Assembly (NCBI RefSeq): GCF_003600155.1
Contig: NZ_QWLD01000056.1
Coordinates: 1 to 64,000 of the forward strand
Source: Nesterenkonia muleiensis
Lineage (GTDB): Bacteria; Actinomycetota; Actinomycetes; Actinomycetales; Micrococcaceae
DNA length: 64,000 nt
Direction: 5' to 3'
Positions within the stretch are counted from its first letter, which is position 1. Every line of letters starts with the position of its first letter. A program made the position numbers and the translations under genes. The notes under the pieces are model-generated. The model was given only the letters and a program-made list of their open reading frames with translations, had not been told where the DNA came from and searched no databases. This document shows positions 1-64,000 of the stretch, piece after piece.

Positions 1-20
1 GGACCAGCTTCAGGTGTGAT

Positions 21-63
21 GGCCGGCGTCAGCCGGCCGAGAGCTGAGGCGGCTTTGCCGCCC
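21..63. other. Two GC-rich hairpins at window edge
   Basis: Two perfect inverted repeats lie just upstream of the LacI-family gene: GGCCGGC/GCCGGCC at 21-27 and 32-38 with a 4-nt loop, and GGCGGC/GCCGCC at about 49-63 with a short T-rich loop. They could be the terminator of a gene left of the window or part of the leader of the regulator gene. There is no T-run to decide between these. Confidence 0.3.
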
Positions 64-92
64 AGCGGAACCAGCACAGAAAGGAGACGCCC

Positions 93-1100
93 GTGCCGGC
101 CAAGCGCCTGCCGACGTTGGAGGATGTCGCCGCGCGCGCCGGGGTCTCCCGCGCGACCGCCTCCCGGGTGGTCAACGCCGATCCGCGGGTGGGCCGTGTG
201 GCCCGTGAGTCTGTCCAAGCCGCTATTGCCCAGCTTGGCTACCGCCCGAACCGCAATGCCCGCTCGCTGGTGCGCCAGGAGGCCGACTCCATTGCGGTGG
301 TGGTTCCTGAGGCTGAGGACAGGGTGTTCACCGACCCGTTCTTCGCCTCCGTGCTGGCGGCCATCACCCAGACCCTGGCTGATTCTCCGGTCCAGGTGCT
401 GCTGGCCATGGGGCAGCCGGGCAAGTCGCACAAGATCGAACGCTACCTGCGCGGCGGGTACACCGACGGTGCCATCGTGGTCTCGCATCACCAGGATGAT
501 CACATTTGGCAGGTCCTGCAGCAGACCAAGCTGCCCGCGGTCTATGTGGGGCGGCCGTTCGTCGGTGATGTGGGCATTCCTTACGTCGATGTCGACAACC
601 GGGCCGGTGGTGCGCTCGCGGCCCGGCATCTGGTCAGCAGCGGCCGGCGTCGCATCGGCACCATCACTGGTCCCCAGGACATGGCTGCTGGTCAGGACCG
701 TCTGGCCGGCTGGCATCAGGTGCTGGTTGAGGCGGGGATGTCCGCGGATCTGATCGAGAATGCGGACTTCTCCGCTGACTCGGGGGCGTTGGCGATGCGC
801 CGGATGCTGGACCGTGCCCCTGATGTGGATGCGGTGTTCGTGGCCAGCGACCTCATGGCGGTCTCCGCCCTTCATGAGCTTCAGCGGCTCGGGCGTCATG
901 TACCCGACGACGTCGCCGTCGTGGGGTTCGACGACACCCCGGCAGCACAGCTGACCCGTCCGGCCCTGACCACGGTGCTCAACCCGGTCACCGGGATGGC
1001 GACCACAGCGGTCCAGATGCTGCTGCGGCTCTTAGAGGACGAGGACGTCGACTCACCGGTCATCCTGGGCACCCGGCTGATCCCGCGAACCTCCGCATAG
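93..1100 (+). CDS. LacI-family transcriptional regulator
   Basis: This is a full-length (335 aa) LacI/GalR-type repressor that should bind an operator as a dimer and respond to a sugar-like ligand. Residues 7-30 (LPTLEDVAARAGVSRATASR region) form the typical N-terminal helix-turn-helix, followed by the hinge. The rest, from about residue 65, is a periplasmic-binding-protein-like effector domain, with the usual DAVFVASDLMA and DVAVVGFDD segments near the end. The GTG start at 93 is preceded by AAAGGAGA with good spacing. The regulated genes are probably left of the window, because the next gene is an unrelated YceI protein with its own ribosome binding site. The ligand cannot be predicted. Confidence 0.9.
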   Translation: MPAKRLPTLEDVAARAGVSRATASRVVNADPRVGRVARESVQAAIAQLGYRPNRNARSLVRQEADSIAVVVPEAEDRVFTDPFFASVLAAITQTLADSPVQVLLAMGQPGKSHKIERYLRGGYTDGAIVVSHHQDDHIWQVLQQTKLPAVYVGRPFVGDVGIPYVDVDNRAGGALAARHLVSSGRRRIGTITGPQDMAAGQDRLAGWHQVLVEAGMSADLIENADFSADSGALAMRRMLDRAPDVDAVFVASDLMAVSALHELQRLGRHVPDDVAVVGFDDTPAAQLTRPALTTVLNPVTGMATTAVQMLLRLLEDEDVDSPVILGTRLIPRTSA

Positions 1101-1308
1101 CTGCAGGGACCGCTGGACGGGTATTCGATGGTTCGGCGGCCGTATATGGAGGGACGAATCGCGGGCAAACAGCAGGTGCTACTTCAATTTTGAAATATAT
1201 CTGGGGTATGGTGATGTTGCATCAGTCATGCCGCACGGAGGCAGTGCCCCGAGGCGGTGCAAGAACGCGATGATTCGCACCCACCCATCACTCAAGGAGC
1301 ATTTCACC

Positions 1309-1848
1309 ATGGCAGTTACTCTTACCCCCGGTACTTGGACCCTGGACGCCGGCCACTCGGAGCTCGGCCTGTCTGTGCGGCACGCCGGCATCTCCAAGGT
1401 TCGCGCCATCTTCGAGGAGGCCACCGGCACTCTGAAGGTGTCCGAGGACGGCACCACTGATGTCAACGGATCAGTCAAGGCCGCCTCCTTCAACTCCAAG
1501 AACGACGACCGCGACGCCCACGTCCGTGGCGAAGATTTCCTGGACGCCGAGCAGTACCCGGAGTTGACCTTCGTGTCCACCGGCGTGAAACCCTCCGGCG
1601 AGACCTTCGACCTGACCGGTGAGCTGACCATCCGCGGTGTCTCCAAGAATGTCACCTTCGAGGTCGAGTTCGGCGGCCAGGCCGTTGATCCGTTCGGCGC
1701 CACTCGCGCCGGCTTCTCGGCGACCACCTCCATCTCCCGCAAGGACTTCGGCCTGACCTGGAACGCCGCGCTGGAGGCCGGCGGTGTGCTGGTCTCCGAC
1801 ACCGTAAAGATCGAGCTCGATGTCGCCTTCGTTCATCAGGGCGAGTAA
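1309..1848 (+). CDS. YceI family protein
   Basis: The gene encodes 179 aa of the YceI lipocalin-like family, beta-barrel proteins that bind long isoprenoid-type lipids. The protein opens with the usual TWTLDAGHSELGLSVRHAGISKVRA region and has the family's ISFSL-like ranges, including RGVSKNVTFEVEF and DFGLTWN near the C terminus. There is no signal peptide, so it is predicted cytoplasmic, as is common for actinobacterial YceI. The start at 1309 is chosen because AAGGAG sits 8 nt upstream; the reading frame is open further upstream to 1228 but without a good ribosome site. It appears monocistronic and ends at a strong hairpin. Confidence 0.9.
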   Translation: MAVTLTPGTWTLDAGHSELGLSVRHAGISKVRAIFEEATGTLKVSEDGTTDVNGSVKAASFNSKNDDRDAHVRGEDFLDAEQYPELTFVSTGVKPSGETFDLTGELTIRGVSKNVTFEVEFGGQAVDPFGATRAGFSATTSISRKDFGLTWNAALEAGGVLVSDTVKIELDVAFVHQGE

Positions 1849-1901
1849 CCCCTGGACAACGACGCCGCCGTCACCTCACCACTGAGCTGACGGTTCGCAC
1901 C

Positions 1902-1944
1902 GAGGCCCCCGGACAGGATCACTACCGCCCTGCCCGGGGGCCTC
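1902..1944. terminator. Bidirectional hairpin terminator
   Basis: A perfect 11-bp inverted repeat (GAGGCCCCCGG at 1902-1912, CCGGGGGCCTC at 1934-1944) with a 21-nt loop lies between two convergent genes, and a pyrimidine-rich TCTGTCTC follows. The position and symmetry fit a terminator serving both YceI (plus) and the DUF4143 ATPase (minus). Confidence 0.75.
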
Positions 1945-1986
1945 TCTGTCTCTGGTGCCGCTGTCCCTGGTGTCGGTCTGGTGCGG

Positions 1987-3261
1987 CTACGGTCCCAACA
2001 TCGCCAGCGGCACCACGCCGATTCCGTCTTCGCGCCGATAAGCCCCCTGGCCGGTGGTGATGAGGAGCGCATCAGTCAAGCGCGCCCCCAGCTGGGCTCG
2101 AAGCCATTTAAGGTGTTTGAAGTCCTTGTTCTCTGGCACTGCGGTGGCTTTGATCTCAATGGCAACCAGGCTTTCGTCATGACCCTCGATGATCAGGTCG
2201 ACCTCATGGTCGCCGTTGCGTGTTCGCATATGCCGCACCTCGGCCTCGACGGCCTGAGCCGCCACGCGGATGCATAGGGTAGCAAATGACTCAAAGAAGT
2301 TGCCGAGAAGGCTTCCACGTGGTGGATTGATTCCATGTTGACCCCGTAGGAGTTTCTCAGGTGTGAGCTGGAGCAGCTGCGCAGCGAGTGCCGGGTCCGC
2401 CAGGTGATGTTTTGGGCCAGTGTAGAGTCGATCGATGGGAATCCCGCGTGGATGCCACGCGTCAACGGGATCTACAATCCAGATTTGACGGAGCAGATCG
2501 CGGTATTTGTCGAGTGTGTCACGGGCTGGGGGGTCCGAATCCCCGGGGGTGGCTTGATCGATGATGGTCTTATAGCTGGCCGTCGTTGCTGAACTGAGTG
2601 CATAGCTTCGTAACCAGTCGAGGAGGACCTCCCGGCGTCGCACGGTTTCGCCGAGTTCAGGAATATCCCGGTCGACGATGTTGTGTAGGTATGAGGAGAG
2701 ATCCTTGCGTCGGTTCCGTTCCGGCGAGGATCGAATATCGGGAAAGCCAGACCGGCAAAGCTCCTGGATATAGTCGCGCAGAGTGAGGGTGGAACGTCCG
2801 GAAAGGCTTGCTGGAGGTTCGTAGAGGAGCTTTCGGAGACTGACTACCGGTTCGCTCACGCCTCGTTCGGAGAGTGTCATGGGGCGCATGCGCATGCGGA
2901 TGATTCGGCCAGCTCCGCTGTGAGCTGTGGTTCCGGGGGAAGGGCTGGCGCTGCCTGTCAGTAGATACTTACCCTCGCGTGTCGGAGCTGCATCTACGGC
3001 TCGCCGAACGGCATCCCAGACAGCCGGTACATTCTGCCATTCGTCGATCAGCGTGGGAGTGGGTTCGTTGAAGATGGCGTCGAAGGGGTCAGCGCCTACG
3101 AGTTCTCTGGTGGCGGGGTTGTCCAGGGCGAGAACGTTCTTGACGCGTTGGTGCGCTGTGGTGGTCTTCCCCACGAACTTTGGGCCGTCTAGTGCGATGG
3201 CAGGAGTGCTGGGAAACAGCTCGTCGAGCTCGTCGTCGACGGTTCGCCTCATATACGCCAT
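1987..3261 (-). CDS. AAA ATPase with DUF4143-type C terminus
   Basis: The gene encodes 424 aa of the common ATP-binding family with an AAA_14-like N terminus and a DUF4143 C terminus. A P-loop variant GPKFVGKTTT is at about residues 25-34. TLIDEWQNVP at about 90-100 is the Walker B region, LLTGSASP follows as the sensor, and the C-terminal part (about 330-410) carries the nuclease-like VDLIIEG...AIEIKA segment. The D and the ExK of that segment are what a PD-(D/E)xK-like fold would show. Cellular roles in this family are poorly established; many members look like accessory or defence genes. It stands alone, with an AT-rich upstream region that contrasts with its neighbours and suggests acquisition by transfer. 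Confidence 0.85.
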   Translation of the reverse strand: MAYMRRTVDDELDELFPSTPAIALDGPKFVGKTTTAHQRVKNVLALDNPATRELVGADPFDAIFNEPTPTLIDEWQNVPAVWDAVRRAVDAAPTREGKYLLTGSASPSPGTTAHSGAGRIIRMRMRPMTLSERGVSEPVVSLRKLLYEPPASLSGRSTLTLRDYIQELCRSGFPDIRSSPERNRRKDLSSYLHNIVDRDIPELGETVRRREVLLDWLRSYALSSATTASYKTIIDQATPGDSDPPARDTLDKYRDLLRQIWIVDPVDAWHPRGIPIDRLYTGPKHHLADPALAAQLLQLTPEKLLRGQHGINPPRGSLLGNFFESFATLCIRVAAQAVEAEVRHMRTRNGDHEVDLIIEGHDESLVAIEIKATAVPENKDFKHLKWLRAQLGARLTDALLITTGQGAYRREDGIGVVPLAMLGP

Positions 3262-3272
3262 AGAGAGACCTC

Positions 3273-3297
3273 GCTATTCGGAGGATAGCAGCATCCT
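3273..3297. promoter_or_regulatory. Nested inverted repeats upstream of the ATPase gene
   Basis: GCTAT/ATAGC (3273-3277, 3285-3289) and AGGAT/ATCCT (3282-3286, 3293-3297) overlap in an AT-rich stretch directly upstream of the minus-strand ATPase start. This could be an operator or promoter region. The arms are short, so the call is weak. Confidence 0.3.
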
Positions 3298-3502
3298 AAA
3301 CCTGATGTTAGCAGTATTCCTATTAGGACGATAGCAGGTTTTAAAGATGCCAGAAGGAGGCGTAGGAAGAGGCGGCGAACGTTGCCGAAAAGGGGTCGGT
3401 CTCCTCCCGAGATGTTCTCTGGATTGCGCAGAATGGCAATCCGCAGCCGATGCGGGTGTGAGCAGTCTGCATGGTCGATATCCTGGACGGATGCTCGGAC
3501 AG

Positions 3503-4096
3503 ATGGTGATCAGAGAAGCGGAAGCCGGCGATGCGGAGCGGATTGGGCTCGCGCATTCGATCGCCGCGAATGAGGCTTACGGACATTACTTCCCGTCAGA
3601 GTGGATGGCTGAGCGCAATACCCCTGCCAAGCGCGCTGAGCAGTGGACCCAGACGTTGCGGGACTACGTTTCGGGCATCTCGGGCGTTGTGCCGTCGTCG
3701 GCGGCCTTATCGGATGGGTACTGCGGAGGCTTGAGTGGACAGAGCAGCGAATGCGGCGCGACCACGAGCACGGGGCAGCCGCAGCGGATTCTTCTTGCAG
3801 AGGACGGCGACCGTGTGCTCGGGTTCGGCATCTTCGGCGCCGCCCGGGAGGATGACGCCCCTTTCCCGCATGAACTGCACCGGCTCTACGTGCTCGCGCA
3901 GACCTACGGAACCGGGTTGGCACACAGGCTGCTGACCGCCGTGCACCCGGAGCGGACGCCGTCGTACCTGTGGGTTATGCAGGCCAACACCCGTGCCATC
4001 GCGTTCTACCGCAAGCACGGATTCGAGCCCGACGGCGCGGTGGAGCATTTGGTCACTATCGCCAATCTTCCCAAGATCCGGATGGTGCGCCCATAG
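3503..4096 (+). CDS. GNAT-family N-acetyltransferase (paralogue 1)
   Basis: This encodes about 198 aa of the GNAT fold (acetyl-CoA-dependent acyl transfer, substrate unknown). It starts MVIREAEAGDAERI (beta-1), and carries LYVLAQTYGTGLAHRLL (acetyl-CoA loop, Q/RxxGxG/A type) and a C-terminal AIAFYRKHGFEPDGA motif. Compared with the relative at 5381-5893 it has an extra, low-complexity Ser/Gly/Thr segment of about 25 residues before the core strand. The start at 3503 is inferred from homology; 3491 is an alternative ATG and the frame is open back to 3347. Upstream ribosome binding signals are weak. Confidence 0.75.
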   Translation: MVIREAEAGDAERIGLAHSIAANEAYGHYFPSEWMAERNTPAKRAEQWTQTLRDYVSGISGVVPSSAALSDGYCGGLSGQSSECGATTSTGQPQRILLAEDGDRVLGFGIFGAAREDDAPFPHELHRLYVLAQTYGTGLAHRLLTAVHPERTPSYLWVMQANTRAIAFYRKHGFEPDGAVEHLVTIANLPKIRMVRP

Positions 4097-4104
4097 CAAC
4101 ACGG

Positions 4105-4127
4105 ACAACGGTGAGATAAACTGTTGT
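4105..4127. promoter_or_regulatory. Candidate TA operator
   Basis: ACAAC (4105-4109) and GTTGT (4123-4127) form an inverted repeat (extended arms match 6 of 7) just upstream of the RES toxin-antitoxin operon, within the expected promoter. Antitoxins of this family repress their own promoter, so this is the natural site to test. Confidence 0.4.
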
Positions 4128-4152
4128 ATGCGTAGGTTCAGGAGGTGGTGAG

Positions 4153-4698
4153 ATGACGACGACCGTCGAGATCCCGGTGCCGGAGAACATGAGCCCGGAG
4201 GAAGCACGGCACCTGGCTGAGGATCTGCTCCAGCGTCGGTCTGCGTTCGCAGATTTCGCGCGGGATGTGGAGTTGAAGCCTGACCTCGTCCACCCTTCGG
4301 TGGCGTGGCACGTGGTGGCGGTGGACCACATGTGGCGCAAACTCATCGATAAGTACGGGGTCTACACCTCTGCAGATATTGCACGGTTGCGCGGAGCCAA
4401 CCCGCAGAACCGTTCGGTGGCGACCAATCTGGCCAAGCGGGAGAACATCCTCAGCTTCACCCGCGCCGGTAAGAAGCTCTATCCCCGTTTCCAGTTCAAG
4501 GGAGACCGTGCGCATCCTGAGTGGAAACACATTGTGGAACCTCTGCTCAATGCGGGGTGGGATTCCCAGGATATTCTGCTCTGGTTGACCGGACCCAATG
4601 GGGCGATCGACGGCCGGGAGCCTGCTGAACTTATTGGAACCGATGAGGTGAACAAGGTCATCACCGATGCTGAGGATGAGGCGAAGGGGATCTGGTGA
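4153..4698 (+). CDS. MbcA/ParS/Xre-type antitoxin
   Basis: This is the probable antitoxin (181 aa) for the RES toxin that follows. The C-terminal part (about residues 123-165) contains EWKHIVEPLLNAGW followed by LLWLTGPNGAIDGREPAELI, the arrangement of the DUF2384 antitoxin C-terminal (toxin-binding) domain, with the typical WL..PN..L.GR.P.EL pattern. The middle part (about 65-100, YTSADIARLRGANPQNRS) looks like a DNA-binding helical region. An AGGAGGT site lies about 10 nt before the ATG. The stop overlaps the toxin start (GTGA), so the two are translationally coupled. Confidence 0.8.
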   Translation: MTTTVEIPVPENMSPEEARHLAEDLLQRRSAFADFARDVELKPDLVHPSVAWHVVAVDHMWRKLIDKYGVYTSADIARLRGANPQNRSVATNLAKRENILSFTRAGKKLYPRFQFKGDRAHPEWKHIVEPLLNAGWDSQDILLWLTGPNGAIDGREPAELIGTDEVNKVITDAEDEAKGIW

Positions 4699-5339
4699 CC
4701 TGGCCAGAACCCGGTGCTGACTTCACTCCACTGACAGAGACGTTGCCGACTGGCTCGCTGCTCTTCCGGGTGCATAGTGCTCAGTTTCCCGACGGCACCC
4801 TCAATGACGGCACTGCGTTCAATCCCGGATATGGACGGAGCGCACGGTTCTCGTTCTTCGGCGAGCCGACAGTGCCGGTGCTCTATGCTGCGACGAGTCC
4901 TGAGGTGGCGGTGCACGAGACTATCCTGCGGAACGCCGAGCCCGGAAGCGCGCTGGTGCCGGTGGCCTGGAGAAACCAGATGCTGTCGGTGATCGAGGTG
5001 CGTGAAGACGTGCAGCTGGCCGCTTTTCACGGGGCAGGGCTACGGCGTCTTGGACTGTTTCCCCGCGACCTGACCGATACGCCTAAAAAGGCTTACCCCT
5101 CCACGGTGAAGTGGGCGGAGGCTGCATGGCAGAAAGGCTTGGGCGGTGTGGTCTATATGCCTCGGCACTTCAACTCGGCCACAGCATTCTGTCTCTTCGG
5201 CGATCGAGTATCTGACGAGGCGCTCTCAGTGCATAAGAAGCATCCTGCATCCCGTCTGTTCGATACCTCAGACGATGTGGTGTGGCTGGCGGAGGTCGCA
5301 CGAGCGGTGAATGTCCGGCTCCGCAGTTTCGACTGGTGA
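4695..5339 (+). CDS. RES-domain toxin (NAD+ phosphorylase family)
   Basis: The gene encodes a 214-aa RES-domain protein. Characterised RES toxins (such as mycobacterial MbcT) degrade NAD+ by phosphorolysis or hydrolysis. The family residues are present: Arg in LLFRVH (R25), Tyr in LYAA (Y64), Glu in VAVHETIL (E75) and Ser in RHFNSATAFCLFG (S161). The toxin starts with GTG inside the antitoxin stop, as expected for a toxin-antitoxin pair. All catalytic positions are intact, unlike the relic at 8023-8418, which aligns with its C-terminal half. Confidence 0.88.
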   Translation: MTWPEPGADFTPLTETLPTGSLLFRVHSAQFPDGTLNDGTAFNPGYGRSARFSFFGEPTVPVLYAATSPEVAVHETILRNAEPGSALVPVAWRNQMLSVIEVREDVQLAAFHGAGLRRLGLFPRDLTDTPKKAYPSTVKWAEAAWQKGLGGVVYMPRHFNSATAFCLFGDRVSDEALSVHKKHPASRLFDTSDDVVWLAEVARAVNVRLRSFDW

Positions 5340-5380
5340 ACGCTCGCGCACGCTCCCGCGCAGCCGCGTAAGGTAGCTGC

Positions 5381-5893
5381 ATGAGCGGGGACTATACGAT
5401 CCGGCATCCGCGGATGGATGAGGCCAAAGAGCTGGCGTGCGTGCATGTCAAAGCCTGGGAGCAGGCGTATTCCGGGATCCTGCCCGAGGCGTTCTGGAAC
5501 GAGCAGGCGTATGAGCGGCGCATCGAGTCCTGGCGGCAGATGCTGGCCGACCCTGCGCACCGGGCACGTACCCGGGTCACTGAGGCCGACGGCGAGGTGG
5601 TCGGCATCGCCCAGATCGGCCCACCGCGCGAGGATGACATCGATGTCGACCACGAGCTGTACATGATCTACCTGCTGGCCGCGCACCACGGCTCTGGGGC
5701 GGCTGCGGAGATGCTCACTGAGTTGCTCAATGACAAGGCGGCCTCGCTGTGGGTGTTCAAGGACAATCCGCGTGCGGTGCGCTTCTACCGCAAGCACGGG
5801 TTCGAGCCCGACGGTGCTGAGAAGGACCTCGGCGAGGAGGAGAACGACCCTAGCCTGCAGGGTGTTCTGGAGATCCGCATGGTGCGTGGGTAA
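5381..5893 (+). CDS. GNAT-family N-acetyltransferase (paralogue 2)
   Basis: This encodes 170 aa with a standard GNAT fold: YTIRHPRMDEAKELACVHVKAWEQAY at the N terminus, LYMIYLLAAHHGSGAAAEML as the acetyl-CoA loop, and AVRFYRKHGFEPDGA near the end. The ending (FYRKHGFEPDGA followed by IRMVR) is shared with the protein at 3503-4096, so the two are paralogues separated by the RES toxin-antitoxin pair. The stop overlaps the mutM start (TAATG), suggesting co-translation. The substrate is unknown. Confidence 0.85.
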   Translation: MSGDYTIRHPRMDEAKELACVHVKAWEQAYSGILPEAFWNEQAYERRIESWRQMLADPAHRARTRVTEADGEVVGIAQIGPPREDDIDVDHELYMIYLLAAHHGSGAAAEMLTELLNDKAASLWVFKDNPRAVRFYRKHGFEPDGAEKDLGEEENDPSLQGVLEIRMVRG

Positions 5894-6786
5894 TGCCTGA
5901 ACTGCCTGAAGTCGAAGTGGTGCGCCGCGGCGTCGAGCGCTGGGCCGCCGGGCGTCGCGTCGAGCGTGTGCAGGTCTATGACCCGCGGAGCCTGCGGCGG
6001 TTTGCAGAAGGGCCGGAGGCGTTCCAGCGTCAGCTGACCGGCTCCGTGCTCGGAGTCCCGGAGCGGCGCGGCAAGTACCTCTGGATTCCGCTGGAACAGC
6101 ACGACGACGCCGATCCTCCCCCGGCGCTGCTGATCCACCTGGGCATGAGCGGTCAGGTGCTGATCGAGGACGACGACGCCCCGGCTGAGAAGCATCTGAA
6201 GATCACCCTGGCGCTGAGCGCTAGGGCAGAGAAGGCGCGACTTCCCTCCCACCTCAGATTCATTGACCAGCGGATCTTCGGCGGGATGCAGCTCTCCCCT
6301 TTGGTCACCGGGATAGCGGGCAGGCAGGTCCCGCAGGCGGCGGCGCATATCGCCCCCGACCCGCTGGAGCCGGCTGTGACTGAGGAATGGCTGTTCAGAA
6401 CCCTGCGCCGTCGTCGTACTGGGCTGAAGCGGGCGCTGCTGGACCAGACGCTGATCTCCGGGGTGGGCAACATCTACGCCGATGAGGCGCTGTGGCGGGC
6501 GAAGCTGCACTACGCCCGGCGGGCCGAGACGGTGACCCGTGCCGAGGCTATGCGGCTGCTGGAAGCGCTGCGCGAGGTGATGGAGGCCGCGCTCGCCGCC
6601 GGAGGGACCAGCTTCGATGCGCTCTACGTGAACGTCAACGGCGCCTCCGGGTACTTCAGCAGGTTGTTACGTTCATATGGCAGGGCTGGCCAACCGTGTC
6701 TACGCTGCGGGACATTGATCGTGCGAGAGAAGTTCATGAACAGGTCGTCGTACTTCTGCCCGAAGTGCCAGCGACCGCCTCGCTGA
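5893..6786 (+). CDS. mutM: Formamidopyrimidine-DNA glycosylase
   Basis: MutM/Fpg removes oxidised purines such as 8-oxoguanine and nicks the strand by beta/delta-elimination. The 297-aa product begins MPELPEVEVV, giving the catalytic Pro2 and Glu3 after Met removal. It has the lysine in RRGKYLW, the NIYADEALW helix region of the helix-two-turn-helix, and a complete C-terminal zinc finger CLRC...CPKC. All key residues are present. In most actinobacteria mutM lies near rnc or smc; here it sits next to a GNAT gene and toxin-antitoxin loci, so this may be an additional Fpg-family copy. Confidence 0.92.
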   Translation: MPELPEVEVVRRGVERWAAGRRVERVQVYDPRSLRRFAEGPEAFQRQLTGSVLGVPERRGKYLWIPLEQHDDADPPPALLIHLGMSGQVLIEDDDAPAEKHLKITLALSARAEKARLPSHLRFIDQRIFGGMQLSPLVTGIAGRQVPQAAAHIAPDPLEPAVTEEWLFRTLRRRRTGLKRALLDQTLISGVGNIYADEALWRAKLHYARRAETVTRAEAMRLLEALREVMEAALAAGGTSFDALYVNVNGASGYFSRLLRSYGRAGQPCLRCGTLIVREKFMNRSSYFCPKCQRPPR

Positions 6787-6896
6787 ACAGAACAGCGCCC
6801 CACCATCAATTCACTTCACGCCGGTCTCCGCGCTGGAAGTCCACCGTGCCCTCCGGGCGGTGAAATAGCGCTCTATCCCCTGAGGCAGAGTAGGCG

Positions 6897-6918
6897 TATA
6901 CTTTTGACTACACGTAGT
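6897..6918 (+). promoter_or_regulatory. relBE-like promoter and operator
   Basis: A -10-like TATACT at 6897-6902 is followed immediately by ACTAC-AC-GTAGT (6907-6918), a 5-bp inverted repeat placed where a bound antitoxin would block RNA polymerase. The 11-mer CTACACGTAGT (6908-6918) is repeated exactly at 22238-22248, upstream of another toxin-antitoxin operon. Confidence 0.5.
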
Positions 6919-6935
6919 GCATAGGAGGAATCATC

Positions 6936-7214
6936 ATGGCCAATGCTGCCGTCCCTACATCGCTTCGGCTGCCTGCCGACGTGGACGCACGCCTGGAGAA
7001 GCTGGCCGCTGAGACCAAGCGGTCCAAGTCCTTCTACCTGCGCGAGCTGGTGACCTCCGGCCTGGACCGCCTGGAGTGGGAGTACTCCATCGCCAAGCGC
7101 TCCGAGGACATCCGCGCCGGACGCCGCAAGACCGTCTCTCTGGATGAGGTGGAGCGCGACCTGGGACTCCAGGATGAGCCGGTGGACATGAGCATCCTGG
7201 ATGAGATCGAGTGA
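6936..7214 (+). CDS. Ribbon-helix-helix (RelB-like) antitoxin
   Basis: This is a 92-aa putative antitoxin. The N-terminal SLRLPADVDARLEKLAAETKRSKSFYLRELV is a ribbon-helix-helix DNA-binding unit, and the acidic C-terminal tail (QDEPVDMSILDEIE) would be the toxin-neutralising part. AGGAGG lies 7-8 nt upstream. It overlaps the RelE-like gene by 4 nt. Confidence 0.85.
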   Translation: MANAAVPTSLRLPADVDARLEKLAAETKRSKSFYLRELVTSGLDRLEWEYSIAKRSEDIRAGRRKTVSLDEVERDLGLQDEPVDMSILDEIE

Positions 7215-7477
7215 GCTGGACGGTAGAGCTCGACCCCGCCGCACAGCGCAAGCTCCGCAAGCTCGACCCCCAAGTAGCCCGCCGTCTCCGCTCAGCCCTG
7301 CGGGCCCTTTCCTCACTGGATGACCCGCGAGTCCGCGGCAAAGCCCTGACCGGAAACCTGGCCGGTCACTGGCGCTACCGAGTTGGTGACTACCGCATCG
7401 TCTGCGACATCCAAGACGAAAAGCTGGTCATCGTCGCCTTGGATCTGGGGCACCGCCGCAACATTTACGACGACTAG
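7211..7477 (+). CDS. RelE/ParE-type toxin
   Basis: This encodes an 88-aa protein of the RelE superfamily: WTVELDPAAQRKLRKLD at the N terminus, RVRGKALTGNLAGHWRYRVGDYRIVCDI in the core, and a C-terminal LDLGHRRNIYDD (the HRxxIYD motif typical of RelE mRNA interferases acting on the ribosome). The catalytic-type Arg and Tyr residues of that region are kept. The GTG start overlaps the antitoxin stop. Directly after its stop the sequence is coding-like in another frame (the truncated synthetase relic), so the pair appears to have landed in an existing gene. Confidence 0.88.
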   Translation: MSWTVELDPAAQRKLRKLDPQVARRLRSALRALSSLDDPRVRGKALTGNLAGHWRYRVGDYRIVCDIQDEKLVIVALDLGHRRNIYDD

Positions 7478-8418
7478 GTGTTGCTGGCCATGAGGTTGTT
7501 GACGTTGTCCCCGCGCAAGGCGATCATGCCATTCACGCACTTCTTGATTCGGTCGTGACCGCATTGCGGTCCGAGGGGAACAGCACCGTCCGCTATGTTC
7601 GCAACCCGCCGATTGTGCCGGTGCGGGAGAACTATGACCGCCTCGGCTATGACTCGCGTGACGTCACACGAGACCGCCGATACACCCGTTATCTGAGCCC
7701 GACGGTGATGCTCCGCAGTCACACTGGTGCAGAGCTTCCGAGAGCCCTCGAAGACTATGCCGGAGGAACGAGTGTCGATGAGCTCATCGTGGCCCCGGGG
7801 TTGGTCTACCGGCGCGACGCTGTTGATCGCAGTCATGTCGGCGAGCCGCACCAGGTCGATCTCTGGCGCATCCGTAGCGTTTCGGACACCGAGGACGGAG
7901 ACATGCTGAGGATGATCGGAGGTCTCGTTGAGGCGGTACTTCCTGGGGCGGAGTGGAAGGTGACTGATGCCGAGCACCCCTACACGGCTGGTGGTCGGCG
8001 GATCGACGTGCTCCACGAGGGAACTCGGCTGCCGCTCACCGAGCTGTCACTGCGGGCGATCACCCGGCTTGAAGTGATTCGCCCCTTGAGACTGGTGTCC
8101 TACCGCAGCGCCGGGCTCGGCCGCTTCGGCCTGCACCCGCGGGACCTCACCGACACTCTGGCCGATGAGTACCCGCGGACGGTCACCTGGGCGGAGGCCG
8201 CCTGGGAGTATGGCGCCGACGGCGTGGCGTACCTGTGCCGGCACTTCAACGGGAAGACCGCCTACTGCCTGTTCGGAGCCGACCACAGCAAGACTCTGAA
8301 GGCGCAGCAGGGCTGGCCGCCCCGGCGCCATCCCACCCTGCTGCAGTGGGACCGGGACTGGCTCGTCGAGGTCGCAGCCCAAGTGGGTGTCCACATCGAC
8401 ATCACCAGTTGGCGATGA
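7478..8418 (+). pseudogene. Chimeric relic: class II aaRS-like fragment fused to RES C-terminal half
   Basis: An open frame runs from the relE stop to 8418; the first usable start is GTG 7555, but homologous-looking protein (HEVVDVVPAQGDHAIHALLD) is already encoded from 7477, so the 5' end is missing. Residues up to about 156 (counting from 7555) resemble a PheS-like class II tRNA-synthetase core: MLRSHTGAELPRAL, APGLVYRRDAVDRSH and GEPHQVDLWRI are the motif-2 neighbourhood. From about nt 8023 the protein switches to the back half of a RES domain (GLGRFGLHPRDLTDTLADEYP, RHFNGKTAYCLFG), aligning with the intact toxin at 4695-5339. The RES Arg, Tyr and Glu are absent and its Ser is Gly, so no RES activity is expected. 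Confidence 0.7.
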
Positions 8419-8612
8419 TGAATGACCCCACAATCCGGGCAGAGGTCAAGCGGCAGATGCGCGTGATCGAACAGGCCGACCAGGAGGACGATGTCATGGA
8501 CTGGAGCGGATCTGTGCGCGCTGATTGGGGGGGCGTGGAACGACGAGTGAAGCGGGGCGATCTCCGGGCTCTGGAGAGGCTGTTGCTGCCAGTTCGGGGT
8601 GTCTGCCGGTGA
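8415..8612 (+). CDS. Small hypothetical protein
   Basis: A 65-66 aa frame starts at an ATG overlapping the stop of the RES relic (ATGATGA) and continues MNDPTIRAEVKRQMRVIEQADQEDD. It is charged with no recognisable domain. It may be a remnant or a chance frame between the RES relic and the Wadjet genes. Confidence 0.3.
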   Translation: MMNDPTIRAEVKRQMRVIEQADQEDDVMDWSGSVRADWGGVERRVKRGDLRALERLLLPVRGVCR

Positions 8613-8644
8613 ATCATCTCCTGACTGAGCTGTAGTCTGGCCAG

Positions 8645-9682
8645 ATGGCAGTAGTGCGGGATTCGCTGGGTGCGCAGAGGCTGATCGAGGACCATCCCGC
8701 CCTGAGCCTGCTGCGATCGCAGAACGCGCCGGTCGCGGTGGCCATTCTGGGTGAGCACCTGGCCGGTGAGCGAAGGCAGATGCCCGCCGCCGACCTCTTT
8801 GAAGCCGTTGAGGCAGATCTCACCGAGCTTCGCGACACCGGCCAGTTCGACCTCCCCCAGACCGCAGTGCAGTACGTCCGCTCCTGGCTGACCCAGGGGT
8901 TCCTCATCCGCCGCTCTGGTGAGACTCGGCAGGAGGTCTACGCGCTCTCCGACGGTGCCCTGGGAGCCATCAGGTTCATCCAGGAGCTGGGCACCCCGCG
9001 CACCAGTGTGACCGAATCCCGCCTGTCCACCATCGTGGACCGGGTACACCGGCTGGCTGTGGACACCGACCCGGACATCACCCGCCGGGTGGAGGCCCTC
9101 AGGGAAGAGCGGCGCAAGCTGGACGAACGCATCGCCGCACTGGAGGCCGGTGAGATCGAGACGATGCCTGAACACGCTGCCGCCGAACAGGCCACAGATA
9201 TCCTGGCCCTGGCTTCGGAGCTTCCCGAAGACTTCGCCCGGCTGCGCACCGAGCTGGAGGAGATCAACCGCCGGTTGCGCGCTAAGCTCATCGAGGAGCC
9301 GGCCTCCCGCGGCACTGTGCTGGAAGACATCTTCCGCGGCGTTGACCTGCTCCAAGAGTCTGATGCGGGGAAGTCCTTCACCGCTTTCTACACGCTCATT
9401 CTGGACCCCGAGCGCACCGCGGCCCTGGAGGACTATGTGGGCGGCATCGTGCTGGTCACCTCCCCAGATGGGAGGTACTCCTACCTCTCACCGGTGAGCA
9501 TCGACGACGACAGGCTGGCAGCCGGCCGGCAGGCACAGAATGCGCCGGAGGACGGTGCCACTGAACAGGCCGACCCTGAGTCAACGGATTCTGGGCAGAA
9601 CGGCCGGGCCGCCGATGAGACCGACACCACGGAGACTGAGTCCGGGGACAGTGAGCACCAGGCACTGTTCGAGGTGAACTGA
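8645..9682 (+). CDS. jetA: Shortened Wadjet JetA (DUF3375), possible jetA-jetC fusion
   Basis: The first ~260 residues match DUF3375/JetA, the kleisin-like subunit of the Wadjet plasmid-defence condensin: ALSLLRSQNAPVAVAIL, a winged-helix region (YVRSWLTQGFLIRR), a coiled coil (about 145-215), and SRGTVLEDIFRGVDLLQESDAGKSFTAF. Family members are usually about 480 aa; this one is 345 aa. From about residue 263 (nt ~9434) the sequence becomes YVGGIVLVTSPDGRYSY followed by a low-complexity acidic tail, which looks more like the extreme C terminus of the SMC-like JetC than JetA. The stop overlaps jetD (TGATG), the junction expected between jetC and jetD. I infer one deletion from within jetA across jetB to the end of jetC. 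Confidence 0.75.
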   Translation: MAVVRDSLGAQRLIEDHPALSLLRSQNAPVAVAILGEHLAGERRQMPAADLFEAVEADLTELRDTGQFDLPQTAVQYVRSWLTQGFLIRRSGETRQEVYALSDGALGAIRFIQELGTPRTSVTESRLSTIVDRVHRLAVDTDPDITRRVEALREERRKLDERIAALEAGEIETMPEHAAAEQATDILALASELPEDFARLRTELEEINRRLRAKLIEEPASRGTVLEDIFRGVDLLQESDAGKSFTAFYTLILDPERTAALEDYVGGIVLVTSPDGRYSYLSPVSIDDDRLAAGRQAQNAPEDGATEQADPESTDSGQNGRAADETDTTETESGDSEHQALFEVN

Positions 9683-10875
9683 TGGTCACCCCGGAGGACG
9701 CCGCAGAGCGGATCGGACGGCTCTACGAACGCAAGCACCCCGAATGGGCGGTGGCCGGGGCAGCCGAACCTGTGGTCGACATCCCCCTGCACCCGCCGAC
9801 CCAGGAGCAGGTGCTCGCCGAGACCACGTCCGCGGCAGACTGGATCGCCGCCTGGCGGCGGGCCGAACGCGGGCTCGGCGACGGTGGACGAGTGATCTGG
9901 GAGACCCGCCAGTGGGCCAGCGCGGGATCCCAGCGCATGCCGGTGCGGCTGGTGCTCGCCGAACCCTACGACGCCGCCGGGTTCATCAGACGCAAAGGGC
10001 ACTGGCAGGCCGCAGAATCACGCACCGCTGAGCTGGCCGGACTGCTCGGTGTCCACGGCGCGGCCCCGGGCAGCGCCCTGGTGGAGACGGTGCAGGAGGC
10101 CCTGCGGCGGCGGGTCAAACGGATCGCAGATCTGGACCAGGCCGAATACCTCCGGGTCCGCGAGGCCCTGGTCTGGCTGCTGCAGAACCCGCAACCGGGG
10201 ATCTACCCGCGCCAGATGCCCATCCGTGGGGTGGACAGCAAATGGCTGGAGAGGCACTCCGCCCTGGTGGAGCCGCTCTACGCCAGCGCTTCCGGACGTC
10301 CCTCGCTGGGCCTGCTCACACCCCCAGGGCTGATGCGGCTGCGGTTCCTGGACCCAGCGCTGGCACCCGGCGGGATCACCGATCTCAGCTCCCCGCCTCA
10401 GGAGCTGGACCGGCTGGCAGAGCAGATGTGGGAGCTGCGGGCGGTGCTGGTGGTGGAGAACCTCCAGACCCTGCTGGCACTGCCGCGGTGGGACGGCGTC
10501 GTCGCCATCCACAACTCCGGGTATGCCGTCAAAGCCCTGGCCAGCATCGACTGGCTGCACCAGGCGCAGATCCTCTACTGGGGCGATCTGGACGTCGACG
10601 GATTCCAGATGCTGTCCATGATCCGCCAGAGGCTCCCGCAGACCACCTCAGCTCTGATGGACCGCGCCACGCTCAAGGCACACCTGGACCTGGCCGGTCC
10701 TGACCGCAAAGACGCGCCACGGGCCATTCCGGAGCACCTGACTGGAGCGGAGCGGGACGGGTTCGCCGCGCTGGCCGACCACGGCGGGATCAGGCTGGAG
10801 CAGGAGAGGATCCCCTGGGAGTACGCCCTGGAGCGGCTGAACCAGGCGCTGCCGGGGGAAGCGGGGCTCAGCTGA
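9682..10875 (+). CDS. jetD: Wadjet JetD (DUF3322/DUF2220, Toprim-like)
   Basis: This encodes a 397-aa JetD, the topoisomerase VI-like nuclease subunit that cuts plasmid DNA in Wadjet. Seen in order: N-terminal DUF3322 region; MPIRGVDSKWLERH (about 176-189), a hallmark of the family; VVVENLQTLL (about 256-265); ILYWGDLDVDGFQML with the acidic Toprim-type DxD (about 296-310); and a C-terminal QERIPWEYALERL. It looks full length and intact, but its partners JetB and JetC are not encoded nearby. Its last bases overlap the end of the convergent mrpE gene by 8 nt. Confidence 0.85.
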   Translation: MVTPEDAAERIGRLYERKHPEWAVAGAAEPVVDIPLHPPTQEQVLAETTSAADWIAAWRRAERGLGDGGRVIWETRQWASAGSQRMPVRLVLAEPYDAAGFIRRKGHWQAAESRTAELAGLLGVHGAAPGSALVETVQEALRRRVKRIADLDQAEYLRVREALVWLLQNPQPGIYPRQMPIRGVDSKWLERHSALVEPLYASASGRPSLGLLTPPGLMRLRFLDPALAPGGITDLSSPPQELDRLAEQMWELRAVLVVENLQTLLALPRWDGVVAIHNSGYAVKALASIDWLHQAQILYWGDLDVDGFQMLSMIRQRLPQTTSALMDRATLKAHLDLAGPDRKDAPRAIPEHLTGAERDGFAALADHGGIRLEQERIPWEYALERLNQALPGEAGLS

Positions 10876-11413
10876 AGGCAAGGGCGGCCCGGCGCTGCAG
10901 CTGGCGCCACTGCTGCGCCGGACCCAGGGCGGTGGAGAGGGTATGGAGCTCCACCACCTCGGCCGCTGTCTCAGCGGTGCCGGAGTCACTGTGTTGGTGC
11001 GGCTCGCGCCGAATCGGCCCGCGTTGAATCATCGAGCCGGGCATCAGGTTCATCATCAGCATCGCCAGCTGCCGGGCAGGACTCTCGGGCAGCTCCACGA
11101 CGGCGACGACGACCTCGGGGGAAATATCCGGAACACGCCGCAGTGCCCGGATGGCCACATCGGCACCTCCCTTGGCCGACTGCCAGAGGAACCACCCGGC
11201 CAGTGCAGCGAAGAACCACACCCGGCGCGGCCAACGGCGAGGATCAGGCACACCGCGCGGTGGCAGCAGGCCCAGGCTCAGCGCGGTGGACGCCGCTACA
11301 GAGAACGCACCGTAGACGGCATAGCCGGCCGACCAGCCGGCGAAGAACACCCAGATCAGACCCAGCACAACGGCCCGCAGGCCGGCTGCGACCACCCACC
11401 TCACCCCCACCAC
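10868..11413 (-). CDS. mrpE: Mrp/Mnh antiporter subunit E
   Basis: This is the last gene of the minus-strand antiporter operon. The 181-aa protein has two to three N-terminal membrane segments (WVVAAGLRAVVLGLIWVFFA, YAVYGAFSVAASTALSLGLL, VWFFAALAGWFLWQSA), then the cytoplasmic domain with RALRRVPDISPEVV, VVELPESPARQLAMLMMNLMPGS, as in MrpE/MnhE. The C-terminal tail (about 140-181) is longer than usual and hydrophilic. It overlaps the upstream gene by 13 nt. Confidence 0.85.
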   Translation of the reverse strand: MVGVRWVVAAGLRAVVLGLIWVFFAGWSAGYAVYGAFSVAASTALSLGLLPPRGVPDPRRWPRRVWFFAALAGWFLWQSAKGGADVAIRALRRVPDISPEVVVAVVELPESPARQLAMLMMNLMPGSMIQRGPIRREPHQHSDSGTAETAAEVVELHTLSTALGPAQQWRQLQRRAALAFS

Positions 11414-13383
11414 CTCCAGATCAGCACAGTAGCGGCAGCAGCCAGCACGACGACGATCACAGCTCCGCTGCCCTCCCAGGCGGCGAGCCTGCGCTCACCG
11501 GAAGCGGCGGTATCGCGGATTGTGCCGGCCAGCGCGGAGGCGGCATCAGCTGCCCGGGAGCCTGCGGACTCAGTCGCCTCGTGCACCCGGGAGGCGGCAC
11601 TGCCCCCGGTGCGGTAGGTCCGTACGGCCAGGGACTCCTCGGCCCCGATCAGATCCCCCGGCTTGACCAGCTCACCATCGGCCCGCAGCCACGAGGGCAG
11701 TTTTCTCCGTGCGGCCAGGCGCCAGATGACGATACCCAGCAGAAACCCCAGCAGCACCGGCCAGGTGGCGTCCCACAACGCACCGGCAGTCCAGCTGAAC
11801 TCCTCGGCACCGGCGATCCAGTGCTGGCCGATCAGCCAGGGCACCACGATGCCTGCCACACATACCGCCAGCCAGGAGAGCAGTAGGCCGTCTAGCGCCG
11901 GCCAACCCTCAATCGTCTCGGAAGACTCCGAGCGAGCCCGGGTCTTCACTCGGCTCAATCGGGTCGCACCGTCGGGCCGGCGGCGGGGCTGGAGCTCGGT
12001 CTGACGCACGACGAAGGCGAAACGGATCAGCAGCAGAGTCGAGCCGGTGGCCACCAGCGGAAGGATCTGATCCAGCCCCAGGCCCAGCACGCTGATGCCC
12101 TCCACTGCTTCCTTGGACACGTACTTGCCGTAGGCCCCCGAGGTCAGCGGGGCCCCGGCGACTGCCAGTCCGGCACCCGCCATCCCGATCAGCACCACCA
12201 CCCCGGTGGGGCCGCGGCCATAGTGCTTGACCACCGGCACCCCCAAAAACAGCGCACCCTTGGCCAGCCCGTGGTGGACCGCATAGACCACTGCCGCACT
12301 CGCAGTGACCCCCGCCAGCTCCGGGACCAGCATCCCGGCCGCCACCAGGCAGGTGATGAAGCCCATCTGGGAGATCGTCGAGTACGCCAGCACCACCTTC
12401 GGGTCGCTCTGCAGCACACCGATGACCACCGCGGCAAAGGCGCCCACCAGGGCTAGAGTCAGCAGAGTGTTGCCGGCTGTGGTCAGCGCAGCGCCATCGC
12501 CGGTGGGGAGAAAGCGCAGCCAGCCGACCAGGCCGGCTTTGACCATCGCCCCGGAGAGCACCGCCGAGGCCGCCGGCGGAGCGGCAGGGTGGGCCAGCGG
12601 CAGCCACACATGCAGCGGAACGGTGCCGGCCTTGACGCCGAAGCCCACTAACAGCAGGGTCACGATCAGCCCAGTGTGTGGGGAAGCCGCAATGGCCTCC
12701 GGCGCATCAGCAATCAGAAAGGGGGCTGCCGCGAACGATTGAGCCGAGTGAGGCGAAAGCTCGCTTTCGCCTCCGAGGCGATTGAGGGAGGGCAGGGCTG
12801 CTGCGGCAAGCAGCAGCCCTGCCAGGATCGCGGTTTCAGAGATCACCGACATCACCAGGTAGATCCGGGTGGCCCGGCGTGCGGCCTGATGCCGGTAATG
12901 GATGACCAGCCCGGCGGCTGAGAAGCTCAGCACGGCGAAGGCCAGGTAGAAGCTCACCGCATCGGCGGCCAGATAGACGCCGATATTGCCGGTGAAGCAG
13001 ACCATCAAAAAGGCGCTCAGCGCACCGGAGCCCCGTTCAGCGTCTCTGAGCTTGACCCAGGTGACCGCCATCAGGGCGGCTCCGTAGAGCAGCACCGCGA
13101 TCAGCGTCAGCGCACGGGCGGTGGCATCCATGGCGAAGACCGAGCCGAAGAGCAGCCAGGGGACTTCCAGCTCAGTGCCTTCGCCGGTGAGGGCCAGCAG
13201 CCCCGCCGGCAGCACCGTCAGCGGTGAGGCGATCGCGGTGCCGCGGCGCAGCCGGTGGGCTCGCTGCGGGCCGAGCACTCCGGCCAGGGCGATGACGGCC
13301 ACTGCCGCCAGAGGCACGCAGAGGCTCAGCGTCATGAGAACCGGGGCAACCAGCGCCGGTGCAGCAGAAGAGGTCTCCATCAT
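11401..13383 (-). CDS. MrpA/NuoL-like proton-translocating subunit
   Basis: This encodes a 660-aa polytopic protein of the proton-conducting transporter family shared by Mrp and complex I. The core includes FGVKAGTVPLHVWLPLAHPAAPPAASAVLSG (the lysine and Pro-His region of the antiporter helices TM7-8) and VVLAYSTISQMGF (TM10-12 region). It has a long C-terminal extension (about residues 465-660) with extra membrane helices, a stretch predicted to be helical and Ala/Ser-rich, and a last TM near the end. The start ATG at 13383 overlaps the upstream stop (TGATG); the frame is open further but lacks support. It lacks the MrpA DUF4040 C terminus, which is encoded separately at 16686-17741. Confidence 0.8.
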   Translation of the reverse strand: MMETSSAAPALVAPVLMTLSLCVPLAAVAVIALAGVLGPQRAHRLRRGTAIASPLTVLPAGLLALTGEGTELEVPWLLFGSVFAMDATARALTLIAVLLYGAALMAVTWVKLRDAERGSGALSAFLMVCFTGNIGVYLAADAVSFYLAFAVLSFSAAGLVIHYRHQAARRATRIYLVMSVISETAILAGLLLAAAALPSLNRLGGESELSPHSAQSFAAAPFLIADAPEAIAASPHTGLIVTLLLVGFGVKAGTVPLHVWLPLAHPAAPPAASAVLSGAMVKAGLVGWLRFLPTGDGAALTTAGNTLLTLALVGAFAAVVIGVLQSDPKVVLAYSTISQMGFITCLVAAGMLVPELAGVTASAAVVYAVHHGLAKGALFLGVPVVKHYGRGPTGVVVLIGMAGAGLAVAGAPLTSGAYGKYVSKEAVEGISVLGLGLDQILPLVATGSTLLLIRFAFVVRQTELQPRRRPDGATRLSRVKTRARSESSETIEGWPALDGLLLSWLAVCVAGIVVPWLIGQHWIAGAEEFSWTAGALWDATWPVLLGFLLGIVIWRLAARRKLPSWLRADGELVKPGDLIGAEESLAVRTYRTGGSAASRVHEATESAGSRAADAASALAGTIRDTAASGERRLAAWEGSGAVIVVVLAAAATVLIWRWWG

Positions 13384-14921
13384 CAGCCGAAGACCCCCTC
13401 GGAGATGAACCGGGCGATCTCCAGCGGGGCGAACCACACCGAGGCGGCCAACCCCGCCAACAGGGTGAAGCCGGCGGTGCACAGGGTGGGCGCCAGCAGC
13501 GCCAGCGGCTCCCGGGCCGGGGTGCCGCTGTGGGCGTGGTGGGTGGCGTCGTCGTGCTCATCCTGCTGCGACGCACCGAACCAGAGGTTGTAGACCATGG
13601 GCAGGAAGTAGGCGGCGTTGAGCAGTGAGGAGACCACCAGCACCCCCAGCACCCACGGGTGCGGCGAGTCCAGGGCCCCCAGCCCCAGCTGCCATTTGGA
13701 GACGAACCCGGCCGTCGGCGGCAGCCCGATCATCCCGAAGGCGCCCACGGTGAACGCCGCGGAGGACCAGGGCATGCGCCGGCCCGCACCGCGCAGATCG
13801 GAGATCTTATGCGCCCCCAGCACCTCGGCGAACAGCCCCGCGCAGAAGAACAGGGTGATCTTCATGATCCCCTGGTGCACCAGGTGCACCATGCCGCCGG
13901 CGGTGCCCGCCATGGAGAACATGGTCACCCCCAGCACCACATAGCTGACCTGGGAGACCGTGGAGAATGCCAGCCGGCGCTTGATCTCCTGCTGGCGCAG
14001 CGCCTGGTAGGAGCCGTAGATCACGGTGACGGAGGCTGCCACCAGCAGCGGAGTCAGCACCCCCAGCTGCCAGGCCACCTCGATGCCGTAGACATCGTCG
14101 ACCAGCCGGACGATGCCGAACACCCCTGCCTTGACCACGGCCACCGCATGCAACAGTGCTGAGACCGGGGCCGGAGCCACCATGGCGGTGGGCAGCCATC
14201 CGTGCAGCGGAACGATCGCCGACTTCACCGCCATGCCCCCGGCCAGCAGTATGAAGATCATCACTGCCGTGCCGGGGCTGGAGGTCGCGAGTTCGGCCAC
14301 CCCAGAAGCCCCGCCTTCGGCGAAGTCCACCGGCCCGGCGGTCATAGTCAGCCACACCACCCCCAGCAGCACCGCCACACCGCCGCCGAGGGCATAGCGC
14401 AGGTAGATCCGGGCCGCTTGCAGCGACTTCGCGTTACCCCAGTGGGCCACCAGCGGATAGGTCACCAGGGTCAGCAGCTCATAGAAGACCAGGAAGGTCA
14501 GCAGATTCCCAGCGAAGCTGATGCCCACCGTGGCGGTCACACACAGGCTGAAGAACCCGAAGAACCGGCTCTGGTGCGGCTTCCCCTTGAGGTAGCCGAT
14601 CGCATAGATCGTGGTCAGCAGCCACAGGATCGACGACAGTCCGGCGAAGAACAGCGCCAACGGGTCCACCCGCAGCACCAGGTCGATCCCCGGCAAGAAC
14701 GGGGCGGCGAACTCTGGGCGCAGACCCTCGCCGACGACCCCGGGCACCAGGGCGGCGATCAGCAGCACCTTGATCGCCGCGGCCACCAGGTTCACCCAGG
14801 AGCGGGCGCGCACCCTGCGCTCAGCCATCGGGAAGATCAGCACCGCCGCGGTCAGTGACAGTGCCACCATCACCACCGGGACCACCGGCAGCGCAGCAGA
14901 GGGAAACAGGTCGCTCACCAC
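13383..14921 (-). CDS. MrpD-like antiporter subunit
   Basis: This encodes 512 aa with about 14 predicted membrane helices, homologous to NuoM/NuoN and MrpD. It carries the conserved glutamate helix FLVFYELLTLVTYPLV, the lysine helix GGMAVKSAIVPLHGWLPTAMVAPAPVSA, and KRRLAFSTVSQVSYV. These are the proton-path residues of the family. It overlaps mrpD upstream by 7 nt and the next gene by 1 nt, so translation is tightly coupled. Confidence 0.85.
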   Translation of the reverse strand: MVSDLFPSAALPVVPVVMVALSLTAAVLIFPMAERRVRARSWVNLVAAAIKVLLIAALVPGVVGEGLRPEFAAPFLPGIDLVLRVDPLALFFAGLSSILWLLTTIYAIGYLKGKPHQSRFFGFFSLCVTATVGISFAGNLLTFLVFYELLTLVTYPLVAHWGNAKSLQAARIYLRYALGGGVAVLLGVVWLTMTAGPVDFAEGGASGVAELATSSPGTAVMIFILLAGGMAVKSAIVPLHGWLPTAMVAPAPVSALLHAVAVVKAGVFGIVRLVDDVYGIEVAWQLGVLTPLLVAASVTVIYGSYQALRQQEIKRRLAFSTVSQVSYVVLGVTMFSMAGTAGGMVHLVHQGIMKITLFFCAGLFAEVLGAHKISDLRGAGRRMPWSSAAFTVGAFGMIGLPPTAGFVSKWQLGLGALDSPHPWVLGVLVVSSLLNAAYFLPMVYNLWFGASQQDEHDDATHHAHSGTPAREPLALLAPTLCTAGFTLLAGLAASVWFAPLEIARFISEGVFG

Positions 14922-16384
14922 GGGGCTCCCACCTCCAGCGCCTCAGCGATCAGCACCCCGCCGAAGCCGGTGACCAGGGTCAGCGCACCCAGGCCGATCA
15001 CGCACAGCCCCGGCACGGAGCGGTAGTTGCGGGAGATGCGGGCTTCACCCGGTGTGGGGGACTCCTGCAGCAGCAGCGGGGCCAGAGCCCGGACCGCATA
15101 GCCGGCCGAGAGGAGAGTGCCGGCTGCCAGCAGCACCAGGATCCACCAGTGCTCGGCAGCCACTGCCGCAGTGGCGATGTTCCATTTGCCGGTGAAGCCC
15201 AGCGAGATCGGCAGCCCGATCAGTCCCACCAGCCCCAGGCTCATCCCCATGACCGCATAGGGGTGCTGACGGCCGGCACCCCGCAGCTGCTCGATCTCAT
15301 CGGTGCCGTAGGCCTCCTTGAGGTATCCGGCTCCCAGGAACAGGCCAGCCTTGGCGATCCCGTGCCCCAGGGCCAGGGCGACGATCCCGATGAATGCACC
15401 TTCGGCGGCGTCCTCCTCCAGAAGCAGCGGGAAGGCCACAAACCAGTAGCCCACCTGGGCGACGGTCGAATAGGCCGCCAGCGGCTTCAGCGCGCTCTGC
15501 CGCAGCGCCATCACCGAGCCGATGAGCACCGCAGCCGCACCGAAGGCCCCCAGGCCCCAGGCCAGCGGAGCCAGAGCGGAGAGGGCACCGGAGGAGTCCG
15601 TCAGCCACAGCCAGCAGCGCAGCAGCACGAAGAGTGCGGCCTTGATCACCAGCCCGGAGAGCAGCGGTGAGACAGCACTGGGTGCCGAGGCGTGGGCGGG
15701 AACCAGCCAGGCGTGCATCGGCAGCAGGGCCAGCTTCATGCACAGTCCCACAGTGATCAGCGTCAGAGCCAGCAGTGCCGCAGGTGCGGCATCGGGCCGG
15801 CCGGCCAGCACCTCTGCGGCCTGGACGACGTCCAGGGTTCCGGTCACCGAGACGATCAGCCCCACACCCACCAGCAGCAGCAGTGAGCCGAGCACGGCGA
15901 TGAACAGGTACCTCAGCGCCGGCGCCCAGGATCCTCGTCCGCCCAGTGCCACCAGGGCGACCGCGGTCAGGCCCACCAGCTCCAGACCCACATAGGTGTT
16001 GAACAGGTCCCCGGAGACGAAGACCGCGTTCAACCCCGCCCAGCAGCCCAGCCACAGCGTCCAAAACGCCTGATGGGTATGCCTGCTGGCCGCGGCGAAC
16101 ACGGTGACCACGGCGCCCACCAGCGCAGTCATCCCCAGGAACAGCACCGAGAGCCCATCGGCGCGCAGGTGGATCCCCAGCGGTGCCGGATACCCGCCCA
16201 GCGCCAGTTCGGTGACCTCGCCGGCCACAGTCTGGACGGCCAGCAGCCCAGTCAGCAGCAGGACGAGCGCAGCGATGCCGACCCCCAGCGCCCGCCGTGC
16301 GGTATGCGGAAGCGCTGCGGCGAGTGCCGCGGCCAGCAGCGGGGCCAGCACCACCGCGCCGAGGCTCAGCTCAGCCGCTGTCAT
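14915..16384 (-). CDS. mrpD: Mrp/Mnh antiporter subunit D
   Basis: This encodes 489 aa, a second NuoM/N-type antiporter-like subunit with GDLFNTYVGLELVGLTAVAL (conserved glutamate), GLCMKLALLPMHAWLVPAHASAPSAVS (conserved lysine and His-Ala-Trp-Leu) and LKPLAAYSTVAQVGYWFVA. It follows mrpC with a 4-nt overlap. Two such D-type subunits plus the A-like protein give three antiporter-like channels. Confidence 0.87.
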   Translation of the reverse strand: MTAAELSLGAVVLAPLLAAALAAALPHTARRALGVGIAALVLLLTGLLAVQTVAGEVTELALGGYPAPLGIHLRADGLSVLFLGMTALVGAVVTVFAAASRHTHQAFWTLWLGCWAGLNAVFVSGDLFNTYVGLELVGLTAVALVALGGRGSWAPALRYLFIAVLGSLLLLVGVGLIVSVTGTLDVVQAAEVLAGRPDAAPAALLALTLITVGLCMKLALLPMHAWLVPAHASAPSAVSPLLSGLVIKAALFVLLRCWLWLTDSSGALSALAPLAWGLGAFGAAAVLIGSVMALRQSALKPLAAYSTVAQVGYWFVAFPLLLEEDAAEGAFIGIVALALGHGIAKAGLFLGAGYLKEAYGTDEIEQLRGAGRQHPYAVMGMSLGLVGLIGLPISLGFTGKWNIATAAVAAEHWWILVLLAAGTLLSAGYAVRALAPLLLQESPTPGEARISRNYRSVPGLCVIGLGALTLVTGFGGVLIAEALEVGAPW

Positions 16385-16689
16385 CCTCGGTCACCTCCAT
16401 CCCTGTCAGAGGGGCGGGGACCTTCGATCCTGCGGATCAGCACGGCGCCGAAACCGGTGAATGCCACGGTGATCACCAGTCCGGTGATCACCAGGGCGGA
16501 CAGCACCGGGTCGGTGGCGTCGTCGGCGCCCCCTCGCGCTCCCAGGGCCAGCAGAATCACCAGCGAACCGATGCCGACCACGTTCATCGCGATCAGCCGG
16601 GCCAGTAGATCGCGCACTAAGAGCATGCGCACCGTCCCGGCCACTGCCAAGACCGTGCCCAGCAGCAGGTAGAGCATCACCGCGCTCAT
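16381..16689 (-). CDS. mrpC: Mrp/Mnh antiporter subunit C (NuoK-like)
   Basis: This is a 102-aa three-helix protein of the NuoK/MrpC family: YLLLGTVLAVAGTVRMLLVRDLLARLIAMNVVGIGSLVILLAL, then DPVLSALVITGLVITVAFTGFGAVLI. The DPVLSALVITGLVI segment is characteristic of this subunit. It overlaps both neighbours by 4 nt. Confidence 0.87.
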   Translation of the reverse strand: MSAVMLYLLLGTVLAVAGTVRMLLVRDLLARLIAMNVVGIGSLVILLALGARGGADDATDPVLSALVITGLVITVAFTGFGAVLIRRIEGPRPSDRDGGDRG

Positions 16690-17741
16690 CGGCTCTCACC
16701 GGCCTTTGTGCGGTGCCTGACCGTCCGTTCCCCGGTCGCCCGGGGATCTTCCAGCGCCAGATACAGCGCGTAGAGCCCGGCGGCAATACCGGCGGTGAGC
16801 AGCACTTCCACGGTGAGGATCACTGCGAAGGCCCATGCCGGGTCCCAGCTCAGCCACGGTTCGCCCACCAGCGGTCCCAGCAGTCCGGCCAGGATGAACA
16901 CGACGACGCCGGCCACCAGTGCCGCGACCATGATGCGGCCCGGGACCGTGCTAAGTCGGTCCTGAGCCGCGTTGAGATGGGACGGGGCCAGCCACCGCGG
17001 TGCGGTACCGGCCACCCGCAGCAGGATCAGCAGTGCCGCCAGGACCGCCCCGGACTGGAAGGCGCCGCCTGAGTCGGAGCTTCCGGCGAAGAGCAGCCAC
17101 AGCCCGGCCAGCAGCAGCACCGGTGCGCTCAGGCGCACCATCCAGCTGAAGGTCGCACTCCGGGCGGTGTGCCCGGCGTGGGTGTGCCGGAAGGAGGCCA
17201 GCTCAGGCTCGGCTCCGGGGTCTGTGTTCTGCCGCAGGGCCAGCGCGGCCAGCGCCGCCAGCATCAGCACCGCAGACTCCAGCAGGGTGTCGTAGGCGCG
17301 GAAGGCCAGCAGCACCCCGGTGATCCCATGCTCGACACCGGTAGCGGGCAGCTGTTCCTGCAGCGGATCGGTCCACCCGGGCATCGTCTGCTCCACCCGC
17401 AGCCAGGCCGACGCGAGGATCACCACCAGGACCGCCCCGGCAGCTGTCCCCAACACCGGTGCCAGCCAGCCGGTGGCGGCAGCGGACGGCCGGTCTCTTC
17501 TGGGGCCGGAGGCCACATAGACCAGCGCTCCGCCGAGCAGCCCGCCGCCCAGCGCGGCCTCAGCCAGCGCCACGTCCACGCTGTCCAGCCGCAGCCAGAT
17601 CAGCGAGGTCACCACGCTCAGCAGTAGAAACCCCATCACCTGCACGATCCGGGTATGGGGCAGAAGCGAGCGCGGGAGGACTACCACTGCTGCGGCGACC
17701 AGCGCGGCGGCGGCGAGCACCCAGTCAACGGGCTCAGCCAT
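16686..17741 (-). CDS. Fused MrpA C-terminal domain (DUF4040) and MrpB
   Basis: This encodes about 351 aa. The first ~90 residues (MAEPVDWVL onward, with DSVDVALAEAALGGGLLGGALVYVA) are the DUF4040/MrpA C-terminal membrane unit. After a middle segment (GVEHGITGVLLAFRAYDTLLE, about 150-170) comes the MrpB domain with LFAGSSDSGGAFQSGAVLAALLILL. The start at 17741 is chosen for its homologous MAEP start and upstream GGAGG; the open frame extends to 17780. Detaching the DUF4040 part from MrpA and joining it to MrpB is unlike the classic mrpABCDEFG arrangement. Confidence 0.78.
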   Translation of the reverse strand: MAEPVDWVLAAAALVAAAVVVLPRSLLPHTRIVQVMGFLLLSVVTSLIWLRLDSVDVALAEAALGGGLLGGALVYVASGPRRDRPSAAATGWLAPVLGTAAGAVLVVILASAWLRVEQTMPGWTDPLQEQLPATGVEHGITGVLLAFRAYDTLLESAVLMLAALAALALRQNTDPGAEPELASFRHTHAGHTARSATFSWMVRLSAPVLLLAGLWLLFAGSSDSGGAFQSGAVLAALLILLRVAGTAPRWLAPSHLNAAQDRLSTVPGRIMVAALVAGVVVFILAGLLGPLVGEPWLSWDPAWAFAVILTVEVLLTAGIAAGLYALYLALEDPRATGERTVRHRTKAGESR

Positions 17742-18039
17742 CGCCTGCCTCCGCTGCTGGGGTCTCGGCTTCCAGCTCACCCAGCACCCGGGCCGAGACC
17801 GACGCCGCGGCCAGTGCCAGAATCCAGGTCAGCATCAGCAGCCCGGCCGCAGTCCAGCTGCCCAGCAGCACCGCGATGCCCAGGGCCAGCAGGCCCAGGC
17901 CCAGATTGTCGGCCTTGGTCAGGGCGTGCAGCCGGCTGCGCACATCAGGGAACCTCAGCAGGCCGACGGTACCGGCGGTGAAGAACACTGTTCCCAGCAC
18001 CACCAGCAGCACTCCGGCGACTTCCAGCACGCTGGTCAT
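17734..18039 (-). CDS. mrpG: Mrp/Mnh antiporter subunit G
   Basis: This is a 101-aa three-helix protein with GTVGLLRFPDVRSRLHALTKADNLG, the diagnostic motif of MrpG/PhaG. It starts within the end of mrpF (4-nt overlap) and overlaps the DUF4040/MrpB gene by 8 nt. Confidence 0.9.
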   Translation of the reverse strand: MTSVLEVAGVLLVVLGTVFFTAGTVGLLRFPDVRSRLHALTKADNLGLGLLALGIAVLLGSWTAAGLLMLTWILALAAASVSARVLGELEAETPAAEAGDG

Positions 18040-18332
18040 GGGCCAGCACCTGCCTGTTGCTGGGAATCATCGGCCGGGGTGCGGCGTCGTGCTGCTGCCC
18101 GCACCGCTGCGGTGAGTGCCGCTGTGCCGGTCAGCACCACCGCGGCGTCCAGAAAGCGGGGATTCTCTGCCAGCACTGCCAGCACTGCGGCGGCGGCAGC
18201 TCCGGTGGTGCCTGCCAGCAGGACCACCAGCAGCCAAGACTCTGCCTGGGGCCGGCGAGCGCAGCTCACCGCGGCCAGGATGAGGTTCAGCACCAGCACT
18301 GCGAAGACCGCAGTCAGTACCAGATCCGTCAC
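18036..18332 (-). CDS. mrpF: Mrp/Mnh antiporter subunit F-like
   Basis: This is the first gene of the antiporter operon, about 98 aa with three membrane helices. The NPRFLDAAVVLTGTAALTAAVRAA segment fits the MrpF C-terminal helix. The GTG start at 18332 follows AAAGGAGGG at ideal spacing; the frame is open back to 18404 but that part is not membrane-like. Similarity to MrpF is modest, and the assignment leans on position next to mrpG. Confidence 0.65.
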   Translation of the reverse strand: MTDLVLTAVFAVLVLNLILAAVSCARRPQAESWLLVVLLAGTTGAAAAAVLAVLAENPRFLDAAVVLTGTAALTAAVRAAARRRTPADDSQQQAGAGP

Positions 18333-18409
18333 ACGCCCTCCTTTCGCCCCATGCCAGCGCTCTTTACTCCATCTATGGACAACCTCTGCGTGGCCGCTGA
18401 CCATTCCCT

Positions 18410-18575
18410 CCAGCGTTGATATGGAACCGCAGCATGCTCAGGGAGTATCTGGGCCTAGCCGGGCCAGACCTCAAGGATGCCCCGCGGGGATTTCATTAGG
18501 CATTTCGGCGTGCAGGAGCGGATTCGCTGGGAGTATGTGCTGAACCGGTTAGAACGGAGGATGTCACAGTTGTGA
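18410..18575 (+). pseudogene. Relic of a second jetD 3' end
   Basis: Reading 18410-18487 gives PALIWNRSMLREYLGLAGPDLKDAPR in one frame, which lines up with SALMDRATLKAHLDLAGPDRKDAPR of the intact JetD at 9682-10875. After a +1 shift the sequence continues (to the TGA at 18573-18575) as FGVQERIRWEYVLNRLERRMSQL, matching the JetD ending QERIPWEYALERLNQAL. An in-frame TAG appears if the first frame is followed. It is on the plus strand like the jet genes, between the antiporter promoter and the glycerophosphodiesterase gene. It differs from the intact copy at many positions, so it is a diverged homologue, not a recent duplication. Confidence 0.75.
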
Positions 18576-18608
18576 TCTCCAGTGGAACCCCTCGGGATGA
18601 ACGCTCCA

Positions 18609-19400
18609 TCATAGGCTTTCGCGGATTGCCAGCGCGCGTCTCGGAAAGTTTGTTGTCACCAGCCAGGCGCGGCTGTCGCTGAGCCAGGCGCGGAGTTCCT
18701 CCTCTTCATCGACGGTCCACACCAGCAGTGGCAGGCCCATCTTCTGCGCCAGCCGCGCCAGCCGTAACTTGGCCAGCTGTTTATTCGCCACAATGAGGTT
18801 TGCCCGGCATGTGCGGAGGCGCCGTTCGGGGAAGATCTCACGCAGCCGCAGGCTCAGGGTGGCTGTAGGACTCAACTCCTCAGCGCTTCGGCCCAAGGAG
18901 AGACCTACCAGCAAAGCCGGGTATCTATGCTCGGCCCATCGGCGCACTGTCAGGACGGACGGGTCCTCTAACGTCGTGATGATGCAGTTGGCTACGCCCA
19001 TCTTTTCGATGACCAGGCTGGCCGCCTCCACTTCATAGGTTGAGGCAGGGTCATCATAGAGCTCCGGCGGTGAGGTGAACTTGAGGTCCACATGTGCCTT
19101 GGACTTTCCCCGAAGGATGTCTAAGGCCTCGTTCAGGGTAACGATTTCGCTCTGTACCGCGGTGAGCTCATCGTAGTCGACAGCACCAATGGGGCGTTGT
19201 TGGCCGTTGATGACCACATAATTGTCATGATGGAGCACGAAAGTGCCGTCCTTGCAGCGTTGCACATCGAATTCTACGAAGTCGTATGCGGCCTCAGCGG
19301 AACCGATAAGGGTGGGGCGGCGGTTCTCTGCTGATATGTCGAGTTCGGCACCTGACCGGTGCGCCGAGACCATCACCGTATGGCCCGTCGAGGCATTCAC
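18609..19400 (-). CDS. Glycerophosphodiester phosphodiesterase family protein
   Basis: This encodes 263 aa of the GDPD TIM barrel, which hydrolyses glycerophosphodiesters to glycerol-3-phosphate and an alcohol. VSAHRSGAELDISAENR gives the catalytic HR...EN motif, FVEFDVQRCKDGTFVLHHD gives the metal-binding ExD and second catalytic His, and VDLKF and LPLLVWTVDEEEE complete the barrel. There is no signal peptide, so it is probably cytoplasmic. It overlaps the upstream CorA-like gene by 4 nt (ATGA) and is likely co-transcribed. Confidence 0.88.
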   Translation of the reverse strand: MNASTGHTVMVSAHRSGAELDISAENRRPTLIGSAEAAYDFVEFDVQRCKDGTFVLHHDNYVVINGQQRPIGAVDYDELTAVQSEIVTLNEALDILRGKSKAHVDLKFTSPPELYDDPASTYEVEAASLVIEKMGVANCIITTLEDPSVLTVRRWAEHRYPALLVGLSLGRSAEELSPTATLSLRLREIFPERRLRTCRANLIVANKQLAKLRLARLAQKMGLPLLVWTVDEEEELRAWLSDSRAWLVTTNFPRRALAIRESL

Positions 19401-20689
19401 GCTGAACTCCTTAGACGATTGCGGATCGAAAGGGCGACAGCGATGACAAGAATCACGCTGCTGCTGAGCAGGGTGATCAGCCAGGGTACGCCGTAGGCGT
19501 TCATATCGAAGGCCGATGTTTCAGGTGGAATGTCGAGGTTGGTGGACATCCCGAAGTAGGAGAGCAGTAAGCCGAAGGGGAAGATCACGGCCGAGGCCAC
19601 CAGCGCGATGATCTGCCACGTCTCGCGAATTCGGACGTTGCGCCGCTCGCGCTCTGTGCGGGATTCAGCCAGGTAGGTCTCGGAGACTCGGGACAATGAT
19701 TCCAGGAGCGATTGGGTGGAGGCCAGACTAGTGATCAGGCCCAGGGACTCCTGGAAGCTCTTGCGGAATTCGTCGACCACCAGTTCAGGAAGATGTATCC
19801 CGTCAACATAGGTTTCCACACCCACTGTGAGGTCCAGCTGTAGTTTGCGCACTGCCTCCGTGAGATCCTGGATCCGGTTCAGCTGAACGTCGTCACCCTC
19901 GAGAACCCGGAGGTGTTTGAGCTTTTCCGTCACATCTCGGCGCACGATGCGCAGCCTCGACAATCCTGCTAACAGGGTGGCGGCGGTGAGGTAGATGGCG
20001 TTCACGGTGTTCTCGTCCTGGCCCGCGACTGCCAGCACGCCGCGCCCATGGCTGCCGGCTTGATCTGGCGTGAGGTTGAGCATTCCGGGGGATTTGATCG
20101 CTGGTGGGCGGTGAGTGCGTTGGCCGGATGCATCCCGGAGAATGATCTGGTCCAGAGAGTGGGAAAATCCGTTGTTCACCCGCTCCTGCACCATGATTCG
20201 GCCGGGCTCTGCTCCGGCTGCCACGATCTGCAGAACGTCCTGCTCCCAGGCTAGCTCTGTGGGAGCGGTTGAGATCTGCTCGGCTGTCCAGTGCGGGAGC
20301 GGAAGTCCGTCGATGAGCAGCTGGTGGCGCTGGTGGCACATGATGGACAGATCCTGGGCGATATCGGCGGATGTGCAGTGCCGTGAAGACTCCATGTGCA
20401 GTTGAATGGCCCGTTTACAGTCTGAGATGATCCTCCACGCGTAAGTGGCCTCTGGGGTGGACTCTTCATCCTTCAGCGAGAGTTGGGCTGAGGTGAGCCT
20501 CCCCTCGGCGAGAACACGGAACTGCGCGGTGGCCTGGTGCTCCAGGTGGGCCAAATGGATGGTGAACCGGCCCAACGGGAGGGATGATTCGAAAGACTCT
20601 GCGGGCCCCTGAGCGAGTACTTCATCGGTCAACGTCTTTGGCGCTATGAACGTGTAAATGTGAATAATGCGGTTGTTCTCGCCTGTCAT
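19397..20689 (-). CDS. CorA-like two-helix membrane protein
   Basis: This encodes a 430-aa protein with a large N-terminal soluble part, a long helical region (about 240-340) and two C-terminal membrane helices (WQIIALVASAVIFPFGLLLSYFG and VPWLITLLSSSVILVIAVAL). This layout is that of CorA-type divalent cation channels, and the loop after the first helix reads YFGMS where CorA has YGMN. The altered signature means magnesium transport cannot be assumed. It precedes a glycerophosphodiesterase gene in an overlapping pair and is divergent from the hydrolase at 20802. Confidence 0.6.
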   Translation of the reverse strand: MTGENNRIIHIYTFIAPKTLTDEVLAQGPAESFESSLPLGRFTIHLAHLEHQATAQFRVLAEGRLTSAQLSLKDEESTPEATYAWRIISDCKRAIQLHMESSRHCTSADIAQDLSIMCHQRHQLLIDGLPLPHWTAEQISTAPTELAWEQDVLQIVAAGAEPGRIMVQERVNNGFSHSLDQIILRDASGQRTHRPPAIKSPGMLNLTPDQAGSHGRGVLAVAGQDENTVNAIYLTAATLLAGLSRLRIVRRDVTEKLKHLRVLEGDDVQLNRIQDLTEAVRKLQLDLTVGVETYVDGIHLPELVVDEFRKSFQESLGLITSLASTQSLLESLSRVSETYLAESRTERERRNVRIRETWQIIALVASAVIFPFGLLLSYFGMSTNLDIPPETSAFDMNAYGVPWLITLLSSSVILVIAVALSIRNRLRSSA

Positions 20690-20734
20690 TGGACCCTTTC
20701 CGTCCCAGATCTGCCGTGGGATTCATGCTATCCC

Positions 20735-20766
20735 CTACCTTCAGCTCGCAAGGGGGATTAAGGTAG
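20735..20766. promoter_or_regulatory. Inverted repeat between divergent genes
   Basis: CTACCTT (20735-20741) and AAGGTAG (20760-20766) are perfect 7-bp arms 18 nt apart in the gap between the CorA-like gene (minus) and the dienelactone hydrolase family gene (plus). It is a candidate operator; no regulator gene is adjacent. Confidence 0.35.
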
Positions 20767-20801
20767 TTAGAGATTCACAGAGCAAGGCAAAGGAGGACTT
20801 C

Positions 20802-21512
20802 ATGGCTGAGAAGACCCCGCACCAGAACATCACCTTCCCGCTTCCCGGTGCCGAGGTGACCGACACCGGCCACGGTTACCTGGCCATCCCGCCCAGCGGT
20901 TCAGGGCCTGGTGTGATCGTCATCCAGGAGTGGTGGGGCCTGACCGACCACATCAAAGACGTTGCTGACCGGCTCGCCGTCGAGGGTTTCGTGGCCCTGG
21001 CCCCGGATCTCTACGGAGGCTGGATCACCCACGACGGCGATGAGGCCGGAGAGATGATGTCCACGCTTCCGGCGGAGGAGGGTGCCCGTCAGCTGGCCGG
21101 TGCCACCGACTTCCTGCTTGCCCACGACAATGTCACCTCAGCCTCGGTAGGGACCATCGGTTTCTGCATGGGTGGGGGTTTCGTCCTGGCGCTGGCCGCC
21201 CAGCAGGGCGAGAAAGTCTCCGCGGCAGTGCCGTTCTACGGGGTCGGCCAGGCGGTCCCCAACAGCTACACCGGGGTGCAGGCAGCCGTCCAGGGGCATT
21301 ACGCGTCGCAGGATGCGATGTACCCTGAGGCCGAGGCTCGTCGTCAGGAGGAGCAGATCCGGGAGGAGTCCGGCGCAGACGTCGAGTTCTTCTACTACGA
21401 CGCCGGCCACGCCTTCCACAATGACGAGAACCTCATCGGCACCTACGACGCCGAGAAGGCCCGCCTGGCCTGGGACCGCAGTGTGGACTTCCTCCGCAAA
21501 AACGTCGTCTGA
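20802..21512 (+). CDS. Dienelactone hydrolase family protein
   Basis: This encodes a 236-aa alpha/beta hydrolase of the DLH family. VIVIQEWWGLTDHIKDVADRLAVEGF is the usual N-terminal segment with the conserved Glu; GFCMGGGFVLALAA supplies the Cys nucleophile; YYDAGHAFHND supplies the His. The start at 20802 has AAAGGAGG at proper distance. It is not next to the aromatic cluster at 46-62 kb. Family members are also general carboxyl-ester hydrolases, so dienelactone activity is only a possibility. Confidence 0.85.
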   Translation: MAEKTPHQNITFPLPGAEVTDTGHGYLAIPPSGSGPGVIVIQEWWGLTDHIKDVADRLAVEGFVALAPDLYGGWITHDGDEAGEMMSTLPAEEGARQLAGATDFLLAHDNVTSASVGTIGFCMGGGFVLALAAQQGEKVSAAVPFYGVGQAVPNSYTGVQAAVQGHYASQDAMYPEAEARRQEEQIREESGADVEFFYYDAGHAFHNDENLIGTYDAEKARLAWDRSVDFLRKNVV

Positions 21513-21635
21513 CCGAGCCGTTCGGTGGACGCAGAGCCCATGGCTTAGCTCTGCCTGGCACCACCCGACTCTACGATCGGCTTCCTGGCCAAGTTCGTCA
21601 CCGCCACTATGCGGAAGTGCAGTGTGTGAGGATTT

Positions 21636-21950
21636 TCAGAGCTTCAGAAGCCTGCGGAGGATGTTCTCGATGCGGATTATCTCCAGTGGGTCGAGTTCAC
21701 CAACTCTATGCAGGAGGCGCTGAGCGCTGCGCACGCAGATGAGTTCGCACTGCACATAAGACGGTTCGCCGCTTAGCTCGACCTCGATATGCGTGCGGTA
21801 GCCACGCCGGGTTCTGCTGATCGGCAGGACTATTGGGAGGTCATACTCCGCAGTCTGGTCAGCAGACACCATGACTGCGGGTCGCACAGCTCCGGGTTCA
21901 TGGCCAATAGGCTCGCCGAAGTCGCAGAGCCACACCTCTCCCCTTCTCAC
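21636..21950 (-). CDS. MazF/PemK-type toxin
   Basis: This encodes a 104-aa mRNA interferase-like protein: MRRGEVWLCDFGEPIGHEPGAVRPAVMVSAD carries the family start (RGEVWLxDF, GxEpgxxRPavvvs), and VLPISRTRRGYRTHIEV and VQCELICVRSAQRL follow. The GTG start overlaps the antitoxin stop. All conserved parts are present, so it should be active. Confidence 0.9.
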   Translation of the reverse strand: MRRGEVWLCDFGEPIGHEPGAVRPAVMVSADQTAEYDLPIVLPISRTRRGYRTHIEVELSGEPSYVQCELICVRSAQRLLHRVGELDPLEIIRIENILRRLLKL

Positions 21951-22204
21951 AGTAAGTGGCCCCAGTCCTCATCCTCATCCAGGAGTTCCTGGTAGCCGCC
22001 GCTGAGTTTCTCCGCCTCATTCCTCAGATCTTCCCTGGCTTGTGGCGTAGTCATAGTCCGGCGCACTTCAGCCCAGAACTCCTGGTCGGCCTGAGCTTCC
22101 AGAGCTTCCTCGATGACCTGTGACATCGGCTTGCCCTGTGCTTTGGAGCGCTCCGCGATGCGTGCACGCACTTTCTCATCCACACGAATCGTCGTTGTTG
22201 CCAT
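21947..22204 (-). CDS. Antitoxin of MazF-type pair (RHH-like)
   Basis: This is an 85-aa protein starting MATTTIRVDEKVRARIAERSKAQGKPMSQVIEEAL, a ribbon-helix-helix DNA-binding unit, with an acidic tail ELLDEDEDWGHLL. The start at 22204 fits the domain start; the frame continues upstream to 22237 but without homologous sequence. There is little ribosome-binding sequence before the ATG, so the mRNA may have a very short leader. The stop overlaps the toxin start. Confidence 0.82.
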   Translation of the reverse strand: MATTTIRVDEKVRARIAERSKAQGKPMSQVIEEALEAQADQEFWAEVRRTMTTPQAREDLRNEAEKLSGGYQELLDEDEDWGHLL

Positions 22205-22237
22205 ATACTCAAGTCTACTAGTGTGACACAAAATCAT

Positions 22238-22248
22238 CTACACGTAGT
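22238..22248. promoter_or_regulatory. Candidate TA operator shared with the relBE-like locus
   Basis: CTACACGTAGT (CTAC-AC-GTAG inverted repeat) lies about 34 nt upstream of the MazF-pair antitoxin start and 9 nt before the divergent gene at 22257. The same 11 bases occur at 6908-6918 in the promoter of the RelBE-like pair. Confidence 0.45.
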
Positions 22249-22256
22249 CTGAGGAT

Positions 22257-22985
22257 GTGATTCTTGGGACGATTCCGGGGGCGACGCCGGACAAATGGGT
22301 CGATCGGTGGCAGCACAGGTATCCGAGCCATGGGCTGGAACTACGGCACTACGACGACGCCGGCCAGCTTGAGCGGATTGCCGCAGGCACCGTGGACCTC
22401 GGCTACATTCGGTTCCGAGAAGGCGAAGACCAGGTAGATAGAGACCTCTGCCACCGGGTTCTGCTTTACCGAGAGGAGCCGGTGGTGTGCGCTGCCGCCG
22501 GTCATTGGATCGCCGCGGCAGAGGACTCGGTCTCCGTCGATGAGCTTGCCAAGGAAAGTTCCCTTGACCCCAAAGCTATGATTGCCGGCAGCGGTCCGGC
22601 AGATATCCACAGTTCCAAGGCGGGTGCCGACCTAGCGCGGGCGGAGCGGACGGCGCTGGAGGTGGTTGCCAGCGGCGCCGGCGTCGTAGTACTGCCGAAT
22701 TCGGTGGCCCGGATGCTCAGCCGCAAGGACGTGGTGATCCGCAGAATAGAGGACTCTCCCGGCTTCGACACCGGGCTGGCCTGGCTGCGCGACCGCGACG
22801 ACGACCTCATCCAGGAGTTCATCGGCATCGCCCGCGGCCGGAAAGCAGGTTCTGGCCGCAGTCAGCTGAGCGCCAAGAAGGCTAAGCCGGAAGCCGCTCC
22901 CGGAGCGCGCTCGCGGCAGAGGTCACGTCTTCAGCCGCGGTCACCGCGCGCACGACCACCACGCGGTCGGCGCCGGCCGCGGTGA
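22257..22985 (+). CDS. LysR substrate-binding domain protein lacking the HTH
   Basis: The first ~190 residues resemble the effector half of LysR regulators: LGTIPGATPDKWVDRW...LELRHYDDAGQLERIAAGTVDLGYIR, and VVASGAGVVVLPNSVARML. No helix-turn-helix precedes it: the frame starts at GTG 22257, only 52 nt from the divergent antitoxin. From about nt 22850 the product becomes Arg/Pro-rich (ARPPRGRRRPR) because the frame runs for 104 nt into the opposite strand of thiE. Either the natural stop was lost by frameshift or the gene is a relic. Confidence 0.55.
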   Translation: MILGTIPGATPDKWVDRWQHRYPSHGLELRHYDDAGQLERIAAGTVDLGYIRFREGEDQVDRDLCHRVLLYREEPVVCAAAGHWIAAAEDSVSVDELAKESSLDPKAMIAGSGPADIHSSKAGADLARAERTALEVVASGAGVVVLPNSVARMLSRKDVVIRRIEDSPGFDTGLAWLRDRDDDLIQEFIGIARGRKAGSGRSQLSAKKAKPEAAPGARSRQRSRLQPRSPRARPPRGRRRPR

Positions 22986-23595
22986 CCTCACCGATGTTCT
23001 CGGCATTGATGCCGCCGATGGCGAAGAACGGCGTGGCAGACTCCAGTGAGGCGGCCTGGGCCGGAAGATCGGTGCCCACCGCGGCACGGTCCGGCTTGGT
23101 GGGGGTCTCCCACACCGGCCCGGTGCAGTAGTAGTCGATGCCGATATCCGAATCGGCCTCACGCACTTGATCAAACGACTGGCAGGAACGCCCGATGACC
23201 ACATCATCGCCCAGGATTGACCGGGCCTGGGCGGTGGAGAGATCCTCCTGTCCCACGTGGAAGACATCCACTCCGGTGATCAGTGCCAGATCCGCACGGT
23301 CATTGGCCGCAGAGAGCCCACCGTACTCATCGGCGACCTCCTTCAGCAGGGTCAGCGCAGCGATCTCAGTCTGCGCCGAGACCTGCTTGTCCCGGACCTG
23401 AATAATGTCCACCCCGCCGGCAAAAGCATCTGCGTAGAACCTTCGCAGCGCCTCAAAGCCCAGCTCCTCCACCGGACCGGCGTCGGGAAAGGCGATGAAC
23501 CGCTGCAGATCAGTGCAGACGTAGAGACGCGAGGACAGCAGCCGCTCGCGGCGGAGCTGGCCGAGCTGGGTGGGTTCTGGAGTTGGTGTGGTCAT
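22882..23595 (-). CDS. thiE: Thiamine-phosphate synthase
   Basis: This encodes 237 aa, ThiE, which joins the pyrimidine diphosphate HMP-PP and the thiazole phosphate to give thiamine phosphate. Seen: RLYVCTDLQ, GGVDIIQVRDKQVS (substrate loop), AANDRADLA, DVFHVGQEDLS, IGRSCQS, YYCTGPVWETPTKPDRAAVG and FFAIGGINAENIGEV: the full set of conserved blocks. No other thi gene is in the window and no TPP riboswitch was noticed in the short upstream gap. A DJ-1 family gene lies 9 nt upstream in the same direction. Confidence 0.92.
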   Translation of the reverse strand: MTTPTPEPTQLGQLRRERLLSSRLYVCTDLQRFIAFPDAGPVEELGFEALRRFYADAFAGGVDIIQVRDKQVSAQTEIAALTLLKEVADEYGGLSAANDRADLALITGVDVFHVGQEDLSTAQARSILGDDVVIGRSCQSFDQVREADSDIGIDYYCTGPVWETPTKPDRAAVGTDLPAQAASLESATPFFAIGGINAENIGEVTAAGADRVVVVRAVTAAEDVTSAASALRERLPA

Positions 23596-23604
23596 GTCTC
23601 CACA

Positions 23605-24150
23605 CTATCCGGCGACCAGGGAGAGGAAGGCGCGGTTGAAGTCCTCCAGGTCGCCGGGATTGCGGGAGGTGACCAAACCATTAGAGATCACGGCGGACTC
23701 ATCGATCCACTCTGCCCCGGCATTGACCAGATCGGTCTTCAGCGAGGCGTAGCTGGTCACCGTCCGGCCGGGTAATACACCGATCTCGGTGAGGATCCAC
23801 GGCCCGTGGCAGATGGCGGCTACCGGTTTGCCGGCCTCGAAGAAAGCCTTGACGAAGCGCTGGGCATGCTCGTCAGTGCGCAGTGTATCGGCGTTCAGGG
23901 TGCCACCGGGCAGCACCAAACCGGCGTAATCATCAGCATCGGCAGAGGGCAGGTGGACGTCGACATCGAAATGATCGGCATGCTCCCAGTCGCTCTTCAT
24001 CGCCTGGATCTGCCCCTCCTCGGGGGAGACCACCACGGCAGTGCCGCCGGCTTGGTCAATAGCGGCGATCGGATCGGTCAGCTCCGGCTGCTCCACGCCG
24101 TTGGTGGTCAGCAGTGCAATTTTGGTTCCCGGGATGGCGGTGTCAGCCAT
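23605..24150 (-). CDS. DJ-1/PfpI family protein
   Basis: This encodes 181 aa, type-1 glutamine amidotransferase-like fold, similar to PfpI/YhbO proteins that deal with protein damage or glyoxals. KIALLTTNGVEQPELTDP (with the conserved Glu), DYAGLVLPGGTLNADTLR, and AAICHGPWILTEIG with the nucleophile-elbow Cys-His are visible, plus VTSRNPGDLEDFNRAF. The start at 24150 has GAGGAGG upstream. It lies 9 nt before thiE and is probably in one transcript. Confidence 0.9.
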   Translation of the reverse strand: MADTAIPGTKIALLTTNGVEQPELTDPIAAIDQAGGTAVVVSPEEGQIQAMKSDWEHADHFDVDVHLPSADADDYAGLVLPGGTLNADTLRTDEHAQRFVKAFFEAGKPVAAICHGPWILTEIGVLPGRTVTSYASLKTDLVNAGAEWIDESAVISNGLVTSRNPGDLEDFNRAFLSLVAG

Positions 24151-24442
24151 GGTGGGTTCCTCCTCGTGAGGCTCTCTTCGGCGACATCGGCCAGGATCAG
24201 AGTCCGGTTCAGAGAAGAGTCTGATGAGGGCCGCTTTCACCTCACCACAATAGGAGCCTGGTCTTCATCTGCCGGTGACAGAACCTCGACGTTCCCTGAC
24301 AGTTCACAGTGTCCTTTGCTCATCGTCTTCCCCTTCGTGAAGCTTCCAGGGTGGGGTCAGCCTGGTCCTGCGCACACCAAGAAGCTGATAAGCGGACCAG
24401 CCGGCCGGTCCGGGGAGATTCGGAGCCGCAATCTGCGTCACC
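24151..24442. other. Gap without recognisable gene
   Basis: About 290 bases between the DJ-1 gene start and the end of the LysR gene. I see no supported gene, no clear hairpin terminator and no repeat. It should hold the promoter of the DJ-1/thiE pair. Confidence 0.4.
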
Positions 24443-25342
24443 TCAGAGCGATGCTCTGACGCGCTCTCTGAGGAGTTCGAGGAAGCGGCGGACGGAGGCG
24501 CTCATGGTAGGGCTGTTCTTTGCCTGGACCGCTACAGTTCTGGTGGGAGTTGGATCGACCAGGTTCGCCACCGCGACGCTATCACCGGGCCGGACCGCGG
24601 CGACACTGAGCCTGGCCATAGCGGTGATGCCCGCTCCGGCGCCCGCATAGGCGACTGCCGCGGCGTCGTTCTGGGCCTCCAGGCGGAAGGACGGAGTGAA
24701 CCCGCTTGCCGCAAAGGCGTCCACCAGGATCCTGCGGCAGGGCCCGTCGACAGGCTCGTTGTCGATCCAGATCTCATCGGCCAGCTCGGAGAGCGGTATC
24801 TCGGACCGGCCAGCCAAGGGGTGATCCTTGGGCATGATCACCACGTAGGGTTCGGTGATCAGCGGTTCGGTGAGGTAGCCGGCCGGTGCTGGTGGTGTGG
24901 CGTCGTCGCTGACGACGATCTCCACATCGGGCTCCCACTCCGGATCCTGGAGCTGCTCGCCCAAGCGCAGGTCCAGCTGCAGCTCAGGGAACTCCCGGGC
25001 CATCGCGGCCACGATGGACGGCATCCACGCGATGCCCGCTGATGAGGTGTGCGCCACGTGCAGCGATCCGGTGCGCCCCGAGCGCAGATCCTTGACCGCG
25101 GTGTTGAGCCGGTCAGCCTGCTCCATGAGCCCGGCGGCTTCCTCGGCGAAGCGCAGGCCCGCGGCAGTTGGAGCGATCCCGCGCCCGCGCCGCTCCAGCA
25201 GGGTCAGCCCGGTCTCCCTCTGCAGGGTGTGGAGCTGCTGACTGATCGCCGAGGGCGTGTAGCCCAGATTGGCAGCCGCCCCGTTGACCGAGCCTCCGGC
25301 CAGCACTGCGCGGAATGTCCTGAGGCGGTTGAGATCGAACAT
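24443..25342 (-). CDS. LysR-family transcriptional regulator
   Basis: This encodes 299 aa. MFDLNRLRTFRAVLAGGSVNGAAANLGYTPSAISQQLHTLQRETGLTLLERRGRG is the LysR helix-turn-helix; the rest is the effector domain. The start at 25342 fits the family start. It is divergent from an EamA transporter 83 nt away, the classic arrangement for a LysR regulator controlling an exporter. Confidence 0.9.
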   Translation of the reverse strand: MFDLNRLRTFRAVLAGGSVNGAAANLGYTPSAISQQLHTLQRETGLTLLERRGRGIAPTAAGLRFAEEAAGLMEQADRLNTAVKDLRSGRTGSLHVAHTSSAGIAWMPSIVAAMAREFPELQLDLRLGEQLQDPEWEPDVEIVVSDDATPPAPAGYLTEPLITEPYVVIMPKDHPLAGRSEIPLSELADEIWIDNEPVDGPCRRILVDAFAASGFTPSFRLEAQNDAAAVAYAGAGAGITAMARLSVAAVRPGDSVAVANLVDPTPTRTVAVQAKNSPTMSASVRRFLELLRERVRASL

Positions 25343-25425
25343 GCACCAACTATAAAGGAGAACTGAATTATCGTGAAGAAATATTCGCTTGTGCTGTATA
25401 GACGCGTGCGGGGAGGATTGTTCCC

Positions 25426-26355
25426 ATGAAACCGAAACTGGCAATACTGGCGATCAGCGCCACCGTGCTGATGTGGGCCTCGTCGTTCGTGGTGATCCGC
25501 GCTTTCGCAGATGAACTGTCTCCGGGCCCGATGGCCCTGCTGAGGCTGGTGGCGGGTATGGCTGCGCTCTCGGCGCTGCTGTTGTGGATGCGCCGTGGAA
25601 AGCTCCGCCTTCCGGGCCGCCGGGGGCTGATCCTGGGTGCGGCTTTCGGCGTGGTGTGGTTCGCGGTCTACACGCTGGTGTTCAACTGGGCCGGCCACTT
25701 CCTGGACGCAGGGACCATCGCCATGCTGGTGAACCTGGCACCGCTGCTGGTGGCACTCGGCGGCGGGCTGTTCTTCGGCGAAGGGTTTCCCCGTCAGCTC
25801 TTCGCCGGCATGGCTGTCTCCTTAGTCGGCATCGGACTGATTACCTTTGCCGGCAGCACTGGCCGGCTCTCGCTGGCCGGACTGCTGATCGCGGTCTCTG
25901 CTGCTGTGCTCTACGCGGTAGGGATGCTGATTCAGAAGCTCACCCTGCGGCACACCGATCCGCTGACGGCCACCTGGATCGCCTGTGCGGCTGGCGCCGT
26001 TGTGCTGCTGCCGTTCATCCCGCAGACCATTGGCGAGATTCAGGCAGCCTCCGCCGCCAGCATCCTGGGGGCGGTCTATATGGGCATCGGCCCCACCGCG
26101 GTGGCCTTCATCTTCTGGGGCTACGCCATGATGCACTTCCCCGCCGGCCGGGTGGCAGCCAGTACGCTGACGGTTCCGGCGATCGTGGTGCTGATGGCAT
26201 GGCTCTTCCTGGCCGAGGTCCCGCCGGCCCTGGCGATCATCGGCGGTACCGTCTGCCTGATCGGGGTGGCCATCGCCCAGTGGCGCAGGCCCCACAGGCG
26301 CAGCAGAAGGCACGACGACGCGGTCACCACCGCCGAGGCACCCGCTCCCGCCTGA
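25426..26355 (+). CDS. EamA/DMT-family transporter
   Basis: This encodes a 309-aa membrane protein with about ten helices in two EamA repeats (LAILAISATVLMWASSFVVIRAF... and LLIAVSAAVLYAVGMLIQKL...). AHL-type family features include SPGPMALLRLVAGMAAL, and IFWGYAMMHFPAGRVAASTLTVPAIVVLMAWLFLAE in the second repeat. It would export (or import) a small metabolite such as an amino acid. It is probably controlled by the divergent LysR regulator. The C-terminal tail is basic and cytoplasmic. Confidence 0.88.
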   Translation: MKPKLAILAISATVLMWASSFVVIRAFADELSPGPMALLRLVAGMAALSALLLWMRRGKLRLPGRRGLILGAAFGVVWFAVYTLVFNWAGHFLDAGTIAMLVNLAPLLVALGGGLFFGEGFPRQLFAGMAVSLVGIGLITFAGSTGRLSLAGLLIAVSAAVLYAVGMLIQKLTLRHTDPLTATWIACAAGAVVLLPFIPQTIGEIQAASAASILGAVYMGIGPTAVAFIFWGYAMMHFPAGRVAASTLTVPAIVVLMAWLFLAEVPPALAIIGGTVCLIGVAIAQWRRPHRRSRRHDDAVTTAEAPAPA

Positions 26356-26447
26356 GCTGCCGGACTTCCGGGGACAGTGCCGGAACAGCGGCCGATGTCA
26401 TCCCCACGAAGGATGTGCGTCGTTGTCGTTCTCTCTAGAGTGGGACC

Positions 26448-26906
26448 ATGACTGAGAACGGCTACAGCTTCTCCAAGGATCCGTGGGGCCAGGCAGCAGT
26501 TATCGGTGCTCTGACGCTGATCCCCGCCCGAAAGTACCCCGCGTGGCTACGCCAGACGATGATCTGGGTACCCACGCTCTCGGTGACGGCGATGGCCGCG
26601 ACTCCCGGGACGACCACCGCGGTGCTGCGCAGGCTCAGCCAATGGCAGGGTCAGGATCCCGAAGAGGTGAAGTTCCCCGAGGTCAGACCGGCAACGCGTG
26701 CTGCGCTCGCGGTCTCTGCCGGTGCGGCCGCCTATGCCGGCGGGAGGATATCCTTCTGGTCCGACACCGCCGCGGAGACATTGGTGCGAAAGATGCGGAT
26801 ACCAGCCCCGCGGGTGGCGATGAGCCTGGCAGCCTCGGTCTCCACCTGGTGGACCGTTCACCAGGACAATCAGCGGGCTGCTGCCCGGCGGAAGAGCGCC
26901 TCGTAA
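26448..26906 (+). CDS. Hypothetical protein, possibly membrane associated
   Basis: This encodes 152 aa with no recognised domain. It has moderately hydrophobic stretches (PTLSVTAMAATPGTTTAVL, AALAVSAGAAAYAGG) and a basic end (QRAAARRKSAS). The frame has coding-like high third-position GC and follows the EamA gene by about 90 nt with its own ATG at 26448. The function is unknown. Confidence 0.6.
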   Translation: MTENGYSFSKDPWGQAAVIGALTLIPARKYPAWLRQTMIWVPTLSVTAMAATPGTTTAVLRRLSQWQGQDPEEVKFPEVRPATRAALAVSAGAAAYAGGRISFWSDTAAETLVRKMRIPAPRVAMSLAASVSTWWTVHQDNQRAAARRKSAS

Positions 26907-26970
26907 GCGTGGCGAAGGTTTCTCCGCATGGCCTGGCCCGGGCTGGGCTGGTCGGCCGGCTCCCGCAACG

Positions 26971-27061
26971 ACCTTTTCAGACAGCTGTTGACTTGTCCGC
27001 TCTCTATAGGGGCACGATTTGTCAACAACTGTCTGATTATGCGGCTCTGATCTTGCTGGCC
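26971..27061 (+). repeat. Direct repeat, left copy, with hairpin
   Basis: This 91-bp segment matches 27872-27962 at about 66 of 91 positions without gaps (manual count), including the perfect core TATAGGGGCA followed one base later by GATTT. Within this copy, 26978-26992 and 27021-27035 form a 15-bp inverted repeat (14 of 15 pair: CAGACAGCTGTTGAC against GTCAACAACTGTCTG) with the conserved core in the 28-nt loop. It lies 30 nt before the ATPase start. Confidence 0.7.
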
Positions 27062-27091
27062 CGGCTCCGGGCCTCGGTCTAGGCTGGTGAC

Positions 27092-27850
27092 GTGGCGAAG
27101 AAGAGCTGGCTGGAGGATGAGCGTCCCATCCGCGAGATCCTCCTCTACGCAGATGCTGAAGTCGACGACGGCGCCTGGCCGGCCACAGTGCCGGCAGTCG
27201 CCGGTTTCCTGCAGCAGTGCGGAGGGGAAGGCTTCGAACCCCAGGAGGGAGTGACGTTCCTGGTGGGGGAGAACGGTTCGGGCAAGTCCACGTTGGTGGA
27301 GGGAATCGCCCAGGCGTTCGGACTGCCGCCGGAGGGCGGAACTACCCATGGTGGGGCGCGGACCGCTGATACCGAATCCCCGCTGGGCCAGTGGCTGAAG
27401 GTTATCCGAGGTCCCGGGGCGCCCCGGTTCGGGTTCTTCCTGCGCGCGGAGACCATGCACGGCTACTACACCTGGCGGCAGGAGATCGGAAGCCCGGGCC
27501 CGGATCTGCATCAGCTCAGCCACGGAGAGTCTTTCAACAGCCTGCTTGAGTCCTATCTGGACCACCAGCAGTTCGTCCAGGGACTGGTATGCCTGGATGA
27601 GCCGGAGGCGGCCCTGTCCTTTACCTCACTGCTGAGCTGGGTGGCAGCACTGGACAGGATGCAGTCCCGCGGCACGCAGGTCATCTGCGCCACGCATTCA
27701 CCGATTCTGGCTTCACTGCCCGGCGCCACTATCTTAGAGCTTGGCGAATGGGGGATCAGGGAAACCACCTGGGAGCAGCTGGAGCTGGTCCAGTCACACC
27801 GGCGCTACCTCGAAGCGCCTGAGCGCTATCTCCGGCACCTGCTGGGCTGA
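27092..27850 (+). CDS. ABC-type AAA ATPase (AAA_15/21-like)
   Basis: This is a 252-aa stand-alone ATPase with the ABC motif set: Walker A GENGSGKST at about 63-71, signature-like HQLSHGESF at about 140-148, Walker B LVCLDEPEAAL at about 166-176, and H-loop VICATHSPILA at about 197-207. There is no membrane domain or DNA-binding domain. Proteins of this type occur as housekeeping orphans and as parts of defence or overcoming-lysogenization-type systems; nothing adjacent shows a partner. GTG start. The gene is bracketed by two direct repeats. Confidence 0.85.
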   Translation: MAKKSWLEDERPIREILLYADAEVDDGAWPATVPAVAGFLQQCGGEGFEPQEGVTFLVGENGSGKSTLVEGIAQAFGLPPEGGTTHGGARTADTESPLGQWLKVIRGPGAPRFGFFLRAETMHGYYTWRQEIGSPGPDLHQLSHGESFNSLLESYLDHQQFVQGLVCLDEPEAALSFTSLLSWVAALDRMQSRGTQVICATHSPILASLPGATILELGEWGIRETTWEQLELVQSHRRYLEAPERYLRHLLG

Positions 27851-27871
27851 GCTGGTGCCCGCTCCTGAAAC

Positions 27872-27962
27872 GGCCTTTCATGCAGTTGTTGAACTATCAG
27901 CTGTCTATAGGGGCATGATTTCCCGACAGCCGCCTGATTTGGCGGACCTGACCCGGCTGGCC
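27872..27962 (+). repeat. Direct repeat, right copy
   Basis: This is the second copy of the element at 26971-27061, exactly 901 nt further on and beginning 21 nt after the ATPase stop. The core TATAGGGGCA...GATTT is conserved, but the long hairpin of the left copy is degraded; a shorter pairing CAGCTGTC with GACAGCCG remains around the core. Confidence 0.7.
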
Positions 27963-27998
27963 TGATCGAGCGGCTCCTGCACGGACAGTGGACGTGAT

Positions 27999-29489
27999 TC
28001 ACATCCTGCCGTGCTGCTGGTAGGTCTCATGCCAGGAGAGCGCCTCCCGGAGCAGATGGGGAGTGTGCTGGCCCCTCGGGCTGGCAGCGACGGCACGGTT
28101 GAGGTAGTCCTGCAGGCGGTCCCGGTAGTCAGGATGGGCGCAGTGCTCAATGATCTTCCGGGCACGAGCCCGGGGCGAGAGCGCGCGCAGATCGGCCAAG
28201 CCCTGCTCGGTGACCAGGATCTGGGTGTCGTGCTCGGTGTGATCGATGTGGCTGGCGAACGGCACAATGGCGGAGATCGCTCCACCCTTCGCCGTGGAGG
28301 GCGAGACGAAGAAGTTCAGATAGGCGTTGCGGGCGAAGTCCCCGGAGCCGCCGATGCCGTTGATGATCGAACTGGACAGCACATGGGTGGAGTTCACATT
28401 GCCGTAGATGTCGGCCTCGACCATCCCGTTGATAGCGATGATCCCCAGCCGGCGGATGATCTCCGGATGGTTGGAGATCTCCTGGGGACGCAGCAGAATG
28501 CGGCCCTTGTAGCTCTCGATGTTCTCGTTGAAGTGCGCGGCGTGCTCGGCCGAAAGGGAGAAGCTGGTCGCGGAGACCGCGGTGAGCTTCCCACTGTCGA
28601 TCAGGTCCAGCATGCCGTCCTGGATGACCTCGGTGTAGGCGGTGAGGTTCTCGAACTCGCTGTGGGCCAGGTTGGTCATCACCGCGTTGGCGATATTGCC
28701 GACCCCTGACTGCAGCGGCAGCAGGTTCTTCGGCAGACGCCCGTGGTTGATCTCATGCCGTAGGAAGTCGACCACATGGTCGGCCATGGCCCGGGAGCTC
28801 TCATCGGCGGCTTTGAACGGCAGATTGCGGTCCGGGGCGTCGGTCTCCACCACTGCGACCACTTTCTCTGGGTCCACCCGCAGGTAGGGGTCGCCTATCC
28901 GCTGCATCGGGTCCAGCAGCTGCAGCGGAGTCCGCCGTGGCGGCAGGCGGGTTCCGTAGTAGACGTCGTGGAAACCCTCATAGGCGCGGGGATGCCAGCT
29001 GTTGACCTCCAGGATGACCTTGTCAGCGAGGTCCAGCCAGGTCTTGGAGTTGCCCACTGAGCTGCCGGGCACCAACAGCCCGTTGGGCAGGACCTCAGCC
29101 ACCTCGACCACCGCGACGTCGAGCTTTCCGTAGAACCCGAACCATGCCTGCTGGGCCGCATGGCTCAGATGAGCGTCCACGTATTCGACCCGCCCGGCAT
29201 TAATGGCATCACGCATGGTGGGATCGGACTGAAACGGCAGGCGTTTGTGCACCGCTGAGGCCCCGGCCAGAACCCCGTCCAGCTCGGGTGCGGTGGAGGC
29301 CCCGGTCCACAGCTCGATGCTGAACTCCTCCCCACGGCCGTGAGCCTCTTGGGCTCTGGCCGCCAGAGCCCCGGGAACCTCCTTCGGGTAACCGGCACCC
29401 GTGAAGCCGCTCATGCCCGCCCGGTCACCGTGGCGGATATGTGCGGCGGCCTCTTGGGCGGAGACGATTCTGCTGCTCAGTGCTGACAC
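27999..29489 (-). CDS. Acetyl-CoA hydrolase / succinyl-CoA:acetate CoA-transferase family
   Basis: This encodes about 496 aa of the class I CoA-transferase family that moves CoA between acetyl-CoA and succinate or hydrolyses acetyl-CoA. Seen: AHIRHGDRAGMSGFTGAGYPKEVP at the N terminus, PNGLLVPGSSVGNSKTWLDLADKVILEVN, NLTAYTEVIQDGMLDLIDSG with the likely catalytic Glu (E287), and GGSGDFARNAYLNFF...HIDHTEHDTQILVTEQGLADLRALSPR. The start is taken as GTG 29489 with GGAG upstream; the frame is open back to 29648 in non-homologous sequence. It is divergent from the P-type ATPase. Confidence 0.88.
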   Translation of the reverse strand: MSALSSRIVSAQEAAAHIRHGDRAGMSGFTGAGYPKEVPGALAARAQEAHGRGEEFSIELWTGASTAPELDGVLAGASAVHKRLPFQSDPTMRDAINAGRVEYVDAHLSHAAQQAWFGFYGKLDVAVVEVAEVLPNGLLVPGSSVGNSKTWLDLADKVILEVNSWHPRAYEGFHDVYYGTRLPPRRTPLQLLDPMQRIGDPYLRVDPEKVVAVVETDAPDRNLPFKAADESSRAMADHVVDFLRHEINHGRLPKNLLPLQSGVGNIANAVMTNLAHSEFENLTAYTEVIQDGMLDLIDSGKLTAVSATSFSLSAEHAAHFNENIESYKGRILLRPQEISNHPEIIRRLGIIAINGMVEADIYGNVNSTHVLSSSIINGIGGSGDFARNAYLNFFVSPSTAKGGAISAIVPFASHIDHTEHDTQILVTEQGLADLRALSPRARARKIIEHCAHPDYRDRLQDYLNRAVAASPRGQHTPHLLREALSWHETYQQHGRM

Positions 29490-29530
29490 TCGACTCCTGA
29501 CATTGCTGTGACGTTTGTCCCTGCATGTGC

Positions 29531-29547
29531 GTGCACCGGCGGTGCAC
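29531..29547. promoter_or_regulatory. 17-bp palindrome
   Basis: GTGCACC-GGC-GGTGCAC is a perfect 7-bp inverted repeat about 42 nt upstream of the CoA-transferase start, in the divergent region with the P-type ATPase. It is a candidate operator; the regulator is unknown. Confidence 0.4.
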
Positions 29548-29686
29548 GGCCACCGCTCAGGATATGTGATCAACGCCCGGAGGCGCACTCTTCTGCTCAT
29601 GGGCAGGAATGGCGTGTGCCTGACGTTATAGAGTCGTACCGGAAGCAACGAAGACGCCGCATAGGACAGGACGCGCCAGTATCCAC

Positions 29687-32431
29687 GTGAAGCTCCACCA
29701 CCTCACCGATGCCCACGCGATCTCCGCCGATGACGTCCTCAGTGAGTATCAGGCCGATCTCAGCGACGGCCTCAGTGCTGCAGAGGCCCAGAAGCGTCTT
29801 GATGAGCACGGGCCGAATGAGCTGCCTGCTGCGAAGAAGGACAGCGCGCTTCTGCGCTTCCTGCGCCATCTCAACGATGTGCTGATCTATGTGCTGCTCG
29901 GTGCCGCGGCACTCACCGCTGTGCTCAGGCACTGGGTCGACACCATCGTGATCCTTGCCGTCGTGGTGGTCAACGCCACAGTGGGCTTCCTGCAGGAAGG
30001 CAGGGCCGAACGCGCCCTGGAGGGCATCCGTGACATGCTCTCGCCCTCGGCCACTGCGCTGAGGGAGGGGACCTGGCGGAAGATCGCAGCCGCTGAGCTG
30101 GTGCCCGGAGACCTCGTGCGGCTGCGCGCCGGCGACAAGGTGCCGGCTGATCTGCGTCTGAACGAAGCTCATGAGCTCACCATCGAAGAGTCAGCCCTGA
30201 CCGGCGAGTCCGTGCCGGCGGCCAAAGACACCGCACCCACCGAAGCTGCTGCTTCACTGGGCGACCGCAGCGGTATGGCCTTCTCCGGAACCATGATCAG
30301 CTCCGGGGCGGGCACCGGCGTGGTGGTCGCCACCGGCTCGAACACCGAGATCGGCCGCATCAACACCATGATGAGCGAGGTGGAGTCACTGCAGACTCCG
30401 CTGACCAGGCAGATCGCGACCTTCGGCCGCTGGCTCACGCTGGGGGTGGTGGTGATGACCGTGGTGCTAGTGCTCGCCGGCTGGCTGCTCCACGGCACAG
30501 ACATCATGGAGCTGCTGCAGGCTGCGGCCAGCTTCGCGGTGGCTGCCATCCCCGAGGGCCTGCCGGCACTGATCACCATTACCCTCGCCTTGGGTGTTCA
30601 AGCGATGGCGCGGCGAAGTGCCATCACCCGCAGACTGCCTGCGGTTCAGACCCTGGGCAGTGTCACCACCATCTGCTCGGACAAGACCGGAACCCTGACC
30701 AAGAATGAGATGACCGTTGAGCGGGTGATCACCGCTGGAGAAGAGTTCACCGTCACCGGAACCGGATATGCGCCCGAGGGTGAGGTGGTGGATGAGGATG
30801 AGGCCACTGTTGGGCTGGAGCATGTTGCCCTGCGCCGGCTTACCGAGGCCCTGAGCATCGCCAATGACACCCATCTGGTGCACCACGAGGGCCGGTGGGG
30901 GATCAGCGGTGAGCCCACAGAGGGGGCGTTGCAGTCTCTGGCGGGCAAGATCGGGGCCGACCCCTCGGCGTCTCAGCGGCTTGCCACGCTGCCGTTCAGC
31001 TCGGAGAACAAACTCATGGGCACGGTCGCCGATGTTGGCGGGGCCTCTCGTGTCCTCGTCAAGGGCGCACCGGACCGGCTGCTCGCCCGTTCTGCCTCTC
31101 AGCTGGACAGTGAGGGTGGTCAGGGCTCTTTGAACCATGCCTATTGGGAGGAGCGGATTGAGCAGCTCTCTGCTGAGGGGCTGCGGGTGCTGGCCGCGGC
31201 TGAACGCGCTGCCGGTGAGGCTGACGCCGAGAGGCTCACCCTTGAGGATCTGGGTGAGGAGCTGACCTTTTTGGGGGTGGTCGGCATCGTGGACCCACCG
31301 CGGGAGGCTGCCGTGGATGCGATCGAGGTCTGCCACACCGCCGGCATCCAGGTGAAGATGATCACCGGAGATCATCTCGGCACTGCCACCGCGATCGCCC
31401 GGCAGATGGGCCTGGACAGCGGTTCCGGAGCGGTGAGCGGAGCGCAGCTGGAGGAGGCCGACGATGATGAGCTGGCTGAGCTGGCGGTTGCGCACAACGT
31501 CTTCGCCCGGACCAGCCCGGAGCATAAGCTGCGTCTGGTCAAGGCGCTGCAGGCCAAAGGCGAGGTAGTTGCGATGACCGGCGACGGCGTCAACGACGCC
31601 CCTGCGCTGAGGCGGGCCGATGTGGGCGTCGCCATGGGGGTCAAAGGCACCGAGGTCACTAAGGAGTCCGCCGAGATCGTCCTGGCCGATGACAATTTCA
31701 CCACCATCGAGCACGCCGTCGAAGAGGGCCGTCGGATCTATGACAATCTCCGGAAGGCGATCATCTTCCTGCTGCCCACCAACGGTGCCCAGTCGGCGGT
31801 GGTGCTTTTCGCGGTCGCGCTGGGGTGGACACTTCCACTGACCCCGCTGCAGGTGCTGTGGGCCAATATGGTGACTGCGGTGACCCTCGCCTTCGCCTTC
31901 GCCTTCGAGCCTGCGGAACAGGGGCTGATGCAGCGCAGACCCCGTGATCCGTCCACAGGCATTGTGAACCTCCGGCATATTGTCCAGATCGGACTGGTGT
32001 CACTGCTGATTGCCGCAGCCACGATGGGCATGTTCCTCTGGCGCACTGCTGCCGGGGACGACCTTGACACGGCCCGCACACTGGCCACCACGGTGCTGGT
32101 GGTCTGTCAGGCCTTCTACCTGTTCAACGTCAAAGCCCTGGAGTCCACCAGTCTCAAGTTCGCTCCGCTGTTCAACAACAGGGTCGCCTGGTACTGCGTC
32201 GTCGGACTGACGGCGTTGCAGCTGCTGTTCATCTATGCCCCGCCGCTGCAGCAGCTCTTTGAGTCCTCTCCGCTGTCCTTCGAGCACCTGGTGATGGTCA
32301 CCGGGGCCGGAGCCGCAGTCTTCTTCATCATTGAGCTGCTTAAGCTGGGGTTCTACTCCGTTGAGCGCACCAGGCGCATATCCGCGTCCGGTCACCAAGA
32401 AGATGCTCTCAGTTCACCGGATCCGGGTTGA
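29687..32431 (+). CDS. P-type cation ATPase, PacL/Ca2+-type (P2)
   Basis: This encodes a 914-aa P-type ATPase. It starts with a cation_ATPase_N domain (HAISADDVLSEYQADLSDGLSAAEAQKRLDEHGPNELP), then the actuator with LTGES, and a TM4 with AIPEGLPALITITLALG. The phosphorylation site is ICSDKTGTLTKNEM with Asp332; the nucleotide domain is followed by MTGDGVNDAPALRRADVGVAMG and five or more C-terminal helices (NMVTAVTLAFAFAFEP). Length and motifs fit SERCA/PacL-type pumps for Ca2+, Mn2+ or Na+. The GTG start is chosen from homology; the ribosome site is weak. Confidence 0.92.
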   Translation: MKLHHLTDAHAISADDVLSEYQADLSDGLSAAEAQKRLDEHGPNELPAAKKDSALLRFLRHLNDVLIYVLLGAAALTAVLRHWVDTIVILAVVVVNATVGFLQEGRAERALEGIRDMLSPSATALREGTWRKIAAAELVPGDLVRLRAGDKVPADLRLNEAHELTIEESALTGESVPAAKDTAPTEAAASLGDRSGMAFSGTMISSGAGTGVVVATGSNTEIGRINTMMSEVESLQTPLTRQIATFGRWLTLGVVVMTVVLVLAGWLLHGTDIMELLQAAASFAVAAIPEGLPALITITLALGVQAMARRSAITRRLPAVQTLGSVTTICSDKTGTLTKNEMTVERVITAGEEFTVTGTGYAPEGEVVDEDEATVGLEHVALRRLTEALSIANDTHLVHHEGRWGISGEPTEGALQSLAGKIGADPSASQRLATLPFSSENKLMGTVADVGGASRVLVKGAPDRLLARSASQLDSEGGQGSLNHAYWEERIEQLSAEGLRVLAAAERAAGEADAERLTLEDLGEELTFLGVVGIVDPPREAAVDAIEVCHTAGIQVKMITGDHLGTATAIARQMGLDSGSGAVSGAQLEEADDDELAELAVAHNVFARTSPEHKLRLVKALQAKGEVVAMTGDGVNDAPALRRADVGVAMGVKGTEVTKESAEIVLADDNFTTIEHAVEEGRRIYDNLRKAIIFLLPTNGAQSAVVLFAVALGWTLPLTPLQVLWANMVTAVTLAFAFAFEPAEQGLMQRRPRDPSTGIVNLRHIVQIGLVSLLIAAATMGMFLWRTAAGDDLDTARTLATTVLVVCQAFYLFNVKALESTSLKFAPLFNNRVAWYCVVGLTALQLLFIYAPPLQQLFESSPLSFEHLVMVTGAGAAVFFIIELLKLGFYSVERTRRISASGHQEDALSSPDPG

Positions 32432-33023
32432 GGTCTTCCCATTCGAAGGTGGTGGTGGATCCGGTCGCCCAGTCCTGACGCAGGATGGCATAGGCGACTG
32501 AGGCCACAGGCTCGTTGCCTTCCACCGGCCATCCTCGTCGGTAGTGAGCTTCCTTGAGGAACCCGCAGCGCAGGAACACTTTGCGCATCGCGATATTGTC
32601 CTCGCGAGTCTGACCCTCGAACCGGTCGACCTCGGGATAGGTCTCGAACACCAGTCGGGTCAGCTCCTTCAGAATCGGCACGCCCCAGCCTCGGCCGCGA
32701 TGCCGTTCGGCGAGCCTGAGGTCGAACAGCGGGGCACCGTCAGTGAGATCCTCCAGGATCACGATGCCGAGCCGCTCGCCGTCCAGAGTCTCCGCCCACC
32801 AGCCCCGGCGGTCAGTCTCCTCGGCCGCGTCGGTCTCATAGTGCTCCGGGTTGTGCCCGTAGTCGCCGCCGGCGAGGTTCTCCTCGGCCTGCTTCACCGA
32901 CGGCTCAGTCCGCATGTGAAACGGATAGCTGTGGGAAGAGATGAAGGTCACAATTTCTCTGGCGCCGTCCGGATCGTCGGGCCTGAGATGGGTGAAACGT
33001 ACTGCTGAAACTTCGATGGTCAT
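32409..33023 (-). CDS. GNAT-family N-acetyltransferase (RimJ-like)
   Basis: This encodes about 204 aa. After MTIEVSAVRFTHLRPDD there is a GNAT domain with LAERHRGRGWGVPILKELTRLVFE (acetyl-CoA loop RGRGWG) and DNIAMRKVFLRCGFLKEAHYR, the pattern of ribosomal-protein-type acetyltransferases. The start at 33023 fits; the frame is open back to 33158. The 3' end overlaps the convergent P-type ATPase by 23 nt. Confidence 0.85.
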   Translation of the reverse strand: MTIEVSAVRFTHLRPDDPDGAREIVTFISSHSYPFHMRTEPSVKQAEENLAGGDYGHNPEHYETDAAEETDRRGWWAETLDGERLGIVILEDLTDGAPLFDLRLAERHRGRGWGVPILKELTRLVFETYPEVDRFEGQTREDNIAMRKVFLRCGFLKEAHYRRGWPVEGNEPVASVAYAILRQDWATGSTTTFEWEDLNPDPVN

Positions 33024-33121
33024 AGCAGAGACCCTACAGAACGGGGTGGACCACCGTAGGCACGGTACACTGTTCAGCACGCCGTCACGGTGGGACCACT
33101 CGCACTCATGGCGGCGGCCAA

Positions 33122-33195
33122 GCGGGCGTAGCTTAATGGCAAAGCTTCTGCTTCCCAAGCAGACGACGCGGGTTCGATTCCCGTCGCCCGCTCCA
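33122..33195 (+). tRNA. tRNA-Gly (CCC)
   Basis: A cloverleaf folds from 33122 to 33192 with a 7-bp acceptor stem GCGGGCG/CGCCCGC, a D arm around GCTTAATGGCAAAGC, an anticodon stem TCTGC/GCAGA with loop TTCCCAA (anticodon CCC), the T arm with GGTTCGATTCC, and an encoded CCA at 33193-33195. The seven-base anticodon loop and invariant TTCGA are present. Confidence 0.95.
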
Positions 33196-33198
33196 TGT

Positions 33199-33222
33199 GA
33201 CTCAACGGCTTCCGCCTGAGTC
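33199..33222 (+). terminator. Possible hairpin after the tRNA
   Basis: GACTCA (33199-33204) and TGAGTC (33217-33222) form a 6-bp stem with a 12-nt loop directly after the tRNA 3' end and at the end of the convergent methyltransferase gene. There is no T-run. Confidence 0.4.
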
Positions 33223-33923
33223 TAACGGGGCTCCGAATGGCGGGGATGTGTTCCAGCGATGATGGAGAAACGGTGCCAGTGCTTCGGGCCGCGGCCGCTG
33301 GATCCGTCGAACTCCTGTTCCTCCAGCTGGAGGATCTCAAGGCCTTCCAGCAGCGCCTCGGCCTCCGCCCGTTGGTGAAAGGTCATTCCGCCGACAGCGC
33401 TGTCGCCATGTGCCCAGGAATCCCGGTCGCCAAAGAGATGCACAGCCATCAGTCCTTGAGGATTCAGCGCCGCACGCAGACGGGTCCACAGGGTCCCAAA
33501 GTGCTCGGGAGGCACGAAAGGGAGACTGGCCGAGGCCAGAATGAGATCCGCGGCCGGAGGCTCGTACTCTGCGAGATCGGCCTGGTGTGTGCTTAGCTGG
33601 CTGTGATCACCGGTACGTTCGCGAGTCAGTTCAAGGGCCGCAGGCTCCAGGTCCACCGCGATCACGCTCCATCCCTGTTCTAACAGGAATCTGGTCTCTG
33701 TGCCGTCGCCGCATCCTAAGTCCAGGGCTACACCAGGGGGTGAGGCGAGTTCGGCTGCCCGAAGCGCAAGCGGACTCGGCCCTCGCCCGCCGAGCCGGCG
33801 GTAATACTCAGCCCAATCCGCCACTACGCGCAGGTGAGGTATCGCTGACGGGCGGCCCCGCCAGTCTGGGTGTGCATCTGATTCTGGACAACTACTCCTC
33901 AATGTCGGACTTGATCGGAGCAC
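33222..33923 (-). CDS. Class I SAM-dependent methyltransferase
   Basis: This encodes 233 aa with ALDLGCGDGTETRFLLEQGWSVIAVDLEP (motif I and the acidic end of beta-2) and DLILASASLPFVPPEHFGTLW (motif IV region), similar to small-molecule methyltransferases of the TehB/UbiE-like group. The GTG start at 33923 overlaps the stop of the upstream DUF4190 gene (TAGTG), which favours this long form; a shorter start at 33824 (before ADWAEYYRR) would fit the domain better. The substrate is unknown. Confidence 0.8.
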   Translation of the reverse strand: MLRSSPTLRSSCPESDAHPDWRGRPSAIPHLRVVADWAEYYRRLGGRGPSPLALRAAELASPPGVALDLGCGDGTETRFLLEQGWSVIAVDLEPAALELTRERTGDHSQLSTHQADLAEYEPPAADLILASASLPFVPPEHFGTLWTRLRAALNPQGLMAVHLFGDRDSWAHGDSAVGGMTFHQRAEAEALLEGLEILQLEEQEFDGSSGRGPKHWHRFSIIAGTHPRHSEPR

Positions 33924-34471
33924 TAAAAAGCCAGGAAAACCCCGATCAGAAGGAAAAAGGCACCCATCAGCCAGCCGGTGAAGCCCCAGACCAGTGCCAC
34001 CCAGCCCAGTACCATGCCCGCAGTGGCCTGATGCCCCAGACTGCGGGCCTTCGAAGCCTGCCAGATCGCAATCGGACCCAGGATGACCGGCAGAGTGAAG
34101 AGTCCGATGATCCCCAGCACCACGGCTGTGGTGGCATGCTGCTGGGCCCGCTGCTCCCGCTCGAAGCTAAGACGCCCCAGCTCATCGCTGCCCGGGGTCG
34201 GCGAGTAGTAACCATATCCGGGTGGGGCATACCCGTGTGGCGAGTATCCCTGCGGCGGGTAGCCGGTTGGCGGATGCTGCGCTGGAGGATACTGCGCCGG
34301 CCCCATTCCGAAGCCGCCGGCCTGAGCAGCAGTCTGGCTGTGATCATACCCGGCACTTCCGCCGTTGGGCTGCTCACCGGAGTTGCCGGGATACCCTCCG
34401 GCGGCTGCGTCGTCGTTGCCGCTGCTGTACCATCTGGGGCGCTGACCCTGGCCCTGATTCGGTTCGGTCAT
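33923..34471 (-). CDS. DUF4190-type membrane protein
   Basis: This encodes 182 aa: a Pro/Gly/Tyr/Gln-rich, disordered N-terminal half (repeated GYPP/GYSP/GYAPP-like units, about 50-95), then two membrane helices in a DUF4190 unit (ATTAVVLGIIGLFTLPVILGPIAIWQASKARSLGHQATAGMVLGWVALVWG). Such proteins are common in actinobacteria and their function is unknown. Confidence 0.75.
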   Translation of the reverse strand: MTEPNQGQGQRPRWYSSGNDDAAAGGYPGNSGEQPNGGSAGYDHSQTAAQAGGFGMGPAQYPPAQHPPTGYPPQGYSPHGYAPPGYGYYSPTPGSDELGRLSFEREQRAQQHATTAVVLGIIGLFTLPVILGPIAIWQASKARSLGHQATAGMVLGWVALVWGFTGWLMGAFFLLIGVFLAF

Positions 34472-34525
34472 GCCGCTATTGTTCCGAACATCGGCGTGAA
34501 TGTCATGGGTGGACTGTTCACCTGC

Positions 34526-35473
34526 TCAACCCTTCCGGCGGCGGATCTCCTCGATCATCTGCGGCAGCACCTCGTTGAGGTCACCGACCACGCCGAAGTC
34601 TGCGATCTCGAACACCGGGGCGTCCTCGTCCTTATTGATGGCCACGATGGTCCCAGAGGTCTGCATGCCGGCCTTCTGCTGGACCGCCCCGGAGATCCCC
34701 ACTGAGAGGTAGAGCTTCGGGGAGACGATCACTCCGGTCTGACCCACCTGTGCGGAGTGGTCGATCCACCCGGCGTCAGTGGCGACCCGGGAGGCGCCCA
34801 GAGCCGCACCGAGCTCATCAGCGAGCTCCTCGACCAGGCTCAGGTCACCTTCCACACCGCGGCCGAAGGCCACCACAGTGGACGCCTCAGTCAGGGTGGG
34901 CCGCCCAGTGCTGGGCAGCTCGGCCTCCTTGAGAATCTCAACAGCCGACGACGCCGCCACGTCCAACTCCACCACCTCGGGTTCAGCGGCATCGACCAAT
35001 ACTGGCAGGACGGTGTTGGGCCGCAGTGTGGCGATCAGCGGGCCGTCCTCACTGATCTGGGCGGTGGTGTGCCAGGAGTCGGCGAGCACCGACTTGGTGG
35101 CCGCACCCGAGCCGGTCACACCGGTGGCTCCCGTGATCAGCCCGGCCTCCAGCAGCACCGCCGCACGAGCCAGGGCGTCCACCGTCTCCGGAGCATCTAG
35201 TCCCAGGATCAGGTCCGGGTCCAGCTCACCGGCGGCAGCGGCCACTACATCGGCCAGCGCGGGGTCGGGGGCGTAGATCGGCGCGTTGACATGGTCAGCA
35301 CCGGTCAGCACGCCGGTGACGCCCTTGACCGCCAGCGGTGCAGTGCCGGTGACCGGCAGGGAACCGGTTACCACCACCGTGTCCCCCAGGGCATCGGCGT
35401 GGGTCAGCAGCTCCGCCTGGGCGCGGCTCAGCTCGGTCTCCACCCGGTCGAAGAACACCAGAACCTGAGTCAC
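34526..35473 (-). CDS. etfA: Electron transfer flavoprotein subunit alpha
   Basis: This encodes 315 aa; with EtfB it carries electrons from acyl-CoA and related dehydrogenases to the membrane quinone pool. The C-terminal FAD domain shows [54 protein letters not shown]-type sequence (here AVQQKAGM), [29 protein letters not shown]. It overlaps etfB by 4 nt. Confidence 0.93.
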   Translation of the reverse strand: [315 protein letters not shown]

Positions 35474-36267
35474 AGCAGTCCCTCCTCAGTCAAGAAGTCG
35501 ACGGTCTGCTTACCGGCCTCGCCGTCGTCGTGAATGATCTCACCGGCCTGGCGCTCGGGGCGGGGCTCGGCGGTGATCATCGAGATCTTGGACTCCACCG
35601 CATGGCCGGTCAGGCCCAGATCCGCCAGATCCAGCGTGGTGACCGGCTTCTTCCTGGCCTTCATGATGGCCCGGAAGTTCGGGTAGCGCGGATCATTGGC
35701 CTGATCGGTCACCGAGACCACCGCCGGCAGCAGCGCGGCAACACTCTGCTGCCGGTTGCCAGAGATCCGGTCCACCACCAGCCGCTGACCGCTGAGCACG
35801 ACGCCGCGGGCCTGGGTCAGGGCCGGAACCCCCAACCGCGCGGCCAGCTGGGCCGGTACAGCACCGGATTCGCCGTCATCAGAGGCCATGCCGGTCAACA
35901 CCAGGTAGTCAGCGGAGTCGGGATCGCGCACAGAGTTGATCGCTGCGGCCAGGGCGGCAGAGGTGGCGGAGATATCGGCTGCGGCCAGAGCCTCGTCATT
36001 GAGGTGGAAACCGTCGTCGGCTCCTATCTGCAGTGCTTTCTTCACCGCGGCGGAGGCGCCGGTCGGTCCCATGGTGAGGGCAGAGACGCGCACTGTGGCG
36101 GCGTCGTTGTTCTCCTTGATCTGAAGCGCGGCCTCCAAGGGGTACTCGTCAAGCTCCCCAAGGATGCCCTCCCTGCGGTCAAGACGGCGGTTCTCACCGA
36201 TTGAGCGCTCCAGCTGGGCGTCGGGCACCCATTTGACCAGGGTGATGATGTGCAGTGAACCCGGCAT
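35470..36267 (-). CDS. etfB: Electron transfer flavoprotein subunit beta
   Basis: This encodes 265 aa: HIITLVKWVPDAQ at the N terminus, LDEYPLEAALQIKE, VSALTMGPTGASAAVKKALQIGADDGFHL (AMP-binding region), YLVLTGMASDDGESGAVPAQLAARLG, and a C-terminal recognition loop DLADLGLTG. It is the first gene of the etfBA operon. A CCCTTTC/AAAGGGAT region upstream gives the ribosome site. No dehydrogenase partner is adjacent. Confidence 0.93.
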   Translation of the reverse strand: MPGSLHIITLVKWVPDAQLERSIGENRRLDRREGILGELDEYPLEAALQIKENNDAATVRVSALTMGPTGASAAVKKALQIGADDGFHLNDEALAAADISATSAALAAAINSVRDPDSADYLVLTGMASDDGESGAVPAQLAARLGVPALTQARGVVLSGQRLVVDRISGNRQQSVAALLPAVVSVTDQANDPRYPNFRAIMKARKKPVTTLDLADLGLTGHAVESKISMITAEPRPERQAGEIIHDDGEAGKQTVDFLTEEGLL

Positions 36268-36423
36268 GATCCCTTTCGTGTCCTTACAGGCTTCCAGGTG
36301 GTGGTCCTGGTGCTTTCTGAACCGCTCTATATGGTCGCACGATTAGCACTGCAGTGCCGCAGATGAGACTAAGTATGTAGCGCAAAGCACACTGGAGACG
36401 GCCTCTTGGCATAGTCTCAGGGC

Positions 36424-37575
36424 ATGAAGATTGTCTGTGTTCCGGATTCTTTCAAAGGCTCGGTGACCGCCGCCGAAGCCGCTGCAGCCCTGGCCGCCGG
36501 TGCCCGGCAGGTGTGTGATGAGGCGGAGATCCTCCAGCTGCCGTTCGCTGACGGGGGAGAGGGAACTCTTGATGCGCTGCTGGCAGTCTGGGGCCGAGCA
36601 CCGGAGAGGGTTGCCACGGTGGACGCGCTGGGACGGGAGACAGAAGCGCGGTACGGGCTGTCCCCCGACGGCCGGACCGCGATCATTGAGGCAGCTGAGG
36701 CCAATGGACTGCCCCAGGTCTCTGATGTGCCCCTGCAGCCGCTGCGTGCTGATACCTACGGGGTCGGGCTGATCGCCCGCCATGTGCTCGAGGGCTCGGT
36801 GAACGGAACCCAAGTGGAGGAGATCCTGTTGTGCATCGGCGGCTCGTCCACCACAGACGGCGGCACCGGGATCCTGCGTGGTCTAGGCGTTGAGTTTTTG
36901 GATGACGGCGGCGCCCCGGTACAGCCCGGCGGGGAAGGGCTCGGGAGAATTGCCAGCATTGAAGACTCCGGCCTGCCTCCGCGGGCCGGTGAGGTCCGCT
37001 GGCGGATCGCCGTCGACGTCGACAACCCGCTGACCGGCCAGCGCGGGGCGGCAGCGGTCTTCGGCCCCCAGAAGGGTGCGGAGGCCGAAGAGATCAAGGT
37101 CCTGGACGAGGGTCTCGGGAGGCTGGCTGAGGTGCTGGCCGCCAAGACGGGAGAAAGAGCAGATTCGTATCGCAGTGCTGAGGGGTTTGGGGCTGCCGGC
37201 GGTATCCCGCTGACTTTGGTGAGCCTGCTGGGCGCCGAGGTAGTGCCCGGATCCACTATGGTGGCCGAGGCGGTGGGACTGGAGGAAGTGCTCGCCGGCG
37301 CCGATCTGGTGCTCACCGGTGAAGGACGGCTGGACTCCCAGTCCTTGGGTGGCAAAGTGGTGGATGCGGTGGCCTCACGGGCACCTGACTCGGCGGCCGT
37401 CGTCGTCATCGCCGGCGCGGTGCAGCTCAGCGCGGCCGAATGCCGTGCCCACGGAATCACCGCGGCCTTCTCCATTGCCCCCGGCGCCGCGGATCTGGCA
37501 GAGCTCCAGGCCGAGGCCGCTGGACTCATCGAAGACACCGCCGCCCATGCCTGCGCGCTCTGGAAGCTTCGCTGA
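36424..37575 (+). CDS. Glycerate kinase (GarK/GlxK type)
   Basis: This encodes 383 aa, class II glycerate kinase family, phosphorylating D-glycerate (2-phosphoglycerate product in GarK-type enzymes). KIVCVPDSFKGSVTAAEAAAALAAG is the N-terminal signature, LPFADGGEGTLDAL follows, LLCIGGSSTTDGGTGILRGLG is the nucleotide/substrate loop, and VLTGEGRLDSQSLGGKV is the C-terminal conserved block. It is monocistronic and divergent from etfBA. Confidence 0.93.
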   Translation: MKIVCVPDSFKGSVTAAEAAAALAAGARQVCDEAEILQLPFADGGEGTLDALLAVWGRAPERVATVDALGRETEARYGLSPDGRTAIIEAAEANGLPQVSDVPLQPLRADTYGVGLIARHVLEGSVNGTQVEEILLCIGGSSTTDGGTGILRGLGVEFLDDGGAPVQPGGEGLGRIASIEDSGLPPRAGEVRWRIAVDVDNPLTGQRGAAAVFGPQKGAEAEEIKVLDEGLGRLAEVLAAKTGERADSYRSAEGFGAAGGIPLTLVSLLGAEVVPGSTMVAEAVGLEEVLAGADLVLTGEGRLDSQSLGGKVVDAVASRAPDSAAVVVIAGAVQLSAAECRAHGITAAFSIAPGAADLAELQAEAAGLIEDTAAHACALWKLR

Positions 37576-37700
37576 CTGCCCTGGAAACATCGATGTCGAT
37601 CGGCTCGGTTCTGTCTGTCTGACCCGAGGACGCAACGGATTTCACCCGTCACGGGGGTTGTTGTGGAAACAAGGTCCGTTACCTGGTCAATGAGGGCTGA

Positions 37701-39041
37701 TCACGTTCGGTGCCTGCGCCATTGTCCTTCGACATGTTGACCACGACGCATATGCGGTTTCACCCACACTTCACCGGTTTCGGAGCTAGCACTGGTCTGA
37801 TTTCGACCTGTCACCGTTTCCGCCAGTCTTTTCGCAAGATCGCGGTGGCTCTCATCGAAAGCTGTGCCCATCGCTTCGATAGCATCATTCTCAATCCCGA
37901 TGCCTTTGGCATGGTGGGGCCATGAGTCCACGGCCTGGGCAATATCAGCTAACCGCCGCGCAGCCTGTTGCTTGGTCATGTGGAAGTCCTCGGCCCGCTC
38001 CACCAGCAGTCGCAGGTCCGGGTTGGCTGGGTCGTCCTCAGGTGCAAGTGGCGTGTCGGAGAATCCGCGCCGGGACGGGTTGACGTCGAATGATGGGGCG
38101 AGCCTCCACCCTGCTGCCGACCGAATGAGCCCATGGTTGCGCATGTGATCGTCGATGTTGTTGACCATGACACCGAAGGCCGCTCTTGAGAAGAGCTGCT
38201 CACCGTCGGTGAGGGGAGCAGATGAGATGCGAGAGACTTCGCGGGACAGAGATGCGTAGTCTTTGTGCTCCCCCTCATCAAGCATGAACATCGTCTTGAA
38301 ACTCTGGTAGGGAATGCGCCGATCACGATCGCGGTCGAAGCGCCGGGTCAAGAAGACTGACTCGAACTCATCGAGCCGAACGATCTGTGATGGCTGAACA
38401 TCTATGCCAGCCGCACGCTGTAAGTCGATTGCCACCAGTTCCCACGCTGAGACGTCCCCGGTGTCCGATGTGCGGGGAAACTTTGCCAACCACATGTGGC
38501 CGTGCTCGTCATGAACCCAGGCTTTGGGTGCGGCACCACCCGGTGATGACCCGACGCCGATCAAATGCTGGACCCCTTCGTCGATCACCCCAGACTCTTC
38601 AAATCTGGCAGCTGCCTGACGGAGGTCAGCTAGGTCTTTCACCTCCGCCCTCCGAGTAGGTGCAGAGAGGAATGATCCGCCCACGCGGAAGCGAAGTGCG
38701 CCTTGCCTCGTCTCATCGCTGACCGCAAGCAGCAGCCCCACTTCGTCCAAGGGTTGCCAACGCTGTCTGGTTTCTCTGGCTTCGCGGCGGTGTTCGGCAT
38801 TGACCAGGTCCCGACCCCATCGATCAGGAGCGGCATCGTCGAAAGAGAAGGGAGTATGGCGTGTGGTGAATGGTTCGTGGGGTCCGAAGGTCAAAGGCAT
38901 CTCAGGTGATATCGCGAAGGCATCTGGCGAGGCGATCCAGTCACGATCGTAGGTGAACACCAGCCGACGCTGGTGTGATCCTGTTTCCACCGTCTCGGCC
39001 ACGCCGACTTTCGTCTGGTCCATGCAGACTTCGATCATCAC
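37701..39041 (-). CDS. hipA: HipA-family toxin kinase
   Basis: This encodes 446 aa of the HipA Ser/Thr kinase family; E. coli HipA inactivates glutamyl-tRNA synthetase by phosphorylation. N-terminal HipA_N-like segment TRHTPFSFDDAAPDRWGRDLV; P-loop-like IGVGSSPGGAAPKAWV (161-176); MWLAKFPR with the ATP-binding Lys (K187); catalytic loop NNIDDHMRNHG (294-304) and the metal-binding Asp in LAPSFDVNP (D319). It overlaps the hipB antitoxin by 4 nt. All kinase positions look intact. Confidence 0.92.
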   Translation of the reverse strand: MMIEVCMDQTKVGVAETVETGSHQRRLVFTYDRDWIASPDAFAISPEMPLTFGPHEPFTTRHTPFSFDDAAPDRWGRDLVNAEHRREARETRQRWQPLDEVGLLLAVSDETRQGALRFRVGGSFLSAPTRRAEVKDLADLRQAAARFEESGVIDEGVQHLIGVGSSPGGAAPKAWVHDEHGHMWLAKFPRTSDTGDVSAWELVAIDLQRAAGIDVQPSQIVRLDEFESVFLTRRFDRDRDRRIPYQSFKTMFMLDEGEHKDYASLSREVSRISSAPLTDGEQLFSRAAFGVMVNNIDDHMRNHGLIRSAAGWRLAPSFDVNPSRRGFSDTPLAPEDDPANPDLRLLVERAEDFHMTKQQAARRLADIAQAVDSWPHHAKGIGIENDAIEAMGTAFDESHRDLAKRLAETVTGRNQTSASSETGEVWVKPHMRRGQHVEGQWRRHRT

Positions 39042-39346
39042 GACCTCTTCGCCCGCTTCCTCGTCAGCATGTGTGCGCGGGCTCGTCCGAGATCATGGTT
39101 GAGCGGGTCGACAGCCTTGACCATGTGTTGGTCCATCCGGAGCACATCTGCAAGCTTCATCAGTGTGCCCAAAGAGACTCCTGGGTCTCCTCTTTCGACT
39201 CGCCGCAGCGCCGGGACGGAAATATGTGCGCGTTGGGCAGCGAGCTCCTGTGACAGACCAAGCATGATGCGCCACGATTTGAAGTGAGCACCCAGCTCTT
39301 CCATCGAACTGTCGGTTCGCATGCTGGACTCCATATCTAAACTCAT
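39038..39346 (-). CDS. hipB: HipB-like Xre antitoxin
   Basis: This encodes 102 aa with an HTH_3 fold: FKSWRIMLGLSQELAAQRAHISVPALRRVERGDPGVSLGTLMKLADVL. It is expected to bind HipA and repress the promoter. The first gene of the pair, it may also start at an internal Met (residue 5 or 9). The upstream region is very AT-rich. Confidence 0.87.
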   Translation of the reverse strand: MSLDMESSMRTDSSMEELGAHFKSWRIMLGLSQELAAQRAHISVPALRRVERGDPGVSLGTLMKLADVLRMDQHMVKAVDPLNHDLGRARAHMLTRKRAKRS

Positions 39347-39349
39347 AAA

Positions 39350-39367
39350 TTATTATATCAACAATAA
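39350..39367. promoter_or_regulatory. AT-rich inverted repeat upstream of hipBA
   Basis: TTATT (39350-39354) and AATAA (39363-39367), 8 nt apart, sit just upstream of the hipB start in the lowest-GC stretch of the neighbourhood. This is the likely promoter and autoregulatory site. Confidence 0.35.
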
Positions 39368-39525
39368 CATCACGTAAGAGTTCTACTAAATGAGATTAGC
39401 AAGCTGCCCAGCCTGAGGTGAAAGTGGTCCACATGGGGTCTGACTGCCGTTACCACGGATCGCTGCCTGGACATCTCGTCATAGTCACTGGCGAACACCT
39501 GCCGGCTAAAGTCGGTGAGTACACG

Positions 39526-40401
39526 TCACCCCGGATACCGGTCCAGGCAAAATTCCTTGAGCCGCTGAGCGAGGTTCGCCAGCGTGGCGTGGGCGTGATG
39601 TCCAGGCCTCCAGGCGGCATAGAGATGGATCTGCAGAGGTTCGCCCTGATGCAGGATTTTCAACTGATGTAAGCCGTAGCGCGGATCGTCGGTGAGGATC
39701 GCCGCTCCGCGCCCAGCGGCGGTCAGGGCCAGGGCGACCTGGCTGTGCCGGGTCTCCAAAGTCGTGGTGGCGCTGAGCTGGGCTTGATCCAGGGCGGCAT
39801 CAAGGACACGTCGTGCTTTGAACCCGACGGTCGGCAAGATCAGGGTCTCCTGGACCAGCTCCTCCAGAAGAACGCTCTGGCGCTTCACCCAGGGGTGGCG
39901 TTCCGGCACATACGCCCAGACCGGCAGATTCGCCAGATGCAGCGCATGAGCTTGCGGTGGCCAGCGAACGGGGGCGACCACCATGCCGTAACTGTTCAAC
40001 GCGAGGTGCAGATCCGCGTCGATGTCCATCTCAGTCACTGAGGGCACCGGATCTTGGGGCCGGAAGGTCGCGACGAAAGGAGCGACGATGTCAGTCAGCG
40101 TGGTGTTCGGGGCAGCCAGAGAAATTCTGGCCATTCTGCCTTCGGCCAGGTGTGCGGCATACTCGGCGGCCTCCTGATGACGCTGGAGGAGATCGCGGGC
40201 GGTTCGGTAGAACTCGCTGCCCTCAGTGGTCAGATGCAGCCGACCGTGCTGCCGGAAGAACAGGGTCAGCTCCAACTGCCGCTCCAACTGCCGGATCTGC
40301 CGGGACAGGGAAGGCTGAGTCATATGCAGCTGATGTGCCGCAGCAGAGACGGTGCCGGCCTCCACTACTGTCACGAAGTAGCGCAGCAGACGAGTATCCA
40401 T
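39526..40401 (-). CDS. LysR-family transcriptional regulator
   Basis: This encodes 291 aa. MDTRLLRYFVTVVEAGTVSAAAHQLHMTQPSLSRQIRQLERQLELTLFFR is the helix-turn-helix; the effector domain follows. The start at 40401 matches the family; ATG 40410 is an alternative. It is divergent from the aldehyde dehydrogenase at 40516 and likely its regulator. Confidence 0.9.
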   Translation of the reverse strand: MDTRLLRYFVTVVEAGTVSAAAHQLHMTQPSLSRQIRQLERQLELTLFFRQHGRLHLTTEGSEFYRTARDLLQRHQEAAEYAAHLAEGRMARISLAAPNTTLTDIVAPFVATFRPQDPVPSVTEMDIDADLHLALNSYGMVVAPVRWPPQAHALHLANLPVWAYVPERHPWVKRQSVLLEELVQETLILPTVGFKARRVLDAALDQAQLSATTTLETRHSQVALALTAAGRGAAILTDDPRYGLHQLKILHQGEPLQIHLYAAWRPGHHAHATLANLAQRLKEFCLDRYPG

Positions 40402-40515
40402 GCTCAGCAAGCATACTCATCATGAGATCCAGGTATTGGACGGCATGCACAACTGGTGTGAGGCTGGAGTTCCGTTCACAGCTTTGTCTTGAGCCGTATA
40501 CCCCTTGGAGTCCCG

Positions 40516-41910
40516 ATGAACAGCACTGTCACCTTTTCCGTCACCAACCCCGCCACTGGTGAGCACCTCGACGACGTTCCGGACTTCAGTGCCGATCAGG
40601 TCCTGGCCCAGGTGAAGGTGGCGCAGGAGGCCTTCCTCCAGTGGAGCGGTGTGGCGCCGCGCAAACGCGCGGAGATCCTCACCACGGCGTATGAGCTGAT
40701 GATCGCCGACGCTGAGCGGCTGCGGGATCTGATCGTCGCCGAGAACGGTAAGTCTCAGGCCGATGCCGAGGCCGAGGTCCGCTACGCAGCCGAGTTCTTC
40801 CGCTGGTACGCCGAGGAGGCCGTGCGCATGCAGGGCGAGTACACCACCGCTCCGGCTGGAGGCGTACGCAATGTGGTTACTCACCATCCAGTGGGTGTCG
40901 CGCTGCTGATCACCCCGTGGAACTTTCCCGCGGCGATGGCCACTCGCAAGATCGGCCCCGCTTTGGCCGTGGGGTGCGCAGTGGTGCTCAAACCGGCCCG
41001 GGAGACCCCACTGACTGCGATCGCGATTGCGGAGATCTTGGAACGGGCCGGTCTGCCGGAGGGTGCTGTCCAGGTGGCGACGACGACCTCCACCCGGGAG
41101 GTTGTTTCAGCACTGCTGGCCGATGACCGGATCAAGAAGCTCTCCTTCACCGGGTCTACCCCGGTGGGGCGTACTCTGCTGGGGCAGTGTGCGCAGCGGG
41201 TGGTCAATGCCTCGATGGAATTGGGCGGCAATGCTCCGTTTATCGTGACTGCAGATGCGGACATTGAGGCTGCTGTGGATGGCGCGATGATCGCGAAGTT
41301 CCGCAACTCCGGGCAGGCCTGCACAGCGGCCAACCGGTTCTACGTCCATGCTGATGTCGCTGAGCAGTTCATCGAGGCCTTTGGCACCAGGATCAGCCAG
41401 CTCCAGGTCGGCGACCCTGCTGAGGGTTCCCAGATCGGACCGCTGATCCACGAGAAGGCTGCCGCTGATGTCCAAGCACTAATCGACGGTGCGGTGCACG
41501 ACGGCGCGACCATCGCCTACCAGGCCCAGGTGCCGGAGACAGCCGCGACCAAAGCGTTCACTCCGCCCACCCTGCTGCGTGACGTCCCCGCCGATGCGCG
41601 GATCCTCACCGAGGAGATCTTCGGACCTGTGGCGCCGGTGGTGGTCTGGAACGACCTCGAAGAGATGCTGTCCCAGGCCAATGATGCCGAGGTCGGACTC
41701 TCCTCTTATGTTTACGCGGGGAACCTGCAGCAGGCGATGCGGATCGGCGAACGTCTAGAGGCCGGCATGGTCGGGGTCAACCGCGGCATCGTCTCCGATC
41801 CGAGCGCACCCTTCGGTGGGGTCAAACAAGCCGGCATCGGCCGCGAAGGCGGCCACTGGGGCATCGAAGAGTTCACCGAACCTCAGTACCTTTCGGTGGA
41901 CTGGTCCTAG
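40516..41910 (+). CDS. Succinate-semialdehyde dehydrogenase-type ALDH
   Basis: This encodes 464 aa, NAD(P)+-dependent aldehyde dehydrogenase closest in pattern to GabD. WNFPAAMATRKIGPALAVGCAVVLKPARETPLTAI, SFTGSTPVGRTLLGQCA, MELGGNAPFIV (general base Glu), NSGQACTAANRFYVH (catalytic Cys) and EEIFGPVAPVV are visible. A GGAG at proper distance supports the start at 40516. The divergent LysR gene probably controls it. No gabT is adjacent. Confidence 0.88.
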   Translation: MNSTVTFSVTNPATGEHLDDVPDFSADQVLAQVKVAQEAFLQWSGVAPRKRAEILTTAYELMIADAERLRDLIVAENGKSQADAEAEVRYAAEFFRWYAEEAVRMQGEYTTAPAGGVRNVVTHHPVGVALLITPWNFPAAMATRKIGPALAVGCAVVLKPARETPLTAIAIAEILERAGLPEGAVQVATTTSTREVVSALLADDRIKKLSFTGSTPVGRTLLGQCAQRVVNASMELGGNAPFIVTADADIEAAVDGAMIAKFRNSGQACTAANRFYVHADVAEQFIEAFGTRISQLQVGDPAEGSQIGPLIHEKAAADVQALIDGAVHDGATIAYQAQVPETAATKAFTPPTLLRDVPADARILTEEIFGPVAPVVVWNDLEEMLSQANDAEVGLSSYVYAGNLQQAMRIGERLEAGMVGVNRGIVSDPSAPFGGVKQAGIGREGGHWGIEEFTEPQYLSVDWS

Positions 41911-41933
41911 ACCTGAACAGAGTTTTCCTTCTG

Positions 41934-41957
41934 CCGGTGATTGCCTAGACTCACCGG
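41934..41957. promoter_or_regulatory. Inverted repeat over a likely promoter
   Basis: CCGGTGA (41934-41940) and TCACCGG (41951-41957) are perfect 7-bp arms around a -10-like TAGACT (41946-41951), just upstream of the M20 peptidase start. It could be an operator, or a terminator of the preceding ALDH gene. Confidence 0.4.
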
Positions 41958-41969
41958 TAGGCTGAGTCC

Positions 41970-43124
41970 ATGCCTGTCATCTCACCTGCACTGCTGGCGG
42001 ACGCAGAGTCGCGCCTGGACCAGATCATCGCCGATATCCAGACCCTCGTCGAGGTCGAAACGCCGTCGGAGGACAAAGACGCCGTGGCCGAAGGCGCCGC
42101 CGTCGTCGCAGATCTGATCGCCGAACGTCTGGGCCTTGAGGCGGAGCCGGTCGTCATCGACGACGTCACCCACCTCCGGCTGCGGGTCGGTGCGGACAAG
42201 CCCAAGGTGGTCCTCATCACCCACCAGGACACGGTGTGGCCCGTGGGCACCCTGGCGCGCAAACCCTTCAGCAACGACGGCCATGCCCTGCGCGGTCCCG
42301 GAGTGTTCGACATGCTCACCGGCCTGGCGATGTCCATCCATGCTGCCAAGCTGCTGCAGGAAGCCGGACATACCCTCTACGGCCTGTGCATCCTGGTCAG
42401 CGGCGACGAGGAGCTCGGTTCCATCACCTCCAAGAATCTGCTGCTGGAGGAATCGGAGGAGGCCCGCGCCGTCTTCGTCATGGAGGGCGCGCTGGACACC
42501 TCGTACAAGGTGGCGCGCAAAGGCACCTCCAACTACACCGTGGCTGTCCACGGCGTTGCCTCTCATGCCGGGCTCGACCCGGAGAAGGGCATCAACGCCG
42601 GCATCGCGCTGGGACTGCTGCTCCCGGAGATCGCTGCCCTGGGCGACCCCGCGCTGGGCACCACAGTCACCCCCACCGTGATGAAGGCCGGTACGACGAC
42701 GAATACCGTGCCCGACTACGCCGAAGTGGTCATTGATGCCCGTGCCACCACTGTCGCCGAGCAGGAGCGCGTCGACGACGAGATCCGTGCGCTGACCTCC
42801 CCGGTGACCGGGGCACGTGTGGAGGTCACCGGCGGGGTCAACCGCCCGCCGATGGAACGCGGCGCCGCCGAAGAGCTGTTCACCCGGGCGCAGAAGGTCG
42901 CAGCAGCCCTCGGCACAGAGGACGTCACCGGCGAAGAGGTCGGAGGCGCCTCCGACGGAAACTTCACCGCCGCAGCCGGCATCCCCACCCTGGACGGCAT
43001 GGGCGCCTGCGGTGCCGGCGCCCATGCCGAGCACGAACACGCCTTGGTGGATTACATCGCCCCGCGCACAGCGCTGCTGGCCGGACTCATCGCAGCCCAC
43101 CTGGACCCGCCCGCGGCTGGATGA
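41970..43124 (+). CDS. M20-family metallopeptidase (glutamate carboxypeptidase-like)
   Basis: This encodes 384 aa of the di-zinc M20 family, with ligands in VLITHQDTVWP (His and nearby Asp), RGPGVFDM (bridging Asp), VSGDEELGS (catalytic and ligand Glu) and the C-terminal GACGAGAHAEHEHALVD (last His). A dimerisation domain lies in the middle. The best-known close group is carboxypeptidase G2, cleaving C-terminal glutamate, but M20 substrates vary widely. Its stop overlaps the next gene by 4 nt, so the two are probably expressed together. Confidence 0.9.
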   Translation: MPVISPALLADAESRLDQIIADIQTLVEVETPSEDKDAVAEGAAVVADLIAERLGLEAEPVVIDDVTHLRLRVGADKPKVVLITHQDTVWPVGTLARKPFSNDGHALRGPGVFDMLTGLAMSIHAAKLLQEAGHTLYGLCILVSGDEELGSITSKNLLLEESEEARAVFVMEGALDTSYKVARKGTSNYTVAVHGVASHAGLDPEKGINAGIALGLLLPEIAALGDPALGTTVTPTVMKAGTTTNTVPDYAEVVIDARATTVAEQERVDDEIRALTSPVTGARVEVTGGVNRPPMERGAAEELFTRAQKVAAALGTEDVTGEEVGGASDGNFTAAAGIPTLDGMGACGAGAHAEHEHALVDYIAPRTALLAGLIAAHLDPPAAG

Positions 43125-43990
43125 GCCCCGAAGGCACTGTCACGGTGAGATGGGCACAGCATGCCGCCGGACAGGCCCAGGAGTCTGCCGGCGTCGTTGT
43201 GCGTGATCTGCACTCCGCAGAGCAGATGCAGACCGCCGCACAGGTTCTCGGAGAGATCTGGGCGCCGGGAGGCCGCGGTGAGACTCCCCTGGAGGCGGGG
43301 CTGCTGGTCGCCCTGGAGCATGCGGGCAACTATGTGGCTGGTGCCTATTCGGCAGACCGGCTGATCGGAGTCACGGTCGGGTTCTTCGGCGCCCCGGATC
43401 CGGTGAGTGGGCGCTCGCAGATGATGCATTCGCATATCGCCGGGGTACTGCCCACCCAGGTGCGCGGCGGGGTCGGTGCGGCGATGAAGCTGCACCAGCG
43501 CGCCTGGTGCTTAGAGCGCGGAATCACCACCATGGAGTGGACCTTCGACCCGCTGATCGCCCGGAACGCCCGGTTCAACCTGCATAAGCTCGGCGCCAGA
43601 CTCACCGCGTACCTGCCGAACTTCTACGGCGAGATGCGCGATGCCGTCAACGCCGGCCAGGGCAGCGACCGCGCTCTCATCTGCTGGGATCTGGAGGCTG
43701 AGGTTCAGGCCAGCGAGCCGGTGCCCCACCTGACGCTGCTGGAACCGGATGACGACGGCACCCCACGCACCTCAGTGCACGGAGAGGAGACCGTCGTCGC
43801 AGCGGCTGGGACAGAGGTCGCCGGGCTCAGAATTCCGGTGGACATCAACCAGATGCGAACCCAGCGGCCGGAGGTCTCGGCTCAGTGGAGGGTTGCCCTG
43901 CGCCAGACCATGCATCCGCTGCTGACCGCAGGCTGGTCCGTGAGAGGCATTGGTTCCGAAGGCACCTACCTGCTGACCAACTCAGCGTGA
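43121..43990 (+). CDS. COG3375-like GNAT superfamily protein
   Basis: This encodes 289 aa. The first ~190 residues look like the predicted acetyltransferase family COG3375: LIGVTVGFFGAPD, MMHSHIAGVLPTQVRGGVGAAMKLHQRAWCLERGITTMEWTFDPLIARNARFNLHKLGA. The rest continues as IPVDINQMRTQRPEVSAQWRVALR. It is co-translated with the M20 peptidase upstream. Function is unknown; homologues often sit near amino-acid or menaquinone-type genes. Confidence 0.8.
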   Translation: MSPEGTVTVRWAQHAAGQAQESAGVVVRDLHSAEQMQTAAQVLGEIWAPGGRGETPLEAGLLVALEHAGNYVAGAYSADRLIGVTVGFFGAPDPVSGRSQMMHSHIAGVLPTQVRGGVGAAMKLHQRAWCLERGITTMEWTFDPLIARNARFNLHKLGARLTAYLPNFYGEMRDAVNAGQGSDRALICWDLEAEVQASEPVPHLTLLEPDDDGTPRTSVHGEETVVAAAGTEVAGLRIPVDINQMRTQRPEVSAQWRVALRQTMHPLLTAGWSVRGIGSEGTYLLTNSA

Positions 43991-44062
43991 CATGATCTCA
44001 GCAAGATGTTTTTCGGAGGACTAAGCTGACTGTGATGACCATCACCAAGGGAGAACAGTCAT

Positions 44063-45193
44063 ATGCCAGAGGTCAAGTCGTTTCTGCTAGAGATGCCCGT
44101 TCAGGGAGAAGGAGCTGCGTCGCTGCGCCCTGACACCGTCACTGTGGCTGCTCCGCGGGCTGAGGAGGTGCTGGTCGAGGTTGCTGCCTGCGGGGTGTGC
44201 CATACCGATCTGCACGTCATCAAGGACGAGGTGGCATTCCCCAAACCCGCGGTGCTGGGCCATGAGGTCTCCGGGGTGGTGCGTGAGGTGGGCGAAGGGG
44301 TCAGCCATGTCAAGCCCGGCGATCGGGTGGCCTGCAGCTTCATCATGCCCTGCGGGCGCTGCCGGCACTGTGAGAAGGGCCTGGAGGACATCTGCGAAAC
44401 CTTCTTCCACCACAACCGGCTGGCCGGACAGCTCTACGACGGCACCACCCGGCTGACCCGAGACGGTGAAGACATCGCGATGTATTCCATGGCTGGCCAC
44501 GCCACACACTGCGTGGTGCCTTCGCGGGCGGTGTTCCCCTTGCCGGATGAGGTGCCGTTGCCCGAGGCCGCGGTGCTGGGCTGCAGCCTATTCACCGGCT
44601 ACGGTGCGGTGAACACGGTCGCTGATGTCCAGCCTGGAGAGTCGGTGGCGGTGATTGCTGCCGGCGGTGTAGGGCTGAGCATCATCCACCTGGCTCGTGC
44701 TGCCGGTGCTGAGCGGGTGATCGCGGTGGACATCGATGACGACAAACTTGCTTTGGCCCGTGAACTCGGCGCGACCGATGTCATCAACTCGGCTAAGACT
44801 GATCCGGTCGATGGCGTCAAGGGCTTGCTCGGGCGCGGGGTCGACGTCGCCTTCGAAGCGCTCGGTTCGGTACCCACGGTCAAGCTCGCCGTCGATATGC
44901 TCGACGACGGCGGCCGGGCGGTGTTGGCCGGTATTGCCCCGGCCGGTCACACCATGGATGTGGATATCACCAAGGTGGTGCGCCGGAAGCTGCGGATCTA
45001 TGGGTCCTTCGGGGCGGCGGCCTCCACCGCGATGCCTGAGGTGATCAAACTGGCGGCCGAAGGGAAGATCGACTTGGCGACGCTGATCACCCACCGGTTC
45101 GCCTTTGAGCAGACCGCTGAGGCCTACCAGCTGCTCAACGAACGCAAAATCCTGGGCCGCGGCCTGATCCAGACCAACCCTGCGCTGGCCTGA
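44063..45193 (+). CDS. Zinc-dependent alcohol dehydrogenase
   Basis: This encodes 376 aa, MDR family. Catalytic zinc ligands are in AACGVCHTDLH and LGHEVSG; the structural zinc is in CGRCRHCEKGLEDIC (four Cys). The NAD fold is marked by AVIAAGGVGLSIIHLARAAGAERVIAVDID. Length and motifs fit class III-like or NDMA-type alcohol dehydrogenases. AAGGGAGA precedes the start. It lies next to the aromatic cluster and could oxidise an aromatic or aliphatic alcohol. Confidence 0.88.
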   Translation: MPEVKSFLLEMPVQGEGAASLRPDTVTVAAPRAEEVLVEVAACGVCHTDLHVIKDEVAFPKPAVLGHEVSGVVREVGEGVSHVKPGDRVACSFIMPCGRCRHCEKGLEDICETFFHHNRLAGQLYDGTTRLTRDGEDIAMYSMAGHATHCVVPSRAVFPLPDEVPLPEAAVLGCSLFTGYGAVNTVADVQPGESVAVIAAGGVGLSIIHLARAAGAERVIAVDIDDDKLALARELGATDVINSAKTDPVDGVKGLLGRGVDVAFEALGSVPTVKLAVDMLDDGGRAVLAGIAPAGHTMDVDITKVVRRKLRIYGSFGAAASTAMPEVIKLAAEGKIDLATLITHRFAFEQTAEAYQLLNERKILGRGLIQTNPALA

Positions 45194-45448
45194 TACTCAG
45201 CTTCAGTGGTCGATGAAGGTGGTTTCGTAGTAACAGAAGCCTGCCCGGAAGACGTATCACAGGGGTCGATGACTGTGCCGGTGCCATCCATGGCGGTGCG
45301 CTGAACGGTGACCCGCGGTTGAAGCCCGGTAGCTTGACCTCCCCGCTGCTTGAAGCGCCGGACCACGTGGCAGCCCTCTTGCCACGGTGAAGCTGAGAAT
45401 CACGACTGTGGCGGGGGACGTCGAGACAAGCCCATAGAATCGGGCGGT
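45194..45448. other. Gap between alcohol dehydrogenase and IclR gene
   Basis: About 255 bases. The minus strand has a coding-like stretch (ATGLQPRVTVQRTAMDGTGTV) that continues in a shifted frame as FRAGFCYYETTFIDH before a stop, which suggests a decayed gene end that I cannot assign. The promoter of the IclR gene should lie in the right part. Confidence 0.3.
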
Positions 45449-46273
45449 ATGACGAAGGATGAGAAGTCTGGAGCGTTGGGACGCAATGAGTATGTGCGCT
45501 CTTTGGCGACGGGGTTAGACGTGCTTGAGACCTTCACACCCGCGGAGCCGCGCCAGACTCTGGCTGAGGTGGCCCGCAAGGCAGGCGTCAGCCGGGCGAC
45601 AGCCCGCCGTATGCTGCTCACTCTGGTGGAGCGAGGGTATGCCTACTTCGACGGGCGGGTCTTTGAACTTACCCCTCGGGTACTTGGACTGGGGCACGGC
45701 TACTGGTCCGGCCGCAGCTGGCATGAGCTGCTCCAGCCCTCCCTGCGTGACCTCTCCTCACGGCTCAATGAGTCATGTTCTGCCGGTGTTCTGACAAGCG
45801 ACGACGTCATGTACGTCAGTCGAGTCCACACCCACCGGATCATGCGTATCGACCTAGGGCTGGGCACCCGATTGCCGGCTTTTGCCACTTCAATGGGGCG
45901 GGTGCTGCTGGCCAACCTCTCCGAGGATGAGCTTCTTGCTCGGTTGAAGCAGATGGAACGCCCGGCCTTTACCTCTCACACCGTGACCCAGCCGGAAGAG
46001 CTGGCGTGTGCTGTGCGCGCAGTGAAAGATGAGGACGTTGCTCTTGTTGACCAGGAACTTGAGCTGGGGCTCCGCTCGGCGGCGGTGCCAGTTCGGGATG
46101 CGCATGGGCGCACGGTGCTGGCGATCAACACGTCGATGTCCGCCGGCACTGAATCCGTACAGGACACCAGGCAGCGGGTCTTCCCGGCGCTGAAAGAGTG
46201 CGCTGGTCACGTGGAGACGATGATTCGTTCCCTCGGCAAGGACCTCGAAAGTCTGACCGCATCGGGGCGCTGA
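45449..46273 (+). CDS. IclR-family regulator (PcaR/PobR group)
   Basis: This encodes 274 aa. RNEYVRSLATGLDVLETFTPAEPRQTLAEVARKAGVSRATARRMLLTLVERGY is the N-terminal winged helix; the C-terminal ligand domain has SCSAGVLTSDDVMYVSRVHTHRIMRIDLGLGTRLPAFATSMGRVLLA and LRSAAVPVRDAHGRTVLAINTS. The RxEYVRSLxxGLxVLexF start is typical of PcaR/PobR-type regulators of protocatechuate and 3-oxoadipate genes, fitting its position before pcaF-I-J. The start at 45449 is chosen from homology. Confidence 0.88.
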   Translation: MTKDEKSGALGRNEYVRSLATGLDVLETFTPAEPRQTLAEVARKAGVSRATARRMLLTLVERGYAYFDGRVFELTPRVLGLGHGYWSGRSWHELLQPSLRDLSSRLNESCSAGVLTSDDVMYVSRVHTHRIMRIDLGLGTRLPAFATSMGRVLLANLSEDELLARLKQMERPAFTSHTVTQPEELACAVRAVKDEDVALVDQELELGLRSAAVPVRDAHGRTVLAINTSMSAGTESVQDTRQRVFPALKECAGHVETMIRSLGKDLESLTASGR

Positions 46274-46317
46274 CCCCCTTTTCAACATGCTGATCGGCGG
46301 TCTAAACTTTCCTTAGA

Positions 46318-46345
46318 TTCGCGTACGAAAGTTTGCATAGCGAAC
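46318..46345. promoter_or_regulatory. Tandem IclR-type operator
   Basis: TTCG-CGTA-CGAA (46318-46329) is followed at once by GTTTGC-ATA-GCGAAC (46331-46345, arms match 5 of 6). Both resemble the GTTCGC...GCGAAC type of palindrome bound by IclR-family regulators, and they sit between the IclR gene and pcaF. Confidence 0.5.
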
Positions 46346-46395
46346 ACATGATGAGGATTCGGTGTGCAATGAAGCCTGCCGAGGAGGAGCAAATA

Positions 46396-47604
46396 ATGCA
46401 CGAGGCATACGTCTACGGCGGACTGAGGACCCCGTTCGGCAAAGTCGGCGGGGCTCTTGCGGGTCAGCGGCCCGATGACCTGGCAGCGCTAGTCATGTCG
46501 AGTCTGGTGGACAGAGCCCCGGGTCTGGAGATGTCTGAGGCCGGAGAGGCCGTCGGTGAGGTGATCTTCGGCAATGCTAATGGTGCTGGTGAGGAGAATC
46601 GCAACGTCGCGAGGATGTCCTGGCTGCTCGCTGAGGGGCCGGTGACCGTGCCGGCAACAACGGTCAACCGGCTCTGCGGCTCCTCCCTGGATGCCGCAAT
46701 CACCGGGGCCAGACAGGTGGTGCTGGCTGAAACCGACCTGGTGCTGGTCGGAGGAGTGGAGTCCATGTCCCGTGCCCCGTGGGTGCTGCCCAAGACCGAC
46801 CGCCCCTACCCATTGAAGAACATGGAGCTGGTCAACAGCTCTCTGGGTTGGCGACTGATCAACGACCGCATGCCCAAGGAGTGGACAGTCTCCCTGGGGG
46901 AGGCCACTGAGCAGCTGCGGGAAAAGCATGGGATCACCCGGGAACGGCAGGACGAGTTCGCCGCTGAATCGCACCAGCGCGCCGCTGAGGCATGGGAGCA
47001 AGGCCGGTACGACGATCTCGTCGTTTCAGTTCCCGAGGTTGAGCTCGCACCGGATGAGACCATCCGCCAAGGCACGACTACCGAGAAGCTTTCCGGGCTG
47101 AGAACTGTCTTCCGCCGGGGGAATGGAACCGTCACCGCCGGTAACGCCTCTCCCATGAACGACGGCGCCTCTGCGGCCTGGATCGGCTCGGAAAGGGCCG
47201 CAGCGATCCTCGGAGCAGCACCACAGGCGCGCATCGCCGGGTGGGCGGCTGCTGCCAACGAGCCCCAGTACTTCGGTGAGGCACCGGTGGAAGCCGCGAA
47301 CAGGGCGCTGGCCAAAGCCGGGATCACCTGGAAGGACATCGGGGCGGTGGAGCTCAATGAAGCGTTCGCCGCCCAGTCACTGGCCTGCTTGGACGCCTGG
47401 GGATTCGGTGCTGAGCACGATCCCGCCATCGTCAACGCCTGGGGAGGAGCTATCGCCATCGGCCATCCGTTAGGGGCTTCAGGTACGCGCATCCTGGCAA
47501 CCCTGGCCCGGCGGCTTCAGGAAACCGGCGCCCGCTGGGGCGTGGCCACGCTGTGCATCGGGGTAGGCCAGGGACTGGCCGTCGTGCTGGAAAACACCAA
47601 CTGA
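46396..47604 (+). CDS. pcaF: 3-oxoadipyl-CoA/acetyl-CoA thiolase
   Basis: This encodes 402 aa, thiolase II. Nucleophile Cys in TTVNRLCGSSLDAAI, His in NAWGGAIAIGHPLGASG, second Cys in LCIGVGQG, and VELNEAFAAQ are intact. The start at 46396 follows GAGGAGGAG. Position before the CoA-transferase subunits and maleylacetate reductase supports the beta-ketoadipyl-CoA role, giving succinyl-CoA and acetyl-CoA. Confidence 0.88.
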   Translation: MHEAYVYGGLRTPFGKVGGALAGQRPDDLAALVMSSLVDRAPGLEMSEAGEAVGEVIFGNANGAGEENRNVARMSWLLAEGPVTVPATTVNRLCGSSLDAAITGARQVVLAETDLVLVGGVESMSRAPWVLPKTDRPYPLKNMELVNSSLGWRLINDRMPKEWTVSLGEATEQLREKHGITRERQDEFAAESHQRAAEAWEQGRYDDLVVSVPEVELAPDETIRQGTTTEKLSGLRTVFRRGNGTVTAGNASPMNDGASAAWIGSERAAAILGAAPQARIAGWAAAANEPQYFGEAPVEAANRALAKAGITWKDIGAVELNEAFAAQSLACLDAWGFGAEHDPAIVNAWGGAIAIGHPLGASGTRILATLARRLQETGARWGVATLCIGVGQGLAVVLENTN

Positions 47605-47621
47605 GGAAAGGACCGGTCACC

Positions 47622-48335
47622 ATGCCTGCAATTGCTGAGAGCGCCGTTGAAGCAGTATCGGCTGTGAACGACGGCTCCACCGTGCTGATGGGCGGGTTCG
47701 GCAACGCCGGGCAGCCCATGGAGCTCATCGATGCGCTTCTAGAATCCGGGTCTACCGACCTCACAGTCGTCAACAACAACGCGGGACAGGGAGACGCCGG
47801 ACTGGCTCTACTGATCAAGGAACGCCGGGTGAAGAAGATCATCTGCTCATTCCCGCGGCAGTCCGACTCCTGGCACTTCGACACTGCATATCGGGCCGGT
47901 GAGATCGAACTGGAACTGGTTCCTCAAGGCAATCTTGCCGAACGTCTGCGTGCCGCCGGAGCCGGCATCGGGGCCTTCTACACGCCTACCGGGTACGGCA
48001 CTGCATTGGCAGAGGGAAAAGAGACCCGGCAGATCCACGGCCGCAACTATGTGCTTGAGTATCCCCTGCGCGGAGACGTCGCCCTGATCAAGGCACTGTA
48101 TGCAGATCACGAAGGAAACCTGGTCTACCGCAAGACCGCACGGAACTTCGGGCCCGTCATGGCTGCTGCCGCCGCCCAGACTGTGGTGCAGGTCGATCAG
48201 CTACTGCCCACCGGAGAGATCGATCCTGAAACGGTGATCACTCCCGGTTTGTACGTGGATACCATCACGGTGGTTCCCAGCGCCTCAGCAGCAGCCCGTG
48301 GAGAAGCACCAGCAGATGCAGCTCAGGCTGCCTGA
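47622..48335 (+). CDS. pcaI: 3-oxoadipate CoA-transferase subunit A
   Basis: This encodes 237 aa, CoA-transferase alpha subunit: VNDGSTVLMGGFGNAGQPMELIDALLESG, LTVVNNNAGQGDAGLALLIKERRVKKIICSFPRQSDS, and GIGAFYTPTGYGTALAEGKETR. GAGGAAAGG precedes ATG 47622; the gap to pcaF is 17 nt. With PcaJ it moves CoA from succinyl-CoA to 3-oxoadipate. Confidence 0.88.
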   Translation: MPAIAESAVEAVSAVNDGSTVLMGGFGNAGQPMELIDALLESGSTDLTVVNNNAGQGDAGLALLIKERRVKKIICSFPRQSDSWHFDTAYRAGEIELELVPQGNLAERLRAAGAGIGAFYTPTGYGTALAEGKETRQIHGRNYVLEYPLRGDVALIKALYADHEGNLVYRKTARNFGPVMAAAAAQTVVQVDQLLPTGEIDPETVITPGLYVDTITVVPSASAAARGEAPADAAQAA

Positions 48336-48353
48336 AAAGAAGGACACCACCAG

Positions 48354-49028
48354 ATGACAGAGATCACCAGTGCCCCCGCAGCCAGTGCCGAGCGGCTCTC
48401 CCGTCAAGACCTTGCCCGGATCGTGGCCCGGGACATCACCCCCGGCTCCTTCGTCAACCTAGGGATCGGCCAGCCCACCACCGTGGCCGACTATCTCACC
48501 CCGGAACAGCGCGTCACCCTGCACACTGAGAACGGCATGCTCGGCATGGGGCCCCAAGCCCATGGCGATCAGATAGACCAAGACCTCATCAACGCCGGCA
48601 AGGTGCCGGTCACAGAGCTGCCTGGGGCCAGCTACTTCCACCACGCCGACTCCTTCGCCATGATGCGCGGGGGCCACCTGGATGTCTGCGTTCTTGGTGC
48701 TTTTCAAGTCTCCGCCACCGGGGACCTGGCCAACTGGTCCACCGGTGCACCTGATGCCATCCCCGCCGTAGGCGGAGCCATGGACCTGGCCATCGGGGCG
48801 AAAGAAACCTGGGTGATGATGAGCCTCTTCACCAAAGACGGCACTCCCAAACTGGCCCCGGAACTGAGCTATCCTGTCACCGGATTGGGCTGCGTCACCC
48901 GCATCTACACAGACTGTGGGATCTTCCACATCACGGAGCACCACGGCACCCGCGGCCCACACCTGGTCGAGGCCCACGGCCTCAGCCGCGAGGAGATCCA
49001 GAACCGACTGGAGGTCGATCTGCTGTGA
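48354..49028 (+). CDS. pcaJ: 3-oxoadipate CoA-transferase subunit B
   Basis: This encodes 224 aa, beta subunit: FVNLGIGQPTTVADYL, LHTENGMLGMGP with the catalytic Glu, YFHHADSFAMMRGGHLDVCVLGAFQVSATGDLANW and GAMDLAIGAKETWVMM. The order and 18-nt spacing after pcaI are standard. It overlaps the maleylacetate reductase start by 4 nt. Confidence 0.9.
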   Translation: MTEITSAPAASAERLSRQDLARIVARDITPGSFVNLGIGQPTTVADYLTPEQRVTLHTENGMLGMGPQAHGDQIDQDLINAGKVPVTELPGASYFHHADSFAMMRGGHLDVCVLGAFQVSATGDLANWSTGAPDAIPAVGGAMDLAIGAKETWVMMSLFTKDGTPKLAPELSYPVTGLGCVTRIYTDCGIFHITEHHGTRGPHLVEAHGLSREEIQNRLEVDLL

Positions 49029-50116
49029 CCATGAGATTCACCCACCAGACCCTGGGACAGCGCGTGCTGTTCGGAGCAGGCAACACCGTGTCAGACCTCG
49101 TTGCCGAATCAGAGCGCATCAGCGCAGGCGACGGCGCTGCCTCACGGATCATGCTGATCGTCTCCGACAGCGTCTCCACCATCGCCGATGCCATCGAGGA
49201 CAAGCTTCCTGTGGCTCACCGGCATCGCGGGGCCCGACGCCATGTCCCGGTAGAGGACGCCCACACCGCGCGGCACGAGGCCGAACAGGCAGACATCGAT
49301 CTGATCCTCTGCCTCGGAGGAGGATCCGCCGTCGGGCTGGCCAAAGCCGTAGCCCTGACAGCACACCTGCCCATCATCGCCGTCCCCACCACATACGCTG
49401 GCTCTGAAGCCACCAATGTCTGGGGCATGACGGAGAACGGCCGCAAGACCACCGGGGTCGACGATGCGGTGCTCCCCGCAAGTGTCATCTATGACGCCGA
49501 TCTGGTCCGTGACCTGCCAGCAGAGCTCACCGTGGCCTCTGGCATCAATGCCCTGGCGCACTCCATCGACAGCATGTGGGCGCCCCGCGCCAACCCCATC
49601 AACCAAGCCTGGGCCACCGAGGCCATGCGAGCGTTGGCCGAAGGGCTCCCCCAGGTGGCACATCACCCCGCTGAGAGTCGAGAAGGCCGTCAGCAGATGC
49701 AGTACGGCGCCTACCTCTCAGCTGTTGCCTTCGCCTCCGCAGGGTCCGCCCTGCACCACAAAATCTGCCACGTCCTCGGGGGAGCCTTCGATCTGCCCCA
49801 CGCGCAGACCCACTCAGTGGTGCTCCCCTATGTTCTCGCCTTCAACGCTCCTGCCACCCCTGAGGCGGCTGTGCGCATCGCGGCGGCTCTGGGGGCAGAG
49901 CACCCGGTCGAAGGGCTGCAGACCCTTCGCCAGCGAATCGACGCCCCGCAGGCGCTGCGTGACCACGGGCTGAAGGAAGAGCACTTGGAGGAGGCCGCGC
50001 AGCTCGTGCTCGGCGCAACGCCGGAGACTAACCCCAGGCATGTCACCTCACGTGATGCTGAAAGGCTGGTGTACGCCATGTGGGCAGGGGAGGATCCTGG
50101 GCAGCTGACGCGGTGA
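49025..50116 (+). CDS. Maleylacetate reductase
   Basis: This encodes 363 aa of the iron-type alcohol dehydrogenase fold, reducing maleylacetate to 3-oxoadipate with NAD(P)H. LGQRVLFGAGNTVSDL, LCLGGGSAVGLAKAVAL, IIAVPTTYAGSEATNVWGMT, NALAHSIDSMWAP, ALHHKICHVLGGAFDLPHAQTHSVVLPYVLAFN are the characteristic blocks. Maleylacetate is made in the hydroxyquinol, chlorocatechol and resorcinol routes, so this gene marks the type of pathway. GTG start coupled to pcaJ. Confidence 0.9.
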   Translation: MTMRFTHQTLGQRVLFGAGNTVSDLVAESERISAGDGAASRIMLIVSDSVSTIADAIEDKLPVAHRHRGARRHVPVEDAHTARHEAEQADIDLILCLGGGSAVGLAKAVALTAHLPIIAVPTTYAGSEATNVWGMTENGRKTTGVDDAVLPASVIYDADLVRDLPAELTVASGINALAHSIDSMWAPRANPINQAWATEAMRALAEGLPQVAHHPAESREGRQQMQYGAYLSAVAFASAGSALHHKICHVLGGAFDLPHAQTHSVVLPYVLAFNAPATPEAAVRIAAALGAEHPVEGLQTLRQRIDAPQALRDHGLKEEHLEEAAQLVLGATPETNPRHVTSRDAERLVYAMWAGEDPGQLTR

Positions 50117-50139
50117 GGCGGCGGCGTCGTGCTCAATAA

Positions 50140-50346
50140 AAGCTCAGCGGCCAGGAAGACACCTTCGAGAGCATCCGGGAGGGCTATTTCACTGCCAGCC
50201 TTCTCCAGTCGCCAGGGGACTACGGCCGCCTGACGCTGGAGACAGTGGTCGATGTGATCAATGGCGAAGAGGTGGACAACCACATCCAGATTCCGCTCAC
50301 CGTGGTGACTGAGGACAACGTCGATGACGAGGAGCCTGCCTTCTGA
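50140..50346 (+). pseudogene. C-terminal remnant of a sugar-type ABC substrate-binding protein
   Basis: After an in-frame stop at 50137-50139, an open stretch with no start codon reads GYFTASLLQSPGDYGRLTLET followed by VVDVINGEEVDNHIQIPLTVVT and EDNVDD, ending at TGA 50344-50346. This is the typical C terminus of RbsB/Peripla_BP_4-like proteins (dimer of lobes, final LVTKDNVD motif). The rest of the gene and its transporter partners are absent, so it is the tail of a deleted gene. Confidence 0.7.
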
Positions 50347-50518
50347 CTGAGCTGGTTTGCCGAGCCCTGTTCCAAGCGTGCTCGCTGGTGTTAAAGAGCT
50401 CCGCCGGCACCCTGCGGCGCGTCAAGGACGCCACCAGGCCCCTCGTTTCAGGTCCTATCAGTGCAGACCGGCAGGAGGCTGCTGAGCCTCTGTCGCATAC
50501 CGTCTGCAGGGGTGATGA

Positions 50519-50537
50519 CCCAGCCTTGTTGGCTGGG
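50519..50537. terminator. Hairpin in the long gap
   Basis: CCCAGCC/GGCTGGG with a 5-nt loop, in the 554-base gap between the maleylacetate reductase and HpaB-type genes. Apart from this hairpin, the remnant at 50140-50346 and the palindrome at 50581-50609, I see nothing in that gap. Confidence 0.45.
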
Positions 50538-50580
50538 CAAAGGGCGCCTACCGAAAGCACCACTTTAGATCATCTCCTTA

Positions 50581-50609
50581 TATTGCATTATATGTATCTT
50601 AATGCAATA
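50581..50609. promoter_or_regulatory. Perfect 10-bp palindromic operator
   Basis: TATTGCATTA (50581-50590) and TAATGCAATA (50600-50609) are perfect inverted arms with a 9-nt AT-rich spacer, 62 nt upstream of the HpaB-type gene start. Length, spacing and AT content stand out strongly from the surrounding DNA. A GntR-, MarR- or TetR-type dimer could bind it; the cognate regulator is not identified. Confidence 0.7.
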
Positions 50610-50670
50610 CTTCTGTTGTTGCGTGGTGCCGAGACGCGCATCACACACTGACTGAGCAAGGAGATGAGAC

Positions 50671-52134
50671 GTGGGCGCACGACGCGGACATCAGTATGTG
50701 CAGGGCCTCAATGACGGACGCGAAGTCTGGTACGGCGATGAGCGCATCAATATTGCTGATCACCCCCACTTTGCCGGATCGGTCCAGGGTATGGCGGACT
50801 ACTTCGACTATCAGTGGGAGCACTCCGAGGATTGTCTCTTCCCCAGCCCGAGCTCCGGCGACCCGATCAGCGTGTCCCATGTACGGCCCGGCTCAGCTGA
50901 GGACATCGAACTCCGTCACCGTGCCTTCGACCGGTTCGCCCGGTATTCCTGCGGCATGCTCGGACGCACCCCGGATTACGTCAATGTGGTACTGGCTGGA
51001 CATGTCTCCCGCACCGATCTGTGGGAGCAGGCCAGCAGTCCTGTCTTCTACGAGCGCATTTCGGGCTACCAGAAGTACGTGGCGGAGAACGACCTTGCGC
51101 TGACCCACACTATCGTTCACGCTACTATCGATAAGTCCATCGGTGAACTCGACGGCGCCAATGCCGACCTGACTCTACAGGTCACCGATCGTACCGAGGA
51201 GGGTCTGGTCGTTCGTGGCGCGAAGATGCTGGCCACCTTGGGCCCGATCGCCGATGAGATCTATGTTTATCCAGCAACCCCGATCAAACCTGGTTACGAG
51301 AAATACGCCATCTCCTTCGCGGTGCCGGTGAATACCCCCGGCGTCGTCGTTGTCTGCCGTGACCACTACGGGGTCGATCAGCCGGTAGTGGACCGCCCAT
51401 TCTCCTCCCGCTTCGACGAGCAGGACGGGGTGGTCATCTTCGACAATGTCACCGTCCCCTGGGACAGGGTGTTCATCGACGGTGAGTTGGATCTCTACAA
51501 CTCCGTCAACCAGGGCACCGCCACCGGTAACACGCAGCAGCAGACCGCCCTCCGCGCGGCGGTGAAGCTGGAGTTCGCCTACGACCTGCTCTCCGAGATG
51601 GCACGCATCACCGGGCAGGACACCCGCCCCGATGTGATCACACTGCTCGGCGAGGTGCACAGCTATCTGGTCATGACACGTTCAGTCATAGATCATGCTG
51701 AGCAGCGAGCCCACGACTGGGGCGGTGGGGCCTACTTCCTGCACGATGACATCGGCGTGCTGCGCACCATCATGCCCGAGTGGATGGTACGGGTGAACGA
51801 GATCATCAAGACCATCGGATCACACTATCTGCTGGCCACCCCTACTGCCGCTGCCTTTGATGACCCGCGGCTGGGGCCCCTGCTGGAGCGCTACCTGCCC
51901 GGAGCCCGAGAGGTCGACGCCCGGGAGCGCGCGATGTTGTTCCGCACCGCCTGGGACTTCGCCGGCAGCGCCCTCGGTTCGCGGATCGAACTCTATGAAC
52001 GATTCTACCTGGGCAGCATCGGCCGTGCCCGGATGTTGGAGCATGTCAAGGCCCAGCGCAACGGGGCCGGTGGAACCGTCAAGGAGTTCCTTCGCCAGTC
52101 CACCGTTCCGGTCGCCAGTCTGGTGGGCGACTGA
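50671..52134 (+). CDS. HpaB-type flavin-dependent phenol hydroxylase
   Basis: This encodes 487 aa of the 4-hydroxyphenylacetate 3-monooxygenase / chlorophenol monooxygenase oxygenase family, using FADH2 from a separate reductase to hydroxylate a phenol. MGARRGHQYVQGLNDGREVWYGDERI is the usual start; GRTPDYVNVVLAG, TDRTEEGLVVRGAKMLATLGPIADEIYV, DEQDGVVIFDNVTVPWDRVFIDG and LYERFYLGSIGRARML match the acyl-CoA-dehydrogenase-like fold. No flavin reductase gene is next to it. The GTG start has AGGAGATG upstream. It is the first gene of a four-gene transcript. Confidence 0.88.
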   Translation: MGARRGHQYVQGLNDGREVWYGDERINIADHPHFAGSVQGMADYFDYQWEHSEDCLFPSPSSGDPISVSHVRPGSAEDIELRHRAFDRFARYSCGMLGRTPDYVNVVLAGHVSRTDLWEQASSPVFYERISGYQKYVAENDLALTHTIVHATIDKSIGELDGANADLTLQVTDRTEEGLVVRGAKMLATLGPIADEIYVYPATPIKPGYEKYAISFAVPVNTPGVVVVCRDHYGVDQPVVDRPFSSRFDEQDGVVIFDNVTVPWDRVFIDGELDLYNSVNQGTATGNTQQQTALRAAVKLEFAYDLLSEMARITGQDTRPDVITLLGEVHSYLVMTRSVIDHAEQRAHDWGGGAYFLHDDIGVLRTIMPEWMVRVNEIIKTIGSHYLLATPTAAAFDDPRLGPLLERYLPGAREVDARERAMLFRTAWDFAGSALGSRIELYERFYLGSIGRARMLEHVKAQRNGAGGTVKEFLRQSTVPVASLVGD

Positions 52135-52161
52135 GACCAGAACGTGAACTCGGAGGACAAT

Positions 52162-53586
52162 GTGAACCAGCAGACTGAGAACGGGCGGGCAAACACACTC
52201 ACTGCGGTGGTGCTTGATCACCTTGAGCGGACAAACTTTGAGTCGCTTCCCGATGCTGCGGTCCAGCGCGCCAAGACTCGCCTGCTGGACGCGGTGGGCC
52301 TCATCTCCGCAGGAGCCCGGGCAACAGGCAGCCAGGAACTGCTCAGCCTGGTGCTCGGCTGGGGTGGGCGTCCTGAGGCCACCGCACTGACAACCAGAAC
52401 TCGAGTCCCGGCCGCGCAGGCGGCTCTGACCAACGCCGTGCTGATGCGCTCCTACGATTTCGAGCCCGTCGGAGCTGACCGTTCTGACGGGCACCAGATT
52501 CCGGCTCATATCACCGGCACTACGGCAGCAGTGGCGCTGGCAGTGGCAGAACGCGAATCCTCCACCGGGGCCCAGACGCTGCATGCGCTTATCTGTGCCG
52601 ACGACCTTGCCGCCCGCCTAGGGCACGCAGTGGGATTTGACGTCTATGGCGGAGGTGATAATACCGGCACCATCAATGTGGTCGGTGGCACCGTCGTCGC
52701 CGGGCTACTGATGGGGCTCAGGCGGGACCAATTCCGCCACGCCCTGGGCCTGGCCATCAACCAGACTGCCGGAACGATCCAGAACATCTTCGACAAGACC
52801 ACGGCGTTCAAGCTGCCGATCGGGCTTTCAGCGCGCAATGCCGTCTTCTCCGCCGAGCTGGCAGCTGCTGGATGGACCGGGCCCCTGGATCCGTTTGGGG
52901 CCCGATTCGGGTTTTTGAACCAGTGGAGCCGGGACCCCGATCCTGAGCGGATCACCGCAGGGCTCGGAGAGGAATACTTCGCCGACGCGGTCATCAAGCC
53001 CTGGCCCAGCTGCCGGGCCAGCCAGCCTTCTCTCGACGCCGCCGTCCAGCTGGTCCAGCAGCATCGTCTCAAGCCCGACGATATCGCCCGCGCTGTGGTG
53101 CATGTGCCGGAGCGCACCGCCGCTGGTTTCGTCGGTCAGCCCTTTCAGGTCGGCGAAGTGCCGGAGGTCTCTGCCGCATTCAGCATTGAGTTCGCTGTCG
53201 CCACCGCGCTGCAGCACGGTACGGTGCGCCTGGAGCACCTGACCGAGGAACATATGGTCGACCCGTGCTTCGCCGGAATGCTGGGCCGGGTCAGCATTGT
53301 GGGGGACCTCTCCCCGGATTCCGACCACAGCGCTGAGCTGGAGGTCCACCTGCACTCTGGAAGGAAGCTTCAGGTCGGGGTGTCCACGGCCCGCGGCGAC
53401 ATCAGCTTCGCCCCGCTGACCGCGCTGGAGGTCGAGCAGAAGTTTCGGCGCAGCATCGCCTGGGCCGCCGGTGCGGACCGGCAGCAGGAAGCTCAGAGCC
53501 TCCTGGAAACGCTTACTGATTTCGAGCAGCTCGAGGACATCACTGTCATCGGGAACGCGCTCGCCGATCTGCAGGCCGCCCGATGA
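52162..53586 (+). CDS. MmgE/PrpD family protein
   Basis: This encodes about 474 aa of the family that includes 2-methylcitrate dehydratase and cis-aconitate decarboxylase. RAKTRLLDAVGLISAGARA, VLMRSYDFEPVGADRSDGHQIPAHITGTTAAVALAVAE (helical core), KLPIGLSARNAVFSAELAAAGWTGPLDPFGARFGFL, and IKPWPSCRASQPSLDAAV are family blocks. The start at 52162 is preferred because GGAGG lies 5 nt upstream; 52144 is an alternative. In an aromatic cluster it may hydrate, dehydrate or decarboxylate a ring-opened acid; this is inference. Confidence 0.85.
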   Translation: MNQQTENGRANTLTAVVLDHLERTNFESLPDAAVQRAKTRLLDAVGLISAGARATGSQELLSLVLGWGGRPEATALTTRTRVPAAQAALTNAVLMRSYDFEPVGADRSDGHQIPAHITGTTAAVALAVAERESSTGAQTLHALICADDLAARLGHAVGFDVYGGGDNTGTINVVGGTVVAGLLMGLRRDQFRHALGLAINQTAGTIQNIFDKTTAFKLPIGLSARNAVFSAELAAAGWTGPLDPFGARFGFLNQWSRDPDPERITAGLGEEYFADAVIKPWPSCRASQPSLDAAVQLVQQHRLKPDDIARAVVHVPERTAAGFVGQPFQVGEVPEVSAAFSIEFAVATALQHGTVRLEHLTEEHMVDPCFAGMLGRVSIVGDLSPDSDHSAELEVHLHSGRKLQVGVSTARGDISFAPLTALEVEQKFRRSIAWAAGADRQQEAQSLLETLTDFEQLEDITVIGNALADLQAAR

Positions 53587-55214
53587 GCCCTGCGGCTGAA
53601 AGCACCCAGGTCGCCGTGGTCGGGGCCGGCCCCGTGGGCAAGACCATTGCGCTTCTGCTGGCAGCCTATGGGGTCAGCAGCCAGCTCATCGAACGCGGTG
53701 ACGGACTCAGCGATGAGCCCAAGGCGATCAGCGTTGATGATGAATCCCTGCGCATCTTCCAACAGGCTGGGGTGGTCAATGAGGTGCTGCGCATCATCGT
53801 CCCGGGAATGGGCACTCAATACTTCGATGCCGAAGGCGCTCCGCTGTTTCTGGCGGGCTCCCCACGCCCAGGGCGGTTCTGCTACCCCTTCAAAAACTCC
53901 TTCTCGCAGCCTGAGCTCGAAGCTGTCCTGCATCGTGCTGCTGCCGAACACCCTCTGATCAACTACTGGCTGCATACCGAGGTAACTGGCGTGACGCCGC
54001 ATGCCGAAGGGGCACTGTTGCAACTTGCTGCGACAGACGGCACCGGCACTCAGCAGACGATGGAAGTCCCCTGGGTCATCGGCTCCGACGGTGGCCGCTC
54101 CACCGTACGTGCCGCGGCAGGCATCGAGATGACTGGTCACAGTGAGGAGGACGCCTGGCTGGTCATCGACACCGTCGAAGACCCCCATCGCCAACGTTGG
54201 GGCCTGCACTGCGGCAGCCCAGAGCGTCCCCATGTGATCATCCCTGGCCGCGAGGGACGATGTCGCTACGAGTTCCCGGTCACTGCACAAGAGTGTGCTG
54301 TCGGCCAGACACCTAGTCTTTCGCTCATCGGTACCCTGCTGCGCCCTTACCGGAGGATCACAGCCGAACAGGTCGAACGCGCAGTCGTCTATCGGTTCCA
54401 TGCACTCAACGCTGTGCGCTACCGTACTGGCCGACTGCTGCTAGCAGGAGACGCTGCCCATATGATGCCGCCGTTCGCCGGCCAGGGGCTGAACTCAGGA
54501 ATGCGTGATGCTTTCAACCTCAGTTGGAAGTTGGCCTCTCACCTCGCCGGTCCCGCGAAAGAGGAGCTGTTGAACAGTTATGAGGCCGAACGTCAGCCCC
54601 AGGCTGGAGAGATGATCAGGTTCTCCCGGAGATTGGGGCGCGTGGTGATGACGCGTCATCGGCGTCTCGCCGAAGCCCGTGATCGGATCGTGCGAGACTA
54701 TCTTTCCGAACAGGACGGTCGTCTCCACCTGGAGACCATGGGGTTCCGGCCCTCCCTGACCCTGAGCGGCGGTGCGAGGATGAGCGGTCCTGAGCCGCTG
54801 GGCACAGCTGTTCAGCAGGCGCAGGTCTTTGACCTCGGCACAGGGGAAGTCGTTCTCAGCGATGAGGCCCTGGGCCCAGGATGGGCTGTGCTGGGGGTTA
54901 ACGTGGCAGCAGCCGACTGGGAAGCCGTTGGCGGAGTAGCCGATGCCACGGCAGCACGCCGTATCCATCTGGACACCGCAGGCTTCAGCCCGGAGCTCGG
55001 AGCCACAGACGCGGTGCTCGTAGACTTCGACGGCAGCGCCGCCCAACGTTTTCGCTCACTCTCGGGCAGGTTCGCCCTGATCCGTCCCGACCGCATCATC
55101 GCCGGTTTTTGGCATCCCGGAGACCACGGCCCGGTGCTCCAGGAGGTGCGCCAATGGCTGACGACCATTCCATCGGAAGGAAACCCTCATGACCGCGTCC
55201 ACCACACCCCCTGA
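53583..55214 (+). CDS. FAD-dependent aromatic hydroxylase (MhpA/TfdB-like)
   Basis: This encodes 543 aa, class A flavoprotein monooxygenase using NAD(P)H. Motifs: VAVVGAGPVGKTIALLLAAYG (FAD, GxGxxG near residue 12), VIGSDGGRSTVRAAAGI (DG), LLAGDAAHMMPPFAGQGLNSGMRDAFNLSWKLA (GD, about 288), and a thioredoxin-like C-terminal region. It should insert a hydroxyl on a phenolic ring. It starts inside the PrpD stop and overlaps the dioxygenase gene by 26 nt. Confidence 0.9.
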   Translation: MSPAAESTQVAVVGAGPVGKTIALLLAAYGVSSQLIERGDGLSDEPKAISVDDESLRIFQQAGVVNEVLRIIVPGMGTQYFDAEGAPLFLAGSPRPGRFCYPFKNSFSQPELEAVLHRAAAEHPLINYWLHTEVTGVTPHAEGALLQLAATDGTGTQQTMEVPWVIGSDGGRSTVRAAAGIEMTGHSEEDAWLVIDTVEDPHRQRWGLHCGSPERPHVIIPGREGRCRYEFPVTAQECAVGQTPSLSLIGTLLRPYRRITAEQVERAVVYRFHALNAVRYRTGRLLLAGDAAHMMPPFAGQGLNSGMRDAFNLSWKLASHLAGPAKEELLNSYEAERQPQAGEMIRFSRRLGRVVMTRHRRLAEARDRIVRDYLSEQDGRLHLETMGFRPSLTLSGGARMSGPEPLGTAVQQAQVFDLGTGEVVLSDEALGPGWAVLGVNVAAADWEAVGGVADATAARRIHLDTAGFSPELGATDAVLVDFDGSAAQRFRSLSGRFALIRPDRIIAGFWHPGDHGPVLQEVRQWLTTIPSEGNPHDRVHHTP

Positions 55215-56148
55215 CCAAGGGAGGGGCCCGGCGGCAGCACCGGATGCTCGGTCGGCTACCGATCCCTCAGTGCTGCGAGCCACAGCAGTCTCACACATCG
55301 GGTTCGGTGCAGCTGACCCCGATCACGCGGCCGCCTTCTACCAACGCGTTCTCGGCATGGTGATTCAGCAGAGGCACAGCGACGGCAGGCTGCGGCTTGG
55401 CTGGGGCGCCGGTCACCACGTCATTGAGGTGATCCCCGGCGTACCTGGGCTTCGCCACTACGGGTTCGAAGTCCGAGACCACGGCGGACTGGCGGCGGTG
55501 AAGAAACGTCTGCACACAGCTGGTGTGCAGTACCAGCCACTGGAGGCGGGAATGATCGACGCTCCCGCCGGCCCAGCCGAGGGGATCAAACTCCAGGACC
55601 CCGACGGCACCGAGCTCCATTTGCATTCGCCGGTGGTGCGCAGCGGGGAGAACAGTGCAGATACCGGACGCCGGCCCATCAAGTACCAGCACATTACCCT
55701 GTCGTCCGACGACGCACCCCGCCTGGTGCAGTTCTACCGGGACATTATCGGGTTCCGGTTGACCGATAAGCTCGCTGACGATTCCTTCTTCTGGCTCCGC
55801 AGCGATCGGGACCACCACAGCCTGGCCTGTGTGGAGTCCGGCCGCCCTGGCCAGATCGACCACTACTCCTACGATCTGGCCAGCTGGGAGGACTTCAAGT
55901 CGTGGTGCGATCGACTCACCGAGCTGGACATCGATGTCCAATGGGGCCCAGGGCGTCACGGGCCGGGGAACAACCTGTTTGTCTTTTTCGACGACCCGCT
56001 GGGAAACCATGTGGAGCTCTCTGCCGAGATGGAGAAGTTTCACGATGACCTGGCCCGCATCCACCACCGTGAGTGGACGCCCTCACCGAAGGCGGTCAAC
56101 CTCTGGGGAGGTCAGACGCCTGTCTGGCGCCGCGTAGGACCCAGCTGA
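55189..56148 (+). CDS. Two-domain VOC extradiol-type dioxygenase
   Basis: This encodes 319 aa, two vicinal-oxygen-chelate domains (about 33-150 and 163-285). The second holds a likely Fe2+ triad: His in KYQHITLSS, His in IDHYSYDL, Glu in GNHVELSAE, as in type I extradiol enzymes such as catechol 2,3-dioxygenases. The first domain (ATAVSHIGFGAADPDHAAAFYQRVLG) lacks a full triad, as usual. It would cleave the ring of the hydroxylated intermediate, but VOC assignment to a substrate is uncertain. The gene ends 8 nt from the convergent LysR gene. Confidence 0.83.
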   Translation: MTASTTPPDQGRGPAAAPDARSATDPSVLRATAVSHIGFGAADPDHAAAFYQRVLGMVIQQRHSDGRLRLGWGAGHHVIEVIPGVPGLRHYGFEVRDHGGLAAVKKRLHTAGVQYQPLEAGMIDAPAGPAEGIKLQDPDGTELHLHSPVVRSGENSADTGRRPIKYQHITLSSDDAPRLVQFYRDIIGFRLTDKLADDSFFWLRSDRDHHSLACVESGRPGQIDHYSYDLASWEDFKSWCDRLTELDIDVQWGPGRHGPGNNLFVFFDDPLGNHVELSAEMEKFHDDLARIHHREWTPSPKAVNLWGGQTPVWRRVGPS

Positions 56149-56155
56149 GAAGCCG

Positions 56156-57082
56156 TTAGCCGCCGTCGAGGTTTCGGAAGCTGTGCATGGCCACCTCCGT
56201 CCAGGCCCGGGAACGTGCGTTAGGACGGATCTGCCGCGACCATGCCAGAGCCACATACGGGTCGGACTCAGCGGTGATGTCCAATGGTTGGGATACCACG
56301 CCCAGGCCCGCGTAGGAGAGGTCCAGGCGGGGGCGCTGGAACAGCACTGAGAATCCCATTCCTGCGCCCACCAAGGACCTCACCGTGGCATAGCTGCGTG
56401 ATCGGTGGCGCACCTCCGGGGTGAGTCCTTGGTCGCGGAAGAGGTCCAGCACCCGGGTCGATATCGGCGGGGCGTTGAACAGGATCACCGGTTCCTCCGA
56501 CAGCTCGTCCAGGTGAACGTCCTGTCGGCCGGCGTATCGGTGGTCTTCAGCCAACAGCAGGTGCGGACGGACCTCAAGCAGCGAGACAGTGCGGACCTCC
56601 GGAGTCAGCCCGATGTCATAGAGGAAGGCAACATCGATGGTTCCCACCAGCAGCTGCTCCTGCAGGTCGTCGTGATAGCCCTCCACGAAGTTGACTTCGA
56701 CCTCTGGATACCGTTGTGCGAAAGCGCGCAGCATATGCGGGATCACCGCGGGGGCCAGGGGCATGTAGCAGCCTACTGTCAGCGGTCCACGCACACTGCT
56801 GCGGTCGCCAGCGAGATGGACGATCTCATCTGTCAGATCCAGGATCTGACGGGCCTGGACATAGGCCGCCTGGCCGGCTGAGGTCAGGGTCAGCCCATGG
56901 GCCTTGCGCTTGACGCACAGTTGAGTGCCGGTGAGCCGGTCCAGCTCTGCCAGGGACATCGAGATCGCCGAGGGCGCCATATGCAGCCGCCGGGCGGCTT
57001 CACTGATGGTGCCAGCCTCTGCGGCAGTCACGAAGTGCCAGAGCTGTCGCAGAGTAATGCTGGGATTGCCGCGGATATTCAT
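56156..57082 (-). CDS. LysR-family transcriptional regulator
   Basis: This encodes 308 aa with SITLRQLWHFVTAAEAGTISEAARRLHMAPSAISMSLAELDRLTGTQL as the helix-turn-helix and a standard effector domain (GPLTVGCYMPLAPAVIPHML). It is divergent from the VAO-type oxidase at 57220 and convergent with the hydroxylase operon, so it may sense an aromatic substrate or intermediate. Confidence 0.9.
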   Translation of the reverse strand: MNIRGNPSITLRQLWHFVTAAEAGTISEAARRLHMAPSAISMSLAELDRLTGTQLCVKRKAHGLTLTSAGQAAYVQARQILDLTDEIVHLAGDRSSVRGPLTVGCYMPLAPAVIPHMLRAFAQRYPEVEVNFVEGYHDDLQEQLLVGTIDVAFLYDIGLTPEVRTVSLLEVRPHLLLAEDHRYAGRQDVHLDELSEEPVILFNAPPISTRVLDLFRDQGLTPEVRHRSRSYATVRSLVGAGMGFSVLFQRPRLDLSYAGLGVVSQPLDITAESDPYVALAWSRQIRPNARSRAWTEVAMHSFRNLDGG

Positions 57083-57099
57083 ATCTCGCCCCTTACTTC

Positions 57100-57117
57100 A
57101 ATATTTCTGACGATATT
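57100..57117. promoter_or_regulatory. Candidate LysR binding site
   Basis: AATAT (57100-57104) and ATATT (57113-57117), 8 nt apart, sit 18 nt upstream of the LysR start in the divergent region facing the oxidase gene. This is the size and place of a LysR autoregulatory box. Confidence 0.4.
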
Positions 57118-57219
57118 ACCCAAATTTCGACGGTTTACGTGAGCTGTGTGACAGGTCACGATGGAGCAGGGGCGTCACGACACAGTGCCTCCCACGGACC
57201 TTGAGAGATCAGGAGAGAG

Positions 57220-58770
57220 ATGAGCGCTGGTACCCCCGACTTCCTCAGCCGAGCTGCGGAGATTCTCGGTCAGGAAAACGTCGTTGCGGCCGACTCCGCA
57301 CACGCCTACCGCGACCCCTACCCGTTGCATCCGGAAGCGGCGAGCTCAGCCGGTGTGCGGCCTGGCAGCGTTGAGGAGGTTCAGCAGATCGTGCGGCTGG
57401 CCAATGGGACCGCCACGTCGCTGTGGACGGTTTCGCGCGGCAAGAACCTCGGCTACGGCGGAGCGGCGCCCCGCACTGCCGATCAGGTGGTACTGGATCT
57501 CAGTCGGATGAACTCAATCCAGGAGGTTGACGGCGAGCTTGGCTACGCGGTCATCGAACCAGGGGTCACCTTTTTCGACCTTTTCGAGTGCATTCAGGAG
57601 AGACGGCTGTCCCTGTTCGTGTCGGTTCCAGCCCTTGGCTGGGGGTCAGTCCTGGGGAATGCGCTGGACCGCGGATACGGAATGTCCCCCTATGGTGATC
57701 ACGTGCAGCAGCTGTGCGGTCTCGAGGTGGTGTTGCCCAACGGAGAGCTGCTGCGCACCGGGATGTGGGCCATGGAGGATAGCCCACTCGGTCATGTGTT
57801 CAAAGGCGGTTTCGGTCCGAACATCGATCAGCTGTTCACCCAGTCCGGACTCGGTGTGGTGGTTCGCGCCGGGATCTGGCTGATGCCCTGGCCGGAGGCC
57901 TTCGCCTCCGGTGAGATCACGGTGGAGAACCAGGATGACCTGCCGCAGCTGATCGACAGCATCGCCGAGCTGCGCCGTCGTGAGGTATTCCAGAACAACT
58001 GCTTGGTGGGCAATGTGGTCCGTGCAGGGACTATGAACGGTCCACGCTCCCGCTGGTACACCGGAGAGGGTTCCATCCCTGACCATGTCGTCGAAGAGAT
58101 GCGTGAAGCCATGGGCATCGGGAACTGGAACGCCAGGTTCGCGCTCTACGGAGACCCTGGAATGATCAGGGAACGGATCCGGATCATTGAGGAGAGATTC
58201 AACAGATCTGGCTTCACAGTACGCGTGCGTCTCTACGAAGGGTCTGACGGCGGGCCGGTGACCTATGCCGATATTGACGAGAAAGACCAGACCACGATGG
58301 CCGGAGTGCCCTCGTTGAAGGCGCTGAGCACGGTCAGCTGGTACGCCGAGGACGGCGGCCACATCGATATTGCCCCGCTGATGCCGGCACGCGGGGAAGA
58401 AGTCTACGATTTCTACCAGGAGGTCAAGGATCTCTACGCCGAATACGGCTTTGATCTCTATATCGGCTACCACGTCTACGCGCGGCACCTGGTGCACGTG
58501 ACCATGATCTTCTTTGAGAACGGAAACCCTGAGCAGCTTGCCCGAGCGCGTGAGCTCTACGACAAGGTGCGGCAGGCCGCCCGTCGGCGAGGCTACTCCC
58601 CCTATCGGGGGCATATCAACAATATGGACGACATCGCCGCAGAGTTCTCCTTCAATGACCATGCGGTGCTGCGTTTCCAGGAGACCCTCAAGGACATCCT
58701 GGACCCCGCTGGGGTCATCAGCCCGGGCAAGCAGGGTGTGTGGCCGAAGCGACTGCGCACGAGCCGGTAG
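57220..58770 (+). CDS. VAO-family flavoprotein oxidase (vanillyl-alcohol / eugenol oxidase-like)
   Basis: This encodes 516 aa. The PCMH-type FAD domain shows YRDPYPLHPEAASSAGVRPGSVEEVQQIVRLAN, SRGKNLGYGGAAPR (pyrophosphate loop), YAVIEPGVTFFDLFE, GWGSVLGNALDRGYGMSPYGDH and LEVVLPNGELLRTGM. The cap domain follows, and DPAGVISPGKQGVW ends the protein. GGHIDIAP places a His (residue 381) where VAO and eugenol oxidase carry the covalently bound flavin, by recollection of that family. Such enzymes oxidise 4-alkylphenols, vanillyl alcohol or eugenol to quinone methides. GGAGAGAG precedes the ATG. Confidence 0.88.
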   Translation: MSAGTPDFLSRAAEILGQENVVAADSAHAYRDPYPLHPEAASSAGVRPGSVEEVQQIVRLANGTATSLWTVSRGKNLGYGGAAPRTADQVVLDLSRMNSIQEVDGELGYAVIEPGVTFFDLFECIQERRLSLFVSVPALGWGSVLGNALDRGYGMSPYGDHVQQLCGLEVVLPNGELLRTGMWAMEDSPLGHVFKGGFGPNIDQLFTQSGLGVVVRAGIWLMPWPEAFASGEITVENQDDLPQLIDSIAELRRREVFQNNCLVGNVVRAGTMNGPRSRWYTGEGSIPDHVVEEMREAMGIGNWNARFALYGDPGMIRERIRIIEERFNRSGFTVRVRLYEGSDGGPVTYADIDEKDQTTMAGVPSLKALSTVSWYAEDGGHIDIAPLMPARGEEVYDFYQEVKDLYAEYGFDLYIGYHVYARHLVHVTMIFFENGNPEQLARARELYDKVRQAARRRGYSPYRGHINNMDDIAAEFSFNDHAVLRFQETLKDILDPAGVISPGKQGVWPKRLRTSR

Positions 58771-58771
58771 A

Positions 58772-58787
58772 GCCCCGCTACCGGGGC
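58772..58787. terminator. Hairpin between convergent genes
   Basis: GCCCCG (58772-58777) and CGGGGC (58782-58787) with a 4-nt loop lie right after the oxidase stop and before the convergent binding-protein gene ends. This is a likely bidirectional terminator. Confidence 0.55.
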
Positions 58788-58817
58788 GCACCCGGACCTG
58801 CCCGGCACGCCCTCGGG

Positions 58818-59816
58818 TCACTGGGTCGTGGCTCTCTCCCAGACGATTTCGTCGGCAGTCTTGACATTCTGGGCATCCTCGACAATACCGAATTCGACCA
58901 GCGCGTCGGTCACCGACTGGGAGACCTCCAGGTCGATCGCAGTGTTGAACTCACCCTGCGGAGCTTCCGAGTTCGTCTGCGCCTCGCCGGTGACCTCTTC
59001 GCGGATGGCACTGACAGCCTCCGCATTGGACTCGTCCTCGTAGAACTCGATGGCCGAGTCCATGGCGTGTGTGAAGCGTTCGGCGATGTCGGCATTTTCT
59101 TGCAGCCAGGTCTCGGTGGCAGCCCATAGGGTGATAGGGAGGCCCGCCCGATATTCGCGAGTGGGATTGGCGATGACCTGGAAGTTCTCGTGCTCGGCGA
59201 CCTGACGGTAGAAGCTGTCCGAGGGGAACGCTGCATCGACCTGGCCGCTCTCCAGGGCCGCCTGCATGCTGGCGAAGGGAATCCGTACCGCCTCAAACTG
59301 ATCCTCGGAGAGCCCGGCGTCGCGGAAAGCCTGCATCGTCACCACGTGCGGACCGCCGCCGATGTCATTGAACGCGACGGTGCGTCCGGTGAGGTCCTCG
59401 ACGTCGGTGATGCCGCTGTCGGTACGCACCACTAGGCCGCTTGTGTCCACCGAGTTGCTGACCACACTGTTGCTGGCCACAGCAAGTGCCGGGATCTGTT
59501 CTGCGGTGGAGCTGACCAGAACGTCCCAGGAGGTGATGGTCAGGTCTGCCGAACCGCCCATGATCTGGGCAAGGTTGTCCTGTGGGGTCCCGCCGGCAGT
59601 GATGGTCACTTCGAGCCCCGCGTCGTCGAAGTAGCCGTGCTGCTCGGCGATGTAGAGCGGTTCATAGTTCACCGGTGCGTGAATGGCGGTCACTGAGTCC
59701 TTGTCACCGTGTAGCTCGTTGTCTGTTTGTTCAACCGGCGCGCCGTTTTGTGCGCAGGAGGTTAGCAGTGCTGCTGCGGCCGAGGATGCCGCAAGACTAA
59801 ATCCGAATCGTCTCAT
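58818..59816 (-). CDS. NMT1/SsuA-like ABC substrate-binding lipoprotein
   Basis: This encodes 332 aa: a signal peptide with lipobox LLTSC (Cys21), then a periplasmic-binding fold with YEPLYIAEQHGYFDDAGLEVTITAGGTPQDNLAQIMGGSADLTI, typical of NMT1/THI5 and SsuA/TauA-type proteins for aromatic, sulfonate or pyrimidine substrates. No permease or ATPase gene is in the window, so it is an orphan component. It lies 32 nt after the aldehyde dehydrogenase gene in the same transcript. Confidence 0.88.
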   Translation of the reverse strand: MRRFGFSLAASSAAAALLTSCAQNGAPVEQTDNELHGDKDSVTAIHAPVNYEPLYIAEQHGYFDDAGLEVTITAGGTPQDNLAQIMGGSADLTITSWDVLVSSTAEQIPALAVASNSVVSNSVDTSGLVVRTDSGITDVEDLTGRTVAFNDIGGGPHVVTMQAFRDAGLSEDQFEAVRIPFASMQAALESGQVDAAFPSDSFYRQVAEHENFQVIANPTREYRAGLPITLWAATETWLQENADIAERFTHAMDSAIEFYEDESNAEAVSAIREEVTGEAQTNSEAPQGEFNTAIDLEVSQSVTDALVEFGIVEDAQNVKTADEIVWERATTQ

Positions 59817-59848
59817 GGTGGGTGCTCCCTTACTCTCAGTGCATCGCC

Positions 59849-61375
59849 TCAGCTGGCGATGCTGATGGCCACCGATTTCAGCTCGGTGTAGCTCTCTACT
59901 CCCTCGCGACCGTTTTCCTTGCCGTATCCGGATTCCCGGAATCCACCGAAAGGCATGGCCGGATCCATGCCGATATGGCTGTTCACCCGGACATTGCCTG
60001 CACGGGCACCTCTGGCGATCCGGTGGGCGCGTTCAAGGCTCTTGGTCCACACATAGGCTGAGAGTCCGTAGCGGGTGTCATGCATGGACTTCAGCACTTC
60101 AGAGATATTCGCTTCTGCAGAGAATGTCTGCACTGTGAGCACCGGACCGAAGATCTCCTCTTGGACCACGGGTAGTTCGCGGTCGCTCACGCGCAGCACA
60201 GTCGGGCGAACGAAGTAGCCCGGTCGGTCCAGTTCCGTGCCGCCGACCAGTACCTCGGCCGTGTCTCCGGCTGCCTCACGCACATACCTCAGCACTCGAT
60301 CCTGCTGCGACTGGGAGATGACCGGACCCATGCGCACCTGTGGCTCAAAGCCGTCCCCGACCGGAAGGTTCTCCGCTATTTTCACGATCTGATCTATGAC
60401 TTCCTCGGCGACGTTCTCCTGCACATAGAGCCGTGAGCCGGCCGCGCATACTTGTCCGGAATTGCTGAAGATGCTCAGTGCTGCTCCTTGTGCTGCGGCG
60501 CTGAGGTCGGCGTCATCGTAGATCACGGCTGGGGATTTTCCGCCCAACTCCAGCGCCAGTCGAGTGAGATGTTCGGAGGTTACCCGTTGCAGATGCTTGC
60601 CCACCACAGTAGATCCAGTGAAAGAGACCTTGTCCACGCCCGGATGGCTCACCAGGGCCTCGCCTGTGGTTTCACCTAGCCCGGTGAGGATATTGATCAC
60701 ACCAGCTGGAAAACCGATTTGCTGGGCCAACTCTCCCAGCCGGACGGCGCTCAGCGGGGTCAGCTCGGCTGGTTTGAGAACTGCAGTGCACCCCGCGGCT
60801 AGCGCGGGGCCGAGCTTGGCCGCGGCCATCACCAGCGGGTTGTTCCAGGGAATGATGAGCGCGGTCACACCCAGGGGCTGGCGCTGTGTATAGGTGTGCC
60901 ACTGCCCAGGGAGGGAAACCTGGCGGGTCTCTCCGTTGAGCTTGGTGGCCCAGCCGGCGTTGAAACGCAGAATCTCGGCAGCTTGGGGCACCTCGAAGCT
61001 TCGCGTAACGGTCAGTGGCTTTCCTGTATTTAAAGTCTCCAGCCGGGCCAGTTCCTCGGTATGGTCTTCCACCGCATCGGCGAGTTTCCAGAGCATCCTT
61101 GCTCGCTGGGCTGGTGACAGACCCTGCCAGGTCTGGGAATCGAAGGCCTCGCGTGCACTGCGTGCGGCGGCGTCGACGTTATCCCTATCGGCGGAGGCGA
61201 ACTCTGTGACTACCGTGCCCTGCGAAGGATTGTGTACCGGCAGAGTCGGGCCGGACCCGTGTACCCAGTGACCACCAATGAGATGGCGCACTTCGGGAAT
61301 CGATACCTGTATGGCAGCTGTACCGGCCTGCAGCTGGTTGGCAGCAGGGTTGCGGTTCGAATCGGACTGGGACAC
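59849..61375 (-). CDS. Aldehyde dehydrogenase (aromatic aldehyde or semialdehyde)
   Basis: This encodes 508 aa, NAD(P)+-dependent ALDH: IIPWNNPLVMAAAKLGPALAAGCTAVLKPAELTPLSAV, SFTGSTVVGKHLQ, LALELGGKSPAVIYDDADL (Glu), NSGQVCAAGSRLYVQ (Cys) and EEIFGPVLTVQTF. The close match to betaine/benzaldehyde-type ALDHs leaves the substrate open; in this cluster it could oxidise the aldehyde made by the VAO- or GMC-type oxidase. Preceded by a strong palindrome and followed by the binding protein. Confidence 0.9.
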   Translation of the reverse strand: MSQSDSNRNPAANQLQAGTAAIQVSIPEVRHLIGGHWVHGSGPTLPVHNPSQGTVVTEFASADRDNVDAAARSAREAFDSQTWQGLSPAQRARMLWKLADAVEDHTEELARLETLNTGKPLTVTRSFEVPQAAEILRFNAGWATKLNGETRQVSLPGQWHTYTQRQPLGVTALIIPWNNPLVMAAAKLGPALAAGCTAVLKPAELTPLSAVRLGELAQQIGFPAGVINILTGLGETTGEALVSHPGVDKVSFTGSTVVGKHLQRVTSEHLTRLALELGGKSPAVIYDDADLSAAAQGAALSIFSNSGQVCAAGSRLYVQENVAEEVIDQIVKIAENLPVGDGFEPQVRMGPVISQSQQDRVLRYVREAAGDTAEVLVGGTELDRPGYFVRPTVLRVSDRELPVVQEEIFGPVLTVQTFSAEANISEVLKSMHDTRYGLSAYVWTKSLERAHRIARGARAGNVRVNSHIGMDPAMPFGGFRESGYGKENGREGVESYTELKSVAISIAS

Positions 61376-61402
61376 CTGTGTCCTCCTTGAGCAGAAAAAT
61401 TC

Positions 61403-61436
61403 CTGAACAGCTGTTATCTACCTTACAGATGTTCAG
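61403..61436. promoter_or_regulatory. Long TetR-type palindrome at ALDH promoter
   Basis: Arms CTGAACA (61403-61409) and TGTTCAG (61430-61436) are perfect and the pairing continues inward (CTGT against ACAG), giving a 34-bp palindrome 27 nt upstream of the ALDH start. Each half reads TTACAnnTGTTnAG-like; this half-site also appears at 62136-62149 before the GMC gene. Confidence 0.6.
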
Positions 61437-61475
61437 AAACTATGCAAGCCCCTGTTTGTCGCTTCCTTCCGACTC

Positions 61476-62081
61476 CTAGTGTTGTTGGAGATTCTGGGAG
61501 CCCCGGGTCAGCAGCAGCCAAAACTCCCGGGCAATCTCCTGAGGGGGTTGCTGATCGGCGCGGTCCATCCATCCCATGGCGACTGATAAGGCTGCCCCGG
61601 TGACGAAGTCGATGTAGGTCTCAGGCCGGGCGACCCAGTCCTCCCCGCGGCCCGGTACCCGGCGAATCGTTTCCACCACGGCCTCCGCTAGGGAGTCGCG
61701 CAGCCGCCGGAAGAACCGTATGCTGCCGTTCTCGGAGAGTGTGGCGCGGTAGAGGGGCGCATGTTCGGCGATCACGGTGAAGACCCGGACCAGATCTGGA
61801 GGTGGCTGGTCCTGTGGGTGCGCTCTGGGTGCTTCTATGGAAGCCGCGGCTTGCCGGACCTGGGAGATGGAGGCTTGCATCGCCGCCACGAGCAGATCAT
61901 CGAGTGTGGAGAATCTCTCATAGAAGGTCACCCGGCTGACGCCGGCCTGGCCCGCCACCGCTGAGACCGTGACTTCGCTGAGCGGCATCTCCTGGACTAG
62001 CTCCAATAAGGCGTCGATCAGCGCTTGTCGTGATCGCCTGACTCTGGGGTCTATCTTGCGCTGGCGGTTGTGGTTGCTCAT
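61476..62081 (-). CDS. TetR-family regulator
   Basis: This encodes 201 aa. RRSRQALIDALLELVQEMPLSEVTVSAVAGQAGVSRVTFYERFSTLDDLLVAAM is the TetR helix-turn-helix with the YxxF end; a helical ligand domain follows. It is divergent from the GMC oxidoreductase and upstream of the ALDH gene on the same strand; palindromes with a common half-site lie in both gaps. Confidence 0.9.
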   Translation of the reverse strand: MSNHNRQRKIDPRVRRSRQALIDALLELVQEMPLSEVTVSAVAGQAGVSRVTFYERFSTLDDLLVAAMQASISQVRQAAASIEAPRAHPQDQPPPDLVRVFTVIAEHAPLYRATLSENGSIRFFRRLRDSLAEAVVETIRRVPGRGEDWVARPETYIDFVTGAALSVAMGWMDRADQQPPQEIAREFWLLLTRGSQNLQQH

Positions 62082-62128
62082 AGGCGCAGAATACAGCCGC
62101 CGGGACTAGTCAGTGTGAAGCCGTGCGC

Positions 62129-62148
62129 TACACTTCTTAACAAGTGTA
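62129..62148. promoter_or_regulatory. Operator between tetR and GMC genes
   Basis: TACACTT (62129-62135) and AAGTGTA (62142-62148) are perfect arms 6 nt apart in the divergent promoter region. On the minus strand, 62136-62149 reads TTACACTTGTTAAG, agreeing at 11 of 14 positions with a half of the ALDH palindrome. Confidence 0.55.
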
Positions 62149-62175
62149 AAGTAAAGCCAAGTTCGCAGGAGTGTT

Positions 62176-63771
62176 ATGAGCAGCCAATGGGACATCATCA
62201 TCGTCGGAGCAGGATCTGCGGGAGCCGTGTTGGCCCACCGGCTCAGCGCGGATCCCGACCGTCAGGTGCTCTTGCTGGAATCTGGACCGGATTACCCCGG
62301 TGAACAGATCTCACCCTTCTTGCGCAGTCGGACATTGCGCACCGGACTGAGTATGAAGCCTTCCCACGAGATGGAACCCGATTACTACTTCACCGACATC
62401 TCCGCTCGGCGCAGGCCCGACAGATCGCCGATGCTCTATGCCCGTGGACGCGGTGCCGGCGGTTCTTCCTCAGTCAACGGTCTGGTTGCCGTGCGGCCGG
62501 AGCAGGATGACTGGCTGCGCTGGGAAGAGCTCGGTGCCAGGGGATGGGGACCAGAGCCGATGCAGCGGGCGTTGATCCGCTTGGAGACTGATCTTGACTA
62601 TCCAGACAGTCTCCATCACGGCTCCGGTGGCCCCATTCCAATCCATCGGGAAGCGCCGGACGGGTGGGGTGACGTTGACCAGGCTCTCAACATCGCCGCG
62701 GAACGGATGGGACACCCATGGTACGACGACTACAACGCCCCTGGAAGCACCGGGCGCAGCCGTTACCCAGCTAATCACACGCGTGAGTTGCGGCGGATCT
62801 CCACCAATCATGGCTATCTGGATCCCGTCCGTAGTAGGCCCAATCTCACTATCCGCGGAGACAGCCATGTCCACGCGGTAGAGTTCGACGGCCAGCGGGC
62901 GCGCCGAGTACGCCTGAGCGACGGCAGCACCGTATCGGTGGCACTGGACGGGGAGATCATCCTGAGTGCTGGTGCCGCGCTGAGCCCTGCGATCCTGCTA
63001 CGTAGCGGGATCGGGCCCGCTCATGAGCTGGCTCGGCTGCAGATTCCGGTGGTTTCCGACCTTCCGGTGGGTCAGGGGGCCCAAGATCATGCGATCGCGT
63101 TCGTTCAGTTCACTCCTCATCCCGAACGTCATCTGCCCCAAGGTATGCGGCCCACTCACCTCTCCGTACGCTACTCCTCCGGGCTGGTCGGCACCGGACC
63201 CAACGACATGGTGATTCTGTCCACCAACCACAATTACTGGTTCGGCAATGACACCGCCGGGCTGGCTGTGCAGTTGAACCAGGCTACCTCACGGGGAACA
63301 CTATGGCTTCCTGACGCCGGCTCGGGCACCCAGCCGGTTATCGAGCAGCGGTTGCTGACGACATCAGAAGATGTTGTCCGAATGATTGATGGTGTGGCAA
63401 GGGCCGTGGATCTGATGCGTCAGCCCGAGTTCTCCGCACTGCGCACCGGCGAGATCCAAGCCCCGGCCTCTCGATTGGACCTGCTCGGCCAGGTCAAGGA
63501 CGTCATGCACCTATGCTCCACTGCGCGGATGGGCAGCGAGGGTGATCCGTCCGCCGTCGTCGACTCTCACTGCCGGATTCTCGGAGCCGAAGGGCTGCGT
63601 GTGGTGGATGCCTCGATCTTCCCGGAGATTGTCAGTGCCAATATCAACCTAGCCGTCATCGCCGTCGCCGAGCGCGCCGCTGAACTCATGGTTGGTATCC
63701 CTACTCAGACGATGGACAGCCCAGACTCTGGTGGAGTCTTGGCGAAGACTCCACCGGTATCGATCTCATAG
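62176..63771 (+). CDS. GMC-family FAD oxidoreductase
   Basis: This encodes 531 aa, glucose-methanol-choline family: DIIIVGAGSAGAVLAHRLS (FAD), RGRGAGGSSSVNGLVAVR, LSAGAALSPAILLRSGIGP, and a C-terminal MHLCSTARMG...VVDSHCRILGAEGLRVVDASIFPEI with the catalytic-type His and an Asn in SANINLAVIAVAERAAEL. It probably oxidises a primary alcohol or polyethylene-glycol-like or aromatic alcohol to the aldehyde. AGGAG precedes the ATG. Its 3' end overlaps the convergent esterase gene by 67 nt. Confidence 0.9.
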   Translation: MSSQWDIIIVGAGSAGAVLAHRLSADPDRQVLLLESGPDYPGEQISPFLRSRTLRTGLSMKPSHEMEPDYYFTDISARRRPDRSPMLYARGRGAGGSSSVNGLVAVRPEQDDWLRWEELGARGWGPEPMQRALIRLETDLDYPDSLHHGSGGPIPIHREAPDGWGDVDQALNIAAERMGHPWYDDYNAPGSTGRSRYPANHTRELRRISTNHGYLDPVRSRPNLTIRGDSHVHAVEFDGQRARRVRLSDGSTVSVALDGEIILSAGAALSPAILLRSGIGPAHELARLQIPVVSDLPVGQGAQDHAIAFVQFTPHPERHLPQGMRPTHLSVRYSSGLVGTGPNDMVILSTNHNYWFGNDTAGLAVQLNQATSRGTLWLPDAGSGTQPVIEQRLLTTSEDVVRMIDGVARAVDLMRQPEFSALRTGEIQAPASRLDLLGQVKDVMHLCSTARMGSEGDPSAVVDSHCRILGAEGLRVVDASIFPEIVSANINLAVIAVAERAAELMVGIPTQTMDSPDSGGVLAKTPPVSIS

Positions 63772-64000
63772 CGCAGCGGGGCAGCGGCGTCGAAGGGCTT
63801 GACGGGGGGAGAGGCCGCGGAGACGCTAGGCTCACCGGAGACCGCGAAGCCTACGAACATCTGCTCCATCTGCGCAGCCAGCTGCTGAAACTCAGTTGCG
63901 GGCAGATGCCGCAGCATGGGGGCGTCGTGCCAGGTCTCCGCAGTGCCGAAGAGGAAGGGGAGCGGATAGCAGTGCGGGCTGAACGCTCCGGGCAACGGTG
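63705..64000 (-). CDS. Type-B carboxylesterase, C-terminal part (runs off the window)
   Basis: An open frame of ~98 codons runs through the window edge and ends at 63705. HCYPLPFLFGTAETWHDAPML is the usual LPFVFG-type segment near the C terminus of type-B carboxylesterases (CarE/PnbA-like), followed by QLAAQMEQMFVGFAVSGEPS, also family-like. The catalytic Ser, Glu and His would lie outside the window or near its edge. It could de-esterify an aromatic substrate for the neighbouring cluster. Confidence 0.65.
   Translation of the reverse strand, partial: PLPGAFSPHCYPLPFLFGTAETWHDAPMLRHLPATEFQQLAAQMEQMFVGFAVSGEPSVSAASPPVKPFDAAAPLRYEIDTGGVFAKTPPESGLSIV

Follow-up and report, generated by a model that had tools for sequence, protein, structure and literature searches.

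What becomes of a Wadjet nuclease when the motor that switches it on is gone? The question is raised by a locus of Nesterenkonia muleiensis, in the first 64,000 nucleotides of contig NZ_QWLD01000056.1 (forward strand; this whole stretch is the window referred to below). The preliminary description, made from the letters alone, read the locus as a jetA-type gene joined to jetD, with jetB and jetC lost through one deletion from mid-jetA to late jetC. It left two outcomes: a dead defence island, or a truncated JetA plus a JetD nuclease kept for another use.

Some biochemistry frames the question. Wadjet depends on JetABC to locate and extrude small circles of DNA and to activate JetD; JetD alone cleaves only at high concentration and unspecifically, according to the accessible text of PMC10586767. 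The C. glutamicum relative MksG is reported to cut DNA in vitro without MksBEF, and its binding to MksF was shown by biolayer interferometry (accessible text of PMC10123090). C. glutamicum MksBEFG keeps its SMC, kleisin and KITE partners, unlike the N. muleiensis locus (same source).

The fusion frame and the ancestral operon

The frame that precedes jetD (Table 1) begins as JetA. Its residues 1-267 match the PADLOC JetA1 profile at 1-267 of 487 (E 1.4e-102), residues 12-266 match Pfam DUF3375 at 1-257 of 474 (E 1.5e-86), and the identity to the JetAs of both sister species, N. sedimenti and N. alkaliphila, is 77% over 260 residues. It ends as JetC. Residues 255-291 match the extreme C terminus of the PADLOC JetC1 profile (1067-1104 of 1112, E 8e-4), and the tail is 74% identical to N. 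sedimenti JetC over 35 residues, so that the resemblance noted in the preliminary description is borne out. Residues 1-263 track N. sedimenti JetA; L261-E262-D263 are common to JetA and JetC; and from Y264 the fusion tracks N. sedimenti JetC from Y1085 to the stop. The end of the JetA match had been placed near residue 262, right to within a residue or two, and residues 264-345 do not follow JetA. The retained JetA part is thus residues 1 to about 263 of about 490, and a complete kleisin is absent. The JetC tail is 67 residues long in N. sedimenti and 82 in N. muleiensis, the extra residues lying in the variable tail.

Table 1. Features of the window around the truncated Wadjet locus.
Feature	Position	Strand	Remarks
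Fusion ORF JetA'-'JetC	8645-9682	+	345 aa; overlaps jetD
jetA', codons 1-260 of jetA (N-terminal kleisin part, DUF3375)	8645..9424	+	PADLOC and Pfam matches
Deletion junction, CTGGAGGAC (Leu-Glu-Asp)	9425..9433	+	6-9 nt direct repeat; jetA and jetC in the same phase
'jetC, C-terminal end of jetC through the stop	9434..9682	+	PADLOC JetC1; N. sedimenti JetC
jetD, complete, Toprim nuclease	9682..10875	+	397 aa; PADLOC JetD1, Pfam DUF3322 and JetD_C
Chimeric ORF just upstream of jetA	7555-8418	+	PheS-like and RES parts
RES-domain gene	4695-5339	+	Pfam RES, E 2.9e-13
Probable toxin-antitoxin pair	4153-5339	+	

JetD itself is intact, as first described. It matches PADLOC JetD1 over its full length (E 1.2e-109) and both Pfam domains, and an alignment of full-length JetDs shows that R177, K187, E259, D302 and D304 are kept, the Toprim metal-binding residues included. 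Its best solved relative is C. glutamicum MksG (PDB 8b7f), aligned over 32-391 (E 1.4e-43) with the metal-binding glutamate in register. The fusion stop and the jetD start overlap in TGATG, again as claimed.

The loss of jetB and jetC, likewise claimed, extends to the whole genome (3.68 Mb, 57 contigs, 98% complete). The search found one JetA, one JetD and, as the sole jetC match, the fusion tail. No jetB (KITE subunit) was matched in the genome by a query that does match two others (G020 and G003). No second jetC (SMC ATPase) was found there besides the C-terminal tail, which lacks the MDEAFDKAD stretch that stands at residue 1044 of N. sedimenti JetC and that we take to be Walker B.

Intact type I Wadjet operons occupy the same place in two species of the genus. 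In N. sedimenti (L009) and N. alkaliphila (L010) a complete jetA-jetB-jetC-jetD precedes the Mrp antiporter genes that also follow the N. muleiensis locus, and the JetDs of both species are 68-69% identical to that of N. muleiensis. N. sedimenti shares both flanks: GNAT and fpg before, Mrp antiporter genes after. N. alkaliphila shares the Mrp flank; GNAT and fpg were not seen within the stretch fetched. Against these operons, N. muleiensis lacks jetB, the second half of jetA and nearly all of jetC. (In a further genome, G010, matches to the fpg near jetA, at 5600-6760 of L047, fall in several frames and are partly doubled, as though the gene were broken or misassembled.)

In N. sedimenti the joined points lie 4707 bp apart, a multiple of three, at jetA codon 261 and jetC codon 1082. 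Both breakpoints sit on CTGGAG(G/A)AC, and the jetA and jetC copies are identical over 6 nt in N. sedimenti and 9 nt in N. alkaliphila. The fusion is, on these alignments, an in-frame jetA::jetC deletion, with about 4.7 kb missing relative to N. sedimenti. A single event, a deletion between short direct repeats, accounts at once for the fused frame, for the absent genes and for the retained jetD overlap. The relatives with an undamaged jetABCD in this place and the direct repeat at the join thus support the single deletion first proposed.

Age of the deletion and shorter stumps

Over the retained part, the nearest full-length JetAs, P0001 and P0002, show 91% and 89% identity. Another, P0098 (its first residues are missing), agrees at all 38 residues that precede the junction and runs on past it as an ordinary JetA. 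Relative-rate tests of the JetA part against P0001 and P0002, with five outgroups, placed 5-11 changes on the N. muleiensis branch and 7-15 on the other (chi-square <=2.6); for JetD against P0101, with six outgroups, the counts were 14-25 and 13-24 (chi-square <=3.8). These tests found no excess change on the N. muleiensis branch in either protein. Among sites invariant in nine relatives, the JetA part has changed at 2 of 150 and JetD at 1 of 135.

Pairwise codon maximum likelihood gave a JetA omega of about 0.05 where dS was finite and moderate: 0.054 for N. muleiensis and N. alkaliphila (dS 2.6), 0.052 for N. muleiensis and G010 (dS 2.0), and 0.050 for N. sedimenti and N. alkaliphila (dS 0.9). 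Most other pairs, N. muleiensis-N. sedimenti included, were saturated. Because dS is mostly saturated, dN/dS can neither date the deletion nor test the period after it. The deletion looks recent relative to the splits from P0001, P0002, P0101 and P0098. If so, an undamaged JetD would be expected whether it is still useful or not.

The long fusion appears in this genome only. None of the 29 other genus genomes carries the two-gene architecture, and the full fusion is absent among 99 protein matches (best query coverage, 82%). Conserved two-gene jetA-jetD loci of this form, which would have spoken against the deletion account, were found neither among the 30 genus genomes nor among those 99 matches.

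Two shorter stumps are comparable. In G027, of the same genus and again flanked by these fpg and Mrp genes, a 34-codon frame ends in a stop that overlaps the GTG of jetD. Its start is that of jetA: 50 of 78 nt agree with N. alkaliphila, and a targeted comparison gave 48% over 29 columns (E 0.004). Its last codons are assigned to jetC by position only. In G411, of another family in the same order, a frame of about 56 codons from the likely start ends in a stop that overlaps the jetD start. Its beginning is JetA (57% against a JetA of its own genus, over 42 columns; E 1.2e-7), and its end matches, by eye, the JetC tail of the sister species G757, G782 and G796, whose JetDs are 89-92% identical to its own. 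Like N. muleiensis, both loci have a frame that runs from a jetA start to a stop overlapping a full-length jetD. They differ in a far shorter jetA remnant (about 26 codons in G027 and about 32 in G411) and in JetDs that have lost an invariant lysine. These stumps arose separately from the N. muleiensis fusion.

A fourth locus, in Pseudactinotalea terrae (L020/L178, G636), has the same order of parts (a jetA piece, a jetC end and a full-length jetD), but its jetA part is frameshifted and out of frame with jetC. Three of the four clear jetA::jetC deletions (N. muleiensis, G027 and G411) are therefore in frame with a stop at the jetD start. At one third each, the probability of three in four by chance is about 0.11, so the excess is suggestive only.

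No description of such stumps was found in the open-licence literature. Incomplete loci as such are already known, because plasmid-bearing strains without at least one jet gene are mentioned in the accessible text of PMC12287153. MksBEF complexes without MksG are likewise known as incomplete Wadjet relatives, and loss of JetD is the direction described in the accessible text of PMC10586767. N. muleiensis presents the reverse: the nuclease is kept and the motor lost.

JetD across the survey

JetD was sought in 395 family genomes (96 with a match, E <= 1e-10) and in 396 order genomes (86 with a match, E <= 1e-30); the order search is stricter and would miss short JetD fragments detectable in the family search. 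The 93 family and 75 order places fetched, with six further genus loci, gave 99 and 75 classified loci. All of these sets began from JetD searches, and loci without JetD are therefore hidden. By profile coverage, all four jet genes are present at 82 of the 99 family loci and 65 of the 75 order loci. A full-length JetD with clearly broken jetABC was found at four further loci among the 174: G027 (L042), G043 (L118), G636 (L178) and G411 (L208). The remaining incomplete loci are JetD fragments, contig or fetch edges, split jetC frames, one jetC-jetD deletion (L209) and divergent loci. Set aside as uninformative were L129, L179 and L198 (contig or fetch ends) and L141 and L147 (fragments); also set aside were L043, L131 and L096 (split jetC frames, possible sequencing errors) and L209, L215, L219 and L226 (JetD broken or divergent, with low profile coverage).

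The notion that JetD generally outlives JetABC was rejected, because fourteen loci hold JetD fragments only, so that JetD is lost too. These loci (L140-L151 in the family; L223 and L225) each carry a JetD fragment, in most cases the Toprim half at the C terminus, and lack a complete jetABC of their own. L151 has no profile match in the classification and rests on the initial JetD search; L145 holds a weak jetC piece; and the jetC and full JetD seen at L141 belong to an adjoining intact locus. Wadjet remnants are frequent.

Other oddities came to light. At L209 (G443) jetA and jetB are complete, and about 90 codons of the jetC start run into a JetD that lacks its first third. At L198 (G701), jetC and jetD, which elsewhere overlap or nearly touch, lie about 2.2 kb apart (2988 to 5226). 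P0117, a JetD from a named Nesterenkonia MAG, was found on 82 contigs and is 60% identical to N. muleiensis JetD. JetA-like matches occur in 237 of the 395 family genomes, as against 96 with JetD, and many genomes of the family thus seem to have an MksBEF-like complex but not the nuclease.

Five JetD residues were compared across the loci: the counterparts of MksG R156 and K166, proposed to hold DNA; that of the metal-binding E236 (E248 in E. coli chain 8q72); and two Toprim aspartates. The roles of R156, K166 and E236 are those given in the accessible text of PMC10123090, and the correspondence with JetD was read by eye from an alignment with solved structures. None of the 154 comparison rows, 153 of them distinct (L072 and L141 are the same, counted twice), has lost any of the five residues; the rows include L043, L096, L129, L131, L141, L179, L198 and L226, and not all are proven intact loci. 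In G027 JetD the invariant lysine has become threonine. In G411 the same lysine has become alanine, and the catalytic glutamate aspartate. The JetDs of N. muleiensis, G043 and G636 keep all key residues despite broken jetABC. Loss of a key residue thus occurs at two of five ABC-broken loci versus none of 154 rows (Fisher p 8e-4, uncorrected for phylogeny). Close relatives keep the residues (P0118 for G027; G757, G782 and G796 for G411), so the two losses are recent and independent.

The remainder of these proteins was also compared. Between the G027 and P0118 JetDs, 10 of 11 differing sites hold a residue found in <2% of relatives, versus 26 of 77 in control pairs (n=8; p 4e-4); P0118 is known from its protein alone, and the split-jetC locus L043 is part of one of the control pairs. 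The G411 branch has an omega of 0.188 versus 0.054 (2 delta lnL 9.0), a test that is not clean because the sister G782, with jetC apparently intact in the 1.5 kb seen, shows a similar rise (0.195; 6.2). Of 40 columns conserved against a broad background, five are changed in G411 and two in its intact relative L205. G043 JetD is changed at 16 of 58 columns conserved against a narrow background but at 1 of 40 against the broad one; its changes would seem to reflect subfamily distance.

Fate of the locus

Very probably, a type I Wadjet (MksBEFG-like) was inactivated here by one recent deletion of about 4.7 kb between short repeats, and JetD is an idle leftover heading to decay. That deletion would have taken away JetB entirely, together with the latter half of JetA, and would have left only the C-terminal end of the SMC motor JetC. 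The loop-extruding sensor could then not form: the SMC ATPase and the KITE subunit are missing and only half of the kleisin is left, so plasmid restriction has very probably been lost. Because the frame stays open from the start of jetA to the stop of jetC, jetD would remain coupled and is probably still translated. Published biochemistry leads one to expect that JetD without JetABC would be idle, and the two comparable loci, G027 and G411, that it would be on its way to decay. Loss of Wadjet may be favoured where plasmids are useful.

Some observations count against a dead locus: no signs of decay were seen in N. muleiensis JetD or the JetA part; the G636 and G043 JetDs keep their key residues; and MksG is active alone in vitro, according to the accessible text of PMC10123090. 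Of the two outcomes left by the preliminary description, the dead locus nevertheless gains from the recent deletion and from the residue losses in G027 and G411. The kept pair is the less supported, even with G043 and G636 showing no such losses. The dead locus fits best, and the comparison with relatives suggests that decay is at an early stage, not that a new machine has formed.

A two-gene locus that still functions, its JetA stump binding JetD as MksF binds MksG, and serving as a reduced nuclease module or a harmless tether, is very unlikely. The frame is open across the junction, the coupling is kept and the JetD residues are intact, and the C. glutamicum work, as far as its accessible text goes, reports both the MksF-MksG contact and cutting by MksG alone (PMC10123090). 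By analogy, contact between the stump and JetD is possible. However, that text does not state which part of MksF binds MksG. Normal rates of change are expected anyway after a recent deletion; the long fusion is confined to this genome; and the two shorter stumps keep almost no JetA, with JetDs that have lost the invariant lysine. A retained two-gene function is unsupported. An artefact, in which the assembler joined two ends, is extremely unlikely. The genome lies in 57 contigs, but a shared repeat of 6-9 nt is far too short to mislead an assembler, and the missing middle is found nowhere else in the assembly.

Selection might instead have acted repeatedly, first favouring deletions that leave jetD coupled and then disarming JetD, a nuclease without its sensor being a liability. 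The in-frame joins that stop at the jetD start would fit, as would the independent loss of the same lysine in G027 and G411, with the catalytic glutamate lost as well in G411. Moreover, plasmid uptake can rise once Wadjet is lost: in C. cellulovorans, a mutant in which three deletions arose spontaneously, one of them spanning the Wadjet genes, takes up plasmids far better, as reported in the accessible text of PMC12287153. However, three in four in frame has a chance probability of about 0.11, neutral drift accounts equally well for the loss of invariant residues, and G636 is out of frame with its JetD residues kept, as they are in G043. This sequence of selective steps is distinctly improbable. 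It is also unlikely that in-frame jetA::jetC deletions are a recurring end-state of Wadjet, in which the motor is shed and the coupled JetD is kept for a while (here perhaps held by the stump), then disarmed as a liability at its DNA-contact lysine and catalytic glutamate.

Inactivation by one recent deletion, followed by decay, therefore remains the preferred reading, and as gene decay the case is ordinary. It stands out a little because in-frame stumps with a coupled jetD recur and because key JetD residues were later lost in two independent lineages. The locus and its intact counterpart form a natural before-and-after pair, in which a plasmid-restricting SMC motor is lost and its nuclease kept, with both site and breakpoint known. 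Together with the two shorter stumps, it makes testable whether JetD has a cost or a function without JetABC. There is a practical side as well: a pipeline that calls Wadjet from jetA and jetD matches could wrongly score the N. muleiensis genome as defended.

The upstream neighbourhood holds a second chimera. An ORF just upstream of jetA combines a truncated core of a PheS-like class II aminoacyl-tRNA synthetase with the C-terminal half of a RES-domain protein. The two genes are separate in relatives: PheS-like frames of 378-398 codons are present in G020, G001 and G022, and a whole RES gene stands beside jetA in G010. Farther upstream in the window lies another RES-domain gene, preceded by a 181-aa ORF that looks, by eye, like an antitoxin; together they probably form an intact toxin-antitoxin pair, not far from the broken copy of RES.
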